From: an uncultured delta proteobacterium
GTDB taxonomy: Bacteria; Desulfobacterota; Desulfovibrionia; Desulfovibrionales; Desulfovibrionaceae
DNA: 64,000 nt
NCBI GenBank assembly: GCA_903835685.1
Contig: CAILNX010000052.1
Span: 1 to 64,000, forward strand
Reading direction: 5' to 3'
In this document: piece after piece, positions 1 through 64,000 of the stretch
Layout of the letters: each line of letters starts with the position of its first letter
Numbering within the stretch: the first letter of the stretch is position 1
Notes under the pieces: model-generated
The model's database searches: none
The model's input: only the letters and a program-made list of their open reading frames with translations
Told to the model about the DNA's origin: nothing
Translations under genes and position numbers: made by a program

Positions 1-1
1 A

Positions 2-94
2 GGCATCTAGATCGATAGACAAGAGCTTTATGAGTTGACGGAATTTAGCCTCGGAAATTTTCGAACGGTGTGCGTACTTGTTGTTCTTTGTCAT
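2..94 (-). CDS. IS1595-family transposase, N-terminus only (runs off window)
   Basis: Reading from the ATG at 94 toward the window edge gives 31 codons beginning MTKNNKYAHRSKISEAKFR. This resembles the N-terminal zinc-ribbon/HTH lead-in of IS1595-type transposases. An AGGAG ribosome site lies 7 to 8 bases before the start. The catalytic domain is outside the window, so activity cannot be judged. The family call rests on recognition of a short N-terminus. Confidence 0.6.
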   Translation of the reverse strand, partial: MTKNNKYAHRSKISEAKFRQLIKLLSIDLDA

Positions 95-140
95 GACTGG
101 CTCCTAGCAGATTCAGCACCTGCTATGCTAGGCATGACCC
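95..140. mobile_element. Probable terminal segment of the IS1595-type element
   Basis: The stretch between the transposase start and about 140 reads, on the minus strand, GGGTCATGCCTAGCATAGC from 140 downward. It is followed outward by the A-rich run AAAAATAATA. A GG-beginning end shortly before the transposase start and an A/T-rich flank would suit an IS1595-type terminal inverted repeat and target. The other end is not in the window, so the boundary is inferred. Confidence 0.4.
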
Positions 141-265
141 AAAAATAATATTTTCTTCTTGTTGCACGTTGGCATTGAATCGGTGAAATCCTGGGACGCT
201 ACACCAGCGTCCATGTCCGTCATGCCTGGTACGGCTCCGGCCCGAGAAAAGAAGAGCTTCATATC

Positions 266-721
266 GTGACCATCCGCCCGAACCTGTCCCGGCTTCTGCC
301 GCCCTTCTGCCTCCTGGCGGTCCTCTGCCTGGTGGCTGCGGCCTGTGGCCTCAAGTCCTGGCCCAAGCCCAACGCCAAGGAGGACCGCTTCGAGTGGCAG
401 AGCGTGGATTTCGCGCGCAAGGGCGGCTGCCTGGACATCTCGGCCCGACTGAAAGGCGCGGCCAAGAATCTGGACCGGGTCCTCCTCCAGCTCCAGCCCG
501 AGGATTCGGGCTGTTCGGGCTGTCCCTTTTCCCCGGACATTCTCCTGGAATTCGGGCCAGGCTCCCAGGAGTTCACCCAGTCTGACCGCGAGGTCCACCT
601 GACCACCTGCGCCCTGGCCCCGAACAAGGCCTACCGCTTCCGGCTGGCCGGGGCCAACCTGTATACCGCCCTGGGCCTCTCCATGTCCGGGGTGCAGACC
701 AGCCCGCCTTCAACCCCCTAA
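266..721 (+). CDS. Hypothetical exported lipoprotein
   Basis: A 151-residue protein starting at GTG. It has a basic N-terminus, a hydrophobic stretch (residues 11-26) and a VAAAC sequence ending at Cys27, which together suggest a lipoprotein signal peptide. The mature part contains a Cys pair in a CSGC context and no domain I recognise. The gene ends 16 bases before lysA and is on the same strand, so the two may be cotranscribed. Lipoproteins of unknown function next to lysA are common in proteobacteria (a LptM-like role is possible), but this protein is longer than those. Function unknown. Confidence 0.65.
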   Translation: MTIRPNLSRLLPPFCLLAVLCLVAAACGLKSWPKPNAKEDRFEWQSVDFARKGGCLDISARLKGAAKNLDRVLLQLQPEDSGCSGCPFSPDILLEFGPGSQEFTQSDREVHLTTCALAPNKAYRFRLAGANLYTALGLSMSGVQTSPPSTP

Positions 722-737
722 CGGAGACATATCGCCC

Positions 738-1976
738 ATGAATCATTTCGAGTACCGCGACGGGACCCTTTTTGCCGAGAACGTGAGCGTGGAGAAGCTG
801 GCCCAGGAGCACGGGACCCCGCTGTACATCTATTCCACGGCCACCCTGACCCGTCATTTCCAGGCCTTTGACTCGGCCTTTGACGAGATCCCGCACATGA
901 CCTGCTATTCGGTCAAGGCCAATTCCAATCTTTCGGTCCTGCGCACCCTGGCCGGACTTGGCGCGGGCATGGACATCGTGTCCGGGGGCGAGCTGTACCG
1001 GGCGCTCAAGGCCGGGGTTCCGGCCGAAAAGATCGTGTATTCCGGGGTAGGCAAGAAGGCCGGGGAGATCCGCCAGGCCCTTGAAGCCGACATCCTCATG
1101 TTCAACGTGGAGTCCACGGCCGAGCTGGCCGCCATCAACGAGGTGGCCGCCAGCATGGGCAAGGTGGCCCGGGTGAGCTTCCGGGTGAACCCGGACGTGG
1201 ACCCCAAGACCCATCCCTATATCTCCACGGGCATGAAGAAGAACAAGTTCGGCCTGGACCTGACCCAGGCCATGGACGCTTACCGCGAGGCCGCTCGCCT
1301 GCCCAATGTCGAACCCATCGGCATCGACTGCCACATCGGCTCCCAGTTGGTGACCCTGGCCCCGTTCATGGAGGCCCTGGAAAAAGTGCTGGACTTCTAC
1401 CGCTCGCTCAAAAACATCGGCCTGGACATCCGCTACCTGGATCTGGGCGGGGGCCTGGGCATCACCTACGACGAGGAAGAGCCGCCCCATCCCCGGGAAT
1501 TCGGCCTGGCCCTGACCTCGGCCGTGCGGGACCTGCCCGTGACCGTGATCCTTGAGCCCGGCCGGGTCATCGTGGGCAACGCGGGCATCCTGGCCACCCG
1601 GGTGGTGTACGCCAAGCACACCCCGAGCAAGGATTTTCTCATCGTGGACGCGGCCATGAACGACCTGGTCCGGCCCTCGCTCTACGGCTCCTACCACCGG
1701 GTGGACGAGGTCACGCCCAAGGGCCGCAAGAAGCTCAGCGTGGATGTGGTCGGCCCCATCTGCGAGTCCGGGGATTTTCTGGCCAAGGACCGGGAGATTC
1801 CGGCCATGGAGACCGGCGAACTCCTGGCCCTGTTCTCGGCCGGGGCCTACGGGTTCACCATGTCCTCCAACTACAACACCCGGCCCCGGGCGGCCGAGGT
1901 GCTGGTGGACGGGGACCAGGCCGTGCTCATCCGCCGCCGGGAGACCTACGAGGATTTGACCGCCCTGGAAGATTGA
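738..1976 (+). CDS. lysA: Diaminopimelate decarboxylase
   Basis: Catalyses the last step of lysine synthesis, decarboxylating meso-diaminopimelate with PLP in the cytoplasm. The 412 residues match the family's usual length. The PLP lysine sits in YSVKANSN (Lys60), HIGSQ is present in the barrel, the phosphate-binding glycine loop GGGLG is near residue 236, EPGR near 273, and the second-subunit active-site motif CESGDFL near 342. GGAG at 722-725 precedes the ATG. rsmE follows directly, with its likely ribosome site overlapping the end of lysA. Aspartate kinase, the first enzyme of this pathway, is encoded at 32908. Confidence 0.97.
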   Translation: MNHFEYRDGTLFAENVSVEKLAQEHGTPLYIYSTATLTRHFQAFDSAFDEIPHMTCYSVKANSNLSVLRTLAGLGAGMDIVSGGELYRALKAGVPAEKIVYSGVGKKAGEIRQALEADILMFNVESTAELAAINEVAASMGKVARVSFRVNPDVDPKTHPYISTGMKKNKFGLDLTQAMDAYREAARLPNVEPIGIDCHIGSQLVTLAPFMEALEKVLDFYRSLKNIGLDIRYLDLGGGLGITYDEEEPPHPREFGLALTSAVRDLPVTVILEPGRVIVGNAGILATRVVYAKHTPSKDFLIVDAAMNDLVRPSLYGSYHRVDEVTPKGRKKLSVDVVGPICESGDFLAKDREIPAMETGELLALFSAGAYGFTMSSNYNTRPRAAEVLVDGDQAVLIRRRETYEDLTALED

Positions 1977-1990
1977 CGAGGTCCGTGACC

Positions 1991-2764
1991 ATGGCCCGGC
2001 TCAACTCCTTCTACCTGCCGCCCGGACAATGGGCCGAGCCCTACTCCCTGGACGGCCCGGAAGCGGCCCACCTGCTCAAGGTGCTCCGGGCCAGGATCGG
2101 GGAGCGGGTCCGCCTGTTCGATGGCCGGGGCCGGGAAGGGATATTCGTCCTGGCCCGGGCGGACAAGCGCCAGGCCTGGCTCACGCCCGAGCACATCACG
2201 GTCCATGAACGGCCCCGGGACCGGGTCTGCCTGGCCCTGGGCTGGAACAAGGCCGGACGCCGGGACCTGATCCTGGAAAAGGCCGTGGAGCTTCAGGCCG
2301 GGGCCATGGTCTTCTGGCAGGCCGAGCGCAGCCAGGGCGACTTGCCTGATACGCCCAAGCCCGGGTGGACCGCCACCATGATCCAGGCCGCCAAGCAGTG
2401 CGGCAACCCCTGGCTCCCGGAGATCATCCTGGCCCCGGGCGGATGGCCGGACTTGGTGAGACTGGGGGCCGCATTTGACCGGCGCGTGCTGTTGTGGGAA
2501 TCTGCGGGGCGTGACGCGGTCCTGTCCCTCCCGGATCTGGCCGCGCCCGGCGGATGCCTGGCCGTGTTCGGTCCCGAGGGCGGGCTGGCCGGGACCGAGG
2601 TCGATGGTCTGCTCGACCATGGATTTCAGGCCGCCAGCCTTGGCCCCAGCATCCTGCGCTGGGAGACGGCCGCCCTGGCGGTCTTGAGCCTGGCCTTTTG
2701 GGCCGGGCAGACCCCGGGCCGCACGAACGAAACGAGACCCCCTGAGAATGGACTACAAAAATAA
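1991..2764 (+). CDS. rsmE: 16S rRNA (uracil-1498-N3)-methyltransferase
   Basis: A SPOUT-class methyltransferase that modifies U1498 of 16S rRNA using S-adenosylmethionine. The diagnostic C-terminal knot motifs are present: FGPEGGLAG near residue 194 and LGPSILRWETA near 220. The N-terminal PUA-like region includes HLLKVLRARIGERV. I chose the ATG at 1991 (257 aa, MARLNSFYLPPG) because GAGG at 1978-1981 sits 9 bases upstream. An in-frame TTG at 1973 would overlap the lysA stop and has no ribosome site. Confidence 0.93.
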   Translation: MARLNSFYLPPGQWAEPYSLDGPEAAHLLKVLRARIGERVRLFDGRGREGIFVLARADKRQAWLTPEHITVHERPRDRVCLALGWNKAGRRDLILEKAVELQAGAMVFWQAERSQGDLPDTPKPGWTATMIQAAKQCGNPWLPEIILAPGGWPDLVRLGAAFDRRVLLWESAGRDAVLSLPDLAAPGGCLAVFGPEGGLAGTEVDGLLDHGFQAASLGPSILRWETAALAVLSLAFWAGQTPGRTNETRPPENGLQK

Positions 2765-2833
2765 GTATTTCTTGTCGTTACCCGCTTACGATGGACAACA
2801 CCAATTTGCCAGAACGACACGGGGCGGACGGCC

Positions 2834-4054
2834 ATGAAACTTGAGATCACCGAAAAACAGCCCCTGGCCCACCGCATCCGGCCCCAGGATCTGGCCGGGT
2901 TCGTGGGTCAGCCCCATCTGCGCGAACGCGTGGAGTCCCTGCTCTCCTCCAAGCGCCTGCCCAGCGTGCTCCTGTTCGGCCCGCCGGGCTGCGGCAAGTC
3001 CACCATGGCCATGCTCATGGCCCAGGCCAAGGGAGGCAAGGCCCTGCGGGTCAGCGCCCCCGAGGCCGGGCTCACGGCCCTGCGGCGCATGCTGGCCGGG
3101 GTGGATTTTCTCATCCTGGATGAGCTGCACCGCTTCTCCAAGGCCCAGCAGGACTTCTTCCTCCCCCTGCTGGAGAGCGGGGAGATCACCCTGCTGGCCA
3201 CCACCACGGAGAACCCCTCTTTCTGCGTCACCCGCCAGCTTTTGTCCCGGCTGCACGTGCTGCGGCTGCGGCCCCTGTCCGGGGAGGAGCTGCTGGAGAT
3301 CGCCAAGCGCGGGGCGGCCGAGTTGAAAACCGCCCTGCCTGAGGAAAGCCTCAAATTCCTGGCCTCCATGTGCGCGGGCGACGCCCGCACCCTGCTCAAC
3401 CTGGTGGAGTATGCGGCCGAGCTGCCTCAGGAGAAGTGGGACCCCGAGCAGTTGCGCCACACCCTGCCCGAGGTGGTCCTGCGCGGGGACCGGGACGGGG
3501 ACTCCCACTACGAGCTGGCCTCGGCGCTGATCAAGTCCATCCGGGGCAGCGACCCGGACGCGGCCCTCTACTACCTGGCCTGCCTGCTGGAGACCGGGGA
3601 GGACCCCCGGTTCATCACCCGCAGGCTCATCGTGTCCGCCAGCGAGGACGTGGGCCTGGGCGATCCCCAGGCCCTGTCCCTGGCCGTGGCCTGCCAGCAG
3701 GCCGTGGAGTTCGTGGGCCTGCCCGAGGGCTCCATCCCCCTGGCCGAGACCGTGGTCTATCTGGCCTTGGCCCCCAAGAGCAACGCCACCTACGCGGCCA
3801 TGCGCGCGGCCCAGAAAGAGGTGCGCCAGGGCGGGGCCATGCCCGTGCCCCTGCATTTACGCAACGCCTCCACGGCCCTGCAGAAGGAATGGGGCTACGG
3901 CCGGGGATACCAGTATCCCCATGCCTTTCCCGGGGCCTGGGTGGACCAGGAATACCTGCCCCCGGAACTCAAAGGCCGCCATTTCTATGCGCCCAAGGAA
4001 CAGGGCCAGGAGCCCAAGCTGAACGCCTGGGCCAAGCAGCACCGCAAGAAATAG
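2834..4054 (+). CDS. rarA: Replication-associated recombination protein A (AAA ATPase)
   Basis: A MgsA/RarA/WRNIP1-type clamp-loader-like ATPase acting at stalled replication forks. The 406 residues carry Walker A GPPGCGKST (about 49-57), Walker B LILDELH (about 94-100), a sensor region TTENPSF and the C-terminal tetramerisation region. Those features and the typical order separate it from DnaX and RuvB. A CMD-family gene follows after 32 bases on the same strand. Confidence 0.93.
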   Translation: MKLEITEKQPLAHRIRPQDLAGFVGQPHLRERVESLLSSKRLPSVLLFGPPGCGKSTMAMLMAQAKGGKALRVSAPEAGLTALRRMLAGVDFLILDELHRFSKAQQDFFLPLLESGEITLLATTTENPSFCVTRQLLSRLHVLRLRPLSGEELLEIAKRGAAELKTALPEESLKFLASMCAGDARTLLNLVEYAAELPQEKWDPEQLRHTLPEVVLRGDRDGDSHYELASALIKSIRGSDPDAALYYLACLLETGEDPRFITRRLIVSASEDVGLGDPQALSLAVACQQAVEFVGLPEGSIPLAETVVYLALAPKSNATYAAMRAAQKEVRQGGAMPVPLHLRNASTALQKEWGYGRGYQYPHAFPGAWVDQEYLPPELKGRHFYAPKEQGQEPKLNAWAKQHRKK

Positions 4055-4086
4055 CCCGACCACCCGATCAGCCCCAAGGAGGGCCC

Positions 4087-4419
4087 ATGGACACCTATTA
4101 CGACCCGGCTGACCTGGCCAAATTCGCCCAGATAGGCAAGGATGCGCCGGAACTGGCCAAAAAATTCTTCGACTATTACGCTGCGGTCTTTGCCGAGGGA
4201 GAGCTGACCGAGCGGGAAAAGGCCTTGATCGCCCTGGCCGTGGCCCATGCCCTGCAATGCCCCTACTGCATCGACGCTTACACCCGGGCCTGCCTGGAAA
4301 AAGGCTCGGGCCTTGGGGAAATGACCGAGGCCGTACACGTGGCCTGCGCCATTCGCGGCGGGGCCGCCCTGGCCCACGGGGTCCAGATGCGCAACGTGGC
4401 CGAGAAAATCTCCCTGTAG
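4087..4419 (+). CDS. CMD/AhpD-like protein linked to an arsenosugar radical SAM gene
   Basis: A 110-residue carboxymuconolactone-decarboxylase-fold protein. It has the redox-type pair CPYCIDAY (Cys58 and Cys61) followed by the alpha-helical core, as in AhpD-like peroxidase partners. Small CMD proteins of this kind are often encoded next to ArsS radical SAM genes and are annotated as arsenosugar-biosynthesis-associated peroxidase-like proteins. Here the stop is 6 bases before the radical SAM start. The pairing is seen directly. The role in arsenic chemistry is inferred from that pairing, and a general thiol-peroxidase role is the alternative. Confidence 0.8.
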   Translation: MDTYYDPADLAKFAQIGKDAPELAKKFFDYYAAVFAEGELTEREKALIALAVAHALQCPYCIDAYTRACLEKGSGLGEMTEAVHVACAIRGGAALAHGVQMRNVAEKISL

Positions 4420-4425
4420 CCGGGC

Positions 4426-5382
4426 ATGAGCGCCAAGAGCCCCGAAGCCCCTCCGGCCTTTGCCGCCTGCCTGGAGCGCCACGGCCTGACCTTAAGCCGG
4501 GGCCGGACCACGGCCTTGCAGGTGAACGTGGGCCGCATCTGCAACATGGCCTGCCGCCACTGCCATCTGGAGGCCGGGCCGCACCGCGCGGCCGAGGTCA
4601 TGGACCTTGCGACCATGGCCCAGACCCTGGACTACGCCCGGCGCGGGGCTTTCGAGGTGGTGGATGTCACGGGCGGGGCCCCGGAACTGGTCCCAGGCAT
4701 CGGGGATTTCCTGGAGGCCCTGGCCCAGGGAGCCCCCAGGCTTCTGTTCCGGGCCAACCTGACCGCCCTGGCCCAGGGGGATGAGGCCCTGCCCCGGCTC
4801 CTGGCCCGCATCCGGGCCGTGGTCATCGGGTCCCTGCCCTCCACCAGCCCATCCCAGGCCGAGAGCCAGCGCGGCCCGGGCTCCTTCGACCCGAGCATCA
4901 CCGCCCTGCGGGCCTTGAACGCCCTGGGCTATGGCCAGGAAGACTCGGGCCTGGAACTGCACCTGGTGTCCAACCCGGCCGGGGCCTTTCTGCCGCCCGC
5001 CCAAAGCCAGGCCCAGGCCCGGTTCAAGTCCGAACTGGCCCGCAAGCATCAGATTTCTTTCAATTCCCTGTACACCTTCGCCAACGTGCCCCTGGGCCGC
5101 TTCCGGCAGTGGCTGACGGACTCCGGCAACCTGGAGCCCTATCTGGCCCGGCTGACCGAGGCCTTCAACCCCGCAGCCGTGCCCGGGCTCATGTGCCGCA
5201 CCCAGGTTTCCGTGGACTGGGACGGCCGCCTCTACGACTGCGATTTCAACCTGGCCGCCGGTCTGGAGCTGTCCCCGGGCCAGGTCCATGTCTCCCAGGC
5301 CCCCTGCCCGCCCCTCAAGGACGCGCCCATCGCCACCGGCCCCCACTGCTTCGCCTGCACGGCCGGGGCCGGGTTCACCTGA
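4426..5382 (+). CDS. arsS: Radical SAM protein, arsenosugar biosynthesis type (ArsS-like)
   Basis: A 318-residue radical SAM enzyme. The [4Fe-4S] motif is CNMACRHC (Cys39, Cys43, Cys46), a CxxxCxxC spacing, followed by HLEAGP. The C-terminal part carries the family's Cys-rich extension: MCRTQVSVDWDGRLYDCDFN and a terminal HCFACTAGAG. These features match the Cys-rich radical SAM family that includes ArsS, proposed to attach a 5'-deoxyadenosyl group to methylated arsenic. No arsM methyltransferase is in the window. Glycosyltransferase and DUF547 genes of the type that accompany arsS in other genomes lie at 43974-46804. Substrate assignment is inference. Confidence 0.85.
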   Translation: MSAKSPEAPPAFAACLERHGLTLSRGRTTALQVNVGRICNMACRHCHLEAGPHRAAEVMDLATMAQTLDYARRGAFEVVDVTGGAPELVPGIGDFLEALAQGAPRLLFRANLTALAQGDEALPRLLARIRAVVIGSLPSTSPSQAESQRGPGSFDPSITALRALNALGYGQEDSGLELHLVSNPAGAFLPPAQSQAQARFKSELARKHQISFNSLYTFANVPLGRFRQWLTDSGNLEPYLARLTEAFNPAAVPGLMCRTQVSVDWDGRLYDCDFNLAAGLELSPGQVHVSQAPCPPLKDAPIATGPHCFACTAGAGFT

Positions 5383-5712
5383 GGCGGGGCCATGGCCCCC
5401 GGGTCCGGGGGCTAAAGGCAGCGCCGAGCGAAAAACCGCTTTTCGCCATCCGTCCTGCTTGGACCTGTCTGCCTCTCCTGTTTGCAGACACATACTCCGT
5501 TGAAATAATGACACCATTTAATAGCGTTCACCCTTCGACACGAAATATACATATTTGTGATTATTACAACAGGATTGACAGCGCATCGGAAGATAAATTA
5601 CAAATATAGGCAACATCCACGAGCGGACACCTGCCCGACCTGAAGAGCAGGCCGCCCAGTGGATTGGAATGGAATCCATTTGGCCCCAGCCCTGTTTCAA
5701 CGAGGTGCACTC
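5383..5712 (+). promoter_or_regulatory. Intergenic control region before the first chemoreceptor
   Basis: The first 100 bases are GC-rich and featureless. From about 5510 the sequence becomes AT-rich and holds a 14-base inverted repeat AAATAT-AC-ATATTT (5543-5556). About 18 bases further on is a sigma70-like promoter. No gene is seen here; an in-frame GTG at 5659 lacks a ribosome site. Confidence 0.5.
5575..5603 (+). promoter_or_regulatory. Sigma70-like promoter of chemoreceptor 1
   Basis: TTGACA at 5575-5580, a 17-base spacer, and TTACAA at 5598-5603. The same -35, spacer length and -10 hexamer occur before the second chemoreceptor (7682-7710), which supports it being real. The leader to the ATG at 5713 is about 100 bases. 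Confidence 0.6.
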
Positions 5713-7467
5713 ATGCGCGTCCGTGACCTTTCCTTGAAGGCAAGACTTCTGGCCGTCGCCTCCATTGCCCTGCTGGGCTCCCTGGCGCTTCTGTCCTTCT
5801 CCAGGATCGCCTTGCAGGAGATCAAGGTCAAGGGGCCGATGTATGAATCGATCGTGGCCAACAAAGACCTGGTGGCCGACATCCTCCCCCCGCCGGAATA
5901 CATCATCGAGGATTACCTGATCTGCTACGAACTGATGCGGGCCACGGACAAGGAGCGCGATGAGCTCATGGCCAAGGTGGTGCAGCTCCAGAAGGACTAT
6001 GAGGAGCGTTTCGCGGTCTGGGACAAGTATCTGACCCATCCGGGGCTGCGGCAGTCCATGCTCAAGGACGCGGCAATTGCGGCCCGGGAATTTTTCAAGA
6101 TCCAGAACGAGGTGTTCCTGCCCAAGGTGCGCGAGAGCCAGTTTCCCGAGGCCCAGGAGGTCCTGAGCGGCCCCCTGACCGAAATATACAAGCGGCACCG
6201 GGCGGCCATCGACACGACCGTGACCCTGGCCAACGCCGAGGTGGAGACCGTGGAGGCCAACGCGGTGCGCACCCTGGACTGGTACTCAACGGCCCTGTAC
6301 CTCGCGGCCCTGGTCATCAACATCCTGGTCCTGGGGCTCACCTTTCTGGTCATCCGCTCCATCTTGCGCCCCATGTCCAAGCTCATGTCCTACGCCCGCG
6401 ACCTCTCGGCCGGGCAGTACGACGCCGAACCCCTGGTCCGCCAGAAGGACGAGCTCGGGGAGTTGAGCGAGGTGCTCGTGGACATGTCCGGCAAGGTCAA
6501 GGAAAACGTGGCCCGAGCCCAGGCCGCCTCGCAACAGGCCGCCGAGGAAGCGGACAAGGCCCGCACGGCCAAGGCCGAGGGCATGCTCCAGGCCGCAAGC
6601 GAGCTTGAGGGCATGGTCGATGTCGTTACTGCAGCTTCGGAGGAGCTGGCCACCCAGATCGAGCAGTCCAGCAGCTTCGCGGCCGAGCTTTCCAGTTCCG
6701 TGGCCGAAATTTCCTCCACCATGGAGGAGCTCTCCACCTCGGCCAGCCAGATCGCCCAGCACAGCCAGGGCGTTGTGGAGCGGGCGGACAAGACCCTGGA
6801 CGATACCCGAAGCGGCGCGTCCGAGGTCGGGGTCCTGACGGTCAAGATCAACGACATCAACAGCGACATGCAGACCAATCTGGCCGAGATCGTGGAACTT
6901 GGCCGCCGTTCCAAGGAAATCACCAAGATCATGGAGATCATCAACAATCTCGCCAACCAGACCAAGCTGATCGGCTTCAACGCCGCTCTGGAGGCGGCCA
7001 GCGCGGGCGAGTCCGGCAAACGTTTCGGGGTGGTGGCCTCGGAGATCAGACGCCTGGCCAACAATGTGGTGGATTCCACCGGCGAGATCGAAGGCAAGAT
7101 CACCGAGATTCTCGACGCGGTGAACCGGCTGGTGATGTCCTCGGAAAAGACCTCCCTGATGATGCGGCAAAGCCAGGAGTCCGCCTCGCACACGGTGTCC
7201 ATGCTCAACAGCATGGTCGATGGGGTCGAGGAGTCCACGGATTCAGCCAAGCAGATATCGCTTTCGACCCAGCAGCAGCAGATCGCCAGCAGCCAGGTAC
7301 TCCTGGCCATGCGGGAGATCGACAAGGGGGTGCGCCAATCCACCGACTCCGCCCACGAAGCGAACCTCGTGGCCGGGGAACTGAGGAATCTCGCGGGCAA
7401 GCTCAAATCCCTGGTGAACACCTTGAAGACCGGTCATGACGGCGAGGCCGCGCGAGGCCAGGACTGA
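5713..7467 (+). CDS. Methyl-accepting chemotaxis protein with non-canonical signalling tip
   Basis: A 584-residue transmembrane chemoreceptor. TM1 is at about residues 11-29. A helical periplasmic sensor of about 165 residues begins [12 protein letters not shown]2 is [20 protein letters not shown] (about 196-215), followed by HAMP and the cytoplasmic coiled coil. The hairpin tip reads INNLANQTKLIGFNAALEAA (about 411-430) then SAGESGKRFGVVASEIRRLA, instead of the usual [20 protein letters not shown]. Start ATG 5713 is chosen because GAGG precedes it and it aligns exactly with the paralog at 7783. Ligand unknown. The receptor may feed a different CheA/CheW array from the paralog. Confidence 0.92.
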   Translation: MRVRDLSLKARLLAVASIALLGSLALLSFSRIALQEIKVKGPMYESIVANKDLVADILPPPEYIIEDYLICYELMRATDKERDELMAKVVQLQKDYEERFAVWDKYLTHPGLRQSMLKDAAIAAREFFKIQNEVFLPKVRESQFPEAQEVLSGPLTEIYKRHRAAIDTTVTLANAEVETVEANAVRTLDWYSTALYLAALVINILVLGLTFLVIRSILRPMSKLMSYARDLSAGQYDAEPLVRQKDELGELSEVLVDMSGKVKENVARAQAASQQAAEEADKARTAKAEGMLQAASELEGMVDVVTAASEELATQIEQSSSFAAELSSSVAEISSTMEELSTSASQIAQHSQGVVERADKTLDDTRSGASEVGVLTVKINDINSDMQTNLAEIVELGRRSKEITKIMEIINNLANQTKLIGFNAALEAASAGESGKRFGVVASEIRRLANNVVDSTGEIEGKITEILDAVNRLVMSSEKTSLMMRQSQESASHTVSMLNSMVDGVEESTDSAKQISLSTQQQQIASSQVLLAMREIDKGVRQSTDSAHEANLVAGELRNLAGKLKSLVNTLKTGHDGEAARGQD

Positions 7468-7782
7468 TCCGGGTCACGTCCGACGCCCACCCTCCCCTGC
7501 TCCAACCCCTGCCTCGATATCTGGGCCAAGAGGCGCACCAACCCGTGCCCTCGCTCCGCAAAATCGGACAGACACCGGGCCGTGCCCAGCCTGCACGCCC
7601 AAACGTCCTCACCTTTCTTTCCTTTCCATTCCCCTCAGGTTTGATTTTCAATGGCCACAATTGTGAAAGTTTTTATTGCTATTGACAGAATAAACCCACG
7701 ATAGTTACAACCAGGTAAAACTATAAGGTTGGCGAGACGACGATTTCCTGGCCATCCGCCCAGCCCGCAAAGGAGCCCGCTC
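7468..7782 (+). promoter_or_regulatory. Intergenic control region before the second chemoreceptor
   Basis: About 170 GC-rich bases with no supportable gene, then an AT-rich stretch from 7640. That stretch holds the 10-base palindrome CACAATTGTG (7656-7665), a sigma70-like promoter 17 bases further on, and an AAAGGAG ribosome site at 7769-7775. No clear intrinsic terminator follows the first receptor gene. Confidence 0.5.
7682..7710 (+). promoter_or_regulatory. Sigma70-like promoter of chemoreceptor 2
   Basis: TTGACA at 7682-7687, a 17-base spacer, and TTACAA at 7705-7710, identical in hexamers and spacing to the promoter of the upstream paralog. The leader is about 70 bases. Confidence 0.6.
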
Positions 7783-9552
7783 ATGCGTATCCGTGACTTT
7801 TCGCTCCAGACCAAACTCCTGACCATCGCCTTCATTTCCCTGATCGGCTCCCTGGCCCTTCTCTATTATTCCCGGGTGGCCATCAGTGAGATCAAGGTCA
7901 AGGGGCCGATGTATGAGGAGATCGTGGCCTACAAAGACCTGGTCGCGGACATTCTGCCCCCGCCGGAATACATCATTGAGGACTATCTGACCTGCTACGA
8001 GCTGCTCCGGGTCACGGGCAAGGAACGCGAGGAGCTCATGGCCAAGGTCGAGCAGCTCCAGAAAGACTACGAGGAACGCTTTGCGGTCTGGGACAAGTCC
8101 CTGGCCCATGCCGGGTTGCGCCAGACCATGCTCAAGGAGGCGGCGGTCCCGGCCCGGGAGTTCTTCAAAATTCAGAACGAGGCCTTTCTGCCCCGGCTGC
8201 GCGAGGGGCAGGAGGCGGCCGCCCAGGAAATTCTGGCCGGTCCCTTGGCCGAGGCCTATGTCCGGCACCGGGCCGCCATCGACAAGACCGTGACCTTGGC
8301 CAACCAGGAAGTGGACAATGTCGAAGCCAAGGCCGTGCGCACCCTGGATTGGTTTTCCAAGGCCCTGTACATCGCGGCCCTGGTCATCAATATCCTGGTC
8401 CTGGGCCTCACCTTCGTGGTGGCCCGGGCCATCCTGCGGCCCATGTCCAAACTCATGACCTACGCCCAGGACCTCTCGGCCGGGCAGTATGACTCTAAGG
8501 TCCTGGTGCGCCAGAAGGACGAGATCGGCCATTTGAGCGAGGTGCTGGTGGACATGGCCAGCAAGATCAAGGAGAACATCGTACATGCCGAGGTGGCCAC
8601 CCGGCAGGCGGGCGAAGAGGCGGCCAAGGCCCGCCTGGCCACGGAGGAAGCGCGCAAGGCCAAGGAAAGGGCCGAGCAGGCCAAGAGCGAGGGCATGCTG
8701 CATGCCGCCCTGTCCCTGGAGCACGTGGTGGAGGTGGTCAGCTCGGCCTCGGAACAGCTCTCGGCCCAGATTGAGCAGGCCACCAAGGGGGCCAAGACCC
8801 AGGCCACCAGGGTCGGAGATGCGGCCACGGCCATGGAGGAAATGAACTCCACGGTCCTGGAGGTGGCCCGGAGCGCCTCGGTGACGGCCGAGACCTCGGC
8901 CTCGGCCAGGGCCAAGGCCGAGGAAGGGGCCAGAGTGGTCCGGGACGTGATCAAAGGCATCGGCCAGGCCCAGGAGGCCGCCGTGGCCCTCAAGGGACGC
9001 ATGGCCAACCTGGGCAAGCAGGCCGAGGGCATCGGCCAGGTCATGAACGTGATCTCCGACATCGCGGACCAGACCAATCTGCTGGCCCTGAACGCGGCCA
9101 TCGAGGCCGCCCGGGCCGGAGACGCGGGCCGGGGGTTTGCCGTGGTGGCCGACGAGGTGAGGAAGCTGGCGGAGAAGACCATGACCGCCACCAAGGAAGT
9201 GGGAGAGTCCATTCAGGGCATCCAGCAGGGTACCCGGTCCAGCGTGGAGAACGTGGACCAGGCCGTGCGGGCCATTGAAAACGCCACGGACCTGGCCGGA
9301 AAATCAGGCCAGGCCCTGGGAGAGATCGTCGGGCTGGTGGAGCTGGCCTCGGATCAGATCCGCTCCATCGCCACGGCCAGCGAGGAGCAGTCCGCCTCCA
9401 GCGAAGAGATCAACCTGTCCATCGAGGAGGTCAACGTGGTGGCCACGGAAACCTCCCAGGCCATGACCGAGGCCTCCCATGCGGTCAGGGATCTGGCCTC
9501 CCAGGCCATGGAGCTGCGTCGGCTGGTGGAGGAGCTGAAGACCGAGGGATAG
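7783..9552 (+). CDS. Methyl-accepting chemotaxis protein, canonical signalling tip
   Basis: A 589-residue chemoreceptor, paralog of the preceding gene. The periplasmic sensor, both TM segments and HAMP align without gaps to the first receptor and are mostly identical (for example the 18-residue run [18 protein letters not shown] in both). The cytoplasmic domain after about residue 270 is different. It has an extra charged coiled-coil segment and the standard tip [20 protein letters not shown] (about 427-446) with [23 protein letters not shown] precedes the ATG. The ligand is unknown but should match the first receptor's. Confidence 0.95.
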
Positions 9553-9569
9553 GGCTGCCTGGGGAAGGC

Positions 9570-10259
9570 CTAACTCCCCAAATACGCCATCTCCGCCCGC
9601 ACCTTGCCCTTCATGGCCGTGGTCACCCGGCTCTGCTCCAGACCCTGCTCCAGAATCTGGGCCAGGGTCAGGGGGGCGTGGATTTCTAGGCCGGCCTGGT
9701 CTGTTTCCGAGGCCCGGCGCTTGTCCACGAACACGAAGGCCTGGGCCTGGCCCAGGCCAGCCTGGGCAAAGGCCTGGGCGGCGGCCACCAGGGTGCCGCC
9801 GGTGGAGGCCACGTCGTCCACCAGGATCACCGGCAGCGCCGGTTGGCCCTGCATGGACGGGTTGCGGCCCGCGAAAAAGACCGTGTCGGACAGGCCCTTC
9901 TCCTCCCGGCCCGGCCGGTGCAGGGCCACGGGCAGGCCACAGTCCCGGGCCAGGGCACCGGCCAGGAACGGGGACAGGAGGCTGGCCGCCGCGCCGATCA
10001 TGATCTGGCCGCCCTTCTCCTCCCCGCCTGCCCTGCCTCCCCCTGCGCTCGCCATCCTAGCCTGGTCCAGCCAGGCCCGGAACAGCCCGCACATGAGGGC
10101 CAAGTTGTCCGGAGCCAGGGCGAAATCCCGGAAATTGACGTAGATGTGCGTGGTCCGGCCGGATTTCAGGACCACGGGCAGGTCCCGGACCACCACCACC
10201 CCTTCGGACCACAGTCGCAGGGCAAATTCCCCGGCCAAATCAAGCGCGCGTTCGTTCAT
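9570..10259 (-). CDS. Orotate phosphoribosyltransferase-like PRTase
   Basis: A 229-residue type I phosphoribosyltransferase. The PRPP-binding motif is VILVDDVASTGG (about 143-154), and the N-terminal half resembles PyrE (VLKSGRTTHIYVNFRDF, where PyrE has a similar LKSGR-YFN segment). A Gly/Glu-rich insertion lies at about residues 72-86. OPRTase would make orotidine 5'-phosphate for pyrimidine synthesis, but divergent paralogs with other bases exist, so I do not assign pyrE. GGAGG precedes the ATG. The gene converges on the chemoreceptor. Confidence 0.8.
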   Translation of the reverse strand: MNERALDLAGEFALRLWSEGVVVVRDLPVVLKSGRTTHIYVNFRDFALAPDNLALMCGLFRAWLDQARMASAGGGRAGGEEKGGQIMIGAAASLLSPFLAGALARDCGLPVALHRPGREEKGLSDTVFFAGRNPSMQGQPALPVILVDDVASTGGTLVAAAQAFAQAGLGQAQAFVFVDKRRASETDQAGLEIHAPLTLAQILEQGLEQSRVTTAMKGKVRAEMAYLGS

Positions 10260-10391
10260 GGCGTTCCTCCAGGCCCCTTTTCCGTGGGAAGGGCCTTCTC
10301 GTCAAGCCCGGCCATGAACGGACACCCCGGTCGCCCGGCTGCTGCGGCTGTGAAGCCATTGCAAGGAACACGGCCTGTTCCGATACATCTC

Positions 10392-11087
10392 TTAGTTGTT
10401 CCCTTCGTGCTGACCGATGAACCGGTAGATGAGCGCGCCCAGCACAGCGCCGATTATCGGCGCAACCCAGAACAGCCATAGTTGGGCCATGGCCCAATCC
10501 CCGACAAACACAGCGACGCCGGTGCTCCGGGCGGGGTTGACCGAGGTGTTGGTGACCGGGATGCTGATGAGATGAATCAGGGTGAGACCGAGTCCGATGG
10601 CCACGGGCGCCAAACCCTGAGGGGCTCGCCTGTCCGTTGCGCCGAGAATGATGACCAGGAACATCATGGTCATGACCACTTCAGTGACCAAGGCGGCCAG
10701 CAAGGAATAGCCTCCTGGCGAATGAGCGCCGTATCCGTTGGAGGCAAATCCGGCCGCGAGGTCAAAGCCGGGCTTGCCGCTGGCGATCAGATAGAGCACG
10801 CCACCAGCGGCTATGCCGCCGAAAACCTGGGCCGCGATGTACGGGAGGAGCTTGTTGGCCGGGAAACGGCCGCCTGCCCAAAGCCCGATGGACACCGCCG
10901 GATTGAGATGGCACCCGGAAATGTGACCAATGGCAAAGGCCATGGTCAAAACCGTCAGACCGAAGGCCAGGGAGACCCCCAGCAATCCAATGCCGACACC
11001 AGGGAAGGCCGCAGCCATAACCGCGCTTCCTGCTCCTCCAAGAACCAACCAGAACGTTCCGAGAAACTCAGCTCCGTACTGTTTCAT
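10392..11087 (-). CDS. aqpZ: Aquaporin Z
   Basis: A 231-residue water channel with six TM helices. Both NPA boxes are present: HLNPAV (Asn62) and SVNPAR (about 185). The arginine of the selectivity filter follows the second NPA. Long segments such as [20 protein letters not shown] match E. coli AqpZ closely. The ATG at 11087 is preferred over the one at 11093 because the AGAGGGG ribosome site is correctly spaced only for 11087. Confidence 0.95.
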
Positions 11088-11440
11088 GGCCATCCCCTCT
11101 CTTCCCGTGGTTGTGGAGACTTGGCGAAATTCGCACTCCTCCAGAATCATGACGGAAGGTGAGCCTGCAAACCATTGAGGAATCTGCCCTGAAACAAGGC
11201 CGACCGGCATGAGTATGAATGTTATCTGGCACGATGATGAGGTGATGTCAATGAAACGAGATCGCCCCGAGTCAGACGTCTTGCCGAGTCGAAGGCATCT
11301 TGCCCGGAGCGCTCAAAAGGAATACAAGATCGCATACTCGTCGGGACCGGGCCGCACGGCCGCATGACGCGGCCAGAGCCCTGGAGGCTCCCGGCACAAA
11401 CCCTTAAGCCGGTTCGTCGGCCTTGAATCAGGAGGTGGGC
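11088..11440. other. Intergenic region between aqpZ and the exported hydrolase
   Basis: Divergent 353-base region. I see no convincing promoter pair. A 38-codon ORF (11251-11367, plus strand) has GAGGTGA in front of its ATG but an unremarkable basic product and no recognisable homolog, so I do not call it. A GGAGG at 11431-11435 belongs to the next gene. Confidence 0.4.
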
Positions 11441-12229
11441 ATGTCCTTCACCAAATGGTGTTGCAAGTACCTGGGCTGGACTTTTGTGCTGGGGATGTTG
11501 TCCACGCCCTGCCAGGCCGAGGGCACGGTGGGCGTGGTGCTCATGCACGGCAAATGGGGGGAGCCCGGGAAACACATCTCCTCCCTGGCCGGGACCTTGA
11601 GCCGGGCCGGATTCCTGGTGGAAACCCCGGAAATGCCCTGGTCCAAGTCCCGCCAGTACGACAAGAGCTACGAGGAGGCCATGAAGGAGATCGACGCGGC
11701 CTTTGACCGGTTGAAAGCCAAGGGGGCCACGGTCCTGGTGGTGGCCGGGCACAGCCTGGGGGCCAACGCGGCCCTGGGCTACGCCGCCGCTCGGCCTAGC
11801 CTGGCCGGAGTCGTGGCCCTGGCCCCGGGACATGTGCCCGAGCTGCCCAAGTCCATGGAATCCTTCCATGACAGCGTGGAAAAGGCCCGCAAGATGGTGG
11901 CCGAGGGCAAGGGTGAGGATATGGCCTCTTTCAAGGACACCAACCAGGGCAAGATCGCCTCGATCACGGTTCGGGCCAGGATATACGTGAGCTATTTCGC
12001 GCCGGACGGCCCGGCGGTCATGACCCGCAATACCGCGTCCATCCAGGGCGGCGCCCCGCTGCTCTGGGCCGTGGGCGTGTCCGACCCCATGTACGTGCGA
12101 GGCCGGGCCTTTGCCTTTGACAAGGCCCCGGCCAATCCCAAGAACCTGTACCTGGAGCTCTCGGGCGGGCACCTGGACACCCCGTCCCTGGCTGCGGACC
12201 AGGTCGTGGCCTGGATCAAGGGGCTTTAG
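11441..12229 (+). CDS. Exported alpha/beta hydrolase
   Basis: A 262-residue protein with an N-terminal signal peptide ending near PCQAEG (residues 23-28). It then has a hydrolase start GVVLMHGKWG and the nucleophile elbow GHSLG (about 103-107, Ser105). A C-terminal SGGHLDTPS supplies a plausible catalytic histidine. It probably acts in the periplasm as an esterase or similar enzyme; the substrate cannot be told. GGAGG lies 5 bases before the ATG at 11441, so the upstream in-frame start at 11423 is unlikely. A strong terminator follows. Confidence 0.82.
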   Translation: MSFTKWCCKYLGWTFVLGMLSTPCQAEGTVGVVLMHGKWGEPGKHISSLAGTLSRAGFLVETPEMPWSKSRQYDKSYEEAMKEIDAAFDRLKAKGATVLVVAGHSLGANAALGYAAARPSLAGVVALAPGHVPELPKSMESFHDSVEKARKMVAEGKGEDMASFKDTNQGKIASITVRARIYVSYFAPDGPAVMTRNTASIQGGAPLLWAVGVSDPMYVRGRAFAFDKAPANPKNLYLELSGGHLDTPSLAADQVVAWIKGL

Positions 12230-12257
12230 AACTCAAGCGATCCACCACACAATACAT

Positions 12258-12301
12258 ACGGCCCGGGCGCGCGTCAGCGTTCCCGGGCCGTCATTTTTTT
12301 G
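12258..12301 (+). terminator. Rho-independent terminator after the hydrolase
   Basis: Perfect 10-bp stem ACGGCCCGGG / CCCGGGCCGT (12258-12267 and 12282-12291) followed by CA and a run of seven to eight T. It lies directly before the convergent tsaD end. Confidence 0.9.
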
Positions 12302-12307
12302 GGGCGA

Positions 12308-13459
12308 TCAGCCGGTCGATCGGTCAGTCGAACGGGTGGACAGATAGTCCCAGGGAACAGCCCGGCCCCGGGCCACGGCCTCCAGGTCCAGTCCGTGAAA
12401 GAGCCCGGCTCGGGCCAGTTTCTCGCCCGAATAGGCGATCATGGCCGCATTGTCCGTGCACAGGTCCGGGCTGGGCAAAATGAGGGGCAGGCCTCGCTTA
12501 TCGGCCAGGTCGGCCATGGTCCGACGCACGACCCGGTTGGCGGCCACGCCCCCGGCCACCACCAGGGCGGCCCAGTCCCCTTTTCCTCCGGACTGGCCAT
12601 TTGACTGGCCCCCGGGCTGGCACCCGAAGCGGTCCAAAGCGCGCTCGGTCTTGACCCGCAGGGTCTCGGCAATGGCCCAGTTCAGGGAGGCGCAGACCAT
12701 GGCCACGGCCTGACGATCCACACCCGGGGGCAGGACCTCCAGGGAGACCGGGGCGCTCGGGTCCGGGAGCTTGGGCAAACGCAGTTCCGGGTGGCTGGCC
12801 ACGTAGGTGGCCACCGCGGTCTTCAGGCCGCTGAAGCTGAAATCCAGGTTATCGTTGTCCAGATAGGGACGGGGGAAGAGACTGATGTCCGGCTCGGCCC
12901 CCTGGCCCAGCACGTCGATGAACCGCCCGCCCGGATAGGGCAGATTCAGGGCCTTGGCGGATTTGTCAAAGGCCTCGCCCGCCGCGTCGTCCAGGGTGCG
13001 TCCCAGAAGGGTGAAGCTGGTGGCCGAGTCCAGGCGGTACAAATGGGTGTGTCCGCCCGAGGCCAGGAGCCCCAGGCAGGGAAAGGGAATGTCCGTCGTC
13101 AGTCCCGGGGCCAGGAGATGGGCATGCAGGTGGTTGACGCCCACCAGGGCCGCGCCCGTGGCCAGGCACAGTCCCTTGGCAAAGGACAGGCCCACCAGGA
13201 GGCTGCCCAGCAGCCCGGGTCCCCGGGCCACGGACACCACGTCGATGTCCTGGGCCGCGACTGCGGTGGAGGCCAGCAGGGCCTCAAAAAGCGAGGGCAG
13301 GAGCCGCAGATGCTCGCGGGAGGCGATTTCCGGGACCACTCCGCCGAACAGGGAGTGCAGGTCGGCCTGGGTGGCCAGTTCCTGGCCCAGCAGTCGGCCG
13401 TCTTGGACCAGGGCTACGGCTGTTTCGTCGCAGGAGGTCTCGATGCCAAGGACGATCAC
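12308..13459 (-). CDS. tsaD: tRNA N6-adenosine threonylcarbamoyltransferase
   Basis: Transfers the threonylcarbamoyl group to A37 of ANN-decoding tRNAs as part of the TsaBDE complex. The start is GTG at 13459, giving [13 protein letters not shown], the family's typical beginning. The metal-binding HLHAH lies near residue 110, ASGGHTHLY near 142, and [10 protein letters not shown] in the C-terminal lobe. A short Gln/Gly/Ser-rich insertion ([15 protein letters not shown]) precedes that last motif. The GTG overlaps the fbp stop as GTGA, suggesting translational coupling. TsaE is encoded at 32276. Confidence 0.95.
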
Positions 13460-14475
13460 CCCTTCCTGGCCCTCTCGTAGATGGTCTTGACCATTTCCAC
13501 GTCCCGGATGGAGCCCACGAACAGGGGCACGCGCTGGTGCAGATGCTCGGGCTCGATGTCCAGGATGCGGCCCACCCCGTCCGTGGCCATGCCCCCGGCC
13601 TGCTCGGCCAGAAGGGCCATGGGCGAGGCCTCGCACAACAGGCGCAGCTTGGGCCGGTACTTGCCCGAGGTGCGGTTGTCCACCGGATACATGAAGATGC
13701 CGCCGTAGATCATGTTGCGGTGGAAGTCGGCCACCAGCGACCCGATGTAGCGCAGGCTGAAGGGCCGCTTGATGGCGTTGGTGGTGGACTTGAAATAGCG
13801 GACCACCTCCCGGGTGGGTTCGTCCCAATAGGCCTCGTAGCCCTCGTTCACCGAATAGATCTTGCCCTGCTCCGGGATCTTGATGTCCGGGTGGGACAAG
13901 AGGAATTCGCCCACGCCCGGATCCAGGGTGAAGCCGTGCACGCCCTCGCCCGTGGTGTAGACCATCATGGTGGAGGAGCCGTACAGAAAATACCCGGCGC
14001 AGACCTGTTCCGAGCCCTTTTGCAGCAGGTCCTCGGGGGTCACCGGGGATTCCGGCGGGCTTTTGCGGCGGTAGATGGAGAAGATGGTGCCGATGGCCAC
14101 GTTCACGTCGATGTTGGAGGACCCGTCCAGGGGGTCGAAGATGAGCACGTATTCCCCGGTGGGCAGGCCCAGGGGAATCTCGATCATGTCCGCGTTCTCC
14201 TCCGAGGCCATGGCGCAGAGCATGCCCGAGCGGGACATGCGGTGGATGAGGATGCGGTTGGCGTACTCGTCGAGCTTCTTGACCTCCTCGCCGTGCACGT
14301 TCACGTCCCCGGTGAAGCCGAGCACGTCCACCAGCCCGGCCTTATTCACCTCGCGGGACACGATCTTGGCCGAGAGGATCAGCTCACTGAGCAGCCGGGT
14401 GAAACGGCCGGTGGCCATGGGGTTCTTGCGCTGGTGCAGGAGGAGGTGCTCGGTGACAGTGATCTGCTGGGACAC
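13456..14475 (-). CDS. fbp: Fructose-1,6-bisphosphatase, class I
   Basis: A gluconeogenic enzyme hydrolysing fructose 1,6-bisphosphate. The 339 residues carry the metal/phosphate site [11 protein letters not shown] (about 114-124) and the substrate region [20 protein letters not shown]. The start is GTG at 14475, with AAGGAG 6 bases upstream. Together with fba and gap at 39-41 kb, the window holds three enzymes of the same route. Confidence 0.96.
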
Positions 14476-14509
14476 GATGAACTCCTTGACGGGTTGCCGG
14501 GCGGGGGTC

Positions 14510-15295
14510 CTAGAAGAGCCCGAAGAAAAAGGACCGGTCCTGAACGCTGTCCGTGGCGCTCTCGGACATGTACACGATCTGCTGATCGGCCACGAACCGG
14601 GCGAACCAGGTGTAGTTCTTGTTGTCCACCCGAATCGATCCGCTCACGTCCGAGGCCAGCATGCTCTCCCAGGGCAGGGCCAGCACTGTCTGGCGGTCAA
14701 TGGGCGCATCGGTCCAGACCGCATGCCCGGGATGGATGATAACCAATTGGTTGGGCCGGGGGCAAGCGTTGAGCAAGGCCCGGGGGTCGAAGTGGACCAC
14801 GACCAGGCCCTTCCAATCCGTGTTTTCAAAATACGGCCGCCCGATGTACATCTCCGGGCCGAAATCCGAATAGGCCACGGCCGTGCGAAATTTGATCGTG
14901 CGCCAATCGGTGGTGTTGCCCACCAAGGTGCTGACGTCATGCTTGCGGATGTCGCTGGTGGGACGCTGGGCCAAGGCCCCGCCCTCGGTGTTCACCACGA
15001 AAATCCCATTCAGCCAGGGGAAGCGCAGCATGACCAGGTCCAGCCAGTCCGATTCAGGCAGCAGGTCCTGGGTCTCGATGAAGCGCAGAAGGCCGGTCAA
15101 CTGGGCGTCCACCGGGGTGAGCAGGGAGGCCAGTTTGCGCTCGGAGGGGTTGTCGAAATTGTAGTTGTTCAAGTCCACGGACGGATCAGGACTGATGGTG
15201 GTCTTGGTGGAGCGCCAGGCGGATTTGACCGTGGAACAGGCCGTGCAGGCCAGCAGAACCGCCAGGGCGGCCGCGATCAAGGCTGTGTTTCTCAT
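14510..15295 (-). CDS. Lipoprotein with a Cache-like sensory fold (tentative)
   Basis: A 261-residue exported protein. The signal region ends LLACTAC, with Cys17 or Cys20 as the lipid-attachment site. The mature part has the order of a periplasmic Cache/PDC sensor: a long N-terminal helix, then the strands [20 protein letters not shown], then [10 protein letters not shown] and GLVVVHFDP. There is no C-terminal TM helix or signalling domain, so it would be a soluble anchored sensor or binding protein. The fold call is by pattern only. The gene sits 34 bases upstream of fbp in the same direction. Confidence 0.6.
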
Positions 15296-15363
15296 GCGGG
15301 GGAACCTTTGGGCAAAGAGGACGTCGGTATGGTGGCGCGGGCTTGGCCGGGACGAACCTGGGG

Positions 15364-16185
15364 CTAGCCCCCGGCCCTGGCTTCAAGGCGTGCGGCCAGG
15401 CGCTCCAGGGTCTTGATCAGTTTGTTTTTGGACGGAAACCCCGGCTCCTCGGCCCCGGGCGCGGCCAGGGCGCGGGAGGTGGGCGCCGAGCCTTCGGATT
15501 CCAGCCGGGCGCGCAACTCGGCCAGACGGGCCGCGATCTCGCCCCTTTCCTGGGCGCTCACGGCCCGGGACTCAAGCTCCTGATAGATGTCCAGGGCACC
15601 GGGATAATCCCCCTGGGTGGCCAGGAGATCAGCCATGGTCCGGGTGCGGATGCCCCCGGTTTCGGTGCGCAGGGACGCGGCCTCGGATTGTTCCTGACCC
15701 ACGCCCGAGCGCAGTTCCGGCCGCAGCCCATTGGCCTGGGCTGAGGGAGAGCGCCGGGTTGCGACCGGGGCGGCCTGGGCCTTGCCGAACAGGGTCTTGA
15801 AGCCTTCCTCGATGATCCGGGACCAGTTGAGCGGTGTGCCGGCCAAATGCGCGCCAGCCATGCCCAGGGCCACGGAAAAATCAGCCTGGTCCGGGGGCAG
15901 GGACAAGGCCCAGGCCTGCCAGAATCCGGGGTAGCGGCCAAAGACCTCGGCCAAGGGCGACACGGCCTGAGCAGCCTCGGTCCCCTGCCCTGCCTGGTCC
16001 AGAAGCTCCACCATCAGGAGGCGGGCCTCCAGAAAATCCGGGTTGAGCAGGAGCCCTTCGCGCAGGGTGCGCAGGGCCTCGTCCGGACGGCCATCCTTGA
16101 CCAGGAGCCTGGCCAGGGGGAAAAAGACCTTGGAGTTGGGCTCCCAGGACAGAACCTCCTGGTACAACTCAATCTTTTCTTTCAT
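15364..16185 (-). CDS. Tetratricopeptide-repeat protein
   Basis: A 273-residue protein. The N-terminus has two clear TPR-like helical pairs (ALRTLREGLLLNPDFLEARL and its neighbours), a variable middle, and another repeat near 195-215 (YPGALDIYQELE). It ends in a coiled-coil-forming segment. It is probably a cytoplasmic scaffold. Its ATG overlaps the ftsB-like gene by 17 bases, so the two are likely cotranscribed. Specific function unknown. Confidence 0.75.
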   Translation of the reverse strand: MKEKIELYQEVLSWEPNSKVFFPLARLLVKDGRPDEALRTLREGLLLNPDFLEARLLMVELLDQAGQGTEAAQAVSPLAEVFGRYPGFWQAWALSLPPDQADFSVALGMAGAHLAGTPLNWSRIIEEGFKTLFGKAQAAPVATRRSPSAQANGLRPELRSGVGQEQSEAASLRTETGGIRTRTMADLLATQGDYPGALDIYQELESRAVSAQERGEIAARLAELRARLESEGSAPTSRALAAPGAEEPGFPSKNKLIKTLERLAARLEARAGG

Positions 16186-16495
16186 CGCCAGCCCCCCCCT
16201 CGCCCTGAATGGTGCTGTTGTCCCGGAACAGGTAGAGAATCTCGTTCTTGCGCAGGAAATTCATCTGCCACCGGATCACCTTTTCCTGATAGGCCTTGTC
16301 GGACTTGAGCCAGCGGATTTCCTGGCTCAATTTGAGACTCTTTTCGTCGGCCTCCTGGATTCTTTCCTCCAGCGCGTCGTGGCGCTTCTTCATCTCCAGA
16401 TAGGCGAACAGCCCCTGATCGCTCCACAAAAGCCGGTATACAAAAAAAACGTTCACCAGGAAGAGAACGCCGAGCAGTACTTGTCTCCAACGCAT
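16169..16495 (-). CDS. ftsB: FtsB/DivIC-like septum formation initiator
   Basis: A 108-residue bitopic protein. It has a short cytoplasmic N-terminus, one TM helix (about 6-22), then a heptad-rich coiled coil (about 30-70) and a conserved-looking tail RKNEILYLFRDN. Size and layout match FtsB, which bridges FtsL and FtsQ in the divisome. The symbol is by architecture and may be a family-level call only. Confidence 0.75.
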   Translation of the reverse strand: MRWRQVLLGVLFLVNVFFVYRLLWSDQGLFAYLEMKKRHDALEERIQEADEKSLKLSQEIRWLKSDKAYQEKVIRWQMNFLRKNEILYLFRDNSTIQGEGGAGDERKD

Positions 16496-16501
16496 GGGAC
16501 G

Positions 16502-16780
16502 TCACTGAAGGGGGTGGCGACGGAAATTCTTTTCCCCCACCAGGGACAGGGGCCCTTTCAGTTCGTCCAGAAAAGTGGAGGTGGCCCGTTCGATGCGCAG
16601 CACGTCCTCCTCCCGCAAATCCACCCGGTCGATCTTCTCCAGAAAAGCCTTCAGCACCACGAACTCCTTGATCAGGGCGTGGCCCATCTCCAGGCGCTTC
16701 AAATCCGTCTCCAACTCCAAAATGGTTTGGAGACAGTTGGAGATGCGGTGCAGGTGACTGTGGGATTGTAATTCGGACAT
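16502..16780 (-). CDS. Small helical protein of unknown function
   Basis: From ATG 16780 the product is 92 residues, beginning MSELQSHSHLHRISNCLQ. It is strongly helical and charged, with no TM segment. An ORF extension upstream to 16849 overlaps pgsA and has no better ribosome site. It lies between pgsA and the ftsB-like gene with almost no spacing. I do not recognise the family. Confidence 0.6.
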   Translation of the reverse strand: MSELQSHSHLHRISNCLQTILELETDLKRLEMGHALIKEFVVLKAFLEKIDRVDLREEDVLRIERATSTFLDELKGPLSLVGEKNFRRHPLQ

Positions 16781-16830
16781 GCCCTTGTTCTCGCTTGACG
16801 CTCTTTTCCGGGCTTGTTGCCGTCCCGGGA

Positions 16831-17376
16831 TCACTCTTGTTCTAACCAATTTCTATAGAAATTGTACAGATAATTTCCGCCCGAAAAAATTGTCATGATA
16901 ACAGCCAGATAAAGAATGATCAGGCCAATGCCGGTGAAGTCGTAGCCCAGCAGGGGGTAATGCAGGACCAGGGGGCCCAGGGCCACCAATTGGAGGATGG
17001 TCTTGATCTTGCCGTGGGTGTCTGCGGCGATGATCATGCCCTTGTCCGCAGCCATGGCCCGCAGTCCGGTGACGATGAGCTCCCGGCTGATGATCACAAT
17101 GGCCACCCAGGCCTCGACCCAGTCCAGCCGGACCAGCATGACCAGGGTGGCGCTGACCAGCAGCTTGTCCGCCAGGGGGTCCAGGAACTTGCCCACATTG
17201 GTGATCAGGTTCTGGCGGCGGGCCACCATGCCGTCCAGGATGTCGGTCAGGGCGGCCAGCCCGAAGACGATGGCGGCCACAAAGGTGGTCCAGGGTCCCG
17301 GGAAGTACAACAGGGCGACGATGATCGGAACGGCCCCGATGCGCAAAAGAGTGAGGTTGTTGGCGAGGTTGAACAT
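16831..17376 (-). CDS. pgsA: CDP-diacylglycerol-glycerol-3-phosphate 3-phosphatidyltransferase
   Basis: An inner-membrane enzyme making phosphatidylglycerophosphate from CDP-diacylglycerol. The CDP-alcohol phosphotransferase motif is complete: Asp48-Gly49, Ala52-Arg53, Gly62, Asp66 and Asp70 in the DGx2ARx8Gx3Dx3D spacing. The protein has 181 residues and several TM helices. The start ATG 17376 gives MFNLANNLTLLRI, the usual PgsA beginning. It lies 4 bases after the mrp stop. Confidence 0.95.
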   Translation of the reverse strand: MFNLANNLTLLRIGAVPIIVALLYFPGPWTTFVAAIVFGLAALTDILDGMVARRQNLITNVGKFLDPLADKLLVSATLVMLVRLDWVEAWVAIVIISRELIVTGLRAMAADKGMIIAADTHGKIKTILQLVALGPLVLHYPLLGYDFTGIGLIILYLAVIMTIFSGGNYLYNFYRNWLEQE

Positions 17377-17380
17377 GGCT

Positions 17381-18268
17381 TTAAGTATGGGTGCTGGAAG
17401 CGGCTTCCAGGCTGTTGCGCGCGGCCGTATCAATCATGTCCCCCAGAGCCAGCAGGGCGGCCTTGGCCGGGGTGTCCTCATCCAGAAGAACCACGGGGCG
17501 GCCCAGGTCTCCGGCCACCACCGTGGCCGGGTCCAGGGGGATGGCCCCCAAAAATTCCAGCCCGTAGGCCTTGGCCAGTTCGCGGCCGCCGCCCTTCTTG
17601 AACAGATCGATGCTCGTGCCGCAGTGCGGACAGATGAGCCCGCTCATGTTCTCCACCACGCCCAGGATGTTGGCCTGGGCGTATTGCAGGAAATTGATGG
17701 CCTTGCGCACGTCGGCCAGGGAGACCTCCTGGGGGGTGGTCACCACCACGCACAGGGCCTCGGGAATGGTTTTGAGCACGGTCATGGGCTCGTCGCCCGT
17801 GCCCGGCGGGGAGTCCACCACCAGAAAATCCAGCTCACCCCACTGCACGTCGGAGATGAACTGGCGGATGGCCGAGGTCTTCATGGGTCCGCGCCAGAGC
17901 ACGGCCTGGTCCGGGTCGAGCAGCAGGGACTCCATGGACACCACGTGCAGGTTCTCGTTGTATTTCTTGGGATGGACCTTGCGGTTCGCGTCCAGCTCGA
18001 GCTGGCCCGTGAGCCCCAGGAGCCGGGGCACGCTGGGTCCGTGGATGTCCACGTCCATGAGGCCCACCTTGTATCCCTTGCGGGCCAGGGCTGCGGCCAC
18101 GTTGACCGAGATGGAGCTCTTGCCCACCCCGCCCTTGCCGCTCATGATGAAGAGCTTGTACTTGATCCGGGCCAGGGCGTTCTCGATGCGCCGGTCCTGC
18201 ATGGACACGGACAGGTCGGCCTTGTCCGGCCCCTGGCCCTGGGGATTCGTATTCTGGTCTGACGCCAT
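17381..18268 (-). CDS. mrp: Mrp/NBP35-family iron-sulfur carrier ATPase
   Basis: A 295-residue P-loop ATPase that carries and delivers [4Fe-4S] clusters. The deviant Walker A is MSGKGGVGKSS (about 42-52), Walker B-like VVDSPPGTGDE follows, and the cluster-binding CPHC is near 212-215. There is no N-terminal DUF59 domain, as in the short Mrp form common in Desulfovibrio. It sits in the pcm-mrp-pgsA series. Many Fe-S enzymes in this window could be clients; that is inference. Confidence 0.93.
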   Translation of the reverse strand: MASDQNTNPQGQGPDKADLSVSMQDRRIENALARIKYKLFIMSGKGGVGKSSISVNVAAALARKGYKVGLMDVDIHGPSVPRLLGLTGQLELDANRKVHPKKYNENLHVVSMESLLLDPDQAVLWRGPMKTSAIRQFISDVQWGELDFLVVDSPPGTGDEPMTVLKTIPEALCVVVTTPQEVSLADVRKAINFLQYAQANILGVVENMSGLICPHCGTSIDLFKKGGGRELAKAYGLEFLGAIPLDPATVVAGDLGRPVVLLDEDTPAKAALLALGDMIDTAARNSLEAASSTHT

Positions 18269-18303
18269 GTATCTCGCCTGTCTCCTTGGTCCCGGGAACG
18301 GCC

Positions 18304-18948
18304 CTACCAGCCGTGGGTCCCCACCAGGTCCACGAAGGCCACGCCTCCGTGGTCCCTGACCGTGACCCGGCCGCCTTCCTTGACCACCACTTTCAGTTGT
18401 TGGAGTCGCTTGGAGTCTCCAACGGGAATGACCATGCGGCCGGGATCGGCCATCTGCTCCACCAGCGGACGGGGGATTTTCGGCCCCCCGGCCGTGACCA
18501 TGATCCGGTCGTAGGGGGCGTGCTCGGGCCAGCCCATGGTGCCATCGTCGAGTTTGAGAAAGATGTTGAAGGAGCGCATGGCCATGAAACGGTCGCGGGC
18601 CTCGATGTGCAGCTTCTTGATTCGCTCCACAGTGTACACTTCCGCGCCCAACTCGGCAAGCACGGCCGCCTGGTAGCCCGAACCCGTGCCGATCTCCAGG
18701 ACCCGCAGGCCCGGAGACACCTCCAGAAGCTCGGTCATCAGGGCCACCACATAGGGCTGGGAAATGGTCTGGCCCTCGCCGATGGGCTGGGGCCGATCGT
18801 CGTAGGCCTGGCTGGCCAGGGCCTCCTGCACGAATTCGTGCCGGGGAATCTTGCGCATGGCGGAAAGCACGGCCGGATCACTCACCCCCCGGGCTTCGAT
18901 CTGTTCGCGGACCATGCGCTCCCGGTTGCGCTTGGGATCAAGCTTCAC
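18304..18948 (-). CDS. pcm: Protein-L-isoaspartate O-methyltransferase
   Basis: Repairs isoaspartyl damage using S-adenosylmethionine. The 214 residues show SAM motif [16 protein letters not shown] (about 84-98), the substrate region [17 protein letters not shown], and YDRIMVTAG. The GTG at 18948 is the likely start because AAGGAGG (18953-18959) sits 4 to 5 bases upstream. A TTG extension to 18966 has no such site. Confidence 0.94.
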
Positions 18949-19143
18949 CCCGCCTCCTTGGGCCAAGTGTCAGACCGCGTCGCCGGGTCCGGCCAAAACG
19001 GTGCCGTGGCTGGTGGGCTAACCGTCTCGAATTATTGAATCACCCCGCCGCACAGCGGCCTATGTTTGTAGTTCGTTTCAGGTAAATACGCAAGGGGCAC
19101 AGGGCCGGCCCCCAGGGATTCCGTGCCGGCCGGAAAAAGGCAA

Positions 19144-19170
19144 GAAAAAACGGCGTCCAGGGACGCCGTT
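19144..19170 (-). terminator. Rho-independent terminator of the 19197-19589 gene
   Basis: Minus-strand stem AACGGCGTCC / GGACGCCGTT (19149-19158 with 19161-19170) followed by a run of T (19144-19150). Confidence 0.9.
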
Positions 19171-19196
19171 TCCTTCCAGGTCTGCCCGAGGCAGCC

Positions 19197-19589
19197 TTAC
19201 TTGTTCACTTCACCCTTGAGCTGCCCCACCAGATCGTCGATCCTGCGGGCCAGTTCCTTTTGTTCCGGGGCTTCCAACTGGGTCCCGATGTAGGACACCT
19301 TCTGGGCCACTTCCGAAAGATAGCCGTTCACCATGGTCCGTTTGACCTGGGCGGGCAGACCCTCAAGCTTGGCCATCCGGCGATCCATGTCCGCAGTCTT
19401 CTCGTTGATGGCCACCAGGGCCTTTTCCATGGTCAATTTGGTGTCCAGGACAACGTAGCCCACGGTAATGATGATCACCAAGGCCGCGACCACGGCGAAC
19501 CCCATCTTGGTGGTGGTGACCTCGGTATCCTTTTCCCGGGCCTTGGTCACTCCCGACTCCACTTCCATGCGTTTTTCCAAACCCAACAT
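19197..19589 (-). CDS. Small membrane-anchored coiled-coil protein, unknown
   Basis: A 130-residue product from ATG 19589, chosen because AAGGAG lies 8 bases upstream. It has a charged cytoplasmic N-terminus, one TM helix (MGFAVVAALVIIITVGYVV, about 29-47), then an external helical coiled-coil tail to the end. The longer ORF extension to 19916 lacks a start signal and overlaps the divergent CBS gene. A single gene with its own terminator. No family recognised. Confidence 0.7.
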   Translation of the reverse strand: MLGLEKRMEVESGVTKAREKDTEVTTTKMGFAVVAALVIIITVGYVVLDTKLTMEKALVAINEKTADMDRRMAKLEGLPAQVKRTMVNGYLSEVAQKVSYIGTQLEAPEQKELARRIDDLVGQLKGEVNK

Positions 19590-19763
19590 AGTGTGGCTCC
19601 TTTGCGACAGAATGATGATGATGCCAAGATACCCGAAACAAAAAATCCGGGCAAGGAGAAAGGAGGAGGACTGGCGGATCACCGAGTTGCGTCCGACCTG
19701 AAAAGGCCTTGACACCAGGGGCGTTTGGATCAAAACTGGGTTCCTCGTAAAGGAGGCCAGACT

Positions 19764-20198
19764 ATGCTCAAGGTCACTGATCTGATGACCGCCGAGGTCT
19801 TCACCCTGGGGGCTGAGGACACCCTGCAAAGCGCCCGTCAGCTCATGCTCCTGCAGCGCATCCGGCACGTGCCCATCGTGGAGGCCAGCGGGGACTTCAT
19901 CGGCCTGCTCACCCACCGGGATCTCCTGTCCGCCACCATTTCCAAGCTGGCCGAGGTCGATCCCGAGACCCAGGAGGAGATCGACTCGGGCATCCCCATC
20001 AAGGAGATCATGCGCACGGACGTGGTGGTGGTCGGCTCCAACCTGCCCTTAAGGGACGCGGCCAGCATCCTTTTGAACCACAAATACGGCTGCCTGCCCG
20101 TGGTGGACGCCGGAAGACTGGTGGGGATCATCACCGAGGCGGATTTCCTGAAACTGACCATCAGCCTCATGGACGCCCTGGAGCCTTCGGACATGTAG
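19764..20198 (+). CDS. Tandem CBS-domain protein
   Basis: 144 residues, essentially two CBS modules (about 1-60 and 78-138) of the form VTDLMT...HVPIVEASGDFIGLLTHRDL and IKEIMRT...CLPVVDAGRLVGIITEADFL. Such proteins bind adenine nucleotides and act as energy sensors. The target is unknown. AAAGGAGG is 5 bases before the ATG. A weak promoter candidate TTGACA-N17-AAAACT lies at 19709-19737. A second CBS protein of similar layout is at 31796. Confidence 0.88.
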   Translation: MLKVTDLMTAEVFTLGAEDTLQSARQLMLLQRIRHVPIVEASGDFIGLLTHRDLLSATISKLAEVDPETQEEIDSGIPIKEIMRTDVVVVGSNLPLRDAASILLNHKYGCLPVVDAGRLVGIITEADFLKLTISLMDALEPSDM

Positions 20199-20210
20199 CC
20201 GGAGGCCCTC

Positions 20211-20681
20211 CTAGAGCTGTTCGTCCAGAAATTTTCGTATCTGCTTTCTGGCCTCTTCCACAAACTGCGGGAAGACGGCCTTGCACGGCTCGGTCATTTC
20301 CATGGCCCAATCCGTGTAGGACTTCGGCTCCATGCCCAGCACCCGCATCTGGGGCCGCTTGCCCAGCATGTCGGCCATCTCCAGGGAGTCGAGCAAGTCG
20401 ATGTCGTGCAACGAGAGGCGCTGCTTCTCGTTCTGCACCAGTTGGGACTCCTCGAACAGGGAGATGGTCCCGGGCTCCTTCTTGGAATGGACCACGTCCA
20501 GGACCAAGAGGGAGTCGTAGCCCTCCAGGATGTGGAACATGTCCTGGGTGGCCGTGCCCCCATCCACGAAATGGACGTTCTCGGGCCACTCCTCCTTCAT
20601 CAGTTCCTGCACGGCCCAGACGCCCACGCCGTCGTCCATGAGCAGGATATTGCCCACTCCCAAGACCAAAAGCTTTTTCAT
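20211..20681 (-). CDS. hysD: Hydrogenase maturation endopeptidase
   Basis: A 156-residue HybD/HyaD-family protease that trims the C-terminus of the hydrogenase large subunit once the metal site is loaded. GVGNILLMDDGVGVWAV holds the first nickel ligand position (Asp16 or 17), VLDVV the second (about 62), and LSLHDIDLLD supplies the histidine (about 92). It lies downstream of hysA on the same strand. The predicted substrate tail is the 18 residues after the UxxCxxH motif of HysA. A terminator lies between the two genes. The symbol is by context. Confidence 0.9.
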   Translation of the reverse strand: MKKLLVLGVGNILLMDDGVGVWAVQELMKEEWPENVHFVDGGTATQDMFHILEGYDSLLVLDVVHSKKEPGTISLFEESQLVQNEKQRLSLHDIDLLDSLEMADMLGKRPQMRVLGMEPKSYTDWAMEMTEPCKAVFPQFVEEARKQIRKFLDEQL

Positions 20682-20752
20682 TCCTGCTCCTGAAAAAAAA
20701 GGCCGCCGGGCAGAGCCAGGCTTTGATAGTGCGGCCAGATGGCCTGGATTCC

Positions 20753-20788
20753 AAAAAAAGGAGGGACCGGAACCCCGGCCCCCCCTCT
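20753..20788 (-). terminator. Intrinsic terminator between hysA and the protease gene
   Basis: On the minus strand, GAGGGGGGGCCGG and CCGGTCCCTCC form a stem with a short GGTT loop, followed by seven T (20753-20759). It lies after the true hysA stop at 20813, so protease expression probably depends on read-through or its own promoter. Confidence 0.75.
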
Positions 20789-20812
20789 TTCAGTATCACT
20801 GCCTTGCGGCTC

Positions 20813-22363
20813 TTAGCAACCAGCGCTCAGGTGGGAAACGTTGGTCTCACCGGTCTCGGCGTGCAACACGTGCACGGCGCAGCCCAGTCACGGGTCAAAG
20901 GCGCGGATGGTCCGCGCCACGTTGACGGGGTTGTTGACGTCCGGGACCAGGACCCCGATGAGGGCCTGCTCCACGGGTCCGCGCTGACCCATGTCGTCGC
21001 GGGGGTTGCAGTTCCAGATGGTGGCGGCCACGATCTGGTAGTTGGCCACCTTCTTGTCCTTGATCTGGATGTAGTGCAACAGCGCGCCGCGGGCGGCCTC
21101 GGTCAGGCCCAGGCCTTCGGCCTCCATGGGGATCTCACAGGGCACAAAGGTCTCCGCGCCCGGGGTGACCTTGGTCAGCCATTTGTCGATGGCCTGGGCC
21201 ACCATGTAGGCTTCCTCGGCCCGGGCCACGTGACGGCCCATGATAGAGAAGGCCAGATCTTTCAGATCGCGGAACTTCACGGCGGTAAGGCCGAAAAGGT
21301 CCTTGAGCTGCTTCTTGCCGACAGGAGAGAGCTCGGGATTCTCGATCCACATGCGCGCGGCCGGACCGGCTTCCACGGGCTTGTCCATGTAGCGGGGGGA
21401 CTTCACGAAGCTGTAGGCGCCCGGCTTGGACACGTCGGTCTTGGTCTTGCCCTTGCTGGGGTGCAGGCCGGTGCAGGAATCGTCGTACCAGGAGTACTTC
21501 ACGTATTCCTTGATCTTGGCCGCGTCCATGGGCATGTCCTTGCCCTCAATGTACACGCCCGGCTTGAGCAGGTAGGTCTTGTTGTCATCGTCCTGGGGGA
21601 ACACGCCAAAGGCGATGCAGTTCTTGTAGCCCACGCCCTGGGTCAGCAGGTCCTTGTACACGCTGCCAACCAGGTACACGGTGGGAACGTAGGTCTCTTC
21701 AATGAACTTTTTGACCTGGAGGAAGCGGGTCTTGTAGGCCTCGATCTTCTCCTTGGTCGGGATTTCCGTGGTGCCGCCCACGACCTGGCCGGAGACGTGC
21801 GGCATCTTGCCGCCGAACAGGGCCACCATTTCGTGGCAGATGCGGCGCATTTCCAGGGCGTCGACGTACTGGCCCACAGCCGCCTTGTTGATGGCCGGGG
21901 GCAGGCGCAGGTCGGGCTTGTCGTACTTGGGGGCGAACGGGGCGACCTTGCCCACCACCGCAGCCGCGTCCACGTAGTCCAGGGCGGCCAGGTGATAGAA
22001 GTGCAGGATATGGGACTGGAGGTAATTGGCGCCCAGAATCAGGTTGCGGGTGATGCGGCCGTTGGTGGTCAGCTTCACCTTGAAGGCGTCGTCCAGAGCC
22101 CGGCAGGAAGCGGTGGAGTGGGCCGTGGGGCACACGCCGCAGATGCGCTGGGTGATCTGGGCGGCGTCCCGGGGGTCGCGGCCGGTGAGGATGTTCTCAA
22201 AACCGCGGAACATGCCGCCGGTGACCTTGGCGTCAACGACCTTGCCGTTCTCGACCGTCACTTCGGCCTTCAAGTGGCCCTCGATCCTGGTGACCGGATC
22301 GATGGCAATATGGATTTTTTCGCCGTGAGCCCCAGCGGCGGCTTTCGGTGCACATCCGGACAT
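20813..22363 (-). CDS. hysA: [NiFeSe] hydrogenase large subunit, selenocysteine-containing
   Basis: Periplasmic H2 oxidation/production catalytic subunit. The reading frame is open to a UGA at 20888-20890 (codon 492) and then continues in frame for 24 more codons to TAA at 20813. The residues around the UGA read FDP-U-LGCAVHV, exactly the DPUxxCxxH nickel-ligand motif of [NiFeSe] enzymes. The first ligand pair is RICGVC (Cys75, Cys78). Total length is 516 residues including Sec492. Maturation should cut after His498, releasing the 18-residue tail. A hairpin suited to a bacterial SECIS follows the UGA. AAAGGAG precedes the ATG. hysB is 29 bases upstream in the same operon. Standard callers end this gene at 20888 and lose both active-site ligands. 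Confidence 0.95.
20860..20876 (-). promoter_or_regulatory. Candidate bacterial SECIS hairpin in hysA
   Basis: Beginning 11 bases after the UGA, CGTGCA pairs perfectly with TGCACG across the five-base loop CGTGT. This puts the loop 17 bases after the UGA and includes the GU expected for SelB recognition. It lies inside the coding sequence, as bacterial SECIS elements do. Confidence 0.7.
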
Positions 22364-22392
22364 ATTTTATACTCCTTTCAGGTAGTTAGCCG

Positions 22393-23313
22393 TTAGCCCG
22401 CGACGTAGAACGGGGACTTGCCATCCGGGAAGTCCGGCTCAACGCAGCCGATGCACACGGAGTTCTCCACGCACCAGTTCACGCCGCCGTTCCACTTGCG
22501 GGTGGGGCAGTCGGAATTGGTGCTGGGACCCTTGCAGCCCAAGTCGTAGCGGCAGCCGTCCTTCTTGGTGAAGGTCGGGGACATGGTGCCCGCGTCGAAG
22601 TACTTGAGATAGGGGCAGTTGTCGTGGATGTTCTTGCCGTAGAAGGGGGTGGGGCGACCGACGCTGTCCAGGACCTTCACCGTGGCCTCCAGGCCGTTCT
22701 CAATGGCGAAGACCAGGGAGCCGATCATCCAGTCCGGATGCGGCGGGCAGCCGGGGACGTTCACCACCGGGGTCTTGATCCCGTACTTGTCGAAGAAGCC
22801 CTTGACGCTCATGGCGCCGGTCACGCTGCCCTTGGAGGCGGGAATGCCACCGTAGGCCGCGCAGGTGCCGAGCGACACGACCGCAGCAGCCATGGAGCCG
22901 AGTTCAGCCGTGGTCTCGGCCATGGTGTACTCGTGTCCTTCGACCTCGCCGATCACGCAGTAGCGGCCGGCCTCGGCCAGGGGCACCGCGCCCTCGACCA
23001 GAAGGATGAACTGGCCTTTCTTCTCCTTGGCCACCTTGTACAGGTGCTTGAAGGCCACTTCGCCTTCGCCAGCCATGATCGTGGGCTGATAGCCCAGATT
23101 GATGACCTTCAAGAGAACGTCGGCGATTTTAGGGTTGACGCTGTTCAGAATGGATACCGAGCACCCGGTGCAGCCCTGGCCCTGAAGCCAGAGGACATTG
23201 GGCGCGGCCTTTTCCAGGGCGTGCAGAACCGCGGGGTTGTACATTTGGGAAATCCCAAAACCCGCGACCGTGCCTGTGCACAGTTTCACAAAATCACGTC
23301 TGCTTAAACTCAT
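22393..23313 (-). CDS. hysB: [NiFeSe] hydrogenase small subunit
   Basis: A 306-residue electron-transfer subunit carrying three iron-sulfur clusters. The N-terminus has the twin-arginine signal SRRDFVK (residues 4-10) and a hydrophobic stretch, so the folded heterodimer is exported by Tat. The proximal cluster motif is GQGCTGCSVS (about 46-55), with GTCAAYGG and GCPPHPDW following. The C-terminal Cys-rich part (CRYDLGCKG, CPTRKWN, CVENSVCIGC) binds the other clusters. AAGGAGG precedes the ATG. Electron partners (cytochrome c3 type) are not in this window. Confidence 0.96.
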   Translation of the reverse strand: MSLSRRDFVKLCTGTVAGFGISQMYNPAVLHALEKAAPNVLWLQGQGCTGCSVSILNSVNPKIADVLLKVINLGYQPTIMAGEGEVAFKHLYKVAKEKKGQFILLVEGAVPLAEAGRYCVIGEVEGHEYTMAETTAELGSMAAAVVSLGTCAAYGGIPASKGSVTGAMSVKGFFDKYGIKTPVVNVPGCPPHPDWMIGSLVFAIENGLEATVKVLDSVGRPTPFYGKNIHDNCPYLKYFDAGTMSPTFTKKDGCRYDLGCKGPSTNSDCPTRKWNGGVNWCVENSVCIGCVEPDFPDGKSPFYVAG

Positions 23314-23394
23314 CCCTGCCTCCTTGCATTATGGCCGATGAATTGGAACAACCTATGGCAAGACGCCTTTCCCTTAGAGATAGCCGATGCCTGC

Positions 23395-23423
23395 CTGTAA
23401 CCCATCACTGGATTCTATGTCAA
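23395..23423 (-). promoter_or_regulatory. Sigma70-like promoter of the hys operon
   Basis: On the minus strand TTGACA (23423-23418), a 17-base spacer, and TTACAG (23400-23395). The leader to hysB is about 75 bases. CATGTTTCAATTT (plus strand, 23427-23439) abuts the -35. Confidence 0.6.
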
Positions 23424-23444
23424 TAGCATGTTTCAATTTAGATC

Positions 23445-23454
23445 ACTGATCAGT
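23445..23454. promoter_or_regulatory. Palindrome upstream of the hys promoter
   Basis: Perfect 10-base palindrome ACTGATCAGT about 22 bases upstream of the -35, with a further overlapping GATC repeat. A possible operator; the regulator is unknown. Confidence 0.35.
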
Positions 23455-23777
23455 AGCCCGAATATTCCGACCATGAATTGAAAATCATGGCCTCTTTTGT
23501 GCCACGCTCTTCATTCTGGTGTCACCATCCAGCCCTCTTCCACAGGGTCCGTGCAGGGGAAAGAAGCGAACCGAGGCCCGGACCAAGATTGGCCTCGATC
23601 TGGGCCTTGATCCAGCTCCAAAAGCAGGCGGGATTATTTGACCATTGATTTCAGGATATTAAAAAATATTTACAAAAAGTATAAATCTGTTAGGCTGATG
23701 CCTGTGTGAAACGTGGCTGGCTGGGACGGTAAAAATCAGCCCAATGGCCCGCCAGAACAGGAACGGTTTTAAGCCCC

Positions 23778-25082
23778 ATGAGCAAGACCATCGCCATCCT
23801 CCTCCCGGTTTGCCTGCTGCTTGGCCTGGTGAGCGCAGGACTCTATTTCATGTTCAAGGACACTGCCCCGCCCGAGGTGGTGCTTGTCCCGGCCCAGGGG
23901 CCGGTGAACAGTCATGTGAAATTCGCCCTCACGGCCAGGGACCCGGATTCCGGGGTGCGGGAGATCACGGTCACGGCGGTCCAGGGCGCCAAGTCCATTC
24001 CCCTGGTGGCCAAGACCTACACCCCGCCCGTGGCCAGCCTGGAGGAGAGCTTCTCCCTGAAGGAAGGCTTTCGTGAAGGCAATTTCACCTTACGAGTGGC
24101 GGTGCGGGACGCATCCTATTACATGTTCGGCCGGGGCTCGACCACCACTCTGGAACCAGGCTACGTCCTGGACAACCACCCTCCCCGGGTGGCCATCTCC
24201 AGCACGGCGCACAACATCAAGCGCGGCGGCACGGGATGCGTGGCCTACACCGTGACCAAAAAGACCTCCCTGTCCGGGGTCTTTGTGGGCGAGAATTTCT
24301 TCCCGGGCTTTGAACAGGAGGACGGCCTGTACGTCTGCCTGTTCGCCTTCCCTGACTGGCTCCAGCCCAAGGACTTTCGGGTCAAGCTCGTGGCCCGGGA
24401 CCTGGCCGGAAACGAGGACGCCAAGTACGTCCAGATGCACATCCTGCCCCGCAATTTCCTGGCCGACAAAGTGAACATCCCGGAGAGCTTCCTGGCGCAG
24501 AAGTTCTCTGAATTCAAGCCTTTTTATCCCGAGGAAACAGACCCCTTAAAGCTTTACTTGAGGGTAAATACCGAGTTGCGGGTGCAAAACGCCCAGACCC
24601 TGCTCAAGGTCGGCAACCGCACCTCCCCCACTCCCCTGTGGTCCGGGGGCTTCATGCGTCTCCCGAATTCGGCCCAGCGCTCGGGCTTCGGAGACCAGCG
24701 CACCTACCTGTACAATGGAGAAAAGATAGACTTCCAGGTGCATCAGGGCGTGGACCTGGCCAGCCTGGAGCGCGCGCCGGTTCCGGCCGCCAATGTCGGG
24801 GACGTGGTCTACGCGGGCTTTCTGGGCATCTACGGAAACGCGGTGGTCATCGACCATGGCCTAGGCCTGCAGACCATCTATTCGCACATGAGCCAGATCG
24901 ACGTGCGCGAGGGTGAGCGGCTGGCCAAGGGACAGATCATCGGCCGCACCGGGACCACGGGCCTGGCCGGGGGCGACCACCTGCACTTCGGCGTGCTCAT
25001 CTCCGGGATTCCGGTCACCCCCCTGGAATGGTGGGACCCGCACTGGATCGAGGACAACGTCCTGGCCAAGTACAAGAAATAG
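23778..25082 (+). CDS. M23-family metallopeptidase, membrane-anchored
   Basis: A 434-residue envelope protein. It has an N-terminal TM anchor (about 5-25) and two beta-rich Ig-like regions (about 30-240). The C-terminal LytM/peptidase_M23 domain has the zinc ligands HQGVD (about 322-326) and HLHFG (about 402-406), both present, so it is probably an active peptidoglycan endopeptidase rather than an EnvC-like degenerate form. ATG 23778 gives a classic anchor. Single gene, closed by a bidirectional terminator shared with cheV. Confidence 0.9.
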   Translation: MSKTIAILLPVCLLLGLVSAGLYFMFKDTAPPEVVLVPAQGPVNSHVKFALTARDPDSGVREITVTAVQGAKSIPLVAKTYTPPVASLEESFSLKEGFREGNFTLRVAVRDASYYMFGRGSTTTLEPGYVLDNHPPRVAISSTAHNIKRGGTGCVAYTVTKKTSLSGVFVGENFFPGFEQEDGLYVCLFAFPDWLQPKDFRVKLVARDLAGNEDAKYVQMHILPRNFLADKVNIPESFLAQKFSEFKPFYPEETDPLKLYLRVNTELRVQNAQTLLKVGNRTSPTPLWSGGFMRLPNSAQRSGFGDQRTYLYNGEKIDFQVHQGVDLASLERAPVPAANVGDVVYAGFLGIYGNAVVIDHGLGLQTIYSHMSQIDVREGERLAKGQIIGRTGTTGLAGGDHLHFGVLISGIPVTPLEWWDPHWIEDNVLAKYKK

Positions 25083-25120
25083 CCGGAACTTCGGGAGGAC
25101 TGCTCCCTGGCCCGCCCCTG

Positions 25121-25168
25121 AAAAAAAAACAAGGCCGAACCTGGTAACAACCGGGTTCGGCCTTTATT
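25121..25168. terminator. Bidirectional terminator between the M23 gene and cheV
   Basis: Stem AAGGCCGAACC / GGTTCGGCCTT (25131-25141 and 25154-25164). On the minus strand it is followed by a nine-base T run; on the plus strand by a shorter CTTTATT. Confidence 0.9.
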
Positions 25169-25216
25169 GCGTTCTGGGTTCAGCCGGGGTGAGACCGTGA
25201 CCTTCTGGATGCGCCC

Positions 25217-26203
25217 CTAGCCGCTCACGACCTGGGCGGCGTCCTTCCGGGCGTCGAGCACCAGTTGGCTGATCTGCGGTTTGGAATACTGCCGGGACGC
25301 GCCCACGGATTCGCCCTTGTGCAGGAGGTCATTGGTGATCAGGGAGGAGAAGAGGTACACCGGCAGGCTTTTGAGCACCGGGTCCTCCTTGATCCGCCGG
25401 GTCAGGCTGTGGCCGTCCATCCGGGGCATCTCGATGTCGCTGACCACCAGTTGCAGGTAGCTGGTGATGGGCCTGTCCTCGCTCACGGCCTGGGCCTTGA
25501 GCTGTTCCAGATAGGTCCAGGCCTCGGCCCCGTTGCTGAAGGTGGTCACATTGAAGCCCCCTTTCTGCAGGGAGCCGGCCACCAGTTTGCGCATGGACAT
25601 GGAGTCGTCGGCATTCACGGCGAAATAGGCCTTCTCAGCCACTTCCTCGATCATGGACTCGGCTTCCATGGCCAGGTTGGGATTTAAGTCCCCGATGGCC
25701 CGCTCCAGGTCCAGGACCTGCATGATGCGCTCAGGGTCGGTGAGCTTGACCGTGCCGACAATGAAATCTCCGGCGTACCGGGCCATGTTGGCGTCCAGGG
25801 GCTCCAGGGAGTCCCACCCGATGCGGTGGATGCGGTTGACCCCGGAGATGAGAAAGGCGCTGACCACGTTGTTGAATTCCGTGACCACCACCTTGCGGTT
25901 GCCCGAGTCCTCGATCTTCATGTCCAGCCAACTGGACATGTCGATCAGGGGAATGACCTTGCCCATGAACTCGAACATGCCCAGCACCAGGCAAGAGCCG
26001 CTCTTGGACGTCTGGGCCTCGCGATACTGGGCGCGGCCGGAAAAATTCTTCATGTCCGACTGCCGGATGATGCGCTTGACCTTAGCCACGTTGATGCCGA
26101 AAGCCCGGCGATGCACGCCGTCTTCTTCGACCTCGTCGAGGTAGAGTTCGATGATCTCGACCTCGTTGGTCCCGGTCTCAAGCAGAATATTGGTCTGGGC
26201 CAT
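25217..26203 (-). CDS. cheV: Chemotaxis protein CheV
   Basis: A 328-residue coupling protein: an N-terminal CheW domain (about 1-165, with VLGMFEFMGKVIPLIDMSSWL) and a C-terminal receiver domain (about 185-325). The receiver has acidic pocket NADDS, phospho-acceptor Asp in VVSDIEMPRMDG, SS in YLFSSL, and Lys in YSKPQ. It links receptors to CheA and may serve as a phosphate sink. ATG 26203 is chosen over the ORF start at 26275 because GGGAG precedes it and CheV proteins begin here. No cheA or cheW is in the window. Confidence 0.92.
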   Translation of the reverse strand: MAQTNILLETGTNEVEIIELYLDEVEEDGVHRRAFGINVAKVKRIIRQSDMKNFSGRAQYREAQTSKSGSCLVLGMFEFMGKVIPLIDMSSWLDMKIEDSGNRKVVVTEFNNVVSAFLISGVNRIHRIGWDSLEPLDANMARYAGDFIVGTVKLTDPERIMQVLDLERAIGDLNPNLAMEAESMIEEVAEKAYFAVNADDSMSMRKLVAGSLQKGGFNVTTFSNGAEAWTYLEQLKAQAVSEDRPITSYLQLVVSDIEMPRMDGHSLTRRIKEDPVLKSLPVYLFSSLITNDLLHKGESVGASRQYSKPQISQLVLDARKDAAQVVSG

Positions 26204-26432
26204 GCAGAGCTCCCTGGGTGCGTTCGGGCCAAAGCGGGGTTCGCCTCGCGAGTCTTTACCCCATTTTTCAGCCAAACAAAAGCACCATGTATTCCCGGCT
26301 CATTATTATTTGAACCGCGGCAAAACTTGTCGGTCTCCCGGGTTTGACTCCATCCCGGGAACCGGCTATGCAGCAGGCAACCGAGCCCGGGCCGCCATGA
26401 ACCCGAGGCCAAACACGGAGGACACGTTGGGC

Positions 26433-26651
26433 ATGGGACGTCTTCTTTCCCAAAACGATTATTTTTCCCTGGAAGAGCAGCTCAAGGCCCTTGGGGACGA
26501 CGAACTGCTTGATTTCTGGGAAGAAACTCAATTCCTGGGCAAATTCCTTGGACCCGAGAGCATCGAGCCCATGGATTATTCGCCCGAATACGAGCGCCTC
26601 ATCCTCCAGGAGCTCCAGTACCGCTCCAGCCGCCGCACGGCCCGGGCCTGA
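26433..26651 (+). CDS. Small acidic protein of unknown function
   Basis: A 72-residue product beginning MGRLLSQNDYFSLEEQLKAL, rich in Glu and Leu, helical, with no Cys motif or TM. GGAGG at 26418-26422 lies 10 bases before ATG 26433. An in-frame TTG at 26427 and an ATG at 26397 are alternatives. It is closed by a strong terminator, which supports a real transcript. Family not recognised. Confidence 0.6.
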   Translation: MGRLLSQNDYFSLEEQLKALGDDELLDFWEETQFLGKFLGPESIEPMDYSPEYERLILQELQYRSSRRTARA

Positions 26652-26682
26652 CCGGCTGGCCCCTGAACCTGACCCAAGCAAA

Positions 26683-26709
26683 AAGCCCCGCCAAGGCGGG
26701 GCTTTTTTT
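26683..26709 (+). terminator. Rho-independent terminator
   Basis: AGCCCCGCC-AA-GGCGGGGCT stem followed by TTTTTTT. A second GC-only hairpin (CCCCGGG / CCCGGGG, 26721-26740) follows within 15 bases, ahead of the convergent ugd end. Confidence 0.92.
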
Positions 26710-26798
26710 ATGACCCAGAGCCCCGGGCCGAAACCCGGGGCCTTCTTTCTTTCACGGCAGGCCGAGCCATTTCTCAGGCCCTCCTGTCTTCAACAACC

Positions 26799-28139
26799 CT
26801 AGGCCCCGGAACCGGCCCGGCCGATGCCGAAATAGTCCAGGCCCAGGGCCTTGAGCAACTGGGGCGAATAGAGGTTGCGGCCGTCAAAGATCACCGGCGT
26901 GGTCAGGGTCTGCTTGATGCGGGTGAAATCCGGGTTGCGGAACTGGTTCCACTCCGTGACCACGGCCAGGACGTCAGCCCCGTCGAGTACGGCGTACTGC
27001 TCGTTGACCAGCTCCACATTGGGGTTGTCCCCCAGGACTTCCTGGGCCTTGTCCATGGCGATGGGGTCAAAGGCCCTGACCTTCATGCCCAGGGCCGTGA
27101 CCTGGCGGATGATCTCCAGGGAGGAGGCGTCCCGGATGTCGTCGGTGTTGGCCTTGAACGACAGGCCCCACAGGGCCAGGGTCTTTCCGGCCAGGCCGCC
27201 CCGGGACTCGAAGTAAGCCCCGATCTTGTCCGCCAGCACGGTCTTCTGGCGGTTGTTCACCTGGTCCACGGACTGGATGAGCGTGGGCTCGTACCCGTAG
27301 TCCTTGGCCGTGGATATGAGGGCCTTGACGTCCTTGGGGAAGCAGGACCCGCCGTACCCGATGCCCGGGTAGATGAACTGATACCCGATGCGGCTGTCCG
27401 ACCCGATGCCGATGCGCACCTCGCTCACGTCCGCGCCCACCCGGTCGCAGATGTTGGCGATCTCGTTGATGAAGGATATCTTGGTGGCCAGCATGCAGTT
27501 GGCCGCGTACTTGGTCATTTCCGCGCTGCGGATGCCCATGACGATGAGCTTGTCCCGGCTGCGGGCAAAGGGCGAGTACAGGGCCTTCAGGAGTTCGGCC
27601 GTGCGCACGTTGTCTGTGCCCACCACCACCCGGTCGGGCTTCATGAAGTCGTTGACCGCGTCGCCTTCCTTCAGGAACTCGGGGTTGGAGACCACGTCGA
27701 ACTCCACCTTGGCCCCGCGCCTCACGATCTCCGCCGCGATGAGGCCCCGGACCATGTCCGCCGTGCCCACGGGCACCGTGGACTTGTCCACCACGATCTT
27801 GAAATCGTCGATGGCCTGGCCGATCTCCGTGGCTACGGCCTCCACGAAGCGCATGTCGCAGGTCCCGTCCTCGCGGCTGGGCGTGCCCACGGTGATGAAC
27901 ACGAAAAGGGCGGATTTCATGCCCTCGGTCAGGCTGGTGGTGAACTTGAGCCGACCCTCGGCGTAGTTGCGCTTGACCATCTCCTCCAGGCCGGGCTCGA
28001 AGATATGCACCTTCCCGGCGCTCAAGGACTCGACGATCTTGGGGTTCACGTCCACACAGACCACGTCGTTCCCCATTTCAGCGAAACAGGCGGCGGACAC
28101 CAGTCCAACGTATCCGGTCCCCACGATGCAGACATTCAT
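26799..28139 (-). CDS. ugd: UDP-glucose 6-dehydrogenase
   Basis: Oxidises UDP-glucose to UDP-glucuronate with two NAD+. The 446 residues show the Rossmann motif GTGYVGLV (7-14), the catalytic cysteine in GGSCFPKD (about 261-268), the NPEFLKEGDA segment and KSTVPVGT. A single gene with its own promoter. The product would feed surface polysaccharide synthesis; no polysaccharide cluster is adjacent. Confidence 0.96.
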   Translation of the reverse strand: MNVCIVGTGYVGLVSAACFAEMGNDVVCVDVNPKIVESLSAGKVHIFEPGLEEMVKRNYAEGRLKFTTSLTEGMKSALFVFITVGTPSREDGTCDMRFVEAVATEIGQAIDDFKIVVDKSTVPVGTADMVRGLIAAEIVRRGAKVEFDVVSNPEFLKEGDAVNDFMKPDRVVVGTDNVRTAELLKALYSPFARSRDKLIVMGIRSAEMTKYAANCMLATKISFINEIANICDRVGADVSEVRIGIGSDSRIGYQFIYPGIGYGGSCFPKDVKALISTAKDYGYEPTLIQSVDQVNNRQKTVLADKIGAYFESRGGLAGKTLALWGLSFKANTDDIRDASSLEIIRQVTALGMKVRAFDPIAMDKAQEVLGDNPNVELVNEQYAVLDGADVLAVVTEWNQFRNPDFTRIKQTLTTPVIFDGRNLYSPQLLKALGLDYFGIGRAGSGA

Positions 28140-28188
28140 GCACGAAACTCCTGCGGCTAAAAGTGTTCCTGGGTCAATGGGCAGCTAG

Positions 28189-28217
28189 CGGATAATCCTT
28201 GCCGACGGGCTTGTCAA
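28189..28217 (-). promoter_or_regulatory. Sigma70-like promoter of ugd
   Basis: Minus strand TTGACA (28217-28212), 17-base spacer, TATCCG (28194-28189), about 50 bases before the ATG. Confidence 0.55.
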
Positions 28218-28261
28218 TGCGGGCAACCCATTGAAAATATTACCCGCTGACCGGACACGTC

Positions 28262-28291
28262 TTGACAGGTGGCCTTTGGGGCGGCTAACCA
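28262..28291 (+). promoter_or_regulatory. Possible promoter of pdxJ-acpS
   Basis: TTGACA at 28262-28267, 18-base spacer, TAACCA at 28286-28291. The -35 is perfect, the -10 weak. Confidence 0.4.
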
Positions 28292-28343
28292 GGGTAAAAA
28301 GCGGGCCTGAAGCCCTTAAATCCGCCGTCTCCAGGAGAACCTT

Positions 28344-29069
28344 ATGCCCATTCTCGTGGTCAATGTCGATCACGTGGCCACCCTGCGTCAGGCCCGGCGC
28401 GGCCATGAGCCCGATCCGGTGACCGCCGCAGCCCTGTGTGAACTGGCCGGGGCGGCCGGGATCATCGTGCACCTGCGCGAGGACCGCCGCCACATCCAGG
28501 ACCGGGACCTGGAGCTTTTGCGCCGCACGGTCCAGACCCATCTGCACCTGGAGATGGCCGCCACGGGCGAGATGCAGGCCATTGCCCTGAAGACTGATCC
28601 CTATATGGTCTGTCTGGTCCCGGAAAAACGCGAGGAGCTGACCACCGAGGGAGGCCTCAACTGCGTTGGCCGGGAAAAAGCGCTGGCCGAATACATCGCG
28701 CCCTTTCACCAGGCCGGGATGCTGGTCAGCCTGTTCATCGACGCCGAGCCCCGCCAGATCGAGGCCGCCCGGGCCATCGGCGCGGACTACGTGGAGATTC
28801 ACACCGGCCACTATGCCGACGCCATGGACCGGGACATCCGGGCCACCGAATTTGGGAAAATCCTCACCGGCATCGACCTGGCCCAAAAACAGGACCTTCA
28901 GGTCAACCTGGGGCACGGGCTCAATTACGTGAACGTGGCGCCCTTTGCCCGGGTCCCGGCTATCCGGGAATACTCCATCGGACATTCCATCATGTCCCGG
29001 GCCATTCTCGTGGGTCTGGACCGGGCCGTGAAGGACATGGTGGAGATACTGCGCGGATTCGCGGACTGA
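28344..29069 (+). CDS. pdxJ: Pyridoxine 5'-phosphate synthase
   Basis: Condenses 1-deoxyxylulose 5-phosphate with 3-amino-2-oxopropyl phosphate to make pyridoxine 5'-phosphate (DXP-dependent vitamin B6 route). The 241 residues contain [13 protein letters not shown] at the N-terminus, [18 protein letters not shown] and HAGHGLNY-type sequence (LGHGLNY). AGGAG precedes the ATG. acpS starts 2 bases after the stop, the same pairing as in E. coli. Confidence 0.97.
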
Positions 29070-29071
29070 TT

Positions 29072-29446
29072 ATGATCCTGGGACTGGGCGTGGACGTGGT
29101 CGAGCTGGACCGGATCGAGAGCGCCTGGAAGCGTTTCGGCCGCAAGTTTGCCGAGAAAATCCTGGCTCCCGAGGAAATGGGCGCGCTTCCGGCCCTGCGT
29201 CCCGTGGCCTTCCTGGCCGCCCGGTTCGCGGCCAAGGAGGCGGCGGCCAAGGCCCTGGGCACCGGCCTGGCCCAGGGCGTGACCCTGCACACCCTGGTCA
29301 CGGGCCGCACCGGGGCCGGAGCCCCGACCCTGGAGTTGCGCGGCGTGGCCCTGGCCCTGGCCAGGGAAAAAGGCGTGCGGCGCGTGCATTTGACCCTGAC
29401 CCACGGCCGGGACGTGGCCGTGGCCGTGGTGGTGCTGGAAGACTAG
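29072..29446 (+). CDS. acpS: Holo-[acyl-carrier-protein] synthase
   Basis: Attaches 4'-phosphopantetheine from CoA to ACP. The 124 residues have the magnesium-site start GLGVDVVELDRI and the signature FAAKEAAAKALGTG (about 51-64), followed by HLTLTHGRDVAVA. It lies 2 bases after pdxJ and is probably translated from the same message. Confidence 0.95.
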   Translation: MILGLGVDVVELDRIESAWKRFGRKFAEKILAPEEMGALPALRPVAFLAARFAAKEAAAKALGTGLAQGVTLHTLVTGRTGAGAPTLELRGVALALAREKGVRRVHLTLTHGRDVAVAVVVLED

Positions 29447-29573
29447 GACTGCGCTCCCGAAAAACGACCTTACAGAAAGAAATAAAAAGAACACGTACTA
29501 AAGTCTTATTGAATACTTCCTCCAATTTGATAGGAACTGTCCACAATTTAGGTGAAAGTTTAAGGGGTCAGCC

Positions 29574-30020
29574 ATGAGGGACGCCATTATTTCAGTCTTT
29601 TTTGGCATTACTGGAGGAATATTTGCACAAGTTGTAAAAATATGCATAATTGACCCATCGATAAGATACAGCAAATTAAAAGTTGACATACTTATCAATA
29701 TTCAATATTTTTGTGATGCAATAAACACAGAAATGCTCAATGAATACATGAAACAAAAAGGCAGAGATCGTCGAGAAAAATTTTTAAAACTGAGTGCTGA
29801 ATTATACTCAACACATGAGACTTTCGTATGGGCATTTAATTGGGCACCAAAATTTATATTTCAACCTGTAAAGAAAATAATGTTTGGCAAGGATGACATT
29901 TTTAAAGCAGTAAAAGCATTAAGGGGATTGTCCAATACAAACGATTATAGCCAAGCATATAGTTACACCACAAGAATTTGTATTGCATTAAACATTGATA
30001 AAGATGCTTTAGAGGGATAA
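29574..30020 (+). CDS. AT-rich orphan gene, unknown function
   Basis: 148 residues with codons rich in AAA, ATA, ATT and TTT, quite unlike both neighbours. An N-terminal hydrophobic segment (about 5-25, IISVFFGITGGIFAQVVKICI) suggests membrane attachment. The rest is a Lys-rich, probably helical cytoplasmic domain. AAGGGG precedes the ATG. The low-GC island spans about 29455-30035 and has no transposase or repeat at either end. Likely acquired by transfer. Such short TM-plus-helical orphans can belong to defence or toxin modules, but nothing here shows that. Confidence 0.65.
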   Translation: MRDAIISVFFGITGGIFAQVVKICIIDPSIRYSKLKVDILINIQYFCDAINTEMLNEYMKQKGRDRREKFLKLSAELYSTHETFVWAFNWAPKFIFQPVKKIMFGKDDIFKAVKALRGLSNTNDYSQAYSYTTRICIALNIDKDALEG

Positions 30021-30138
30021 CAATTTACGATCCTGGTCACATCGCGCCTGACCTCAACAAGAAGAAAACACGCTCTTTTTTCTTTGATTTCGTGGTGGCG
30101 TCCTCATAAGACCCACGAACAACACCGGAGGCCCCGCC

Positions 30139-31827
30139 ATGTTCGCCCCCCTGCCCACCCCTGCTGAAATGGCCGAATGGGACCGCCGGGCCGTGCGGGA
30201 GTTCGGCCTGCGCGGCGAGATGCTCATGGAGAACGCCTGCCGGGAGTCCCTGGCCGTGCTGCGCCGGGAGCTGGGACCGCTCTCGGGCAAGAGCGCCGTC
30301 CTGTTCGCCGGGCCAGGCAACAACGGCGGGGACGCCATGGGCCTGGCCCGCTGCCTGCACGATTCCGGAGCCCGGGTGCGCATCCTGCACACCCGGCCCA
30401 AGAGCACCTACAAGCGCGAGGCCGGATACCACCTGTCCCTGGCCCGCAAGGCCGGGCTGTCCATGGTCCTTCTGCAACGGGTGAACCTGGACACCCTGCC
30501 CCGGGCTGACATCGTGGTGGACGGGCTTTTGGGCACGGGCTTCACCGGCATGCTTCGGCCCGAATACCTGGCCTGGGTGCGGACCATCAACGCCCTGGCC
30601 ACGGACTCCTTCATCCTGGCCCTGGACATCCCCTCGGGCCTGGACGGGCTCACCGGGCAACCCCGGCCCGAGGCCGTGCGCGCTCACGCCACCGTGACCT
30701 TCGAGGCGGCCAAGCCCGGGCTCATGGAGCCCTCGGCCCGGGCTTTTGTGGGCCGATTGCACGTCCGGCCCATCGGCATCCCCCGCAGCCTCCGGGAATC
30801 CGCGCCAGCCACGCATTTCGCCATCACCCCCCGGGTCCTGGACCTGGTGGACCCGCCCTCCCCGCTCCTGCACAAGGGCCGGGCCGGGCACGTGCTCATC
30901 ATCGGCGGCAGCGACGGGCTCACCGGAGCCCCGGCCCTGGCTGCCCTGGGGGCCTTGCGGGCCGGGACCGGACTGGTCAGCGCGGCCTGCCCGGCCGGGA
31001 TCATGGACAGCGTCAAGGCCGGTTTTTTCGAGTGCATGACCCTGCCATTGGGCCGAACCCAGGACCAGGCCTCCCAGCCCGGGATGGAGGCCGGAACGCG
31101 CCCGAAGGTCCGCCCAGCCGGGGACGTCAGTCCCCATGGAGCGGGAGGCCCCCCTCCGTCCGATCCCCAGCGCCCTTGGCCCAGGAACTGGAACCGGGAC
31201 ATGGCCCGGGAGCTGGCCGAACACCTGCCCCGCTTCCAGGGCCTGGTCCTGGGGCCGGGCCTGGGCCGTTCCCACGGCGCGCACGAATTTCTGGAGAAAA
31301 TCCTGCCGGTCCTGCCAGCCGGATGCGTGCTGGACGCCGACGCCCTGTTCTGGCTGGCCCAGGACCCCTCGCTCAAATCAAGGCTCCCGGCCAACGTCAT
31401 CCTCACCCCGCACCTGGGGGAGATGGCCCGGCTCACGGGCCTGTCCGTGGCCGAGATCGAGACCAACCGGGCCGAGGTGGCCCGGAGTCTGGCCCAGGCC
31501 TTAGGTGCCGTGGTGGTGCTGAAAGGCCCCTGCACCCTGGTGGCAGCGCCCGGGGGGGACACCCACGTGTCCCCGATCATGGCCCCGTGCCTGGCCGTGG
31601 GCGGGTCCGGGGACGTGCTGTCCGGGATCATCGGCGCGGCCCGGGCCAGGGGTTTGGCCCCCTTGCCAAGCGCCTGCCTGGGCGTATACTGGCATGGCTT
31701 GTGCGGACAATACCTGGAAAAAACATATCCCCGGCGCGGGGCCTTGGCGCGAGAGATCGCCGACGCCCTGCCCCAGGTCCTCAAGGAGCCCCCCCATGCT
31801 GAGAGCCAAAGACATCATGACCGCTGA
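30139..31827 (+). CDS. nnrDE: Bifunctional NAD(P)H-hydrate epimerase / ADP-dependent dehydratase
   Basis: Repairs hydrated NAD(P)H. Residues 1-220 form the YjeF-N epimerase (AGPGNNGGD at 57-65, VVDGLLGTGF). Residues about 235-555 form the YjeF-C ribokinase-like dehydratase (GPGLGRSHGAHEFL, DADALF, LTPHLGEMARL, GGSGDVLSG at about 488). A Pro/Gly-rich insertion (about 310-350) interrupts the dehydratase before its GPGLG motif. The 3' end overlaps the next gene by 32 bases; the last residues (HAESQRHHDR) look like read-through tail. Confidence 0.93.
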   Translation: MFAPLPTPAEMAEWDRRAVREFGLRGEMLMENACRESLAVLRRELGPLSGKSAVLFAGPGNNGGDAMGLARCLHDSGARVRILHTRPKSTYKREAGYHLSLARKAGLSMVLLQRVNLDTLPRADIVVDGLLGTGFTGMLRPEYLAWVRTINALATDSFILALDIPSGLDGLTGQPRPEAVRAHATVTFEAAKPGLMEPSARAFVGRLHVRPIGIPRSLRESAPATHFAITPRVLDLVDPPSPLLHKGRAGHVLIIGGSDGLTGAPALAALGALRAGTGLVSAACPAGIMDSVKAGFFECMTLPLGRTQDQASQPGMEAGTRPKVRPAGDVSPHGAGGPPPSDPQRPWPRNWNRDMARELAEHLPRFQGLVLGPGLGRSHGAHEFLEKILPVLPAGCVLDADALFWLAQDPSLKSRLPANVILTPHLGEMARLTGLSVAEIETNRAEVARSLAQALGAVVVLKGPCTLVAAPGGDTHVSPIMAPCLAVGGSGDVLSGIIGAARARGLAPLPSACLGVYWHGLCGQYLEKTYPRRGALAREIADALPQVLKEPPHAESQRHHDR

Positions 31828-32254
31828 CCCCATCACCCTGACCCCGGACATGGACGTGCTCTCGGCCGTCCGGATCATGCTGGACAAGAAAATCAACGGC
31901 CTGCCCGTGGTGGACGCCAAGGGCGAACTGGTCGGCGTGCTCTGCCAGAGCGATCTGGTGGCGGGCCAGAAGACCCCCACCGCGCCCTCCTTCTTCACCC
32001 TACTGGACGGATTCATCCCTCTTGGATCGCAGGAAAACTTCCAGAGGGACATGCAAAAAATCGCGGCCACGACCGTGGGCGAGGCCATGACCCCCGGCCC
32101 GGTGAGCATCAGCCCGGACACCCCGCTGGAGACCATCGCCAACTACATGGTGGACGGCAAGCTCTACACCCTGCCGGTGGTGGACCAGGGCAAGGTCATC
32201 GGCGTGGTGGGCAAGGAGGACGTGCTGCGCACCCTGCTCAGGACCAAGGGCTAG
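31796..32254 (+). CDS. Two-CBS-domain protein
   Basis: A 152-residue protein starting MLRAKDIMTADPITLTPDMDVLSAVRIM. Two CBS repeats (about 1-60 and 95-150) are separated by a linker containing FFTLLDGFIPLG. AAGGAG is correctly placed before ATG 31796. The linker form is seen in CBS proteins that sense adenylates. It is probably cotranscribed with nnrDE and tsaE. Target unknown. Confidence 0.88.
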   Translation: MLRAKDIMTADPITLTPDMDVLSAVRIMLDKKINGLPVVDAKGELVGVLCQSDLVAGQKTPTAPSFFTLLDGFIPLGSQENFQRDMQKIAATTVGEAMTPGPVSISPDTPLETIANYMVDGKLYTLPVVDQGKVIGVVGKEDVLRTLLRTKG

Positions 32255-32275
32255 CACTGCGATCCGGCCGCTCTC

Positions 32276-32791
32276 ATGCTTCTTCTGCTGCCTGACGAGG
32301 CCGCCACCCTGGCCCTGGGCCGGGCCTTGGCTGTGAGCCTGCCCGAAAACGGCCCCTATCCGGCCCTCCTGCTGTCCGGCGGCCTGGGCGCGGGCAAGAC
32401 CACCCTGGCCCGGGGCCTGGTCTCGGCCCTGCCTGGCGCGGAAGCGGCCGAGGTGGCCAGCCCCAGCTTCAACATCGTCAATTACTACCCCACTTTCCCG
32501 CCCGTGGCCCATTTCGACCTCTACCGCCTGGAGGGCCTGCCCCCGGACGAGGACCTGCACGACTGCCTGGCCGACCCCGGAGTCCTGGTCCTGGTGGAAT
32601 GGGCGCAGTATCTGGCCCCGGCTCACTTCACCGAAGATTTCCTGTCCCTGGCCTGGCAGGACGCGGACCAGGGCCGCGCCCTGGACATACAGGCCCACGG
32701 CCCTGCCTCCCGCCTCCTTCTGGCCGCCCTGGGCCAGGCCTGGAAAAACGAAAGCGGGCAAATGCCCGCCCAGTCCGCCCGGAAAGATTGA
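32276..32791 (+). CDS. tsaE: tRNA threonylcarbamoyladenosine biosynthesis ATPase TsaE
   Basis: P-loop ATPase of the t6A complex. The 171 residues carry GGLGAGKTTLARG (about 36-48), SPSFNIVNYY (switch region), HFDLYRLE and LVEWAQYL. It follows the CBS gene by 21 bases, with nnrDE two genes upstream, a common bacterial neighbourhood. Its partner TsaD is encoded at 12308-13459. Confidence 0.94.
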   Translation: MLLLLPDEAATLALGRALAVSLPENGPYPALLLSGGLGAGKTTLARGLVSALPGAEAAEVASPSFNIVNYYPTFPPVAHFDLYRLEGLPPDEDLHDCLADPGVLVLVEWAQYLAPAHFTEDFLSLAWQDADQGRALDIQAHGPASRLLLAALGQAWKNESGQMPAQSARKD

Positions 32792-32907
32792 CAACCCGGC
32801 GGAAACAGGGCTATCGCCAAGGACCGGCAAGGCACGGCCCGCGCCAAACGCGCGGGTTTCATCGCGAAACGCCCCATCCATCCGCTGCGCAAGGAGCTCG
32901 CTTTCCC

Positions 32908-34125
32908 ATGAATATCGTGGTCCAAAAATTCGGCGGCACATCCGTCGCGAATCTGGATTGCATGCAGAAGGTCCTGGTCAATGTGCGCCGGGAGCTGGAC
33001 AAATCCAACAAGCTGGTGGTGGTCCTCTCGGCCCAGTCCGGGGTGACCAACCGGCTCCTGGCCTTGTCCAAGCAGTATTCGCCCAACCCGGACCAGGCCG
33101 AGCTGGACAGCCTGGTGTCCACGGGCGAGCAGGTGTCCGTGGCCCTGTTCTCCATGATGTGCAAGGACGCCGGGATCAAGACCCGCTCGGTCCTGGGCTT
33201 CCAGGTCCCCATCGTGTCCAATTCCAATTTCACCCGGGCGCGCATCGAGAGCATCGACGAGAAAAAGATGCTGGCCATGCTCGAAGAGTACGATCTTCTG
33301 GTGGTGGCCGGGTTCCAGGGCGTGGACGAGGGCGGACGCATCACCACCCTGGGACGGGGCGGGTCGGACACCTCGGCCGTGGCCATTGCCGCCGCGCTCA
33401 AGGCCGAGGTCTGCGAGATCTACACCGACGTCACCGGCGTGTTCACCACCGACCCCAACCTCTGCTCCAAGGCCGTGAAGCTGGACAAGATATCCTACGA
33501 CGAGATGCTGGAGATGGCCAGCCAGGGGGCCAAGGTGCTCCAGATCCGTTCCGTGGAATTCGCCAAGAAATACAACGTGGCCGTTCACGTGCGCTCCACC
33601 TTCTGCGACGAGCCCGGAACCATGGTCACTCAGGAGGACAAAAGCATGGAGAACATCCTCGTTTCCGGCATCGCCTACGACAAGGACCAGGCCCGCGTGA
33701 CCTTGACCGACGTGGAGGACCGCCCGGGCATTTCCGCCGCCATCTTCTCGCCCATCGCCGAACAGGGCATGCTCGTGGACATGATCGTGCAGAACCCCAG
33801 CAAGGACGGGGTCACGGACATCACCTTCACCATCCCGCGTGCTGATTTGAAGCGTACGGTTCAGATCCTGGAGCAGAACAAGGCGAACATGGGCTGGAAG
33901 GAGATCCTGCACGACATCAACGTGGCCAAGGTCTCGGTCATCGGCGTGGGCATGCGCAACCATTCGGGCGTGGCGGCCAAGGCCTTCCAGGCCCTATCCG
34001 ACGCCAATATCAACATCATGATGATCAGCACCTCGGAGATCAAGATCACCGTGCTCCTGGAAGAAAAATTCGTGGAGCTGGCCGTGCATACCCTGCACGA
34101 CACCTTTCATTTAGACAAACGATAG
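32908..34125 (+). CDS. lysC: Aspartate kinase
   Basis: Commits aspartate to lysine, threonine, methionine and isoleucine synthesis. The 405 residues comprise the kinase domain (VQKFGGTSVA at 5-14, SGVTNRL, GRGGSDTSAVA) and two C-terminal ACT domains (from about 265; VTLTDVEDRPGISA and VSVIGVGMRNHSGVAAKAF), as in lysine/threonine-inhibited monofunctional enzymes. AAGGAG precedes ATG 32908. cimA follows after 6 bases, giving an amino-acid operon. Confidence 0.95.
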   Translation: MNIVVQKFGGTSVANLDCMQKVLVNVRRELDKSNKLVVVLSAQSGVTNRLLALSKQYSPNPDQAELDSLVSTGEQVSVALFSMMCKDAGIKTRSVLGFQVPIVSNSNFTRARIESIDEKKMLAMLEEYDLLVVAGFQGVDEGGRITTLGRGGSDTSAVAIAAALKAEVCEIYTDVTGVFTTDPNLCSKAVKLDKISYDEMLEMASQGAKVLQIRSVEFAKKYNVAVHVRSTFCDEPGTMVTQEDKSMENILVSGIAYDKDQARVTLTDVEDRPGISAAIFSPIAEQGMLVDMIVQNPSKDGVTDITFTIPRADLKRTVQILEQNKANMGWKEILHDINVAKVSVIGVGMRNHSGVAAKAFQALSDANINIMMISTSEIKITVLLEEKFVELAVHTLHDTFHLDKR

Positions 34126-34131
34126 GACCCC

Positions 34132-35745
34132 ATGAAACGCATCGCCATCTACGACACCACCCTGCGGGACGGGACCCAGTCCGAGGAAATCAACCTGACC
34201 TGCGAGGACAAGCTCCTGGTCGCCCGCAAGCTGGACGAATTGGGGGTGCACTACATCGAGGGCGGCTGGCCGGGGTCCAATCCCACGGACAAGGAGTTCT
34301 TCGCCGAGATCGCGGCCCAGGGGTTGAAACACGCCCGGGTGGCGGCCTTCGGAAGCACCCACAATCCCAAGTCCACGGCCGAAGAGGACAAGAACCTCCA
34401 GGCCCTGGTGGAGTGCGGCGCGCCCGTGGCCACCCTGTTTGGCAAGACCTGGGACTTCCACGTCAAGGAGGCCTTGCGCATTTCCGAGGACCAGAACCTG
34501 GAGCTGATCGCCAACAGCCTGGGCTTTTTGCGGCCGCACATGAGCGAGCTGTTCTTTGACGCCGAACACTTCTTCGACGGGTTCGCGGCCAATCCGGACT
34601 ACGCCCTGGCCTGCCTGAAGAAGGCCCATGAGGCCGGGACTGACGTGCTGGTGCTCTGCGACACCAATGGCGGCACCCTGCCCCAGGCCCTGGCCGAGAC
34701 CATGGCCCGGGTGCGCGAGGCCCTGCCCAAGGCCAAATTTGGCATCCACTGCCACAACGACGCGGAACTGGCCGTGGCCAATTCGCTGGAGGCCGTGCGC
34801 CAGGGGGCCGTCCAGGTCCAGGGGACCATCAACGGCTACGGGGAGCGCTGCGGCAACGCCAACCTGTGCTCCATCATCCCCAACCTGGAACTGAAGATGG
34901 GCTATCAGGTCATCGGCAAGGCCAAACTGGCCATGCTCACCGAGGCCAGCAACTACGTGGCCGAGGTGGCCAACTTAAGGCCCTTCCTGCGCCAGCCCTT
35001 TGTGGGCGCGGCGGCCTTTGCCCACAAGGGCGGCATCCACGTCAGCGCCGTGATCCGCAACTCCCGCACCTACGAGCACGTGGACCCCAAGGTCCTGGGC
35101 AACGAACGCAAGGTGGTGCTCTCGGACCTGGCCGGGCGCAGCAACATCCTGTTCAAGGCCAAGCAGTACGGCTACGACCTGGACAAGGACGACGCCTCGG
35201 TCCTGGAGCTTCTGGCCGAGTTGAAGGAGCGGGAGCGCATGGGTTACGAGTATTCCGTGGCCGAGGCCTCCTACAAGATGCTCTTCTTCCGCACCATGGG
35301 CTGGACCAAGCGCTATTTCCAGCACATCAATTTCCGGGTGCTGGACTCCATGCGCCAGTCGGACCAGGAGCCCTTTTCCGAGGCCACGGTCATGCTCAAG
35401 ATCAGGGGCCGCATCGAGCACACGGCGGCCACGGGCCGGGGTCCGGTGAACGCCCTGGACTCGGCCCTGCGCCGGGCGCTCGAGCCCGCTTATCCCAATT
35501 TGCGGGAAATGAAGCTCATGGATTTCAAGGTCCGGGTCCTGTCCGGGGCGGTGCGCAACATCGGGGGCACGGCCTCCTTCGTGCGCGTACTCATCGAGTC
35601 CGGGGACAAGAAGGACCGCTGGACCACCATCGGGGTGTCCCACAACATCATCGAGGCCAGTTGGCAGGCCCTGATGGACTCCATCAACTACAAGCTCTTC
35701 AAGGACGACCCCCAGAAGTGGCCGAACCAGGGGGAGGAGGACTGA
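34132..35745 (+). CDS. cimA: Citramalate synthase
   Basis: A 537-residue DRE-TIM metallolyase-family enzyme condensing acetyl-CoA with pyruvate to (R)-citramalate, the threonine-independent entry to isoleucine. DTTLRDGTQ (8-16), HCHNDAELAVANSL (about 204-217) and GTINGYGERCGNANL are present. A C-terminal LeuA-type allosteric domain follows (from about 420). Length and the HIGGWPGSNP-like segment (YIEGGWPGSNP) favour citramalate synthase over LeuA or homocitrate synthase. Isoleucine probably inhibits it. Confidence 0.93.
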   Translation: MKRIAIYDTTLRDGTQSEEINLTCEDKLLVARKLDELGVHYIEGGWPGSNPTDKEFFAEIAAQGLKHARVAAFGSTHNPKSTAEEDKNLQALVECGAPVATLFGKTWDFHVKEALRISEDQNLELIANSLGFLRPHMSELFFDAEHFFDGFAANPDYALACLKKAHEAGTDVLVLCDTNGGTLPQALAETMARVREALPKAKFGIHCHNDAELAVANSLEAVRQGAVQVQGTINGYGERCGNANLCSIIPNLELKMGYQVIGKAKLAMLTEASNYVAEVANLRPFLRQPFVGAAAFAHKGGIHVSAVIRNSRTYEHVDPKVLGNERKVVLSDLAGRSNILFKAKQYGYDLDKDDASVLELLAELKERERMGYEYSVAEASYKMLFFRTMGWTKRYFQHINFRVLDSMRQSDQEPFSEATVMLKIRGRIEHTAATGRGPVNALDSALRRALEPAYPNLREMKLMDFKVRVLSGAVRNIGGTASFVRVLIESGDKKDRWTTIGVSHNIIEASWQALMDSINYKLFKDDPQKWPNQGEED

Positions 35746-35812
35746 ATGCATTGAAAGCCGCTGTTGAACACATCAGGGGCCGAAGAAGCATTCAACAAGA
35801 GAAGGGGCGACG

Positions 35813-36121
35813 ATGATCGCGCGCGTTTGGAAGGGCTGGACAAAGCCAGAAGATGCAGACGCCTACGAAAAGCTTCTGCGGGAAATCGTCTATCCTGGAC
35901 TATCAACTCTCCAAGGATATCACGGCGGTTACATTCTCCGCCACGACCAGGGGGACGAAACCGAGTTCGTCACCGTGAATTTGTTCGCCTCGCTGGATGC
36001 CGTGCGGGCTTTCGCCGGTCCTGACTATGATGTTCCGGTGTTCGAACCGGAAGCGCGACGCCTGCTTTCCAAAGTGGAGCCGCTGGCCCGTCATTACGAC
36101 GTGAAGCACGCTCCCCTCTAG
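35813..36121 (+). CDS. Antibiotic-biosynthesis-monooxygenase-domain protein
   Basis: A 102-residue dimeric ferredoxin-like (ABM) domain protein, MIARVWKGWTKPEDADAYEKLL onward, ending in HYDVKHAPL. Such proteins range from quinol monooxygenases to heme-degrading or stress proteins; the fold is clear, the reaction is not. AAGGGG precedes the ATG. It follows cimA by 67 bases and is slightly less GC-rich than its neighbours. Confidence 0.8.
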   Translation: MIARVWKGWTKPEDADAYEKLLREIVYPGLSTLQGYHGGYILRHDQGDETEFVTVNLFASLDAVRAFAGPDYDVPVFEPEARRLLSKVEPLARHYDVKHAPL

Positions 36122-36240
36122 AAAGGCGGAGGATTCTAAAACCGCCGGATATCCGGGCGACCGGCCAGCAGTTCGTGGCCGCAGCCCTCGACTGCCCGGT
36201 GCGCAAGCCCCTGATCCGGCGGATTTCCTTCCGGGAATAA
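36122..36240 (+). pseudogene. Possible C-terminal gene remnant
   Basis: After the ABM stop, a different frame stays open from 36031 to TAA at 36240 with a coding-like C-terminus (GQQFVAAALDCPVRKPLIRR) but no usable start codon. It could be the tail of a decayed gene. I do not recognise it, and a chance open frame in GC-rich DNA is equally likely. Confidence 0.2.
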
Positions 36241-36247
36241 TCCCGCC

Positions 36248-36904
36248 TTACTCCTTCCACCCCACCTGCCCGCACCGGGTCAGGCTGACCTTGCCCTTGG
36301 TGGCCGGGCCTTCCAGGAGCAGCCACACGGCCGCCTTCTCGATGAACACGCTCTCGGCCGAGAGCCCGTCCACGGGCAGGACCACACCGTAGCCCCGCTG
36401 GGCCGCGCCCGTGGCCGTGTGCAGGACCGCGCCGTGGGCGGCCGTGCCCGTGATCACCACGGTGTCCACGTGGCGTTCCTTGAGCAGGTCGTCCAGTTTG
36501 GTGCCCAGGAACTTGTCCACTGTGGACTGCACAAAGGGCTCGCCCGGATGGGCCTTGACCGGAGGCAGGACCGTTTCCGGGCTGCCCACCCGGGTGAGGC
36601 TGTAGAGAACCGGCGCGCCCTTGGCCCGGAAGCGCTCGGCCAGGGCCGCGATACGGGGCACGGTGTCCAGGCAGCGGGGCCTGCGCTCGACGTTGCAGGT
36701 GGCGGCCTCGATGTCCAGAATCAAAAGCGCGGTGGTGGCCGGGTTCACGGCCACGGCCTTGGCCTCGGGGACCGGCGGCGCGGCCGTGGCCTCCCACAGG
36801 TCCAGGACATCCTGTCCGGCCACGGCCCGGCCCGGAATCAGGGCCAGGAGCGATGCGACAGCCATTACGGCGAACAGCGCGACGACACGAAATGTACGGG
36901 ACAT
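36248..36904 (-). CDS. Exported isochorismatase-fold protein lacking the catalytic cysteine
   Basis: 218 residues with a signal peptide ending near AVAG (about 30). The cysteine-hydrolase fold is recognisable: LLILDIEAA (Asp64), STVDKF (Lys131) and VVITGTAAHGAVLHTA. In the last motif the nucleophile position of GxxTxxCV is Ala159. The paralog at 50460 keeps all three residues. So this one is probably not a normal hydrolase and may bind a ligand instead. AAGGAGG precedes the ATG. It lies 37 bases downstream of the GH57 gene. Confidence 0.8.
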   Translation of the reverse strand: MSRTFRVVALFAVMAVASLLALIPGRAVAGQDVLDLWEATAAPPVPEAKAVAVNPATTALLILDIEAATCNVERRPRCLDTVPRIAALAERFRAKGAPVLYSLTRVGSPETVLPPVKAHPGEPFVQSTVDKFLGTKLDDLLKERHVDTVVITGTAAHGAVLHTATGAAQRGYGVVLPVDGLSAESVFIEKAAVWLLLEGPATKGKVSLTRCGQVGWKE

Positions 36905-36941
36905 ACCGGTCCTCCTTGTCCAAGGTCCATCCTTTCCAATC

Positions 36942-39215
36942 CTAAATCCGAAATCCCAGCAGCCGCTCCAATTCCGGGGAGCCCCGGCCCTTGTCCCGAA
37001 TGGTCCAGTAGGTGTTCTGGATCTCCCAGAGATCGGTCTCCAGGCCCAGGGAGGCCATGCGGGCCAGGATGATTTCGATGTTCTTCAAGTTCCCTGAACG
37101 GGCCAGCATCTCCATGATGTGATTCTTGATCCGGAACAGGAGCATTTCCCGATCCGTGTGGCCCGGGCCGTGCTGGCGCAGGAAGTCCAGCAGGTCGCGC
37201 ATGCCCGGGCAGTCCGGGGCTCCGTCCACCACCACCCGCCAGCAGAGCGCAGCCCAGAACCGCCGCCACTTGCCCGCATAGGTCTGGGTGGTCTGGGCCT
37301 CCTCAAAGGGCAGGAAGAACTCCAGGCCGCGCCGGACCTCCTCCAGTTGCTGGGTCCAGGACTCCTCTTCGGCGTGCTCGATGAAATGCAGGGACAGGTC
37401 CTGGAGTTTTTTCCAGGACAGGGCCGACTCCAGGCCGGTCAGGACCACGGCCGTGGAGGTTGTGGCCTTGGCCTGGGAGGCAAAGGGCCAGACCTTCAAG
37501 GTCCCGCGCAACAGGTCGTGCTCCCCGGGGCGACTCCAGGCCCAGGCATGGGTGTCGGCCCCTCCCTCCAGGGTCCAGAAGACCCGGACCTCGCCTGCTG
37601 CGGAAAGCCCGTCAGCCTCGGACACCAGCACCTCCACGCCCACTCCGGGCCAGTCCACCCGGGCGCTTGCGCCCGGGGCCGGAAGGCCGTTGCGCGCGGC
37701 CAGGGTCAACAGGGCCTGGAGGGTGATCTGGTGCGGGGTCTCCTGGCGGCGCTTGACCCGTTTCTCCCACAGGTCCCGGCCCGTGCCCAAGGCCGGGTCG
37801 TTGGACTCGGCTTCCTGCATCCATTCGCCGAAAGCGGCCTCCATATCCCCGGACCCGGTCTTGGCCGCCAACTCCATGGCCCTTAGGGCGAAGGTCATGG
37901 CGTTCATGGGCTCGATGCGGCCCAGGTCGTCAAAAAACCAGGCGCAACTGGCAAAGGCGGACAAGGCCCATTTCTGCATGGCCAGGAGCTTCCAGGCCGT
38001 CTCCTCCTGGTCCTTGGTCAGCTTCGGCCTGAAAAAAGCCGCGGCATAGCCGTCCTGGTCCATCTGGCCCGCCAGCACTCGGCCGTAGCCAACCAGGGCC
38101 TGGTGCGGATTCTTGAACAGGGCCGCGCCCTTGTCCGCGAAATGCCGGTCCAGGCTTTCTTTGAAGGAGTCCAGGGCCTCGCGCAACGGCCTGCGCCAGC
38201 GCTGGTTCCAGCCCTGGTGCCCGCCGGTGGAGCACCCGCAGTCCGAGCGCCAACGCTCCACCCCGTGCACGCAGCTCCAGGCGGACACCTCCTGAAGCAG
38301 GGCACGGCGCTTGGGCGGATTGGCGGCCAGGTAGGCCCCGTAATTGGTCAATTGCACCCCTTCGCGGCTGATCATGCCCTGGGCCAGGACATGGGCCAGG
38401 GCCATCTCACCAAAGGCGAAATGGTGGCCGTAGGTCTCGCCGTCCGTGGCCAGGGAGAGCAGGCCCTGGTCGCAGTTGTCCGCGAGCTTGCGCCAGAAGC
38501 GCTCCCCGTCGGACAGAAGCCCCTCAAAGGCCACGGCCTGCGAGATCGGCCCGTTGTAGAAGAACACGGCCATGGATTTGCCGCCCGGCAGGTCCACCCG
38601 GTAGGGTTCGCGGATGTCCACCTCCCACTCGGCCACCTGCCGCCAGTTGGAGTCCTTGGGGCCGGACACGGCCCGCACCTGGCTGGGGGCCAGGATGGTG
38701 AATTTGATTCCGGCCTTGGCCAGCACTTCCAGGGTGGGCACATCCACGGCCGCCTCGGACAGCCACATGCCCTCGGGCGGTCGCTTGAAGCGGGCCTCGA
38801 AATCAGCCACGGCCCAGGCCACCTCGGCCTCCTTGTCCGCCGGTGTGGCCAGGGGCATGATCACGTGGTGGTAAATCTGGGCCATGGCGTTGCCGTGGCC
38901 CAAGCGGGCCAGGCTTTTGCGGTCGGCCTCCAGCAGCCGGGCGTAGGCGTCCGGGGCCGAGCGCTCCATCCAGGAAATGAGCGTGGGGCCGACGTTGAAG
39001 CTCATCCATTCGTAGCAGTTGATGATGTCCAGGGTCTTGCCCTCCCCGTCCGCGCGCCTGGCCCAGGCCAAGGGGGCGTAGGACTCCCGGCAGATGCGCT
39101 CGTTCCAGTGCCGGTAGGGCGCGGCGCTGCCCTCGGGAAATATCTTGTCCATCCAGGGGTCCATGCGCGGCGGCTGGTAGAAATGGCCGTGGATGCAAAG
39201 GAATTTGGCGCTCAT
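36942..39215 (-). CDS. Glycoside hydrolase family 57 protein with DUF3536
   Basis: A 757-residue protein. The N-terminal GH57 (beta/alpha)7 region starts with the characteristic FLCIHGHFYQPPR (His9 and His11) and includes MWLSEAAVD and the candidate nucleophile region. The C-terminal half corresponds to DUF3536. Family members act on alpha-glucans such as glycogen. It lies downstream of gap and fba on the same strand, but a terminator stands between. AAGGAT precedes the ATG. Confidence 0.88.
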   Translation of the reverse strand: MSAKFLCIHGHFYQPPRMDPWMDKIFPEGSAAPYRHWNERICRESYAPLAWARRADGEGKTLDIINCYEWMSFNVGPTLISWMERSAPDAYARLLEADRKSLARLGHGNAMAQIYHHVIMPLATPADKEAEVAWAVADFEARFKRPPEGMWLSEAAVDVPTLEVLAKAGIKFTILAPSQVRAVSGPKDSNWRQVAEWEVDIREPYRVDLPGGKSMAVFFYNGPISQAVAFEGLLSDGERFWRKLADNCDQGLLSLATDGETYGHHFAFGEMALAHVLAQGMISREGVQLTNYGAYLAANPPKRRALLQEVSAWSCVHGVERWRSDCGCSTGGHQGWNQRWRRPLREALDSFKESLDRHFADKGAALFKNPHQALVGYGRVLAGQMDQDGYAAAFFRPKLTKDQEETAWKLLAMQKWALSAFASCAWFFDDLGRIEPMNAMTFALRAMELAAKTGSGDMEAAFGEWMQEAESNDPALGTGRDLWEKRVKRRQETPHQITLQALLTLAARNGLPAPGASARVDWPGVGVEVLVSEADGLSAAGEVRVFWTLEGGADTHAWAWSRPGEHDLLRGTLKVWPFASQAKATTSTAVVLTGLESALSWKKLQDLSLHFIEHAEEESWTQQLEEVRRGLEFFLPFEEAQTTQTYAGKWRRFWAALCWRVVVDGAPDCPGMRDLLDFLRQHGPGHTDREMLLFRIKNHIMEMLARSGNLKNIEIILARMASLGLETDLWEIQNTYWTIRDKGRGSPELERLLGFRI

Positions 39216-39256
39216 GATGATCCTTGGGTTGGGCGTGGCACAACAGGGAAGGCGCG

Positions 39257-39304
39257 AAAAAACACCCCGGGAAAAAACGCGCGGGCGTCCTTTTCCGGGG
39301 TGTT
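39257..39304 (-). terminator. Rho-independent terminator after gap
   Basis: Minus strand stem AACACCCCGG / CCGGGGTGTT (39295-39304 with 39261-39270) followed by six T. The loop is long (24 bases). Confidence 0.75.
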
Positions 39305-39328
39305 ACAACACCTGTTGGCTCCAGGCAA

Positions 39329-40327
39329 TTACATCTTGGACAAGACCATCTTGCACAGGCGGTGCAACTGGTTGGTGAACCCGGCCTCGTTGTCGTACCA
39401 GATGAGCAGCTTGACCTGGGTGCCGCCCATGACCCGGGTCAGGGCCGCGTCCACCACGCCACCGTGGGTGTCGCCGTTGTAATCAATGGAGACCAGGGGG
39501 ATTTCGCAAAAGCCCATGTGCTCGTTGGCCGCAGCCTTGAGAGCCTGGTTGACTTCCTCGGCCGTGGTGGACTTCTCCACCTCGCAGACCAGGTCCACGC
39601 AGGACACGTTGGGCGTGGGCACGCGCATGGCCATGCCGTCCAGCTTGCCCTTGAGTTCGGGAATGACCAGGCCCACGGCCTTGGCCGCGCCCGTGGTGGT
39701 GGGCACCATGCTCATGGCTGCGGCCCGGGCCCGGCGGATGTCCTTGTGGGACCCGTCCAGCAGCCGCTGGTCCATGGTGTAGGAATGCACCGTGGTCATG
39801 ATCCCATGCCGGATGCCAAAGGTGTCCAGGAGGACCTTGGCCACCGGCGCCAGGCAGTTGGTGGTGCAGGAGGCGTTGGAGATGATGTTGTGGGCCACCG
39901 GGTCGTAGGACTTGTCGTTCACGCCCATGACAAAGGTGCCGTCCGGGTCGCTGGCCGGGGCGCTGATGATGACCTTCTTGGCCCCGCAGGCCAGGTGCTT
40001 GGCCGCATCCGCGCGTTTGGTGAACTTGCCGGTGTTGTCCATGACCACGTCCACGCCCGCCTCGGCCCATTTCCACTCGCCGGGATTGTCCTTGGTGACC
40101 AGGATCTCCTTGCCGTTGACCACGATGCCCTTGTCCGTGGCCGAGACCTCGCCCGGGAAGATGCGATGCACCGAGTCGTACTTGAGCAAATGGGCCAGTT
40201 GGCTGTTGTCCGTGCGGGCGCTACCGTTGATGGCCACGATGTCGATGTCGAAATTGTGCTCGGCCGCCAGGCGCAACAAATAGCGACCGATGCGTCCGAA
40301 GCCGTTCAAGCCGAGTTTTGCCGCCAT
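39329..40327 (-). CDS. gap: Glyceraldehyde-3-phosphate dehydrogenase, type I
   Basis: NAD-dependent triose dehydrogenase of glycolysis/gluconeogenesis. The 332 residues show GLNGFGRIGR at the N-terminus, the catalytic ASCTTNC (Cys about 152) and VPTPNVS, WYDNEAGF. AAGGAG precedes the ATG. fba lies 72 bases upstream and is probably in the same transcript. Confidence 0.97.
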   Translation of the reverse strand: MAAKLGLNGFGRIGRYLLRLAAEHNFDIDIVAINGSARTDNSQLAHLLKYDSVHRIFPGEVSATDKGIVVNGKEILVTKDNPGEWKWAEAGVDVVMDNTGKFTKRADAAKHLACGAKKVIISAPASDPDGTFVMGVNDKSYDPVAHNIISNASCTTNCLAPVAKVLLDTFGIRHGIMTTVHSYTMDQRLLDGSHKDIRRARAAAMSMVPTTTGAAKAVGLVIPELKGKLDGMAMRVPTPNVSCVDLVCEVEKSTTAEEVNQALKAAANEHMGFCEIPLVSIDYNGDTHGGVVDAALTRVMGGTQVKLLIWYDNEAGFTNQLHRLCKMVLSKM

Positions 40328-40399
40328 AGTGATCTCCTTGGCCGCTCGTCACAGCGGCGAATTGAGTATCGGGACCAAGGCCCAGGCCCGAACGCCGCG

Positions 40400-41323
40400 C
40401 TAGGCCTTGCCGGAACACCCCAGCACGTTCTTGATCTTGTGCCGGACCATGTCCTTGACCGCTTCCCGGGCAGGCTTTAAATACCCGCGCGGGTCGAATT
40501 CGGCCGGATTCTCCATCAAAAACTTGCGGATGACCGCAGTCATGGCCAGGCGGATGTCGGTGTCGATATTGATCTTGCACACCGCGGACTGGGCGGCCTG
40601 GCGCAACAGGTTCTCGGGCACGCCCTGGGCCCCGGGGATGTGGCCGCCGTACTTGTTGGCCATGGCCACGTATTCCGGGACCACGCTGGAGGCCCCGTGC
40701 AGCACGATGGGATAGCCGGGCATGAGGGCCGCGATCTTGTGCAGGCGGTCGAAGTCCAGCTTGGGCTCGCCCTTGAATTTATAGGCCCCGTGGCTGGTGC
40801 CGATGGCGATGGCCAGGGAGTCGCACCCGGTCTTGCCCACGAACTCCACGGCCTGGTCCGGGTCGGTGTAGATGTGTACGTCGGAGTGCACGTCCTCCTC
40901 CACTCCGGCCAGCCGTCCCAACTCGGCCTCCACCCACACGCCCCGGTCATGGGCGTAGGCCACCACCTTCTTGGTCAGGGTGATGTTCTCCTCATAGGGG
41001 AGATGGGAGCCGTCGATCATGACCGAGGTGAATCCGCCGTCAATGACGTCCCGGCACAATTCGAAATTCGGGCCATGGTCCAGGTGCAGGACCACGGGCA
41101 GGTCGGCGTCCATGAGCGCGGCTTCCATGAGCTTCATGATGTAGTTCTGACCCGCGTATTTGCGGGCTCCGGACGAGACCTGGAGGATGAGCGGGGCGTT
41201 CTCTTCCTTGCCCGCCTCCATGATGCCCTGGATGATCTCCATGTTGTTCACGTTGAACGCGCCCACGGCGTAACCGCCGTCGTAGGCCTTCTTGAACATG
41301 TCCTTGGGGGAAAGCAGGGGCAT
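40400..41323 (-). CDS. fba: Fructose-bisphosphate aldolase, class II
   Basis: Zinc-dependent aldolase, 307 residues. HLDHGPNFELC (about 82-92) contains zinc ligands, GFTSVMIDGSHLPYEENI the substrate loop, and LHGASSVVPEYV the phosphate site. AAGGAGG precedes the ATG. It is first gene of a fba-gap transcript with a clear promoter. Fbp is encoded at 13456. Confidence 0.97.
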   Translation of the reverse strand: MPLLSPKDMFKKAYDGGYAVGAFNVNNMEIIQGIMEAGKEENAPLILQVSSGARKYAGQNYIMKLMEAALMDADLPVVLHLDHGPNFELCRDVIDGGFTSVMIDGSHLPYEENITLTKKVVAYAHDRGVWVEAELGRLAGVEEDVHSDVHIYTDPDQAVEFVGKTGCDSLAIAIGTSHGAYKFKGEPKLDFDRLHKIAALMPGYPIVLHGASSVVPEYVAMANKYGGHIPGAQGVPENLLRQAAQSAVCKINIDTDIRLAMTAVIRKFLMENPAEFDPRGYLKPAREAVKDMVRHKIKNVLGCSGKA

Positions 41324-41357
41324 GGGTCCTCCTTGTGGTCTATGACCGTATCACGAC

Positions 41358-41372
41358 TTGCGCACGGCGCAA
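41358..41372. promoter_or_regulatory. Inverted repeat in the fba leader
   Basis: TTGCGC-ACG-GCGCAA, a perfect 6-bp repeat, about 20 bases downstream of the -10. Its place suits an operator for transcriptional repression of the fba-gap operon. No regulator gene is adjacent. Confidence 0.45.
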
Positions 41373-41391
41373 CGCCAAATTCGCTTTCAAT

Positions 41392-41420
41392 TCTTTAGGC
41401 GGGAAAATTTTTTGTGTCAA
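41392..41420 (-). promoter_or_regulatory. Sigma70-like promoter of fba-gap
   Basis: Minus strand TTGACA (41420-41415), a 17-base spacer, TAAAGA (41397-41392), with the leader of about 65 bases to fba. Confidence 0.65.
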
Positions 41421-41426
41421 TGAGCT

Positions 41427-42182
41427 TCAAGGCTCCAAGCGCTTCTTCAGGAGGTCCTGGGCGGCCTGGTCGTTGAAGTCGAAACGCAAGGGGGTGCAGG
41501 TGATATATCCCTCCCAGAGCAGGCCCCGGTCCCGGCCCGGGCTGACCATGCCCGGCTCGATGACCCCGTTCAGCCAATAGTAGGAGCGGCCGCGCGGGTC
41601 CTGGCGCACGTCGTACCAGTCTTTGTACGAGGCCCGGGTGTGGGGGCAGACTTTCAGCCCCTTGACCTCGGCCATGGGATGCTTGGGAAAATTCAGATTG
41701 ATGAGGCATTTGTCCGGCAGCTCGGCCCAGTCGATGCGGGGGATGAAGTCAGCCACGTAGGCGGCCTGGCCCGAGAGGTCCCCGGGATTGAAGTCGTCGT
41801 AGGACACGGCCAGGGCGGGCAGGCCCATGAGCGCGCCCTCGGTGGCGGCCGAGACCGTGCCCGAATACACGATGTCCACGCCCACGTTGGCCCCGGCGTT
41901 GATGCCCGAGACCACCAGGTCCGGGGCCTGGTCGAGAAGGGCCGTGACCCCGAGTTTCACGCAGTCGGCCGGGGTGCCGTACACCCCGATGCCGGTAAAG
42001 CCCTCCTCGTTGAAGGCCTTGGTGCGCAAGGGGGTGGTGAAGGTGATGGCGTGTCCCACGGCGGACATCTCGGCCACGGGCGCCACCACCCGGACATCGT
42101 GCCCGGCCTGGCCCAGGGATTTGTACAGGGCGCGCAGGCCCACGGCCTGGATGCCGTCGTCATTGGTCAGAAGGATGCGCAT
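41427..42182 (-). CDS. surE: 5'/3'-nucleotidase SurE
   Basis: A metal-dependent nucleoside monophosphatase, 251 residues. The N-terminus MRILLTNDDG gives the metal ligands Asp8 and Asp9. VSGINAGANVGVDIVYSGTVSAA holds the Asn ligand and phosphate loop. Its stop lies against the fba promoter, so the two genes are adjacent but separately transcribed. Confidence 0.96.
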   Translation of the reverse strand: MRILLTNDDGIQAVGLRALYKSLGQAGHDVRVVAPVAEMSAVGHAITFTTPLRTKAFNEEGFTGIGVYGTPADCVKLGVTALLDQAPDLVVSGINAGANVGVDIVYSGTVSAATEGALMGLPALAVSYDDFNPGDLSGQAAYVADFIPRIDWAELPDKCLINLNFPKHPMAEVKGLKVCPHTRASYKDWYDVRQDPRGRSYYWLNGVIEPGMVSPGRDRGLLWEGYITCTPLRFDFNDQAAQDLLKKRLEP

Positions 42183-42287
42183 GGGGGTTCCTCATTTGAC
42201 AAGGGACGTGGTTCGAGGCAGTGAAAAAACCGTCCTGCCCCCTCGACGATAGGGCAGGTAACGCAAGCCTCAAGGATTGGCAAGACA

Positions 42288-43340
42288 GTGAGCTCCCCCT
42301 CCGGCCCGGCCGGCAAATCCATTTTCGTCAAGGACCTGGTCCCGGGCACGCCCGTGCGCGAGCTGTTTCTCCTGGCCGAGGCCAAGACCGGGAACGCGCG
42401 CAACGGCCCGTACTGGAGCCTGACCCTGCAGGACGCCACGGGCCGGGTGGAGGCCAAGATATGGAGCCCCCACAGCCAGGCCCACGCCGAGCTTCCGGCC
42501 GGACGCCTGGCCTATGTCCAGGGCATGGTGGAGACCTTTCGGGACAAGCCCCAGATCAACATCGAGTCCCTGCGCCTGGTGGACAACGACGCGCCCGGCG
42601 TGGACCTGGGCTGGTTCGTGCCGGTCAGCGCCGTGCGGCCCGACGAACTCCTGGCCCAGTTGGAGGAGATGCTCCGGGTCGAGTTGTCCTACAAGCCTTG
42701 GCGGCGCTTCTGCCGCCGGGTCCTGGCCGACGAGGAAATCAGGGCCAGGCTCCTGGCCGGGTTCGGGGCCAAGACCGTGCACCACGCCTATCTGGGCGGG
42801 CTCCTGGAGCACACCCTGTCCGTGGCCAGGTTGTGCTTGACCTTGTGCGACCGCTACCCGAACCTGGACCGGGAGACCCTTCTGGTCGGGGCCGTGTTCC
42901 ACGACCTGGGCAAGGCCTGGGAGATCGAGGGCGGACTGGTCAGTGACTATACCGACGAGGGCAAGCTGCTTGGGCACATCCTCATCGGTCTGGAAAAACT
43001 GGAGCCGCACCTGGCCAAGATCGCGGACCTGCCCCGGGAGCTGGCCCTGCATTTCAAGCATATCGTCATCAGCCACCACGGCCAGTACGAGTTCGGTTCG
43101 CCCAAGCTGCCCGTGACCGCCGAGGCCATGGTCCTGCACCATGCCGACAACCTGGACGCCAAGCTGAACATCTTCGCGGCCACCCACCGGGACATGGACA
43201 AGGCCGGCCAGACCTGGTCGCCCTATCAGCGCTATCTGGACCGGCAGGTGCACCTGCCCGCCCGCACCCCGCGCGAGGAAAAAACCGAAAAGAACGCCAA
43301 GAAATCGGACGGTCAATGTTTATTACCTTTGAAGGCATAG
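42288..43340 (+). CDS. OB-fold plus HD-domain 3'-5' exoribonuclease-like protein
   Basis: A 350-residue YhaM-type protein: an N-terminal OB-fold nucleic-acid-binding domain (about 12-95, with [18 protein letters not shown]) and a C-terminal HD domain ([12 protein letters not shown] near 165, FHDLGK near 204). YhaM enzymes trim RNA or DNA 3' ends. The start is GTG 42288. The stop lies inside tmk, a 25-base overlap, so the two are translationally linked. Confidence 0.88.
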
Positions 43341-43960
43341 AGGGCACCGGCAAGTCCACCCAGATCGCCAAGCTGGCCGAGCGCCTGGGCCAGGCGGGCC
43401 GGGCCGTGACCCTGACCCGGGAGCCGGGCGGCAGCCGCATCGGGGTTGAATTGCGCAAGATCCTCCTGCATATGGACAATCAGGACCTGTGCCCCCAGGC
43501 CGAACTCTTTCTGTATCTGGCCGACCGGGCCCAGCACGTGGCCCAGGTGGTGCGCCCGGCCCTGGCCCGGGGCGAGGTGGTGCTCTCGGATCGCTTCGCC
43601 TGGTCCACCGTGGCCTACCAGGGCTACGGTCGGGGGCTCGATCCTGAACTCTTGCACCGGTTCAACGAGACTGCGGTGGACGGGACTTGGCCGGACTTGA
43701 ACATCCTCCTGGACCTGGACCCGGAAACAGGCCTGAAGAGGGCCATGCACCGCAACCAGGCCGAGAACAAGAACCGGGAGGAAGGCCGCTTCGAGGCCGA
43801 GGCCCTGGCCTTTCACCAGCGGGTCCGCCAGGGATTCCTGAGCCTGGCCGCCCGGCACAGCGACCGCTTCCAGGTGGTGGACGCCTCCCGGGACCCGGAG
43901 GAGGTCTTTGCCCAGGTCTGGTCCACTGTGGAGCCCAGGCTTTCGCCCAGGAGCGGTTGA
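43316..43960 (+). CDS. tmk: Thymidylate kinase
   Basis: Phosphorylates dTMP to dTDP. The 214 residues have P-loop GIEGTGKST (7-15), REPGGSRIG, the DRF motif in [17 protein letters not shown], and a Glu-rich lid (REEGRFEAE). It overlaps the preceding nuclease gene. Confidence 0.96.
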
Positions 43961-43973
43961 ACAAGGAGAGAGC

Positions 43974-44747
43974 ATGCCCGAGCCGAGGAATCGAGTCTTC
44001 TCGCCGGTTGTTCCGGCTTTGGCGGTCTTCATCTGCGGGATTTTGCTGGCCACCATGGCCCTGGCCGTTCCCCTGGTCCAGGCCCCCTACTCCACTCTCC
44101 TGCGCTTGTACGTGCACAACGGAAGCGTGGACTACGCCGGATTCAAGGAGGACGCCAAACGCCTGGACTCCTACTTAAGCCTCCTGGCCCACGTGGACCC
44201 CGACGACCTCTCGGCCCGGGACCAGAAGGCCTTCTACATCAACGTCTACAACGCCTGGACCATCAAGCTGGTGCTCCTGCGCTATCCCAAGATCTCCTCC
44301 ATCAAGGACGCGGGCTCCCTGTTCCAGTCCCCCTGGAAAATCGCCATGGTCAAGCTCGGGGGCAAGACCGTGACCCTGGAATACATTGAAAACGACATCC
44401 TGCGGCCCAAATTCAAGGACGCCCGGGTGCATTTCGCCCTGAATTGCGCCTCCAAAAGTTGCCCGCCCCTGCGGCCGGAACCCTATGACGGAAACCGCCT
44501 GAACGAGCAGTTGGAAGACCAGGTCCGCACCTTCATCAGCAATCCGGCCTTCAACCGCATCGAGGGCCAAACCCTGCTCCTGAGCAAGATTTTCGACTGG
44601 TACGCCCAGGATTTCGGCGGGACCGCGGGCACGCTCGAATTCCTGCGCCGCTACGCCGGACCGGAACTGCGCAAGGGACTGGACACCCTGGGGCCGTCGC
44701 CCAAGATTTCCTACCTGGACTACGACTGGTCCCTGAACGGGAAATGA
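43974..44747 (+). CDS. DUF547 protein, membrane-anchored or exported
   Basis: 257 residues with an N-terminal hydrophobic segment (about 11-35). The DUF547 core has YINVYNAWTIKLVL, FALNCASKSCPPLRPEPY, and a C-terminal ISYLDYDWSLN. The biochemical role of DUF547 is not established. The two cysteines of CASKSC are typical of the family. AAGGAGAG precedes ATG 43974. The stop overlaps the next start as ATGA, so it is coupled to the glycosyltransferase gene. Confidence 0.85.
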   Translation: MPEPRNRVFSPVVPALAVFICGILLATMALAVPLVQAPYSTLLRLYVHNGSVDYAGFKEDAKRLDSYLSLLAHVDPDDLSARDQKAFYINVYNAWTIKLVLLRYPKISSIKDAGSLFQSPWKIAMVKLGGKTVTLEYIENDILRPKFKDARVHFALNCASKSCPPLRPEPYDGNRLNEQLEDQVRTFISNPAFNRIEGQTLLLSKIFDWYAQDFGGTAGTLEFLRRYAGPELRKGLDTLGPSPKISYLDYDWSLNGK

Positions 44748-46804
44748 TCGACCTGAACCTCAAGCCGCCTCCCTCGCCCTTCCGCCTGACAGCCGCCCCG
44801 CTCCTGCTCGTGGCCCTGCCCCTGGTGCTGGCGGTCGCCTGCCTGGCCGCCCTGGGTCCCCTTGGCGGCCATCCCTGGTCTGCGGCCCTGGCCTACGTGG
44901 GAGCCTTTGGCTGCCTGGCCCTGGGCCTGCGCCTTTTTCCGGCTGATTTCCCGGACTCCTGGACCCTGGCCCTGGTGCTTGGCCTGGGCCTGGCCGCCCG
45001 GCTGGCCTTCCTGTGGGCCTTTCCGCCGGGTTCGGACCTGGCCCGCTGCGTCTGGGAAGGATACATCCAAACTCAGGGGTTCAACCCCTACGCCCTGGCC
45101 CCGGACCACCCGGTCCTGGCCGTCCTGGCCCGGGGGGAGATGCACGAAGTCTGGTCCGGGGTGAACCACAAGTCGCTTACGGCCATCTATCCACCCCTGG
45201 CCCAGCTCCTGTTCCGGGCCACGGCCCATATATCGGCCACGCCCGGGGCCGTAAGGCTCCTCATGCTCGCGGCCGACCTGGGCGCGGGCCTGGCCCTCAT
45301 CCCCATCCTGCGCGGCCGGGGCCTCCCCCTGTCCAGGCTGGCCCTGTACTGGCTGAACCCCCTGGTCCTGGTCTTTTTCAGCGGAGAGGGGCACGTGGAC
45401 GCGCTGGTTGTCCTGTTCCTGGCCCTGGGTCTGGCCTCCTTCCAATCAGACAGGGATGGCCCGGGCTTCTTCTGCCTGGGCTGCGCGGTGCTGTGCAAAT
45501 ACACCATTCTGCCCGTGCTGCCTCTGTTCCTGACCGCCCGCAACTGGCCCAAGGCCGCCCTGGCCCTGGTCACGACCCTGTGTTTTCTTCCCTTCATGGA
45601 CGCCGGGATGGGCCTCTTCGAGAGCCTGCTCCTGTTCGGCCGGTCCATGTGGTACAACGACTCCCTTCTGGCCCTTTTGCGCCTGATCCTGGGGCCGTAC
45701 GCCCTCACGGCCGCTGCCCTGCTCCTGGCCCTGGCCCTGGCCGCGATTTTCCTCCTGGCCCGGGACCGGGAACACGGGGCCTTTCTGGCCTGCGGGGCCA
45801 CCCTGCTCTTTCTGCCCTCGCTGCATCCCTGGTATCTGGGGGTCATGGCCCTGTTCCTGCCGCTCTTTCCCTCGGCGGCCTGGCTCCTGCTCCAGGCGGC
45901 CATGGCCCTCACCTTCCCTACCCTGGCCGGGGAGCAGGCCAACGGCCTCTTCCAGGAACAGGCCTGGCTGCGCCTGCCCGAATACCTGCCCTTTTTCGGC
46001 CTCCTGGTCTGGGAGGCCCGGCGCGGACAGGTTCTGGCCCCGGGCCGGACCTTTGCTCCGGTGAGCGCCCTGTCCATCATCGTGCCCACCCTGAACGAGG
46101 CCGGGCGCATCACCGGCTGCCTGAAGGCCTTGGCCCAGGCCAGGCCCGTGCTGGAAATCATCGTGGCTGACGGGGGGTCCGGGGACTCCACCCGGGAAGA
46201 GGCCGAGACCCTGGGCGGACGGGTGGTTCTGGCTCCGCCGGGCCGGGGTTCCCAGATCGCGACCGGGCTGGCCCAGGTCCGGGGCGACTGCGTGCTCATC
46301 CTGCACGCCGACTGCCTGCTGGCCCCGGAGGCTCCGGGCCGCATCCTGGCCAGCCTCAACGCCCGGCCAGAGTCCCCGGGTGGGTGCCTGGGCATGCGTT
46401 TTGAGCCGGGCCAGGGCCGCTCCCGGCTCATCGAGGGATTGAACGCCCTGCGCGCGGACTGGTTCCATCTGTCCTTCGGGGACCAGGGACAATTTTTCAG
46501 GACCCAGGCTCTGCCCCTGGCCGGAGGATTCCCGGTCCAGGCCCTCATGGAGGACCTGGAGCTGTCCCTGCGCCTGAAAACCCTGGGACCGCCCCTGTAC
46601 CTGGGCCACGGGGTCGCGGCCTCGGCCCGGCGCTGGGCCGGTCCTGGGTTCTGGGCCAAGATGGGCCGGGTGCTCGGGCTGTTCTTCCGCTATCTGGCCG
46701 AACGGCGGTTGGGCTTGGCGGACCCTACCGGAATGCGCTATTATCGTCGCTATTACGGGCAAGGACCCGGGGCCATGGATCAGGGCTCTGAAAATCCCCG
46801 TTGA
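44744..46804 (+). CDS. Fusion of polytopic membrane mannosyltransferase-like part and GT2 glycosyltransferase
   Basis: 686 residues. Residues 1-430 form about ten to twelve TM helices with a loop FNPYALAPDHPVLA resembling GT-C-type membrane transferases. From about 444 a GT2 domain begins LSIIVPTLNEAGRITG, with ADGGSGDST (about 473) and HADCLLAPEA. It ends in YYRRYY near the C-terminus. The GT2 part matches the family seen with radical SAM/selenodomain genes and annotated as arsenosugar-biosynthesis glycosyltransferase. It is normally a separate gene, so the fusion is unusual. Start coupled to DUF547 (ATGA). Confidence 0.82.
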   Translation: MIDLNLKPPPSPFRLTAAPLLLVALPLVLAVACLAALGPLGGHPWSAALAYVGAFGCLALGLRLFPADFPDSWTLALVLGLGLAARLAFLWAFPPGSDLARCVWEGYIQTQGFNPYALAPDHPVLAVLARGEMHEVWSGVNHKSLTAIYPPLAQLLFRATAHISATPGAVRLLMLAADLGAGLALIPILRGRGLPLSRLALYWLNPLVLVFFSGEGHVDALVVLFLALGLASFQSDRDGPGFFCLGCAVLCKYTILPVLPLFLTARNWPKAALALVTTLCFLPFMDAGMGLFESLLLFGRSMWYNDSLLALLRLILGPYALTAAALLLALALAAIFLLARDREHGAFLACGATLLFLPSLHPWYLGVMALFLPLFPSAAWLLLQAAMALTFPTLAGEQANGLFQEQAWLRLPEYLPFFGLLVWEARRGQVLAPGRTFAPVSALSIIVPTLNEAGRITGCLKALAQARPVLEIIVADGGSGDSTREEAETLGGRVVLAPPGRGSQIATGLAQVRGDCVLILHADCLLAPEAPGRILASLNARPESPGGCLGMRFEPGQGRSRLIEGLNALRADWFHLSFGDQGQFFRTQALPLAGGFPVQALMEDLELSLRLKTLGPPLYLGHGVAASARRWAGPGFWAKMGRVLGLFFRYLAERRLGLADPTGMRYYRRYYGQGPGAMDQGSENPR

Positions 46805-46895
46805 ACCAGACCGGGCGCGACAGCCCACGGCCATGAACGCCGATGCTCCTGCTCTTCACCCGGCAGGCCATCGGCCCCATACCATGAGGAACGAC

Positions 46896-47342
46896 ATGAA
46901 CCCTCCCCCCACTTCCCCGACCAAAAACCATGGCTTCGATTCCTCTTTGAGCCTGGACAACCCCCTGGTGCTCCTGGCCTGGCAACGCAACCACCTGGCC
47001 AACGAGCGGACCTTTCTGGCCTGGGTGCGCACCAGCTTGTCCCTGCTGATCTTCAGCTTCGTCATCGAGCGCTTCGACTTCTTCCTGCGCAAGGGGCAAA
47101 TGGCCGGACTCATGGTCGGACTGACCGAGGAGCGCCTGCACACCGAGATATTGAGCGTTGTGGTGTTCGGGGCCGGGGTGCTGGTGGCCGGGGTGGCCAT
47201 GTGGCGGTTCTTGCGCACCCGCCGGGTGATCAACGCCGGGCAGGCCAGCTTCTCCCTGGGGCCGGACCTGGTGTTCATGGGCCTCATCGGCGGGGTCATG
47301 GTGGGACTGGCGGTGATCTTCTGGAGCCTGCTGACCGCCTAA
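46896..47342 (+). CDS. DUF202 small membrane protein
   Basis: 148 residues with the DUF202 signature LANERTFLAWVRTSLSLL leading into TM1, and three TM helices in all. GAGGA immediately upstream supports ATG 46896 rather than 46884 or the longer ORF start. DUF202 proteins are YidH-like inner-membrane proteins of unknown role. It lies 91 bases after the fused glycosyltransferase and convergent with the rhodanese gene. Confidence 0.85.
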   Translation: MNPPPTSPTKNHGFDSSLSLDNPLVLLAWQRNHLANERTFLAWVRTSLSLLIFSFVIERFDFFLRKGQMAGLMVGLTEERLHTEILSVVVFGAGVLVAGVAMWRFLRTRRVINAGQASFSLGPDLVFMGLIGGVMVGLAVIFWSLLTA

Positions 47343-47345
47343 AGC

Positions 47346-47879
47346 CTACCACACGGTCTGGTAGTCCAGGGGCGCGAGGTCCCAGGTGGAGCCGTAGACA
47401 TGGACCTTATGCACGGGCCGTCCGCCGGGATCGGTCAGATTGCCGCCAGCGTGCAGCCAACCCAGGATTCCCCCGCGCAGATTGTACACCGTGGCGTTCT
47501 GCCGGGCCATGCGCTGGGCGAACATCCCGCTCCGATACCCGATGGTGCAGTAGGCCACCACCGTATCCGCCCCCAGGGCCGTGGCATTGGCCAGGAAGGC
47601 CTGCTCGGTGATGGCCCCGGGAATCACGGACACCGCCCGCTCCGCCGGTTCGCGCACATCCACCAGAACCACCTTCCGCGAGTGAAGCAGGGAAAGGACC
47701 TCCCGGCCGGACAAATCTCGGATGCCGGGAAAGTCCGTGCGCTTGGCGGCCTCGTACTGCTCCAGGACCCGGGCCTGGCGCGCGGCGTCGTCCAGGGGCC
47801 GGTTGCAGCCCGCAAGCAGGAGGCCCAGACCAAGGGCCAGGATCAGAATACGGAGATAGGCACGGGGGTTGGTGATCAT
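47346..47879 (-). CDS. Rhodanese-domain lipoprotein
   Basis: 177 residues. The lipoprotein signal LLLAGC has Cys25 as the lipidation site. A rhodanese domain occupies about 55-150 with active-site loop CTIGYRSG (Cys111). An exported single-domain rhodanese could move sulfane sulfur or act in redox quality control; in a sulfate reducer this is plausible but unproven. It ends 4 bases from the convergent DUF202 gene. Confidence 0.88.
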   Translation of the reverse strand: MITNPRAYLRILILALGLGLLLAGCNRPLDDAARQARVLEQYEAAKRTDFPGIRDLSGREVLSLLHSRKVVLVDVREPAERAVSVIPGAITEQAFLANATALGADTVVAYCTIGYRSGMFAQRMARQNATVYNLRGGILGWLHAGGNLTDPGGRPVHKVHVYGSTWDLAPLDYQTVW

Positions 47880-48108
47880 GGGCAGCTTCCTCTCGCACGG
47901 AGGGGGAGAGAATCCCCCCCGCTCCGGTTCAATATACTGAAGTTTCTCCCCGATATGATGGATTTTTTTCTCGCCTTCGGCACCATTTCATCATACAAAT
48001 GGAAGATCGGTCTGTAAAGGTCGTGCTTGAGCCATCGACATCTTGCTTTTTTTTCCTGAATGGCTACCCTGAACGAGTCCCAGCAACTTAAGACCAGGAG
48101 TTCCTCCC

Positions 48109-48933
48109 ATGCGCAGGCCCCATGCCCCTCTGTTCTCCCTCGTGGTCCTTCTCGCGTCCCTCTGGGCCACCCAGGCCCTGGCCGGACCCTTTGAAACCTT
48201 CCGCAACAGCACGCTCAACACCGTGATCCAGCGCGGCAAGCTGGTGGTGGGCATGGAGGTGAAATTCTGGCCCTTTGAGTACGCGGATGAAAAGGGTGAA
48301 CCCGTGGGCTATGACGTGGACCTGGCCCGGCTCATGGCCAAGGAGCTGGGAGTGGTCCTGGAGATCAAGGACATGGAATGGACCGGGCTCATCCCGGCCC
48401 TGCAGACCGGCAAGGTGGACCTGGTCATCTCGGGCATGACCGCCACGCTGGAGCGGGCCAAGGCCGTGACCTTCACCGATTCCTATTTTCTCACCGGCCT
48501 GTGCGCCCTGGTCAGCGTGAAGCGCGCGCCCGGCCTGACCCGGGTGGAACAGTTGAACGCCCCGGGCCGCATCCTGGCCGTGAAGACCGGCACCACCGGG
48601 GACCTGACCGCGACCAAGCGCTTCCCCCAGGCCGAGGTCCGGCGCTTCAAGGACGAGACCGCCTGCGCCCAGGAAGTGGCTGCCGGCCGGGCCGACGCCT
48701 TCATCTACGACCAGATCTCCATCGCCAAGCATCAGAAGCAGAACGCCGAGACCACCACGGCCCTGCTCACGCCCTTCACCCACGAGCCCTTTGCCGCGGC
48801 CATGCGCAAGGGCGACTTTGATTTCTGGCAGTGGATGAACCAGTTCCTGCGCACGGTGAAGGCTGACGGCCGTCTCAAGGAACTGCGCGCCAAGCACCTG
48901 GGAGACCTGCCCCAGGAGGGATCCGCCGACTGA
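48109..48933 (+). CDS. Amino-acid ABC transporter substrate-binding protein
   Basis: A 274-residue periplasmic binding protein. Signal peptide is at about 1-25 (ending TQALAGP). The family-3 fold includes VVGMEVKFWPFEYADEKGEPVGYDVDLARLMA and DLVISGMTATLERAK. Polar amino acids are the usual ligand class; the exact one cannot be told. CAGGAG precedes the ATG. The permease start overlaps the stop. No ATP-binding subunit is encoded beside them. Confidence 0.92.
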   Translation: MRRPHAPLFSLVVLLASLWATQALAGPFETFRNSTLNTVIQRGKLVVGMEVKFWPFEYADEKGEPVGYDVDLARLMAKELGVVLEIKDMEWTGLIPALQTGKVDLVISGMTATLERAKAVTFTDSYFLTGLCALVSVKRAPGLTRVEQLNAPGRILAVKTGTTGDLTATKRFPQAEVRRFKDETACAQEVAAGRADAFIYDQISIAKHQKQNAETTTALLTPFTHEPFAAAMRKGDFDFWQWMNQFLRTVKADGRLKELRAKHLGDLPQEGSAD

Positions 48934-49841
48934 TGACTCTTTGGCCGAACACCATGCCCAGAATCGAGACCGAGGCCCCCGGGGGCCAATTCCGCCGTGC
49001 GGCCGAAGAGGCCCAACGCCGGTCCAGCCGGAGCCGGGGACTTTTGCGCCTGGGCATCCTGGGCGGCTGCGGCCTGATCCTGGCCCTTTTGCTGACCACC
49101 CTGCCCTACGCCTGGAACTGGTCCGTGGTCTGGACCTACCGGGCCCTTTTCTACCAGGGCTTCGCCATGACCCTGGCCGTGTCGGCCGGGGCCATGGTCT
49201 TAGGCTCCATCCTGGGCCTGGCTGGAGGGCTCTGCCGGGTCTCGGGGAACATGCTGTTGTCCGAACCGGCCGCGCTGTACGTGGAGATTTTCCGGGGCAC
49301 CCCGCTCCTGGTCCAGATCTACATCTTCTATTTCTGCGTGACCACGGTCATCCGCTACGACAATGTCTACGTGGTGGGCACGGCCACCCTGGCCCTGTTC
49401 GCCGGGGCCTATCTGACCGAAATGGTCCGCTCGGGCATCGAGTCCGTGGACCAGGGACAATGGGAGGCGGCCCTGGCCACCGGCCTGACCCAGGGCCAGA
49501 CCCTGCGCCGGGTGGTCCTGCCCCAGGCCCTGCGCCGGGTCATCCCGCCCCTGGCCGGGCAGTTCGCCTCCCTGATCAAGGACTCCTCCCTGCTCTCGGT
49601 CATCTCCATCCGGGAGTTGACCAAGGCGGCCGAAGTCGTTAACGCAACGACATACAAGACCTTCGAGGCTTATCTGCCCCTGGCCCTCTGCTATCTGGCC
49701 CTGACCTGGCCCCTGACCAAGCTGACCTACCGCCTGGAGCGGTGGTTGGAGAAGGGCCTGGAGCGCCGGTATGGAAACGCCGGGGGACAGGCCCCAGAGC
49801 CCCGGAACACCAACGGAACGCACCCCGGCCCAGCGGCCTGA
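48933..49841 (+). CDS. Amino-acid ABC transporter permease
   Basis: 302 residues of the HisMQ family. A cytoplasmic N-terminal extension of about 45 residues precedes TM helices. The EAA loop WEAALATGLTQGQTLRRVVLPQALRRVIPPLAGQ contacts the ATPase. The ATG at 48933 shares a base with the binding-protein stop (TGATG). An upstream CAGGAGG could serve both. The missing ATPase is presumably elsewhere in the genome. Confidence 0.92.
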   Translation: MTLWPNTMPRIETEAPGGQFRRAAEEAQRRSSRSRGLLRLGILGGCGLILALLLTTLPYAWNWSVVWTYRALFYQGFAMTLAVSAGAMVLGSILGLAGGLCRVSGNMLLSEPAALYVEIFRGTPLLVQIYIFYFCVTTVIRYDNVYVVGTATLALFAGAYLTEMVRSGIESVDQGQWEAALATGLTQGQTLRRVVLPQALRRVIPPLAGQFASLIKDSSLLSVISIRELTKAAEVVNATTYKTFEAYLPLALCYLALTWPLTKLTYRLERWLEKGLERRYGNAGGQAPEPRNTNGTHPGPAA

Positions 49842-49867
49842 CCGCCAGCCGGACGGAGGACCCACCC

Positions 49868-50116
49868 ATGGCCAATGAATTCTACGGGCTGACCACCTGC
49901 ATTCACTGCAAGCACGCCAAGGAATACCTGGATCAGTGTGGGGCCGAATACGACTGCGTGTACGTGGACAAGCTCACGGGCAAGGAACGCGAGGACATGA
50001 TCAAGATCATCAAGGAACACAACCCTTCGGTGTCCTTTCCCACCATGCTCATCAACGGCATGGTCATTGTCGGATACCACAAGGACAAGATCGACGAGGC
50101 CTTGAAAAAGAAATGA
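49868..50116 (+). CDS. Glutaredoxin-like protein
   Basis: An 82-residue thioredoxin-fold protein with active site CIHC (Cys11 and Cys14), cis-proline segment SFPTMLINGMVIVGY, and no TM. Start codon of the next gene overlaps its stop (ATGA). The partner gene encodes an FTR catalytic subunit, so this protein is probably reduced by ferredoxin through that enzyme rather than by glutathione. The pairing is seen; the electron path is inferred. CGGAGG precedes the ATG. Confidence 0.9.
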   Translation: MANEFYGLTTCIHCKHAKEYLDQCGAEYDCVYVDKLTGKEREDMIKIIKEHNPSVSFPTMLINGMVIVGYHKDKIDEALKKK

Positions 50117-50442
50117 ACGCCACCCAACTCTACGAGACCTTGAAGAAGCTCCAGGAGCCCAAGGGCTACTTCTTCAACAAGGACATGGACACGACCATGG
50201 CCCTCATGGAAAGCCTGCTGCTCACCAAGGACATCTTCGGGTACATGGCCTGCCCCTGCCGTCTGGCCAACGGGACCATGGAGGCGGACAAGGACATCAT
50301 CTGCCCCTGCGTGTACCGGGAACCGGACGTGAAGGAGTACGGGGCCTGCTACTGCGGGCTGTACGTGTCCGAAGACTGGAACGAGGGCCGCATCCCCCAG
50401 GTGGTGGTGCCCGAACGCCGCCCGCCCGAACGCATCCTGTGA
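50113..50442 (+). CDS. Ferredoxin:thioredoxin reductase catalytic-subunit-like protein
   Basis: 109 residues with all six cysteines of the FTR beta family: CPC (Cys47, Cys49), CPC (Cys64, Cys66) and CYC (Cys79, Cys81). These hold a [4Fe-4S] cluster and the adjacent redox disulfide. There is no variable (alpha) subunit nearby, as in other anaerobes. It is coupled to the glutaredoxin-like gene by an ATGA overlap, defining a ferredoxin-to-thiol relay. Confidence 0.92.
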   Translation: MNATQLYETLKKLQEPKGYFFNKDMDTTMALMESLLLTKDIFGYMACPCRLANGTMEADKDIICPCVYREPDVKEYGACYCGLYVSEDWNEGRIPQVVVPERRPPERIL

Positions 50443-50459
50443 TCTGAAAGGAGACCGCC

Positions 50460-51014
50460 ATGTCCCAGGCCCTGGTACTCATCGACATCCAGCGCGATTA
50501 TTTTCCGGGCGGCCGCATGGAGCTTTCCGGGCCAGTCCAGGCCGCCGAGAACGCCGCCAAGGTCCTGTCCCTGTTCCGGGACCAAAGCTGGCCGGTGTTC
50601 CACGTCCAGCACATCGCCAACCGTCCCGGGGCCACCTTCTTCCTGCCCGGCACCGAGGGCGCGGACATCCAGTCCCTGGTCCGGCCGATCCCGAGCGAGA
50701 CCGTGGTGGTCAAGCACTTCCCCAATTCCTTCCGGGAAACTCCCCTGGCCTCCCTGCTCCAGGCCGCTGGCGTCACCCAGCTCACCGTGTGCGGCATGAT
50801 GACCCATATGTGCGTGGACGCCACGGTGCGGGCCGCCTTTGACCTGGGATTCGCCGTGACCGTGCTGCACGACGCCTGCGCCACCCGGGACCTGTCCTTT
50901 GCCGGGGCGACCATCCCGGCCAGCCAGGTCCATGGGTCCTTCCTGGCCGCCCTGGGCGCGGTGTACGCCAAGGTCCTGGGCCTGGACGAGTACCTGCACG
51001 CAATTGCGGCTTAG
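50460..51014 (+). CDS. Isochorismatase-family cysteine hydrolase
   Basis: 184 residues, cytoplasmic. The full triad is present: Asp9 in LVLIDIQRDYF, Lys in VVVKHFPNSF (about 85) and Cys118 in GMMTHMCVDATVRAA. The fold covers nicotinamidases, ureidoacrylate and isochorismate hydrolases; the substrate cannot be chosen from sequence. AAAGGAG precedes the ATG, 17 bases after the FTR gene. Confidence 0.88.
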   Translation: MSQALVLIDIQRDYFPGGRMELSGPVQAAENAAKVLSLFRDQSWPVFHVQHIANRPGATFFLPGTEGADIQSLVRPIPSETVVVKHFPNSFRETPLASLLQAAGVTQLTVCGMMTHMCVDATVRAAFDLGFAVTVLHDACATRDLSFAGATIPASQVHGSFLAALGAVYAKVLGLDEYLHAIAA

Positions 51015-51117
51015 GGGCAAGCCCCGCAAACAGGATCAAGAAAGAAACAAGAATAGATAGAGTTCGTTAAAAATCTTCCTCGCTTGCGAAAGATACAGTC
51101 AATTCCGGAACACGGCC

Positions 51118-53103
51118 CTAGACTGCGTCAAGCTCGGCCAGCCGGGCCTCGGCCTGGGTCCAACGGGCAAAGGCCCCTTCCATCTCGGCCTCCAAAGCCG
51201 CCAGCCCTTCCCTGGCCTTGGTGATGGCCTCGCCGGGCTGCTTGTACAGCCCGGGATCGGCCAGCCTGGCCGTGGCCTTGGCCACATCCGCCTCCAGGGC
51301 TTCGATGCGGGCCGGAAACGCGGCCAGCTCCGCCGTCAACGCCTCTTTCTCGCGCAATTCCTTGAAACTCAGCTTGCGCGGCTTGCCGGTTGCCGCTGAC
51401 GTTGAGGCCGCCGTATCGGCCGTGGACCCGGGCTGCCGGACCAGAGCGGGCTTTCCCTTGGCCTTGCCCGTGGAACCGGTTGTTGAACTCCCCGTTGAAC
51501 TGACCTCGGAATCGCCCGTGGACTGGGGCCGCTGGCGTAGCCAGTCGTCGTACCCGCCCACGTATTCGGCCACCTTCCCCTGACCCTCGAAGACCAGGGT
51601 GCTGGTGACCACGTTGTTCAGGAAAGCGCGGTCGTGGCTGACCAGGATGAGGGTGCCCGCGTACTCCAGGAGGCGGTCCTCCAAGAGCTCCAGGGTCTCG
51701 GCGTCCAGGTCGTTGGTGGGCTCGTCCATGACCAGCACGTTGGAGGGCCGGGTGAACAAGCGGGCCAGCAGGAGCCGGTTGCGCTCCCCGCCCGAGAGGT
51801 TGCGTACCTGGCTACCCGCCCGCTCGGGCGCAAAGAGGAAGTCCTTCAGATAGCCGATGACGTGGCGGGTGCGGCCCCCGATCTCGACCACGTCCTTGCC
51901 GTGGGCCACGACCTCACGCACGGTCTTGTCCGGGTCCAGCTCCTCGCGGTGCTGGTCGAAGTAGGCCACCTCCAGGTTGGTGCCCAGGCGCACCGTGCCG
52001 CTGGTAGGAGCAGTCCGGCCCAGGAGCACCTGGATGAGGGTGGTCTTGCCCGCGCCATTGGGGCCGATGAGCCCCAGCTTGTCCCCGCGCATGATGGACA
52101 GGGCCAGGTTCTCGAACACCGGCCGGGCCGCCTCGCCCCATCGATAGGAGATATTGGTGGCCTCCACCACGATCTTGCCCGAGCGCTCGGCGTCCTGCAC
52201 CACGATGGTGGCCGCGCCCGTGCGTTCTCGGCGGGAAGCCCGCTCCTCGCGCAGCGTCTTCAGGGCGCGCACGCGGCCCTCGTTGCGGGTGCGGCGGGCC
52301 TTGACCCCCTGGCGCAGCCAGACCTCCTCCTGGGCCAGCTTCTTGTCCTGGTCGGCCCAGGTCTTTTCCTCCGAGGCCAAGAGCGCCTCCTTGCGGGCCA
52401 GAAAGGTGTCGTAGTCGCAGGTCCAGTCCGCAAGCCGGCCCCGGTCCAGCTCGATGATGCGCGTGGCGATGCGGCGCAGGAACATGCGGTCGTGGGTGAT
52501 GAAGATGAGGGTGCGCACGTGGCGGAGCAGGAAGTCCTCCAGCCAGGCGATGGAGTCGATGTCCAGGTGGTTGGTGGGCTCGTCCAGCAGCAGCACGTCG
52601 GGATTGCCCACCAGGGCGCGGGCCAGGAGGGCCCGGCGTTTGAGCCCGCCCGAGAGGTCCTCGAAACGCGCGTCCGGGTTCAGGGCCAGGCGCGAGATGG
52701 CCGTATCCACGTCGGACAGTTCGGTCCAGCCGCCCAGGTCCGAAAGCGCAGCCTGGGCCTCGGCCAGGCGGGCCTCGTCCCCGCTGGTCAGGGCGGCGTG
52801 ATGCTCGGCGATGCGCGCAGCCTGTTCTCCCAGGCCCTGGGTGACCACCTCGTACACCGTGCCGGTCAGCACCTCGGGCACCTTTTGGGACAGGCGGGCC
52901 ACGGTGAGCCCGGCAGACCGGGCGATGGTCCCGCTGTCCGGGGTCAGGTCGCCGGACAGGAGGCGCAAAAGCGTGCTCTTGCCCTCGCCGTTGCGGCCCA
53001 CCAGGCAGACCCGCTGCCCGGGCTCGATCTGGAAGGAGACCCCGTCAAGAAGCCGGGGACCGCCAAAACTCATGCTCAGATTGTTCACGCTGAAGAGTGC
53101 CAT
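51118..53103 (-). CDS. uup: ABC-F ATPase Uup
   Basis: 661 residues, two ABC domains without TM segments. Walker A: GRNGEGKST (about 36-44) and GPNGAGKTT (about 345-353). Signatures LSGGLKRRALLARA and LSGGERNRLLLARL, and Walker B segments LLLDEPTNHLDID and LVMDEPTNDLDAE are present. A Ser/Thr-rich linker leads to a C-terminal coiled coil (about 585-661), the Uup-specific domain. The start is ATG 53103; the ORF extension upstream lacks a ribosome site. Probable role in ribosome or DNA-branch surveillance. Confidence 0.92.
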   Translation of the reverse strand: MALFSVNNLSMSFGGPRLLDGVSFQIEPGQRVCLVGRNGEGKSTLLRLLSGDLTPDSGTIARSAGLTVARLSQKVPEVLTGTVYEVVTQGLGEQAARIAEHHAALTSGDEARLAEAQAALSDLGGWTELSDVDTAISRLALNPDARFEDLSGGLKRRALLARALVGNPDVLLLDEPTNHLDIDSIAWLEDFLLRHVRTLIFITHDRMFLRRIATRIIELDRGRLADWTCDYDTFLARKEALLASEEKTWADQDKKLAQEEVWLRQGVKARRTRNEGRVRALKTLREERASRRERTGAATIVVQDAERSGKIVVEATNISYRWGEAARPVFENLALSIMRGDKLGLIGPNGAGKTTLIQVLLGRTAPTSGTVRLGTNLEVAYFDQHREELDPDKTVREVVAHGKDVVEIGGRTRHVIGYLKDFLFAPERAGSQVRNLSGGERNRLLLARLFTRPSNVLVMDEPTNDLDAETLELLEDRLLEYAGTLILVSHDRAFLNNVVTSTLVFEGQGKVAEYVGGYDDWLRQRPQSTGDSEVSSTGSSTTGSTGKAKGKPALVRQPGSTADTAASTSAATGKPRKLSFKELREKEALTAELAAFPARIEALEADVAKATARLADPGLYKQPGEAITKAREGLAALEAEMEGAFARWTQAEARLAELDAV

Positions 53104-53332
53104 GCCTGGCTTCGTATGCTGGCCCAGGCGGCGGGTCAAGGTCTGCCGAGGTGCACTCGCCCTGAAAAAGGCCCAAACCCTCTCCCGTTCAGGCGAAGGG
53201 GTGGCTCTTTCAGCTTTGAAAATAAATATTTGTCATCTCAATGAGTTGGGCAATATATTGAAAAAGTCTCGATTTTCTTGGGAGGCGTTTGGGGGCTTGT
53301 GCAGGGCCTTTGGCAGCCTCAAATGGACCGGA

Positions 53333-54340
53333 TCAGCCCTTGGATTTGAATGGGCTGGGCGGAAAGGAATGGGCCGGGGGACCGGAATCGCCTTCGGAGG
53401 CCAGGCCGGTTTCCCGGGCCTTGGCCGTCTGTCCGGCGGCCAGGGGATGGGCCTGGTCATACACGCGCATGAGCTGGCCCAGGGTCACGTGGGTGTAGCG
53501 CTGGGTGGTGGCCAGGCGCTCGTGCCCGAGCATCTCCTGCACCGAGCGCAAATCCACCCCGGACTCCAGCAGATGGCTGGCGAAGCTGTGCCGGAGCATG
53601 TGGGCGTGCACCTTCTGGGGCAGTCCGGCGGCCGCAGCCAGGCGGTTCAGGATGGCCGCCACCGTCCCCCGGTTGAGCCGCGCCCCGCGCGCGCCCAGGA
53701 ACAGGGCCTGCTCCCGAATTTCCGGCCCCAGGGCCAGGCGCTGCTCCAGATAGCGGGCCAGGCGGTCCTGGCTGGCCCGACTGAGGAACGCCAGGCGCTC
53801 CTTGCCGCCCTTGCCCAGGACCCGGATCACGCCCGAGGCCAGGTCCAGGTCCCCGACATCCAGGCCCAGGGCCTCGCTGATGCGCAGGCCCGAGCCGTAG
53901 AGCAGCTCCACCAGGGCCAGATCCCGCAGGCCCACGGGGTCCGGGTCCACCGGAGCGGTCATCAGGGCCACGGACTGGTCCACGTTGAGCCAGCGGGCCT
54001 GGCGGTTCTCCTGCTTGGGATTGGAGACCAGGGCGGCCGGGTTGTGGCCGGTCATGCCCCGGCGGAGCAGAAAGGCGAAATAGGAGCGCAGGGAGGCCAG
54101 TTTGCGGGCCATGGTGCTCTTGGCCGCGCGACTGCGGTGCATCTCGGCCAGGTATCCCCGCACCAGGGCCTTGTCGATGTCCCGGGGCGCGCCCAGGGTC
54201 TTCCCCCGCCCGACAAGCCAGGCCTCGACCCCGGCCAGGTCCTGGCCGTAGGCGGCCACGGTGTTGTCCGCAGCCCCTTTTTCCAGGGCCAGATGTTCCA
54301 GAAAGACCTGGACGATGGCGGGCAGGGATTCGGGGTTCAC
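53333..54340 (-). CDS. xerC: Tyrosine recombinase XerC/XerD
   Basis: 335 residues. The N-terminal SAM-like core-binding domain (about 1-105) is followed by the catalytic domain with RHRY residues: Arg in YGSGLRISE, Lys in LGKGGKERL, HMLRHSFASH, and LGHERLATTQRYTH (Tyr nucleophile). It acts at dif to resolve chromosome dimers, though the symbol could equally be xerD. The start is GTG 54340 (MNPESLPAIVQVFLEHL). A Pro/Ser-rich tail of about 35 residues is extra. Confidence 0.9.
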   Translation of the reverse strand: MNPESLPAIVQVFLEHLALEKGAADNTVAAYGQDLAGVEAWLVGRGKTLGAPRDIDKALVRGYLAEMHRSRAAKSTMARKLASLRSYFAFLLRRGMTGHNPAALVSNPKQENRQARWLNVDQSVALMTAPVDPDPVGLRDLALVELLYGSGLRISEALGLDVGDLDLASGVIRVLGKGGKERLAFLSRASQDRLARYLEQRLALGPEIREQALFLGARGARLNRGTVAAILNRLAAAAGLPQKVHAHMLRHSFASHLLESGVDLRSVQEMLGHERLATTQRYTHVTLGQLMRVYDQAHPLAAGQTAKARETGLASEGDSGPPAHSFPPSPFKSKG

Positions 54341-54423
54341 GAGCGTATCCCGGGTAAAAAAAACAGGAAAAAATATCAAGTAAAGATTGAAATAAAATAT
54401 AAAAACAAATTTAAAACAGTATA

Positions 54424-55407
54424 TTACAAAGATGATTCCCGCTGGTCCAGCACGTAGCAGCTCTTGGGGTTCTCCTTGGCCTTTTTCTTCAGGGACATGG
54501 CCAGGGCCGAGGCCTCGCCATAGTGCTTGAGCCGCTTGTTGCGGTTAAATATCACGGCGATGGACACGGCCATGAGCGGGAAGGTGCGCACCTCGCCCTG
54601 GCGGTCCGTGGACACGATGCAGCCCTGCTCCCGGTCCTTTAAGTCGTAGAACTGGGGCACGATGGCGTCGAAGCTGGCCACCACCTGCTTACAGGCCGAC
54701 TCCACCAGGTCCGGGGACATGATGAACACGAAATCGTCCCCGCCCACGTGGCCCACGAAGCTTTTGGCCCCGCCAAAGGATTTGATGGTGTTCACCACCA
54801 CCCGGGCGCTCATCATAAGCACCTCGTCCCCCCGGGAGAACCCGTATTTATCGTTGAAAGACTTGAAATAATCCAGGTCGCAGTAGGCCAGGGCGAAGTC
54901 CTCGCCCCGGTCGATAAGCAGTTGGATACGCTGGATGATGGAGGTGTTGCCCGGGAGCTTGGTCAGGGGGTTGGCGTCAAGTGCGCGCAGGGCGCGGTTC
55001 ATGGTCAGGTCGATCCGGGCCTTGACCTCGGCCGGGATGAGCGGCCGCAGGAGGAAGTCGTCCATCTCCACCGCGGTCCAGTCCCAGGCCCGCTCCATGT
55101 CCCCGGGGTCCAGGCAGAGGATGACCGGAAGCTGGCGGTACACGTTCTCGCTCTTGACCAGGCTGGCCACCTCGGACCCGGTGATGTCCGCCAGGCGGTT
55201 GTCCACCACCAGGAGGTCCGGCGGGTCGGTGAAGAGCAGGTCAATGGCCGCGCGTCCCTGCTCGTAGACCACGAAACGCAGGATTTCCGGGCTCCACAGG
55301 CTTTTAAGCAGGGCGGCGAACTGCTCGTCCGGGGTGAGCACGATGGCCACCTGGGCCCGTCCGGCCAGGCCCTCGCCCTCCTCGATCAGGTCATCGTCAT
55401 TGTTCAA
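54424..55407 (-). CDS. Response-regulator-like GGDEF protein
   Basis: 327 residues: receiver-like domain (about 15-140, Asp in LLVVDNRL), then a GGDEF domain (about 148-315) with ANPLTKLPGN and the active loop VGGDDFVFI. The loop GGDDF still keeps the catalytic acid position, so cyclic-di-GMP synthesis is possible but not certain. The start is TTG 55407, 11 bases inside the HDOD gene, with weak ribosome-site support; it is probably coupled to HDOD translation. Confidence 0.85.
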   Translation of the reverse strand: MNNDDDLIEEGEGLAGRAQVAIVLTPDEQFAALLKSLWSPEILRFVVYEQGRAAIDLLFTDPPDLLVVDNRLADITGSEVASLVKSENVYRQLPVILCLDPGDMERAWDWTAVEMDDFLLRPLIPAEVKARIDLTMNRALRALDANPLTKLPGNTSIIQRIQLLIDRGEDFALAYCDLDYFKSFNDKYGFSRGDEVLMMSARVVVNTIKSFGGAKSFVGHVGGDDFVFIMSPDLVESACKQVVASFDAIVPQFYDLKDREQGCIVSTDRQGEVRTFPLMAVSIAVIFNRNKRLKHYGEASALAMSLKKKAKENPKSCYVLDQRESSL

Positions 55408-56239
55408 AGGACAGGTCCGATATTTCCACGAATTTATCGCTCAAATCGTCCAGGATTTTTTCCAGGTCCGAGGTCCGAAGCTTGAGGATAGTCAAGGCCT
55501 CGGGATTGAAGGGCGGGACCTGGTCGTCCCCGCTGAACCCATATTCGTAGAGCTTGACCAGAAAATCGGCCAGATGGACCGTGGCGGCCATGGCCGGGTA
55601 GTTGGAGGCCAGGTGCGGGGCGTGGTGATAGGCCATGCCCTCCTTGATGTTGTTCGGAAGGTGCCAGTGGTCGGCCAGCCAGGCGTTGATCCGGTTGTGC
55701 CCGAATCCCAGGACCAGCTTCTCGGCCTCCAGCCAGGTGACGTCCTTCTCCTTGACCTTTTCCTGGATGGCGGTGTGCATCTGGGGCAGTTGCACGGCCG
55801 TGACCACCTTGCCCAGGTCGTGCAGGAGCCCGCTCACCGAGTATTCCTCGGGACCGTCCAGGTCGGCATGGCGGGCGATGGTGTTGGCCGCCGTGGCGCA
55901 GCCCAGGCTGTGCTCCCACAGACCTTTCATGTTCTGGTTCATGATGTCGAACACCGAGGTGGAGATGATGATGCCCCGGATGACGTTGAAGCCGAGCAGC
56001 ACCAGGGCGTGGTTGATGGCGCTGATGCGGCCGGGAAACCCGTAGATGGGCGAGTTGACCATTTTCAGGACCTTGGCCGTGAGCACCTGATCCGTGGAAA
56101 TGACCTTGCCTATCTTGTCCGTGGACACGTCCGGGTTTTCGACCAGCTTGCTCACTTCCTCCAGCACCGTGGGCAGGGTGGGCAGGTCCCGAACCGCCAG
56201 CACCATGCCCTTGACTTCGGTCTTGAGATCTTCGGCCAT
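55397..56239 (-). CDS. HDOD-domain signalling protein
   Basis: 280 residues. The HDOD domain (about 15-215) includes LPTLPTVLEEVSKLV, ISTDQVLTAKVLKMVNSP, and HDLGKVV, with YHHAPHL downstream. HDOD proteins bind signalling ligands or regulate expression and motility; catalytic activity is not demonstrated for the family. AAGGAG precedes the ATG. It lies between a 125-residue protein and the GGDEF gene. Confidence 0.88.
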   Translation of the reverse strand: MAEDLKTEVKGMVLAVRDLPTLPTVLEEVSKLVENPDVSTDKIGKVISTDQVLTAKVLKMVNSPIYGFPGRISAINHALVLLGFNVIRGIIISTSVFDIMNQNMKGLWEHSLGCATAANTIARHADLDGPEEYSVSGLLHDLGKVVTAVQLPQMHTAIQEKVKEKDVTWLEAEKLVLGFGHNRINAWLADHWHLPNNIKEGMAYHHAPHLASNYPAMAATVHLADFLVKLYEYGFSGDDQVPPFNPEALTILKLRTSDLEKILDDLSDKFVEISDLSFEQ

Positions 56240-56242
56240 CCC

Positions 56243-56620
56243 CTACTCCTTGCCCGGCTCGGCCGGAGCCTCGGCCTTGACTTTGTCCGCCTCGCGCAGG
56301 GCAGCCAGATGCGCGGCCTTCATCTGAAAATACTCGCGCAGCATTTCCTTGGTCTCGGTCATGGCCGGATCACTCGTGTAGCGCCGGAACAGGTGGTCCA
56401 GGCGTTCGGCGATGCGGGCAAAGGGAGTGTCCTCTCCGGCCGAGGGGTCCAGGGGATTGCCCTCCACCACCACGGCCTCCACGTCCATGTTGGCCAGACG
56501 CTCGATGAGGCGTTCGGTGAGCTCCATGCCCGTGGCGGCAATGACCATGCCGCCCTCTTTCTGGGCAGGCTTGGCCAGCTTCATGCCCGCTTTGGCCAGG
56601 GCCAGGGGTATTTTCTGCAT
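56243..56620 (-). CDS. Small protein of unknown function, signalling cluster
   Basis: 125 residues from ATG 56620, chosen for the GGGAG upstream. The first 60 residues (AKPAQKEGGMVIAATGMELTERLIERLANMDVEAVVVEG) resemble the short module seen in front of HD-type signalling domains. The rest is charged and helical. It ends 4 bases before the HDOD gene. No enzymatic motif. Confidence 0.7.
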   Translation of the reverse strand: MQKIPLALAKAGMKLAKPAQKEGGMVIAATGMELTERLIERLANMDVEAVVVEGNPLDPSAGEDTPFARIAERLDHLFRRYTSDPAMTETKEMLREYFQMKAAHLAALREADKVKAEAPAEPGKE

Positions 56621-56645
56621 GCGTCGCTCCCTCGCGGTATTTCTG

Positions 56646-57953
56646 TCAGTCCCGGCTATAATACATGCCCGGCCATTGCCGCACAAGCCCTCGCATTTCC
56701 AGCAGGAGCAAAACCCGGCTGGCCGCCCCGGCCTCCCAGTCCAGTCTCTCGGCCAGGGTGTCGATGTGCAGGCGTTCGGAACCGGCCAAAAGCCCGAGGA
56801 GGCGTCCCTCGGGACCGGACGGGTCCAGGTCCGGGGGCAAGGGCTTCGGTATTCGGGCAGCTTGCGGGGCCGCTTGCGAGACTGGATCGACAGGCGACAG
56901 GGTCGGGGCCAAGGCCGGAGAGGCAGCCGAAGCCGGGGCCGATGGTTTTCCAGGGGCGATGAGGGCCGCCAGGCCACGCAACTGCTCGCGCAGGGCCAGG
57001 AAGATGTCGTCGGCCGACTCCACCAGGAGCGCGCCGTTTTTTATGAGCTGGTTGCACCCGGAGAACGAGGGTTGGCCGTAAGGTCCGGGCAGGGCGAATA
57101 CGTCGCGGCCCTGCTCCAGGGCCAGGCGCGCGGTGATCAGGCTGCCGCTGCGGGGTCCGGCCTCGGCCACCAGCGCGCCCAGGGACAGGCCGCTGATGAT
57201 CCGGTTGCGGATGGGGAAATTGGTGGACAGGGGCCGGGTTCCGGGCGGGTGCTCGGTGAGCACCAGGCCGCGCGAGCCCAAGGCCCGGCGCAGGTCCGCG
57301 TTCTGGGGCGGGTAGTCCACGTGCAGGCCCGTGGCCATGACCGCAATGGACCGGCCCAGGCCCGAAAGCCCGGCCAGATGGGCCTGGCGGTCGATCCCCA
57401 AAGCCAGGCCGGACACGATGGTCACGCCCGATCGGGACAGGGTGGCGCAGATGTTCTCCGTGGCCGCGACCCCCATGGGGCTGCATTTGCGGGACCCCAC
57501 CACGGCCAGGCAGGGGGCTTTCAGCAGGCTCAAGTCTCCTTCATAGTAGAGGAAAAGCGGGGGGTCCGGGATGTCCCAAAGTCTGGGGGGATAGATGGAT
57601 TCGGAGAACAGCAGCACCCGCATGCTGACCGCCCGGGCGTCCCGGTATTCGCGCTCGGCCATCGGCCGCCAGGCCTCGGCGCGAAAGGCCTCGGCCTGGC
57701 GCTTGGAGGCCAGCCCCAGGCCCTTCCAGGCGCTTGCGTCCCGGATGGCCGCATAGGCCGTGGAATAATGGGAGACAATGGCCTTGGCCGTGCGCGGGCC
57801 GATGCCCGGGGTGTGCCGCAGGGCCAGGCAGGCGAAGAATTCCTGCCGGAAATCCGTTTCCGTGGGCCACTCGGACGCTGGCTCGGCCACGGGGCCGGGC
57901 GGGTCCTGGTCCGCGCGGTCAGACGCGGCGGGCCGGGCCAGGGGGGAAGACAT
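56646..57953 (-). CDS. dprA: DNA-processing protein DprA
   Basis: 435 residues. N-terminal HhH/SAM part (HTPGIGPRTAKAIV), Rossmann-like DprA core (AVVGSRKCSPMG, VSGLALGIDRQAH, RNRIISGLS, ALPGP), and C-terminal winged-helix DprA_WH (about 375-435) after a Pro/Ala-rich linker. DprA loads RecA on incoming single-stranded DNA during transformation. It overlaps nothing and follows cpoB after a 122-base gap. The weak ribosome site leaves some start uncertainty. Confidence 0.95.
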   Translation of the reverse strand: MSSPLARPAASDRADQDPPGPVAEPASEWPTETDFRQEFFACLALRHTPGIGPRTAKAIVSHYSTAYAAIRDASAWKGLGLASKRQAEAFRAEAWRPMAEREYRDARAVSMRVLLFSESIYPPRLWDIPDPPLFLYYEGDLSLLKAPCLAVVGSRKCSPMGVAATENICATLSRSGVTIVSGLALGIDRQAHLAGLSGLGRSIAVMATGLHVDYPPQNADLRRALGSRGLVLTEHPPGTRPLSTNFPIRNRIISGLSLGALVAEAGPRSGSLITARLALEQGRDVFALPGPYGQPSFSGCNQLIKNGALLVESADDIFLALREQLRGLAALIAPGKPSAPASAASPALAPTLSPVDPVSQAAPQAARIPKPLPPDLDPSGPEGRLLGLLAGSERLHIDTLAERLDWEAGAASRVLLLLEMRGLVRQWPGMYYSRD

Positions 57954-58075
57954 GATGTCCAGGACAGGTGGGATGTTCGGGGGTCAGCATGGAGGGCCAC
58001 AATCGCGCAATGACAAGAAATACTGAATATTCTTCATTCGAGTTGGTCCCTGCCTGATCGACCCCGAACCCCGCG

Positions 58076-58903
58076 TCAGCCGCCCAGTTCCTTGAGCTTG
58101 GTCTGGGCCGCCCGGACCGGCTCCTTGCCCGGAAATTCGTCAATTAAAGTGCGCAGATAGAAGATCGCGTTGTTCTTGTCCCCGAGCTTCTCGTAGCAAT
58201 AGGCAATCTTCAGCAGGGCCGCCGGGGTCTTCTCATGGTCCTTGAAGCGCCGGGGCACGTCCTTGAAGGCCAGGATGGCCTGGGCGAAATCGCGCTGGTC
58301 GTAGTAGGTCTCGCCGATCCAGTACAGGGCGTTGGGGGCCAGGGGATCGTCGGGATTCTGGGCCACGAATTCGCTGAACCGGGACCGGGCCTCCTCGGAC
58401 TTCTTGGCGTTGTAGGCCTGCATGCCCTGGTTGTAGAGGGCTGCGCCGGACAGGCCCGAGGGCTTGGGGGCCGGGGACGCTGCGGGCACGGGGGCCATGC
58501 TCTCCATGGGGGCGGCAGGCTGCATGGCCGGGGGCGTCATGGGCTGAGGCATGGCCGCCATGGGCCGGGCCGCGGGAGCCGGAGCAGGCTCGGATGCGGA
58601 CGGGGTGGCCAGGGTCATCTCGTCGGGCAGGGGGGCGGACACGGATGCAGGCCCCCGGCCAGCCTCCAGGGCGCGAATGCGGTTTTTCAAGGTCTCGATC
58701 TCGGCCTCCTGGCGGCGGGCGTGCTCCTTGGCCGCCAGGGAGGCCTCCTCCAGACTTTGCAAACGCCATTCGGAGCTTTGGGGGCCGCTCTGGGCCGCGC
58801 ATCCTGCCAGACTGGCGGTCAGGACGACGGCCAGAACGACGGTCAGAACCGTGGCAAGGCGGCCCTTCGGACGGGCGAGACGGACCAAGGCGCTTTCGTT
58901 CAT
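58076..58903 (-). CDS. cpoB: Tol-Pal system protein YbgF / CpoB
   Basis: 275 residues. Lipoprotein-type signal SLAGC (Cys about 35), coiled coil (about 45-80), a long Pro/Ala/Met linker, and a C-terminal TPR domain (about 155-275; ALYNQGMQAYNAKKSEEA, ALYWIGETYYDQRDFAQAI). This is the order of YbgF/CpoB, which ties peptidoglycan synthesis to outer-membrane constriction. The E. coli protein has a soluble signal peptide, so the lipobox is a difference. No tol or pal genes are adjacent. Confidence 0.88.
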   Translation of the reverse strand: MNESALVRLARPKGRLATVLTVVLAVVLTASLAGCAAQSGPQSSEWRLQSLEEASLAAKEHARRQEAEIETLKNRIRALEAGRGPASVSAPLPDEMTLATPSASEPAPAPAARPMAAMPQPMTPPAMQPAAPMESMAPVPAASPAPKPSGLSGAALYNQGMQAYNAKKSEEARSRFSEFVAQNPDDPLAPNALYWIGETYYDQRDFAQAILAFKDVPRRFKDHEKTPAALLKIAYCYEKLGDKNNAIFYLRTLIDEFPGKEPVRAAQTKLKELGG

Positions 58904-59099
58904 GGACTTTAAATAGGTGAAGCGGTTGTTCTTTGCAAGCAGGAATCCGGTTTGCCCGAACACTCCGGCCCGGGTTCCAGGGTCAGGACTCCGGGGTCCG
59001 GTCCAGGGGCCGCGCCCTTGCCTCTGGGGGGAAAATGGGGCACAAGGACCCCGGCCCGCGCCCCGGCCCGGGCTGCATTTCGTCTTGCGGAGGACTCCC

Positions 59100-60059
59100 A
59101 TGCCCACGGCCATGACCCCGGACCTCATTTTCGGCCTCCTGGCCCTGTCCTTTTTCAAGCTCCTGTCCGGCGCGGGCCTGGGTTCGGTCCTGGTGGCCGC
59201 GGTCTCCGAGACCCTGGGCCAGACCCGGAAAAAGGCCTTCCTGGACAAGTTCGCCCTTCAGGCCAGCGCCCTGGGCTTCAAGGCCCTGACCGCCGGACTG
59301 GCCGGGAGCGTCTGCGCCCTGGGCTTTCTGGCCCTCAAGCGGCCCTGGAGCGTGCAACCCCTTCTGGAATCCCGCGCGCTTCTGGTCCTGTTCGCCGGGT
59401 GGTTCCTTTTCATCGGACTTCTGGCCGTCTACAGCCTCACCTGGCGCAGCATGAAATCCAGCAAGACGGCCCACCAGGGCCTGGGCCTTTTCCTGGCCGC
59501 CCTGGCCTTGGGCCTTACGGGCCTGGCCCTGACCAGCGCGAACAAGACCCTGCCCCTTTTCTCCCTGATCCGGCTGGAGCAGGCCCCGGAAACAGCGGCC
59601 ATGGCCACGGCCCCATCGGCCGCCATGACAGTCGCCCTGTCCCCGGACCTCCTGGCCCCCCTGGCCCTGACCGGCCTGGCCTGGACCATCTGCGTCGCTG
59701 GCGGACTGGGGCTTTTGTACCTGCTCCACCGCCGGGAAAAGGACGATTTCGGGCGGGACTACTACTTTTTCGCCCTGCGCACGGGCGCGCGCTGGGCCTT
59801 GGGCGGCCTAATCCCGGCCCTGGCCTGCGGGGCCTGGCTCATCCTGGCCCTGTCCGAGGCCAACCGCGCCCGGATTTTTGAGACCCTGCCCCTGCCCCTG
59901 GCCGCCCTGGCCGGTCTGTCCCTGGTCTGCGCCGGGTCCTGGACCGCCGTGGCCGTGAGCCGCACCCCCCTGACCCTCAAATGGCTCCTGGGCCTGGCCG
60001 GCCTGGCCCTCTGGCTCATGCAGGGGCTGTTCCTGCTGGTGGCCCTGGCCCTGGCCTAG
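59100..60059 (+). CDS. Polytopic membrane protein, unknown
   Basis: 319 residues with about eight TM helices and short loops, rich in Ala and Leu. It begins MPTAMTPDLIFGLLALSFF. GGAGG (59089-59093) precedes ATG 59100, so the longer ORF from 58917 is not used. The loop TWRSMKSSKTAHQGLG recalls cytochrome-binding or quinone-reactive membrane subunits but has no conserved His pair I can pin down. Function unknown. Confidence 0.7.
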   Translation: MPTAMTPDLIFGLLALSFFKLLSGAGLGSVLVAAVSETLGQTRKKAFLDKFALQASALGFKALTAGLAGSVCALGFLALKRPWSVQPLLESRALLVLFAGWFLFIGLLAVYSLTWRSMKSSKTAHQGLGLFLAALALGLTGLALTSANKTLPLFSLIRLEQAPETAAMATAPSAAMTVALSPDLLAPLALTGLAWTICVAGGLGLLYLLHRREKDDFGRDYYFFALRTGARWALGGLIPALACGAWLILALSEANRARIFETLPLPLAALAGLSLVCAGSWTAVAVSRTPLTLKWLLGLAGLALWLMQGLFLLVALALA

Positions 60060-60075
60060 CCCCTCGTCCGCCGCC

Positions 60076-60495
60076 CTAGCCCTTGGCGTCCCCGGCCGCA
60101 CCCGAGGTCCGGGGCAGACGGAGCATGACCTCGGGGTCGTCCGCATCCAGGGAGGCGAATCCGTACTCCCAGTAGAACGCAAGCTCGTCCTCGGACAGGC
60201 TCGCGCCCGGGCTTCCGTCCAAGTGGCTGGCCCAACTGTAGATGGAGGCCTGCTGGCGGTCGGCCCAGCGGGTGAGCTGTTCGAGCAGGGCGTGCTCCAT
60301 GCCCATGCCCTTGAACACCGGGGGGATGAACAGGCGGTGCAGGCAGTACTGGGGCAGGTCCAAATCCTTACGGAAGATGGCCATGTGCGGGGAGATCCGG
60401 CGCAGTTCGGCAAAGGCCCCCCGATTGTGGGCCTCGATGACAAAGGTGGCGCCCCGTGGTTCGATGATGGTCTTGACCTTGGCCTTGGTGCGCAT
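60076..60495 (-). CDS. GNAT-fold acetyltransferase-like protein
   Basis: 139 residues. VFKGMGMEHALLEQLTRWADRQ (about 60-81) matches the acetyl-CoA loop and following helix of GNAT proteins, and FYWEYGF near 106-112 the C-terminal part. The protein is short, missing the usual first strands, so activity is doubtful. It converges on the upstream membrane protein. AAGGAAC precedes the ATG. Confidence 0.7.
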   Translation of the reverse strand: MRTKAKVKTIIEPRGATFVIEAHNRGAFAELRRISPHMAIFRKDLDLPQYCLHRLFIPPVFKGMGMEHALLEQLTRWADRQQASIYSWASHLDGSPGASLSEDELAFYWEYGFASLDADDPEVMLRLPRTSGAAGDAKG

Positions 60496-60543
60496 GTTCC
60501 TTCCTTACCCTGAAGGCCCGCCCCGAATCAAGCCGAGGTCATA

Positions 60544-60567
60544 TTTCATTTTGAAACATCCGTTTCA
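60544..60567. promoter_or_regulatory. Inverted TGAAA/TTTCA repeats at the 3' end of the regulator operon
   Basis: TTTCA-TTT-TGAAA and TGAAA-CATCCG-TTTCA overlap here, partly over the regulator's stop codon. Related TGAAAC motifs occur before the kinase gene (63396-63445) and at the hys promoter. Candidate regulator binding site or terminator-like structure. Confidence 0.3.
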
Positions 60568-61908
60568 TCCCAGGGAAAACTGCTTGAGCTTGCGCCACAG
60601 GGTGGTGCGCGGAACCCCCAATATCTGGGCGGCCAGGCCCTTGTTGCGGCCGGTTCGGGCCAGAACCTTGGCGATGTGCAGGCGCTCCATTTCCTCCAGG
60701 CTGGACAGGCGTTCGCCCTCCACCGAGTCGAAATCCATCTGCTGGAGGTCCTGGGGCAGGGCCTCGGTGCTGATGGTCTCGGATTCGCCCAGGGCCACGG
60801 CCCGCTGGATGATGTTCTCCAACTCCCGGACATTGCCGGGAAAATCGTAGTTCAAGAGGATTTGCAGGGCGTCGGGGTGCATGGATCGCACCGGCTTGTG
60901 AAAGAGCAGACTGAACCGGTCGATGAAATGAGCGATAAGCAGGGGGATGTCCTCCTTGCGCTCGGCCAGGCGGGGAAGCTCGACGCCCACCACGTTCAGC
61001 CGGTAGTAAAGATCCTCCCGGAACCGGCCCCGGGTGATCTCCTGCTTCAAATCCCGATTGGTGGCCGCGATGATCCGGATGTCCAGATCAATGGGCCGGG
61101 TTCCGCCCACCCGAAGAATCCGCCGCTCCTGGATCACGTGCAGGAGCTTGACCTGCATGGAGGACGGCATCTCCCCGATCTCGTCCAGAAAGACCGTGCC
61201 CGCATTGGCCGCCTCCAGGAGCCCGATCTTGGTGGCCGAGGCCCCGGTAAAGGCCCCCCGCTCGTGCCCGAACAGTTCGCTGGAGATGAGTTCCTCGGTG
61301 AACCCGCCGCAGTTGAAGGACACAAAGGCCTGGTCCTTGCGCGGGGAGAGCCGGTGCAAGGCCTTGGCCACCAGGGCCTTGCCCGTTCCGCTCTCTCCCT
61401 GGATGAGCACGTTGCAGTCCACGGGCGCGATCTTGCGCACCAGATCAAAGACCTGGCGCATGGTCCGGCTGGCCCCGATCATGCTTTCCAGGCCGGTCTC
61501 CTCCCGCAGGGCCCGACGCAGGTCGCGGTTCTCCCGGCGCACGGACACGGTCTCGCAGGCCCCTTTCACCAGGTTGCGCACCTCGGCCAGCTTCACCGGC
61601 TTGGCCACGTAATGAAAGGCCCCCAGCTTGATGGCCTCGATGGCCGTCTCCAGCCCGCCGTGCCCGGTGATCAGGATCACCTCGGTCTCCAGGCGCGAGT
61701 CCTTGATCCGGCGCAAGGCCTCCAGCCCGCTTTGGCCCGGGAGCTTGAGGTCCAGCAGGGCCACGTCAAAGCGGACCTCGGCCAGGCGGGCCAAAAAGGA
61801 TTCCGCATCGGCAAAGATTTCGGTCTCGTACCCGCTACGCTCCAGGGCCTCGGCCAGACGCCTGCGGGCCACGACCTCGTCGTCCACCACCGCGATCCTA
61901 CAGGTCAT
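60565..61908 (-). CDS. NtrC-family sigma54-dependent response regulator
   Basis: 447 residues: receiver (Asp53 in VALLDLKLPG, Lys in AKPVK), AAA+ domain (GESGTGKA near 172, HERGAFTGASA near 229, the GAFTGA sigma54-contact loop), and C-terminal Fis-type HTH (AAQILGVPRTTLWRKLKQF). It activates genes with -24/-12 promoters once phosphorylated. Overlaps the kinase stop by 11 bases, so the pair is cotranslated. Target genes unknown. Confidence 0.95.
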   Translation of the reverse strand: MTCRIAVVDDEVVARRRLAEALERSGYETEIFADAESFLARLAEVRFDVALLDLKLPGQSGLEALRRIKDSRLETEVILITGHGGLETAIEAIKLGAFHYVAKPVKLAEVRNLVKGACETVSVRRENRDLRRALREETGLESMIGASRTMRQVFDLVRKIAPVDCNVLIQGESGTGKALVAKALHRLSPRKDQAFVSFNCGGFTEELISSELFGHERGAFTGASATKIGLLEAANAGTVFLDEIGEMPSSMQVKLLHVIQERRILRVGGTRPIDLDIRIIAATNRDLKQEITRGRFREDLYYRLNVVGVELPRLAERKEDIPLLIAHFIDRFSLLFHKPVRSMHPDALQILLNYDFPGNVRELENIIQRAVALGESETISTEALPQDLQQMDFDSVEGERLSSLEEMERLHIAKVLARTGRNKGLAAQILGVPRTTLWRKLKQFSLG

Positions 61909-63358
61909 GACCTTCCTCCTCCTCCTCGGCCGAAGGGGCTGGCTGGCCGTCGACCTTGGGCAAAAGCACGCTGAAGGTCGCGCCCTGGCCCGGCGCGCTT
62001 TCCACCTCGATGCGCCCGCCGTGCCGCTTGACGATGGAATAGGCCACGGCCAGGCCCAGACCCGTGCCCTTGCCCACTTCCTTGGTGGTGAAAAACGGCT
62101 CGAAGATGTGCGGCAGGTTCTCAGGATCGATGCCCTTGCCCGTGTCCCGCACCAGGAGCCGGACGAATCGGCCTGCCTCGCGCCCCATGACCTCGATGAC
62201 TCCTCCGGCCGGGGTGACCTGGGCGGCGTTGAGCAGGAGGTTCAGGAACACCTGCTGGAGATGGCGCAAATCCCCGGCCACCTTGCCCAGGCCCGGGGGC
62301 ACGTCCACGTTCAAGGTCACTCCCGCCACCAGCATCTGGTTCTTGAGCAGGGCCAGGGAGCTTTTGACCACGGCCTCCGGGTCCAAGGGGCTGAACTTGG
62401 CCTTCTCCATGCGGGAGAAGTCCAGGAGGTTGCGCACGATGTCCCCGGCCCGTTCGGCCTGGGCCATGATGTCCCGGGCCGCATCCAGTCCGTCCTCGTC
62501 CATGAGTTCGGCCTGGGTCTCCAGCATGCTTTCGGCTGAGATCAGGATGTTGTTGATGGGATTGTTGATCTCATGGGCCACTCCGGCGGCCAGGGTGCCG
62601 AGTGCGGCCATCTTGCGGGCCTGGAGCAGGTCGTCCTGGTTGGCCCGGAGCTCCTGGGCCATGCGGTTCAAGGCCTCCAGGAGTCCGCTGACCTCCACGA
62701 TGTGCCCGCCTCCGGAGTCCACGGGCCGGAAATCGCCCTTGGCCACCTGGGCCGTGATCCGGCCGATCATGCCCAGGGGCTTGAGCAGGCTTCGGGCGAT
62801 GATCTTGATGAGAATGGCCATGAGCACCAGAAAGACGCCCAAATAGGCGAAGGGCAGGAGCGAGACCTTGAAGATGCTCTTGTGGATGCGGTCCCGTTTG
62901 GTGCGGATAAGCTCCTCGGACATATCCACCAGGCGCTTGCCCATGGCCCGCAGGCCCTCCTCCTTGAGTTCGCCCCCGCCCTCGATGGACAAAAAGCCCT
63001 GGCGGTAGGCGGTCAGCACGGTCTGAAAAGAGGAATACCCCACGGACCCGGCCACCTGGACCATGTCCGGGGCGAGTTCGGTCATGACCTCGGCGGCCTG
63101 GTCCAGGTGCAGCAGCCCTTCCCGCAGGCTCTCGGCCCCGCCGTAGATGAGCAGGTTCTTTTCATACCGCCGGGCCTCCAGGATGGAGTTGACCAGGTCC
63201 TCGTAGCGCTCCCCGAGCAGGAGCCGCTCGCGCACGGCGGACAGGGTCCAGACATTGAGCGCGGTCAGTCCGCAGGCCACCAGGAAGGCCACCAGAAACA
63301 GGGTGAATATCTTGCCTTTGATGGAGTTGAAAAAGACGCGGATTCTCTGGATGACCAT
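61898..63358 (-). CDS. Sensor histidine kinase
   Basis: 486 residues. TM1 (about 17-37), a helical periplasmic domain of about 130 residues, TM2 (about 168-188), HAMP, then H-box [14 protein letters not shown] (His about 262), N-box [14 protein letters not shown] and [13 protein letters not shown] 63358 is chosen because AGGGGAG precedes it and the N-terminus then begins directly with the TM lead-in. The partner is the NtrC-type regulator just downstream. Ligand unknown. Confidence 0.93.
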
Positions 63359-63395
63359 GGTTCTCCCCTTTCCGACGCCCACCAGACCGGCCTGT

Positions 63396-63445
63396 CCATG
63401 TTTCAAATTGGTACGGTCGTCTTGGCCCAGACGCGTTTCATATTG
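63396..63445. promoter_or_regulatory. Paired TGAAAC motifs before the kinase operon
   Basis: On the minus strand CAATTTGAAACATGG (63410-63396) and CAATATGAAACGCG (63445-63432) form a direct repeat 35 bases apart, between the divergent kinase and stress-protein genes. A possible autoregulatory site. I see no proper -24/-12 element beside it. Confidence 0.35.
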
Positions 63446-63566
63446 AGACAATACCCCCAGCAGCCAATCAGGGCAAGATGCCAACACCAATGAATTATTG
63501 ATGTTCATATTTTTGCTCAGTTTGGCCCCTTCTTTGCTTTCCCGGGAGTGGCGGTATCTGAATCAC

Positions 63567-63986
63567 ATGGAACGCATCCTCGTCGGCATCGACCTCACTC
63601 ATCCCGTCTGGGAGGCCCTGGTCCGGGCCTTGTGCCTGGCCCCGCGCATCCAGGCCAGGGTGGCCGTCCTGGCCGTGTTCGCCCCGGGAACCGCGGATTC
63701 CCCGGAAGCGGGCGAGGTCCTGCGCGAGGTCCGGGAAAGGATCGGAGCCGCCAACGAGGCCGGGGCTTTTGCGGAACTTTTCGTGGCGGAGGGGCTCTAT
63801 GACCAGGAAGTGATCGAAACGGCCAGGCAACTGAAGACCACGCTGCTGGTGGCCCCGTCCTTGAGCGAGGGCCAGGGAGGGGAGCGCGAGGCCGAAATCC
63901 TGGGCAGGATACTTCAAGGCGTGGAATGTCGGGTGGAGCTGGTTTCGCCCAAGAAAAACCCAAAACGGACCAAGGACGGACTATGA
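63567..63986 (+). CDS. Universal stress protein
   Basis: 139 residues with the UspA-like start MERILVGIDLTHPVWEALVRAL and TTLLVAPSL in the second half. The ATP-binding GxxGxxxxG motif is not conserved, so this is probably the non-nucleotide type. It is divergent from the kinase operon. An upstream extension to 63498 has no ribosome site. Confidence 0.82.
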   Translation: MERILVGIDLTHPVWEALVRALCLAPRIQARVAVLAVFAPGTADSPEAGEVLREVRERIGAANEAGAFAELFVAEGLYDQEVIETARQLKTTLLVAPSLSEGQGGEREAEILGRILQGVECRVELVSPKKNPKRTKDGL

Positions 63987-64000
63987 GCATACCCATGGAA
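63983..64000 (+). CDS. First codons of a following gene
   Basis: ATG at 63983 overlaps the stress-protein stop as ATGA and is preceded by AAGGACGG; six codons (MSIPME) are in the window. Probably cotranslated with the stress-protein gene. Nothing more can be said. Confidence 0.55.

Follow-up and report, generated by a model that had tools for sequence, protein, structure and literature searches.

The DNA analysed here (the window) is a stretch of 64,000 nucleotides from the genome of an uncultured delta proteobacterium. It carries a gene for a hydrogenase large subunit, hysA, that seems to end at a UGA codon within its nickel-binding motif. The question raised by this locus is whether the UGA terminates translation or is decoded as selenocysteine (Sec), as an earlier note on the same DNA had proposed.

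Under translation table 11, the open reading frame on the minus strand (22363-20888) encodes 491 amino acids and ends ...RAFDP-TGA. When the TGA is instead translated as Sec, the protein has 516 residues, consisting of the 491 codons, U492, and a further 24 codons that encode LGCAVHVLHAETGETNVSHLSAGC and are followed by TAA. The earlier note had claimed that the frame continues past the UGA and closes with TAA 24 codons later; this is exactly what is found, and the coordinates it gave span precisely the TAA to the TGA. Its placement of the UGA at the first cysteine position of the hydrogenase motif DPCxxCxxH is also correct: the TGA (20890-20888) is codon 492 and stands where the C-terminal nickel-binding motif, DPUxxCxxH, has its first ligand (ULGC). 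The N-terminal CxxC ligand pair lies in RICGVCPTAH (C75 and C78), and the predicted ligand pairs of the protein are C75/C78 and U492/C495. From the comparisons presented below, the apparent early stop is almost certainly a Sec codon. Coordinates of the features are listed in Table 1.

Table 1. Features of the hysBA-hysD locus, in window coordinates
Feature	Position	Strand	Evidence
hysB, [NiFeSe] hydrogenase small subunit, Tat-type signal, NWCV (Cys)	22393..23313	minus	NF045520, TIGR01409, 2wpn_A alignment
hysA, [NiFeSe] hydrogenase large subunit	20813..22363 (stop included)	minus	translation, NF045518, PF00374, PDB matches
UGA codon 492, almost certainly selenocysteine	20888..20890	minus	TGA in 60/60 family matches reaching the codon
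Putative SECIS hairpin, stem +12..+17 / +23..+28, loop CGUGU +18..+22 after UGA	20860..20876	minus	comparison, PMC13188914 rules
Codons 499-516, predicted C-terminal propeptide VLHAETGETNVSHLSAGC, predicted cut after H498	20816..20869	minus	translation, PDB chain ends
TAA, true hysA stop	20813..20815	minus	translation
hysD, NiFeSe hydrogenase maturation protease	20211..20681	minus	NF045519, PF01750

The read-through protein scores 867.5 bits (cut-off 780) against NF045518, the NCBIfam model named "NiFeSe hydrogenase large subunit HysA", and also matches Pfam PF00374. In the PDB, it is most similar to the [NiFeSe] hydrogenases 5jsu, 5jsh, 4kl8, 1cc1 and 2wpn (E < 1e-220), and the first Cys-type [NiFe] enzyme among the matches appears at E 5.9e-108. 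The adjacent genes are of NiFeSe type as well. HysB scores 524.2 bits against NF045520 (cut-off 470) and 20.5 bits against TIGR01409 for the Tat-type signal (cut-off 16.7), and it aligns end to end with 2wpn_A, both proteins having NWCV; the Cys in this motif, in place of Pro, we take to be a mark of the medial cluster. HysD scores 248.4 bits against NF045519 (cut-off 190) and also matches PF01750. The HysA-specific score, the PDB matches and the neighbours together uphold the earlier assignment to the [NiFeSe] enzymes. The accompanying claim, that conventional annotation would report a truncated enzyme, holds in that the table-11 call is 491 amino acids long, but the problem has long been recognised and a dedicated model, NF045518, exists. 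Reading through the UGA corrects a gene call that would give a 491-residue enzyme without two of its nickel ligands, and it marks the organism as a selenium user. It leaves the picture of the HysA family unchanged, and this HysA is an ordinary member of a well-known enzyme type.

The gap between hysA and hysD (20682-20812, minus strand) contains a terminator-like GC hairpin followed by a run of seven T (20776-20763). Another GC-rich stretch, with a run of eight T at its end, lies immediately 5' of the hysD ribosome-binding site. Expression of hysD may be lower, arising by read-through or from a start of its own. Terminator-like sites in 20150-23800 number five, versus 3.4 expected, and T runs of at least six after hysA are present in only some relatives.

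Decoding of UGA as Sec implies that the cell has SelA, SelB, SelC and SelD; the earlier note drew this implication and proposed a genome search for these genes, the absence of which would have refuted its reading. In the organism's own assembly (a draft of 3.94 Mb in 65 contigs), all four are found above curated cut-offs: selB (368 bits, cut-off 242) and selA (608 bits, cut-off 268) on contig C9, selD (347 bits, cut-off 125) on contig C43, and tRNA-Sec (82.7 bits, gathering score 47; anticodon TCA according to ARAGORN) on contig C37. The selD gene (L010 1387-2496, on the organism's own contig C43) has an in-frame TGA in its GUAAK motif (...KAAGUAAK...) and itself looks like a selenoprotein gene. 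Among four genes above the cut-off for FdhA, the formate dehydrogenase alpha subunit, three have one in-frame TGA each, somewhere within the gene. The in-frame TGA codons of selD and these three FdhA genes suggest that the organism probably decodes UGA as Sec in several of its genes. SelD and FdhA, together with the alpha subunit of a hydrogenase (there called FrhA), are among the Desulfovibrio selenoproteins named in PMC1794560.

A search of 288 genomes of the family for HysA at E 1e-100 yielded 65 matches in 63 genomes. Sixty of these span codon 492, and the other five (in G023, G202, G018 and G287, and one of two in G173) end before it. All 60 spanning matches (L053-L082 and L088-L117, L092 included) have TGA at this codon. 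A search of the genome_contigs set found 32 loci, comprising 14 with TGA, 15 with TGC or TGT (L034-L043, L045-L048 and L051) and three without a recognisable motif. Identity to the query HysA over the best segment is 49-69% for the TGA loci and 31-47% for the Cys loci. Rows for the comparison of Sec and Cys forms were chosen by the motif DP[*/C]xxCxxH; L044, L049 and L050, in which the motif is unrecognisable, were left out of both groups. The 73 Sec rows are non-independent, as they include many close relatives and two loci that lie within others (L105 within L030, L108 within L032).

L092, on contig 13 of G150, was left out of the 73 rows because of a second in-frame TGA. The extra codon lies 42 codons 5' of the Sec codon and aligns with a Trp of the window protein (ATL*NCNP vs ATIWNCNP); it probably represents a sequencing error or a broken copy.

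At E 1e-60, selA is present in 229 of the 288 genomes of the family, among them 56 of the 63 that have HysA. In the remaining seven (G008, G010, G014, G019, G020, G194 and G287), selA was not found even at E 0.001. Sec-free read-through, which these genomes might suggest, was rejected because all seven have SelB and tRNA-Sec above the cut-off and because the assemblies are incomplete and fragmented (58-93% complete, in 160 to 820 contigs). With its recurrence in genus g5 set aside, we read the missing selA as assembly gaps. In that genus, none of the three genomes (G008, G009 and G010), all incomplete, has selA; G008 and G010 (79 and 83% complete) carry a UGA-type hysA, SelB and tRNA-Sec, and G009 has no HysA among the matches at E 1e-100.

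These data bear on other explanations of the UGA. Were it a genuine stop, the gene would specify a truncated, inactive protein of 491 residues or would be a pseudogene, as the table-11 reading with its end at 491 amino acids would have it. We consider this very improbable, for the genome has the Sec machinery, the synonymous sites past the UGA are the most constrained of the gene (see below), and the codons 3' of the UGA are conserved as protein in relatives. Conservation of the motif itself is non-independent, since DP*xxCxxH was used to select the rows, but the rest of the tail is independent of that choice. It is scarcely credible that the enzyme is an ordinary [NiFe] hydrogenase in whose gene TGC or TGT was turned into TGA by a fault of sequencing or assembly. 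The assembly is indeed a draft of 65 contigs, and more distant homologues usually have Cys at this position (15 of the 29 motif-bearing genome_contigs loci). However, the 60 family matches with TGA come from other genomes, and both HysB, with NWCV as in 2wpn, and HysD belong to NiFeSe-specific types.

SelB and release factor compete at UGA codons. It is therefore conceivable that UGA492 is mostly decoded as Sec, but that termination at residue 491 under selenium shortage serves regulation. This general competition is what favours such a role, with nothing direct to add to it, whereas the truncated product would be without two nickel ligands and without the HysD cleavage site. We judge regulation of this kind unlikely.

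Insertion of Sec at UGA492 would depend on a SECIS element. The earlier note described a SECIS-like hairpin 11 to 27 bases after the UGA; the hairpin is present, although its position is +12 to +28. The Fig. 2 legend in PMC13188914 gives four rules for bacterial SECIS elements: an apical loop of 3-9 nt with an upper stem of 4-16 bp; a G at loop position 1 or 2, as a rule with G or U after it; a distance of 16-37 nt from the UGA to the apical loop; and a minimum free energy (MFE) at or below -7.5 kcal/mol. The hysA hairpin agrees with the rules of that legend in its size (a 5-nt loop and a 6-bp stem), its loop sequence (CGUGU, in which G is second and U follows), its spacing (17 nt, the loop starting at +18) and its MFE (-8.7 kcal/mol for 33 nt and -18.8 for 57 nt). 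The loop bases G19 and U20 are invariant in all 33 distinct rows. The MFE fold of the 57-nt segment contains the identical 6-bp stem, and that of the 33-nt segment contains five of the six pairs. An Rfam scan of the window gave no family at the gathering score.

Folding energy was considered as proof of a SECIS and rejected, because the MFE is no lower than that of shuffled sequences (z -0.09 for 57 nt and +1.09 for 33 nt; not significant). Synonymous redraws of the window gene, which has 63% GC, with the gene's own codon usage form all six pairs in 38% of cases. Across 44 Sec genes, which are related so that the tests are non-independent, all six pairs are kept in 43, and for 22 of these 43 (38-56% GC) they are expected in at most 5% of redraws. 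The six pairs are intact in 71 of the 73 Sec rows, with L028 and L116 losing one each, and in none of the 15 Cys-codon rows, with L034 keeping five.

Covariation was assessed in the 33 distinct rows, in which 99.0% of the cells are paired; the shuffled mean is 97.1%, and 1 of 500 shuffles reaches the observed value. Pair +15/+25 is G-C in 31 rows; of the other two, L076 has C-G and L082 has U-A. L076 belongs to genus g25, and the U-A form is found in six rows of genus g23, of which the other rows have G-C, so the two changes look independent, as inferred without a tree. Two-sided change is restricted to this one pair, a count reached in 46 of 500 shuffles. Sliding the structure by -3 or +2 columns likewise gives one two-sided pair, though with only 42% and 49% of the cells paired.

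Sec genes were aligned by codon in a non-redundant set of 31, drawn from the 44; 236 codons are testable, and their mean excess synonymous identity is 0.059 (sd 0.109). When windows of seven codons are ranked by synonymous conservation, each of the top nine (0.27 to 0.48) overlaps the hairpin, where A496, V497 and V499 have excess synonymous identities of 0.61-0.66. The strongest synonymous conservation within hysA is thus that of the hairpin stretch. Judged by comparison, the hairpin looks selected. The window gene alone is insufficient to establish it; at the level of sequence, the family comparison does suffice.

A sequence-and-structure model of the HysA SECIS was built from 33 rows, the window locus among them. 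In the organism's own genome it scores 57.9 bits at hysA, and no other scored place (150 of 4974 first-look candidates) exceeds 15.1 bits. On the 15 Cys-type loci it scores at most 9.1 bits, and at most 6.6 at the homologous place. At the three FdhA loci and selD, the model has no match at E 10, as would be expected if SECIS elements are dissimilar from one gene to another (PMC13188914). Its use as a finder of other selenoproteins was rejected, as it scores strongly in the genome only at hysA.

From the reading frame, the family membership, the Sec machinery genes, and the conserved UGA and hairpin, all of which are observed, we propose an explanation in which Sec insertion, metal ligation, cleavage and export are modelled on studied homologues. 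The hysBA-hysD locus would encode a periplasmic [NiFeSe] hydrogenase and its protease. SelB carrying Sec-tRNA(Sec) would bind the hairpin, the stem of which starts 12 nt 3' of UGA492; Sec would be inserted at that codon, and translation would continue to the TAA. Nickel would be held by Sec492, C75, C78 and C495. HysD would then cleave after H498 and remove the 18-residue tail, and the folded dimer would be exported through the Tat-type signal on HysB. We give this explanation as a whole, with Sec492 decoded, a probability of roughly 98%.

The closest comparisons are with enzymes of determined structure. PDB entries 2wpn, 3ze6 and 5jsu, which we take to be the periplasmic [NiFeSe] hydrogenase of Desulfovibrio vulgaris Hildenborough, match this locus over the full length of both subunits. 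The alignments with 5jsu and 5jsh have FDP-x-LGCAVHVLHAE at the active site, and the 2wpn small subunit shares NWCV with HysB. The D. vulgaris enzyme differs in sequence divergence; the aligned part stops at residue 509, and therefore the very end of the tail differs. Entries 1cc1 and 4kl8, presumably the Desulfomicrobium baculatum [NiFeSe] hydrogenase, belong to the same family, have a deposited chain that ends at the residue aligned with H498, and differ, as far as compared, in sequence divergence only. The Cys-type [NiFe] hydrogenases of the 15 loci share the DPCxxCxxH motif, but they have TGC or TGT for TGA and no complete hairpin.

Sec is placed at position 493 of the D. baculatum large subunit in PMC10362691. 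The same finding as ours was made in other species in 2016: PMC4730141 describes HysA entries of sulfate reducers that were truncated at an in-frame opal codon and re-read to a second stop, with a SECIS directly after the opal codon and sel genes scattered in the genome. Read-through HysA is thus already known in other sulfate reducers, and the window adds one more member. Hydrogenases of the [NiFeSe] type are noted for their high production of H2 and for being less sensitive to oxygen (PMC10779653).

The predicted maturation of HysA bears on the position of the hairpin. In PDB entries 1cc1, 2wpn and 4kl8, the last residue of the deposited chain is the one that aligns with 498, in agreement with a HysD cut after H498; the chains of 5jsu and 5jsh reach the equivalent of 509 and beyond, and the tail is present in both. 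The SECIS loop starts with the last base of the H498 codon, and the 5' arm encodes mature protein. Propeptide codons 499-516 hold the loop minus its first base and the whole 3' arm. The two-sided changes alter H501 of the tail (to D in L076 and N in L082), and the changes at V497 are synonymous only. Sec-type tails vary in length from 4 to 25 residues (72 of 73 Sec rows; L075 runs off its contig), and the shortest, VLHA with 4 residues (L030/L105 and L106), end at the codon that holds the last stem base. Three of the 15 Cys-type rows have no tail at all.

The hairpin comparisons agree with a SECIS that has its 3' half within a propeptide predicted to be discarded. They point weakly to a further, doubtful possibility, namely that the C-terminal propeptide of HysA has been retained partly as an RNA scaffold. 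A limited literature search found no earlier report of overlap between a SECIS and a propeptide. In L035, L039 and L040, which are Cys-type, the His of DPCxxCxxH is the very last residue of the large subunit; therefore, no C-terminal maturation cut should be needed.

A plasmid search with the query returned 40 records, none covering 80% of it; the five records listed cover 11% of the query at 69-70% identity. HysA starts with MSGC (22352-22363), which places Cys4 near the N-terminus. The D. vulgaris counterpart of Cys4 is said to be lipidated, though the large subunit itself lacks a signal peptide. The MSGC start is missing in many other Sec-type relatives and is common to L063, L082 and others.
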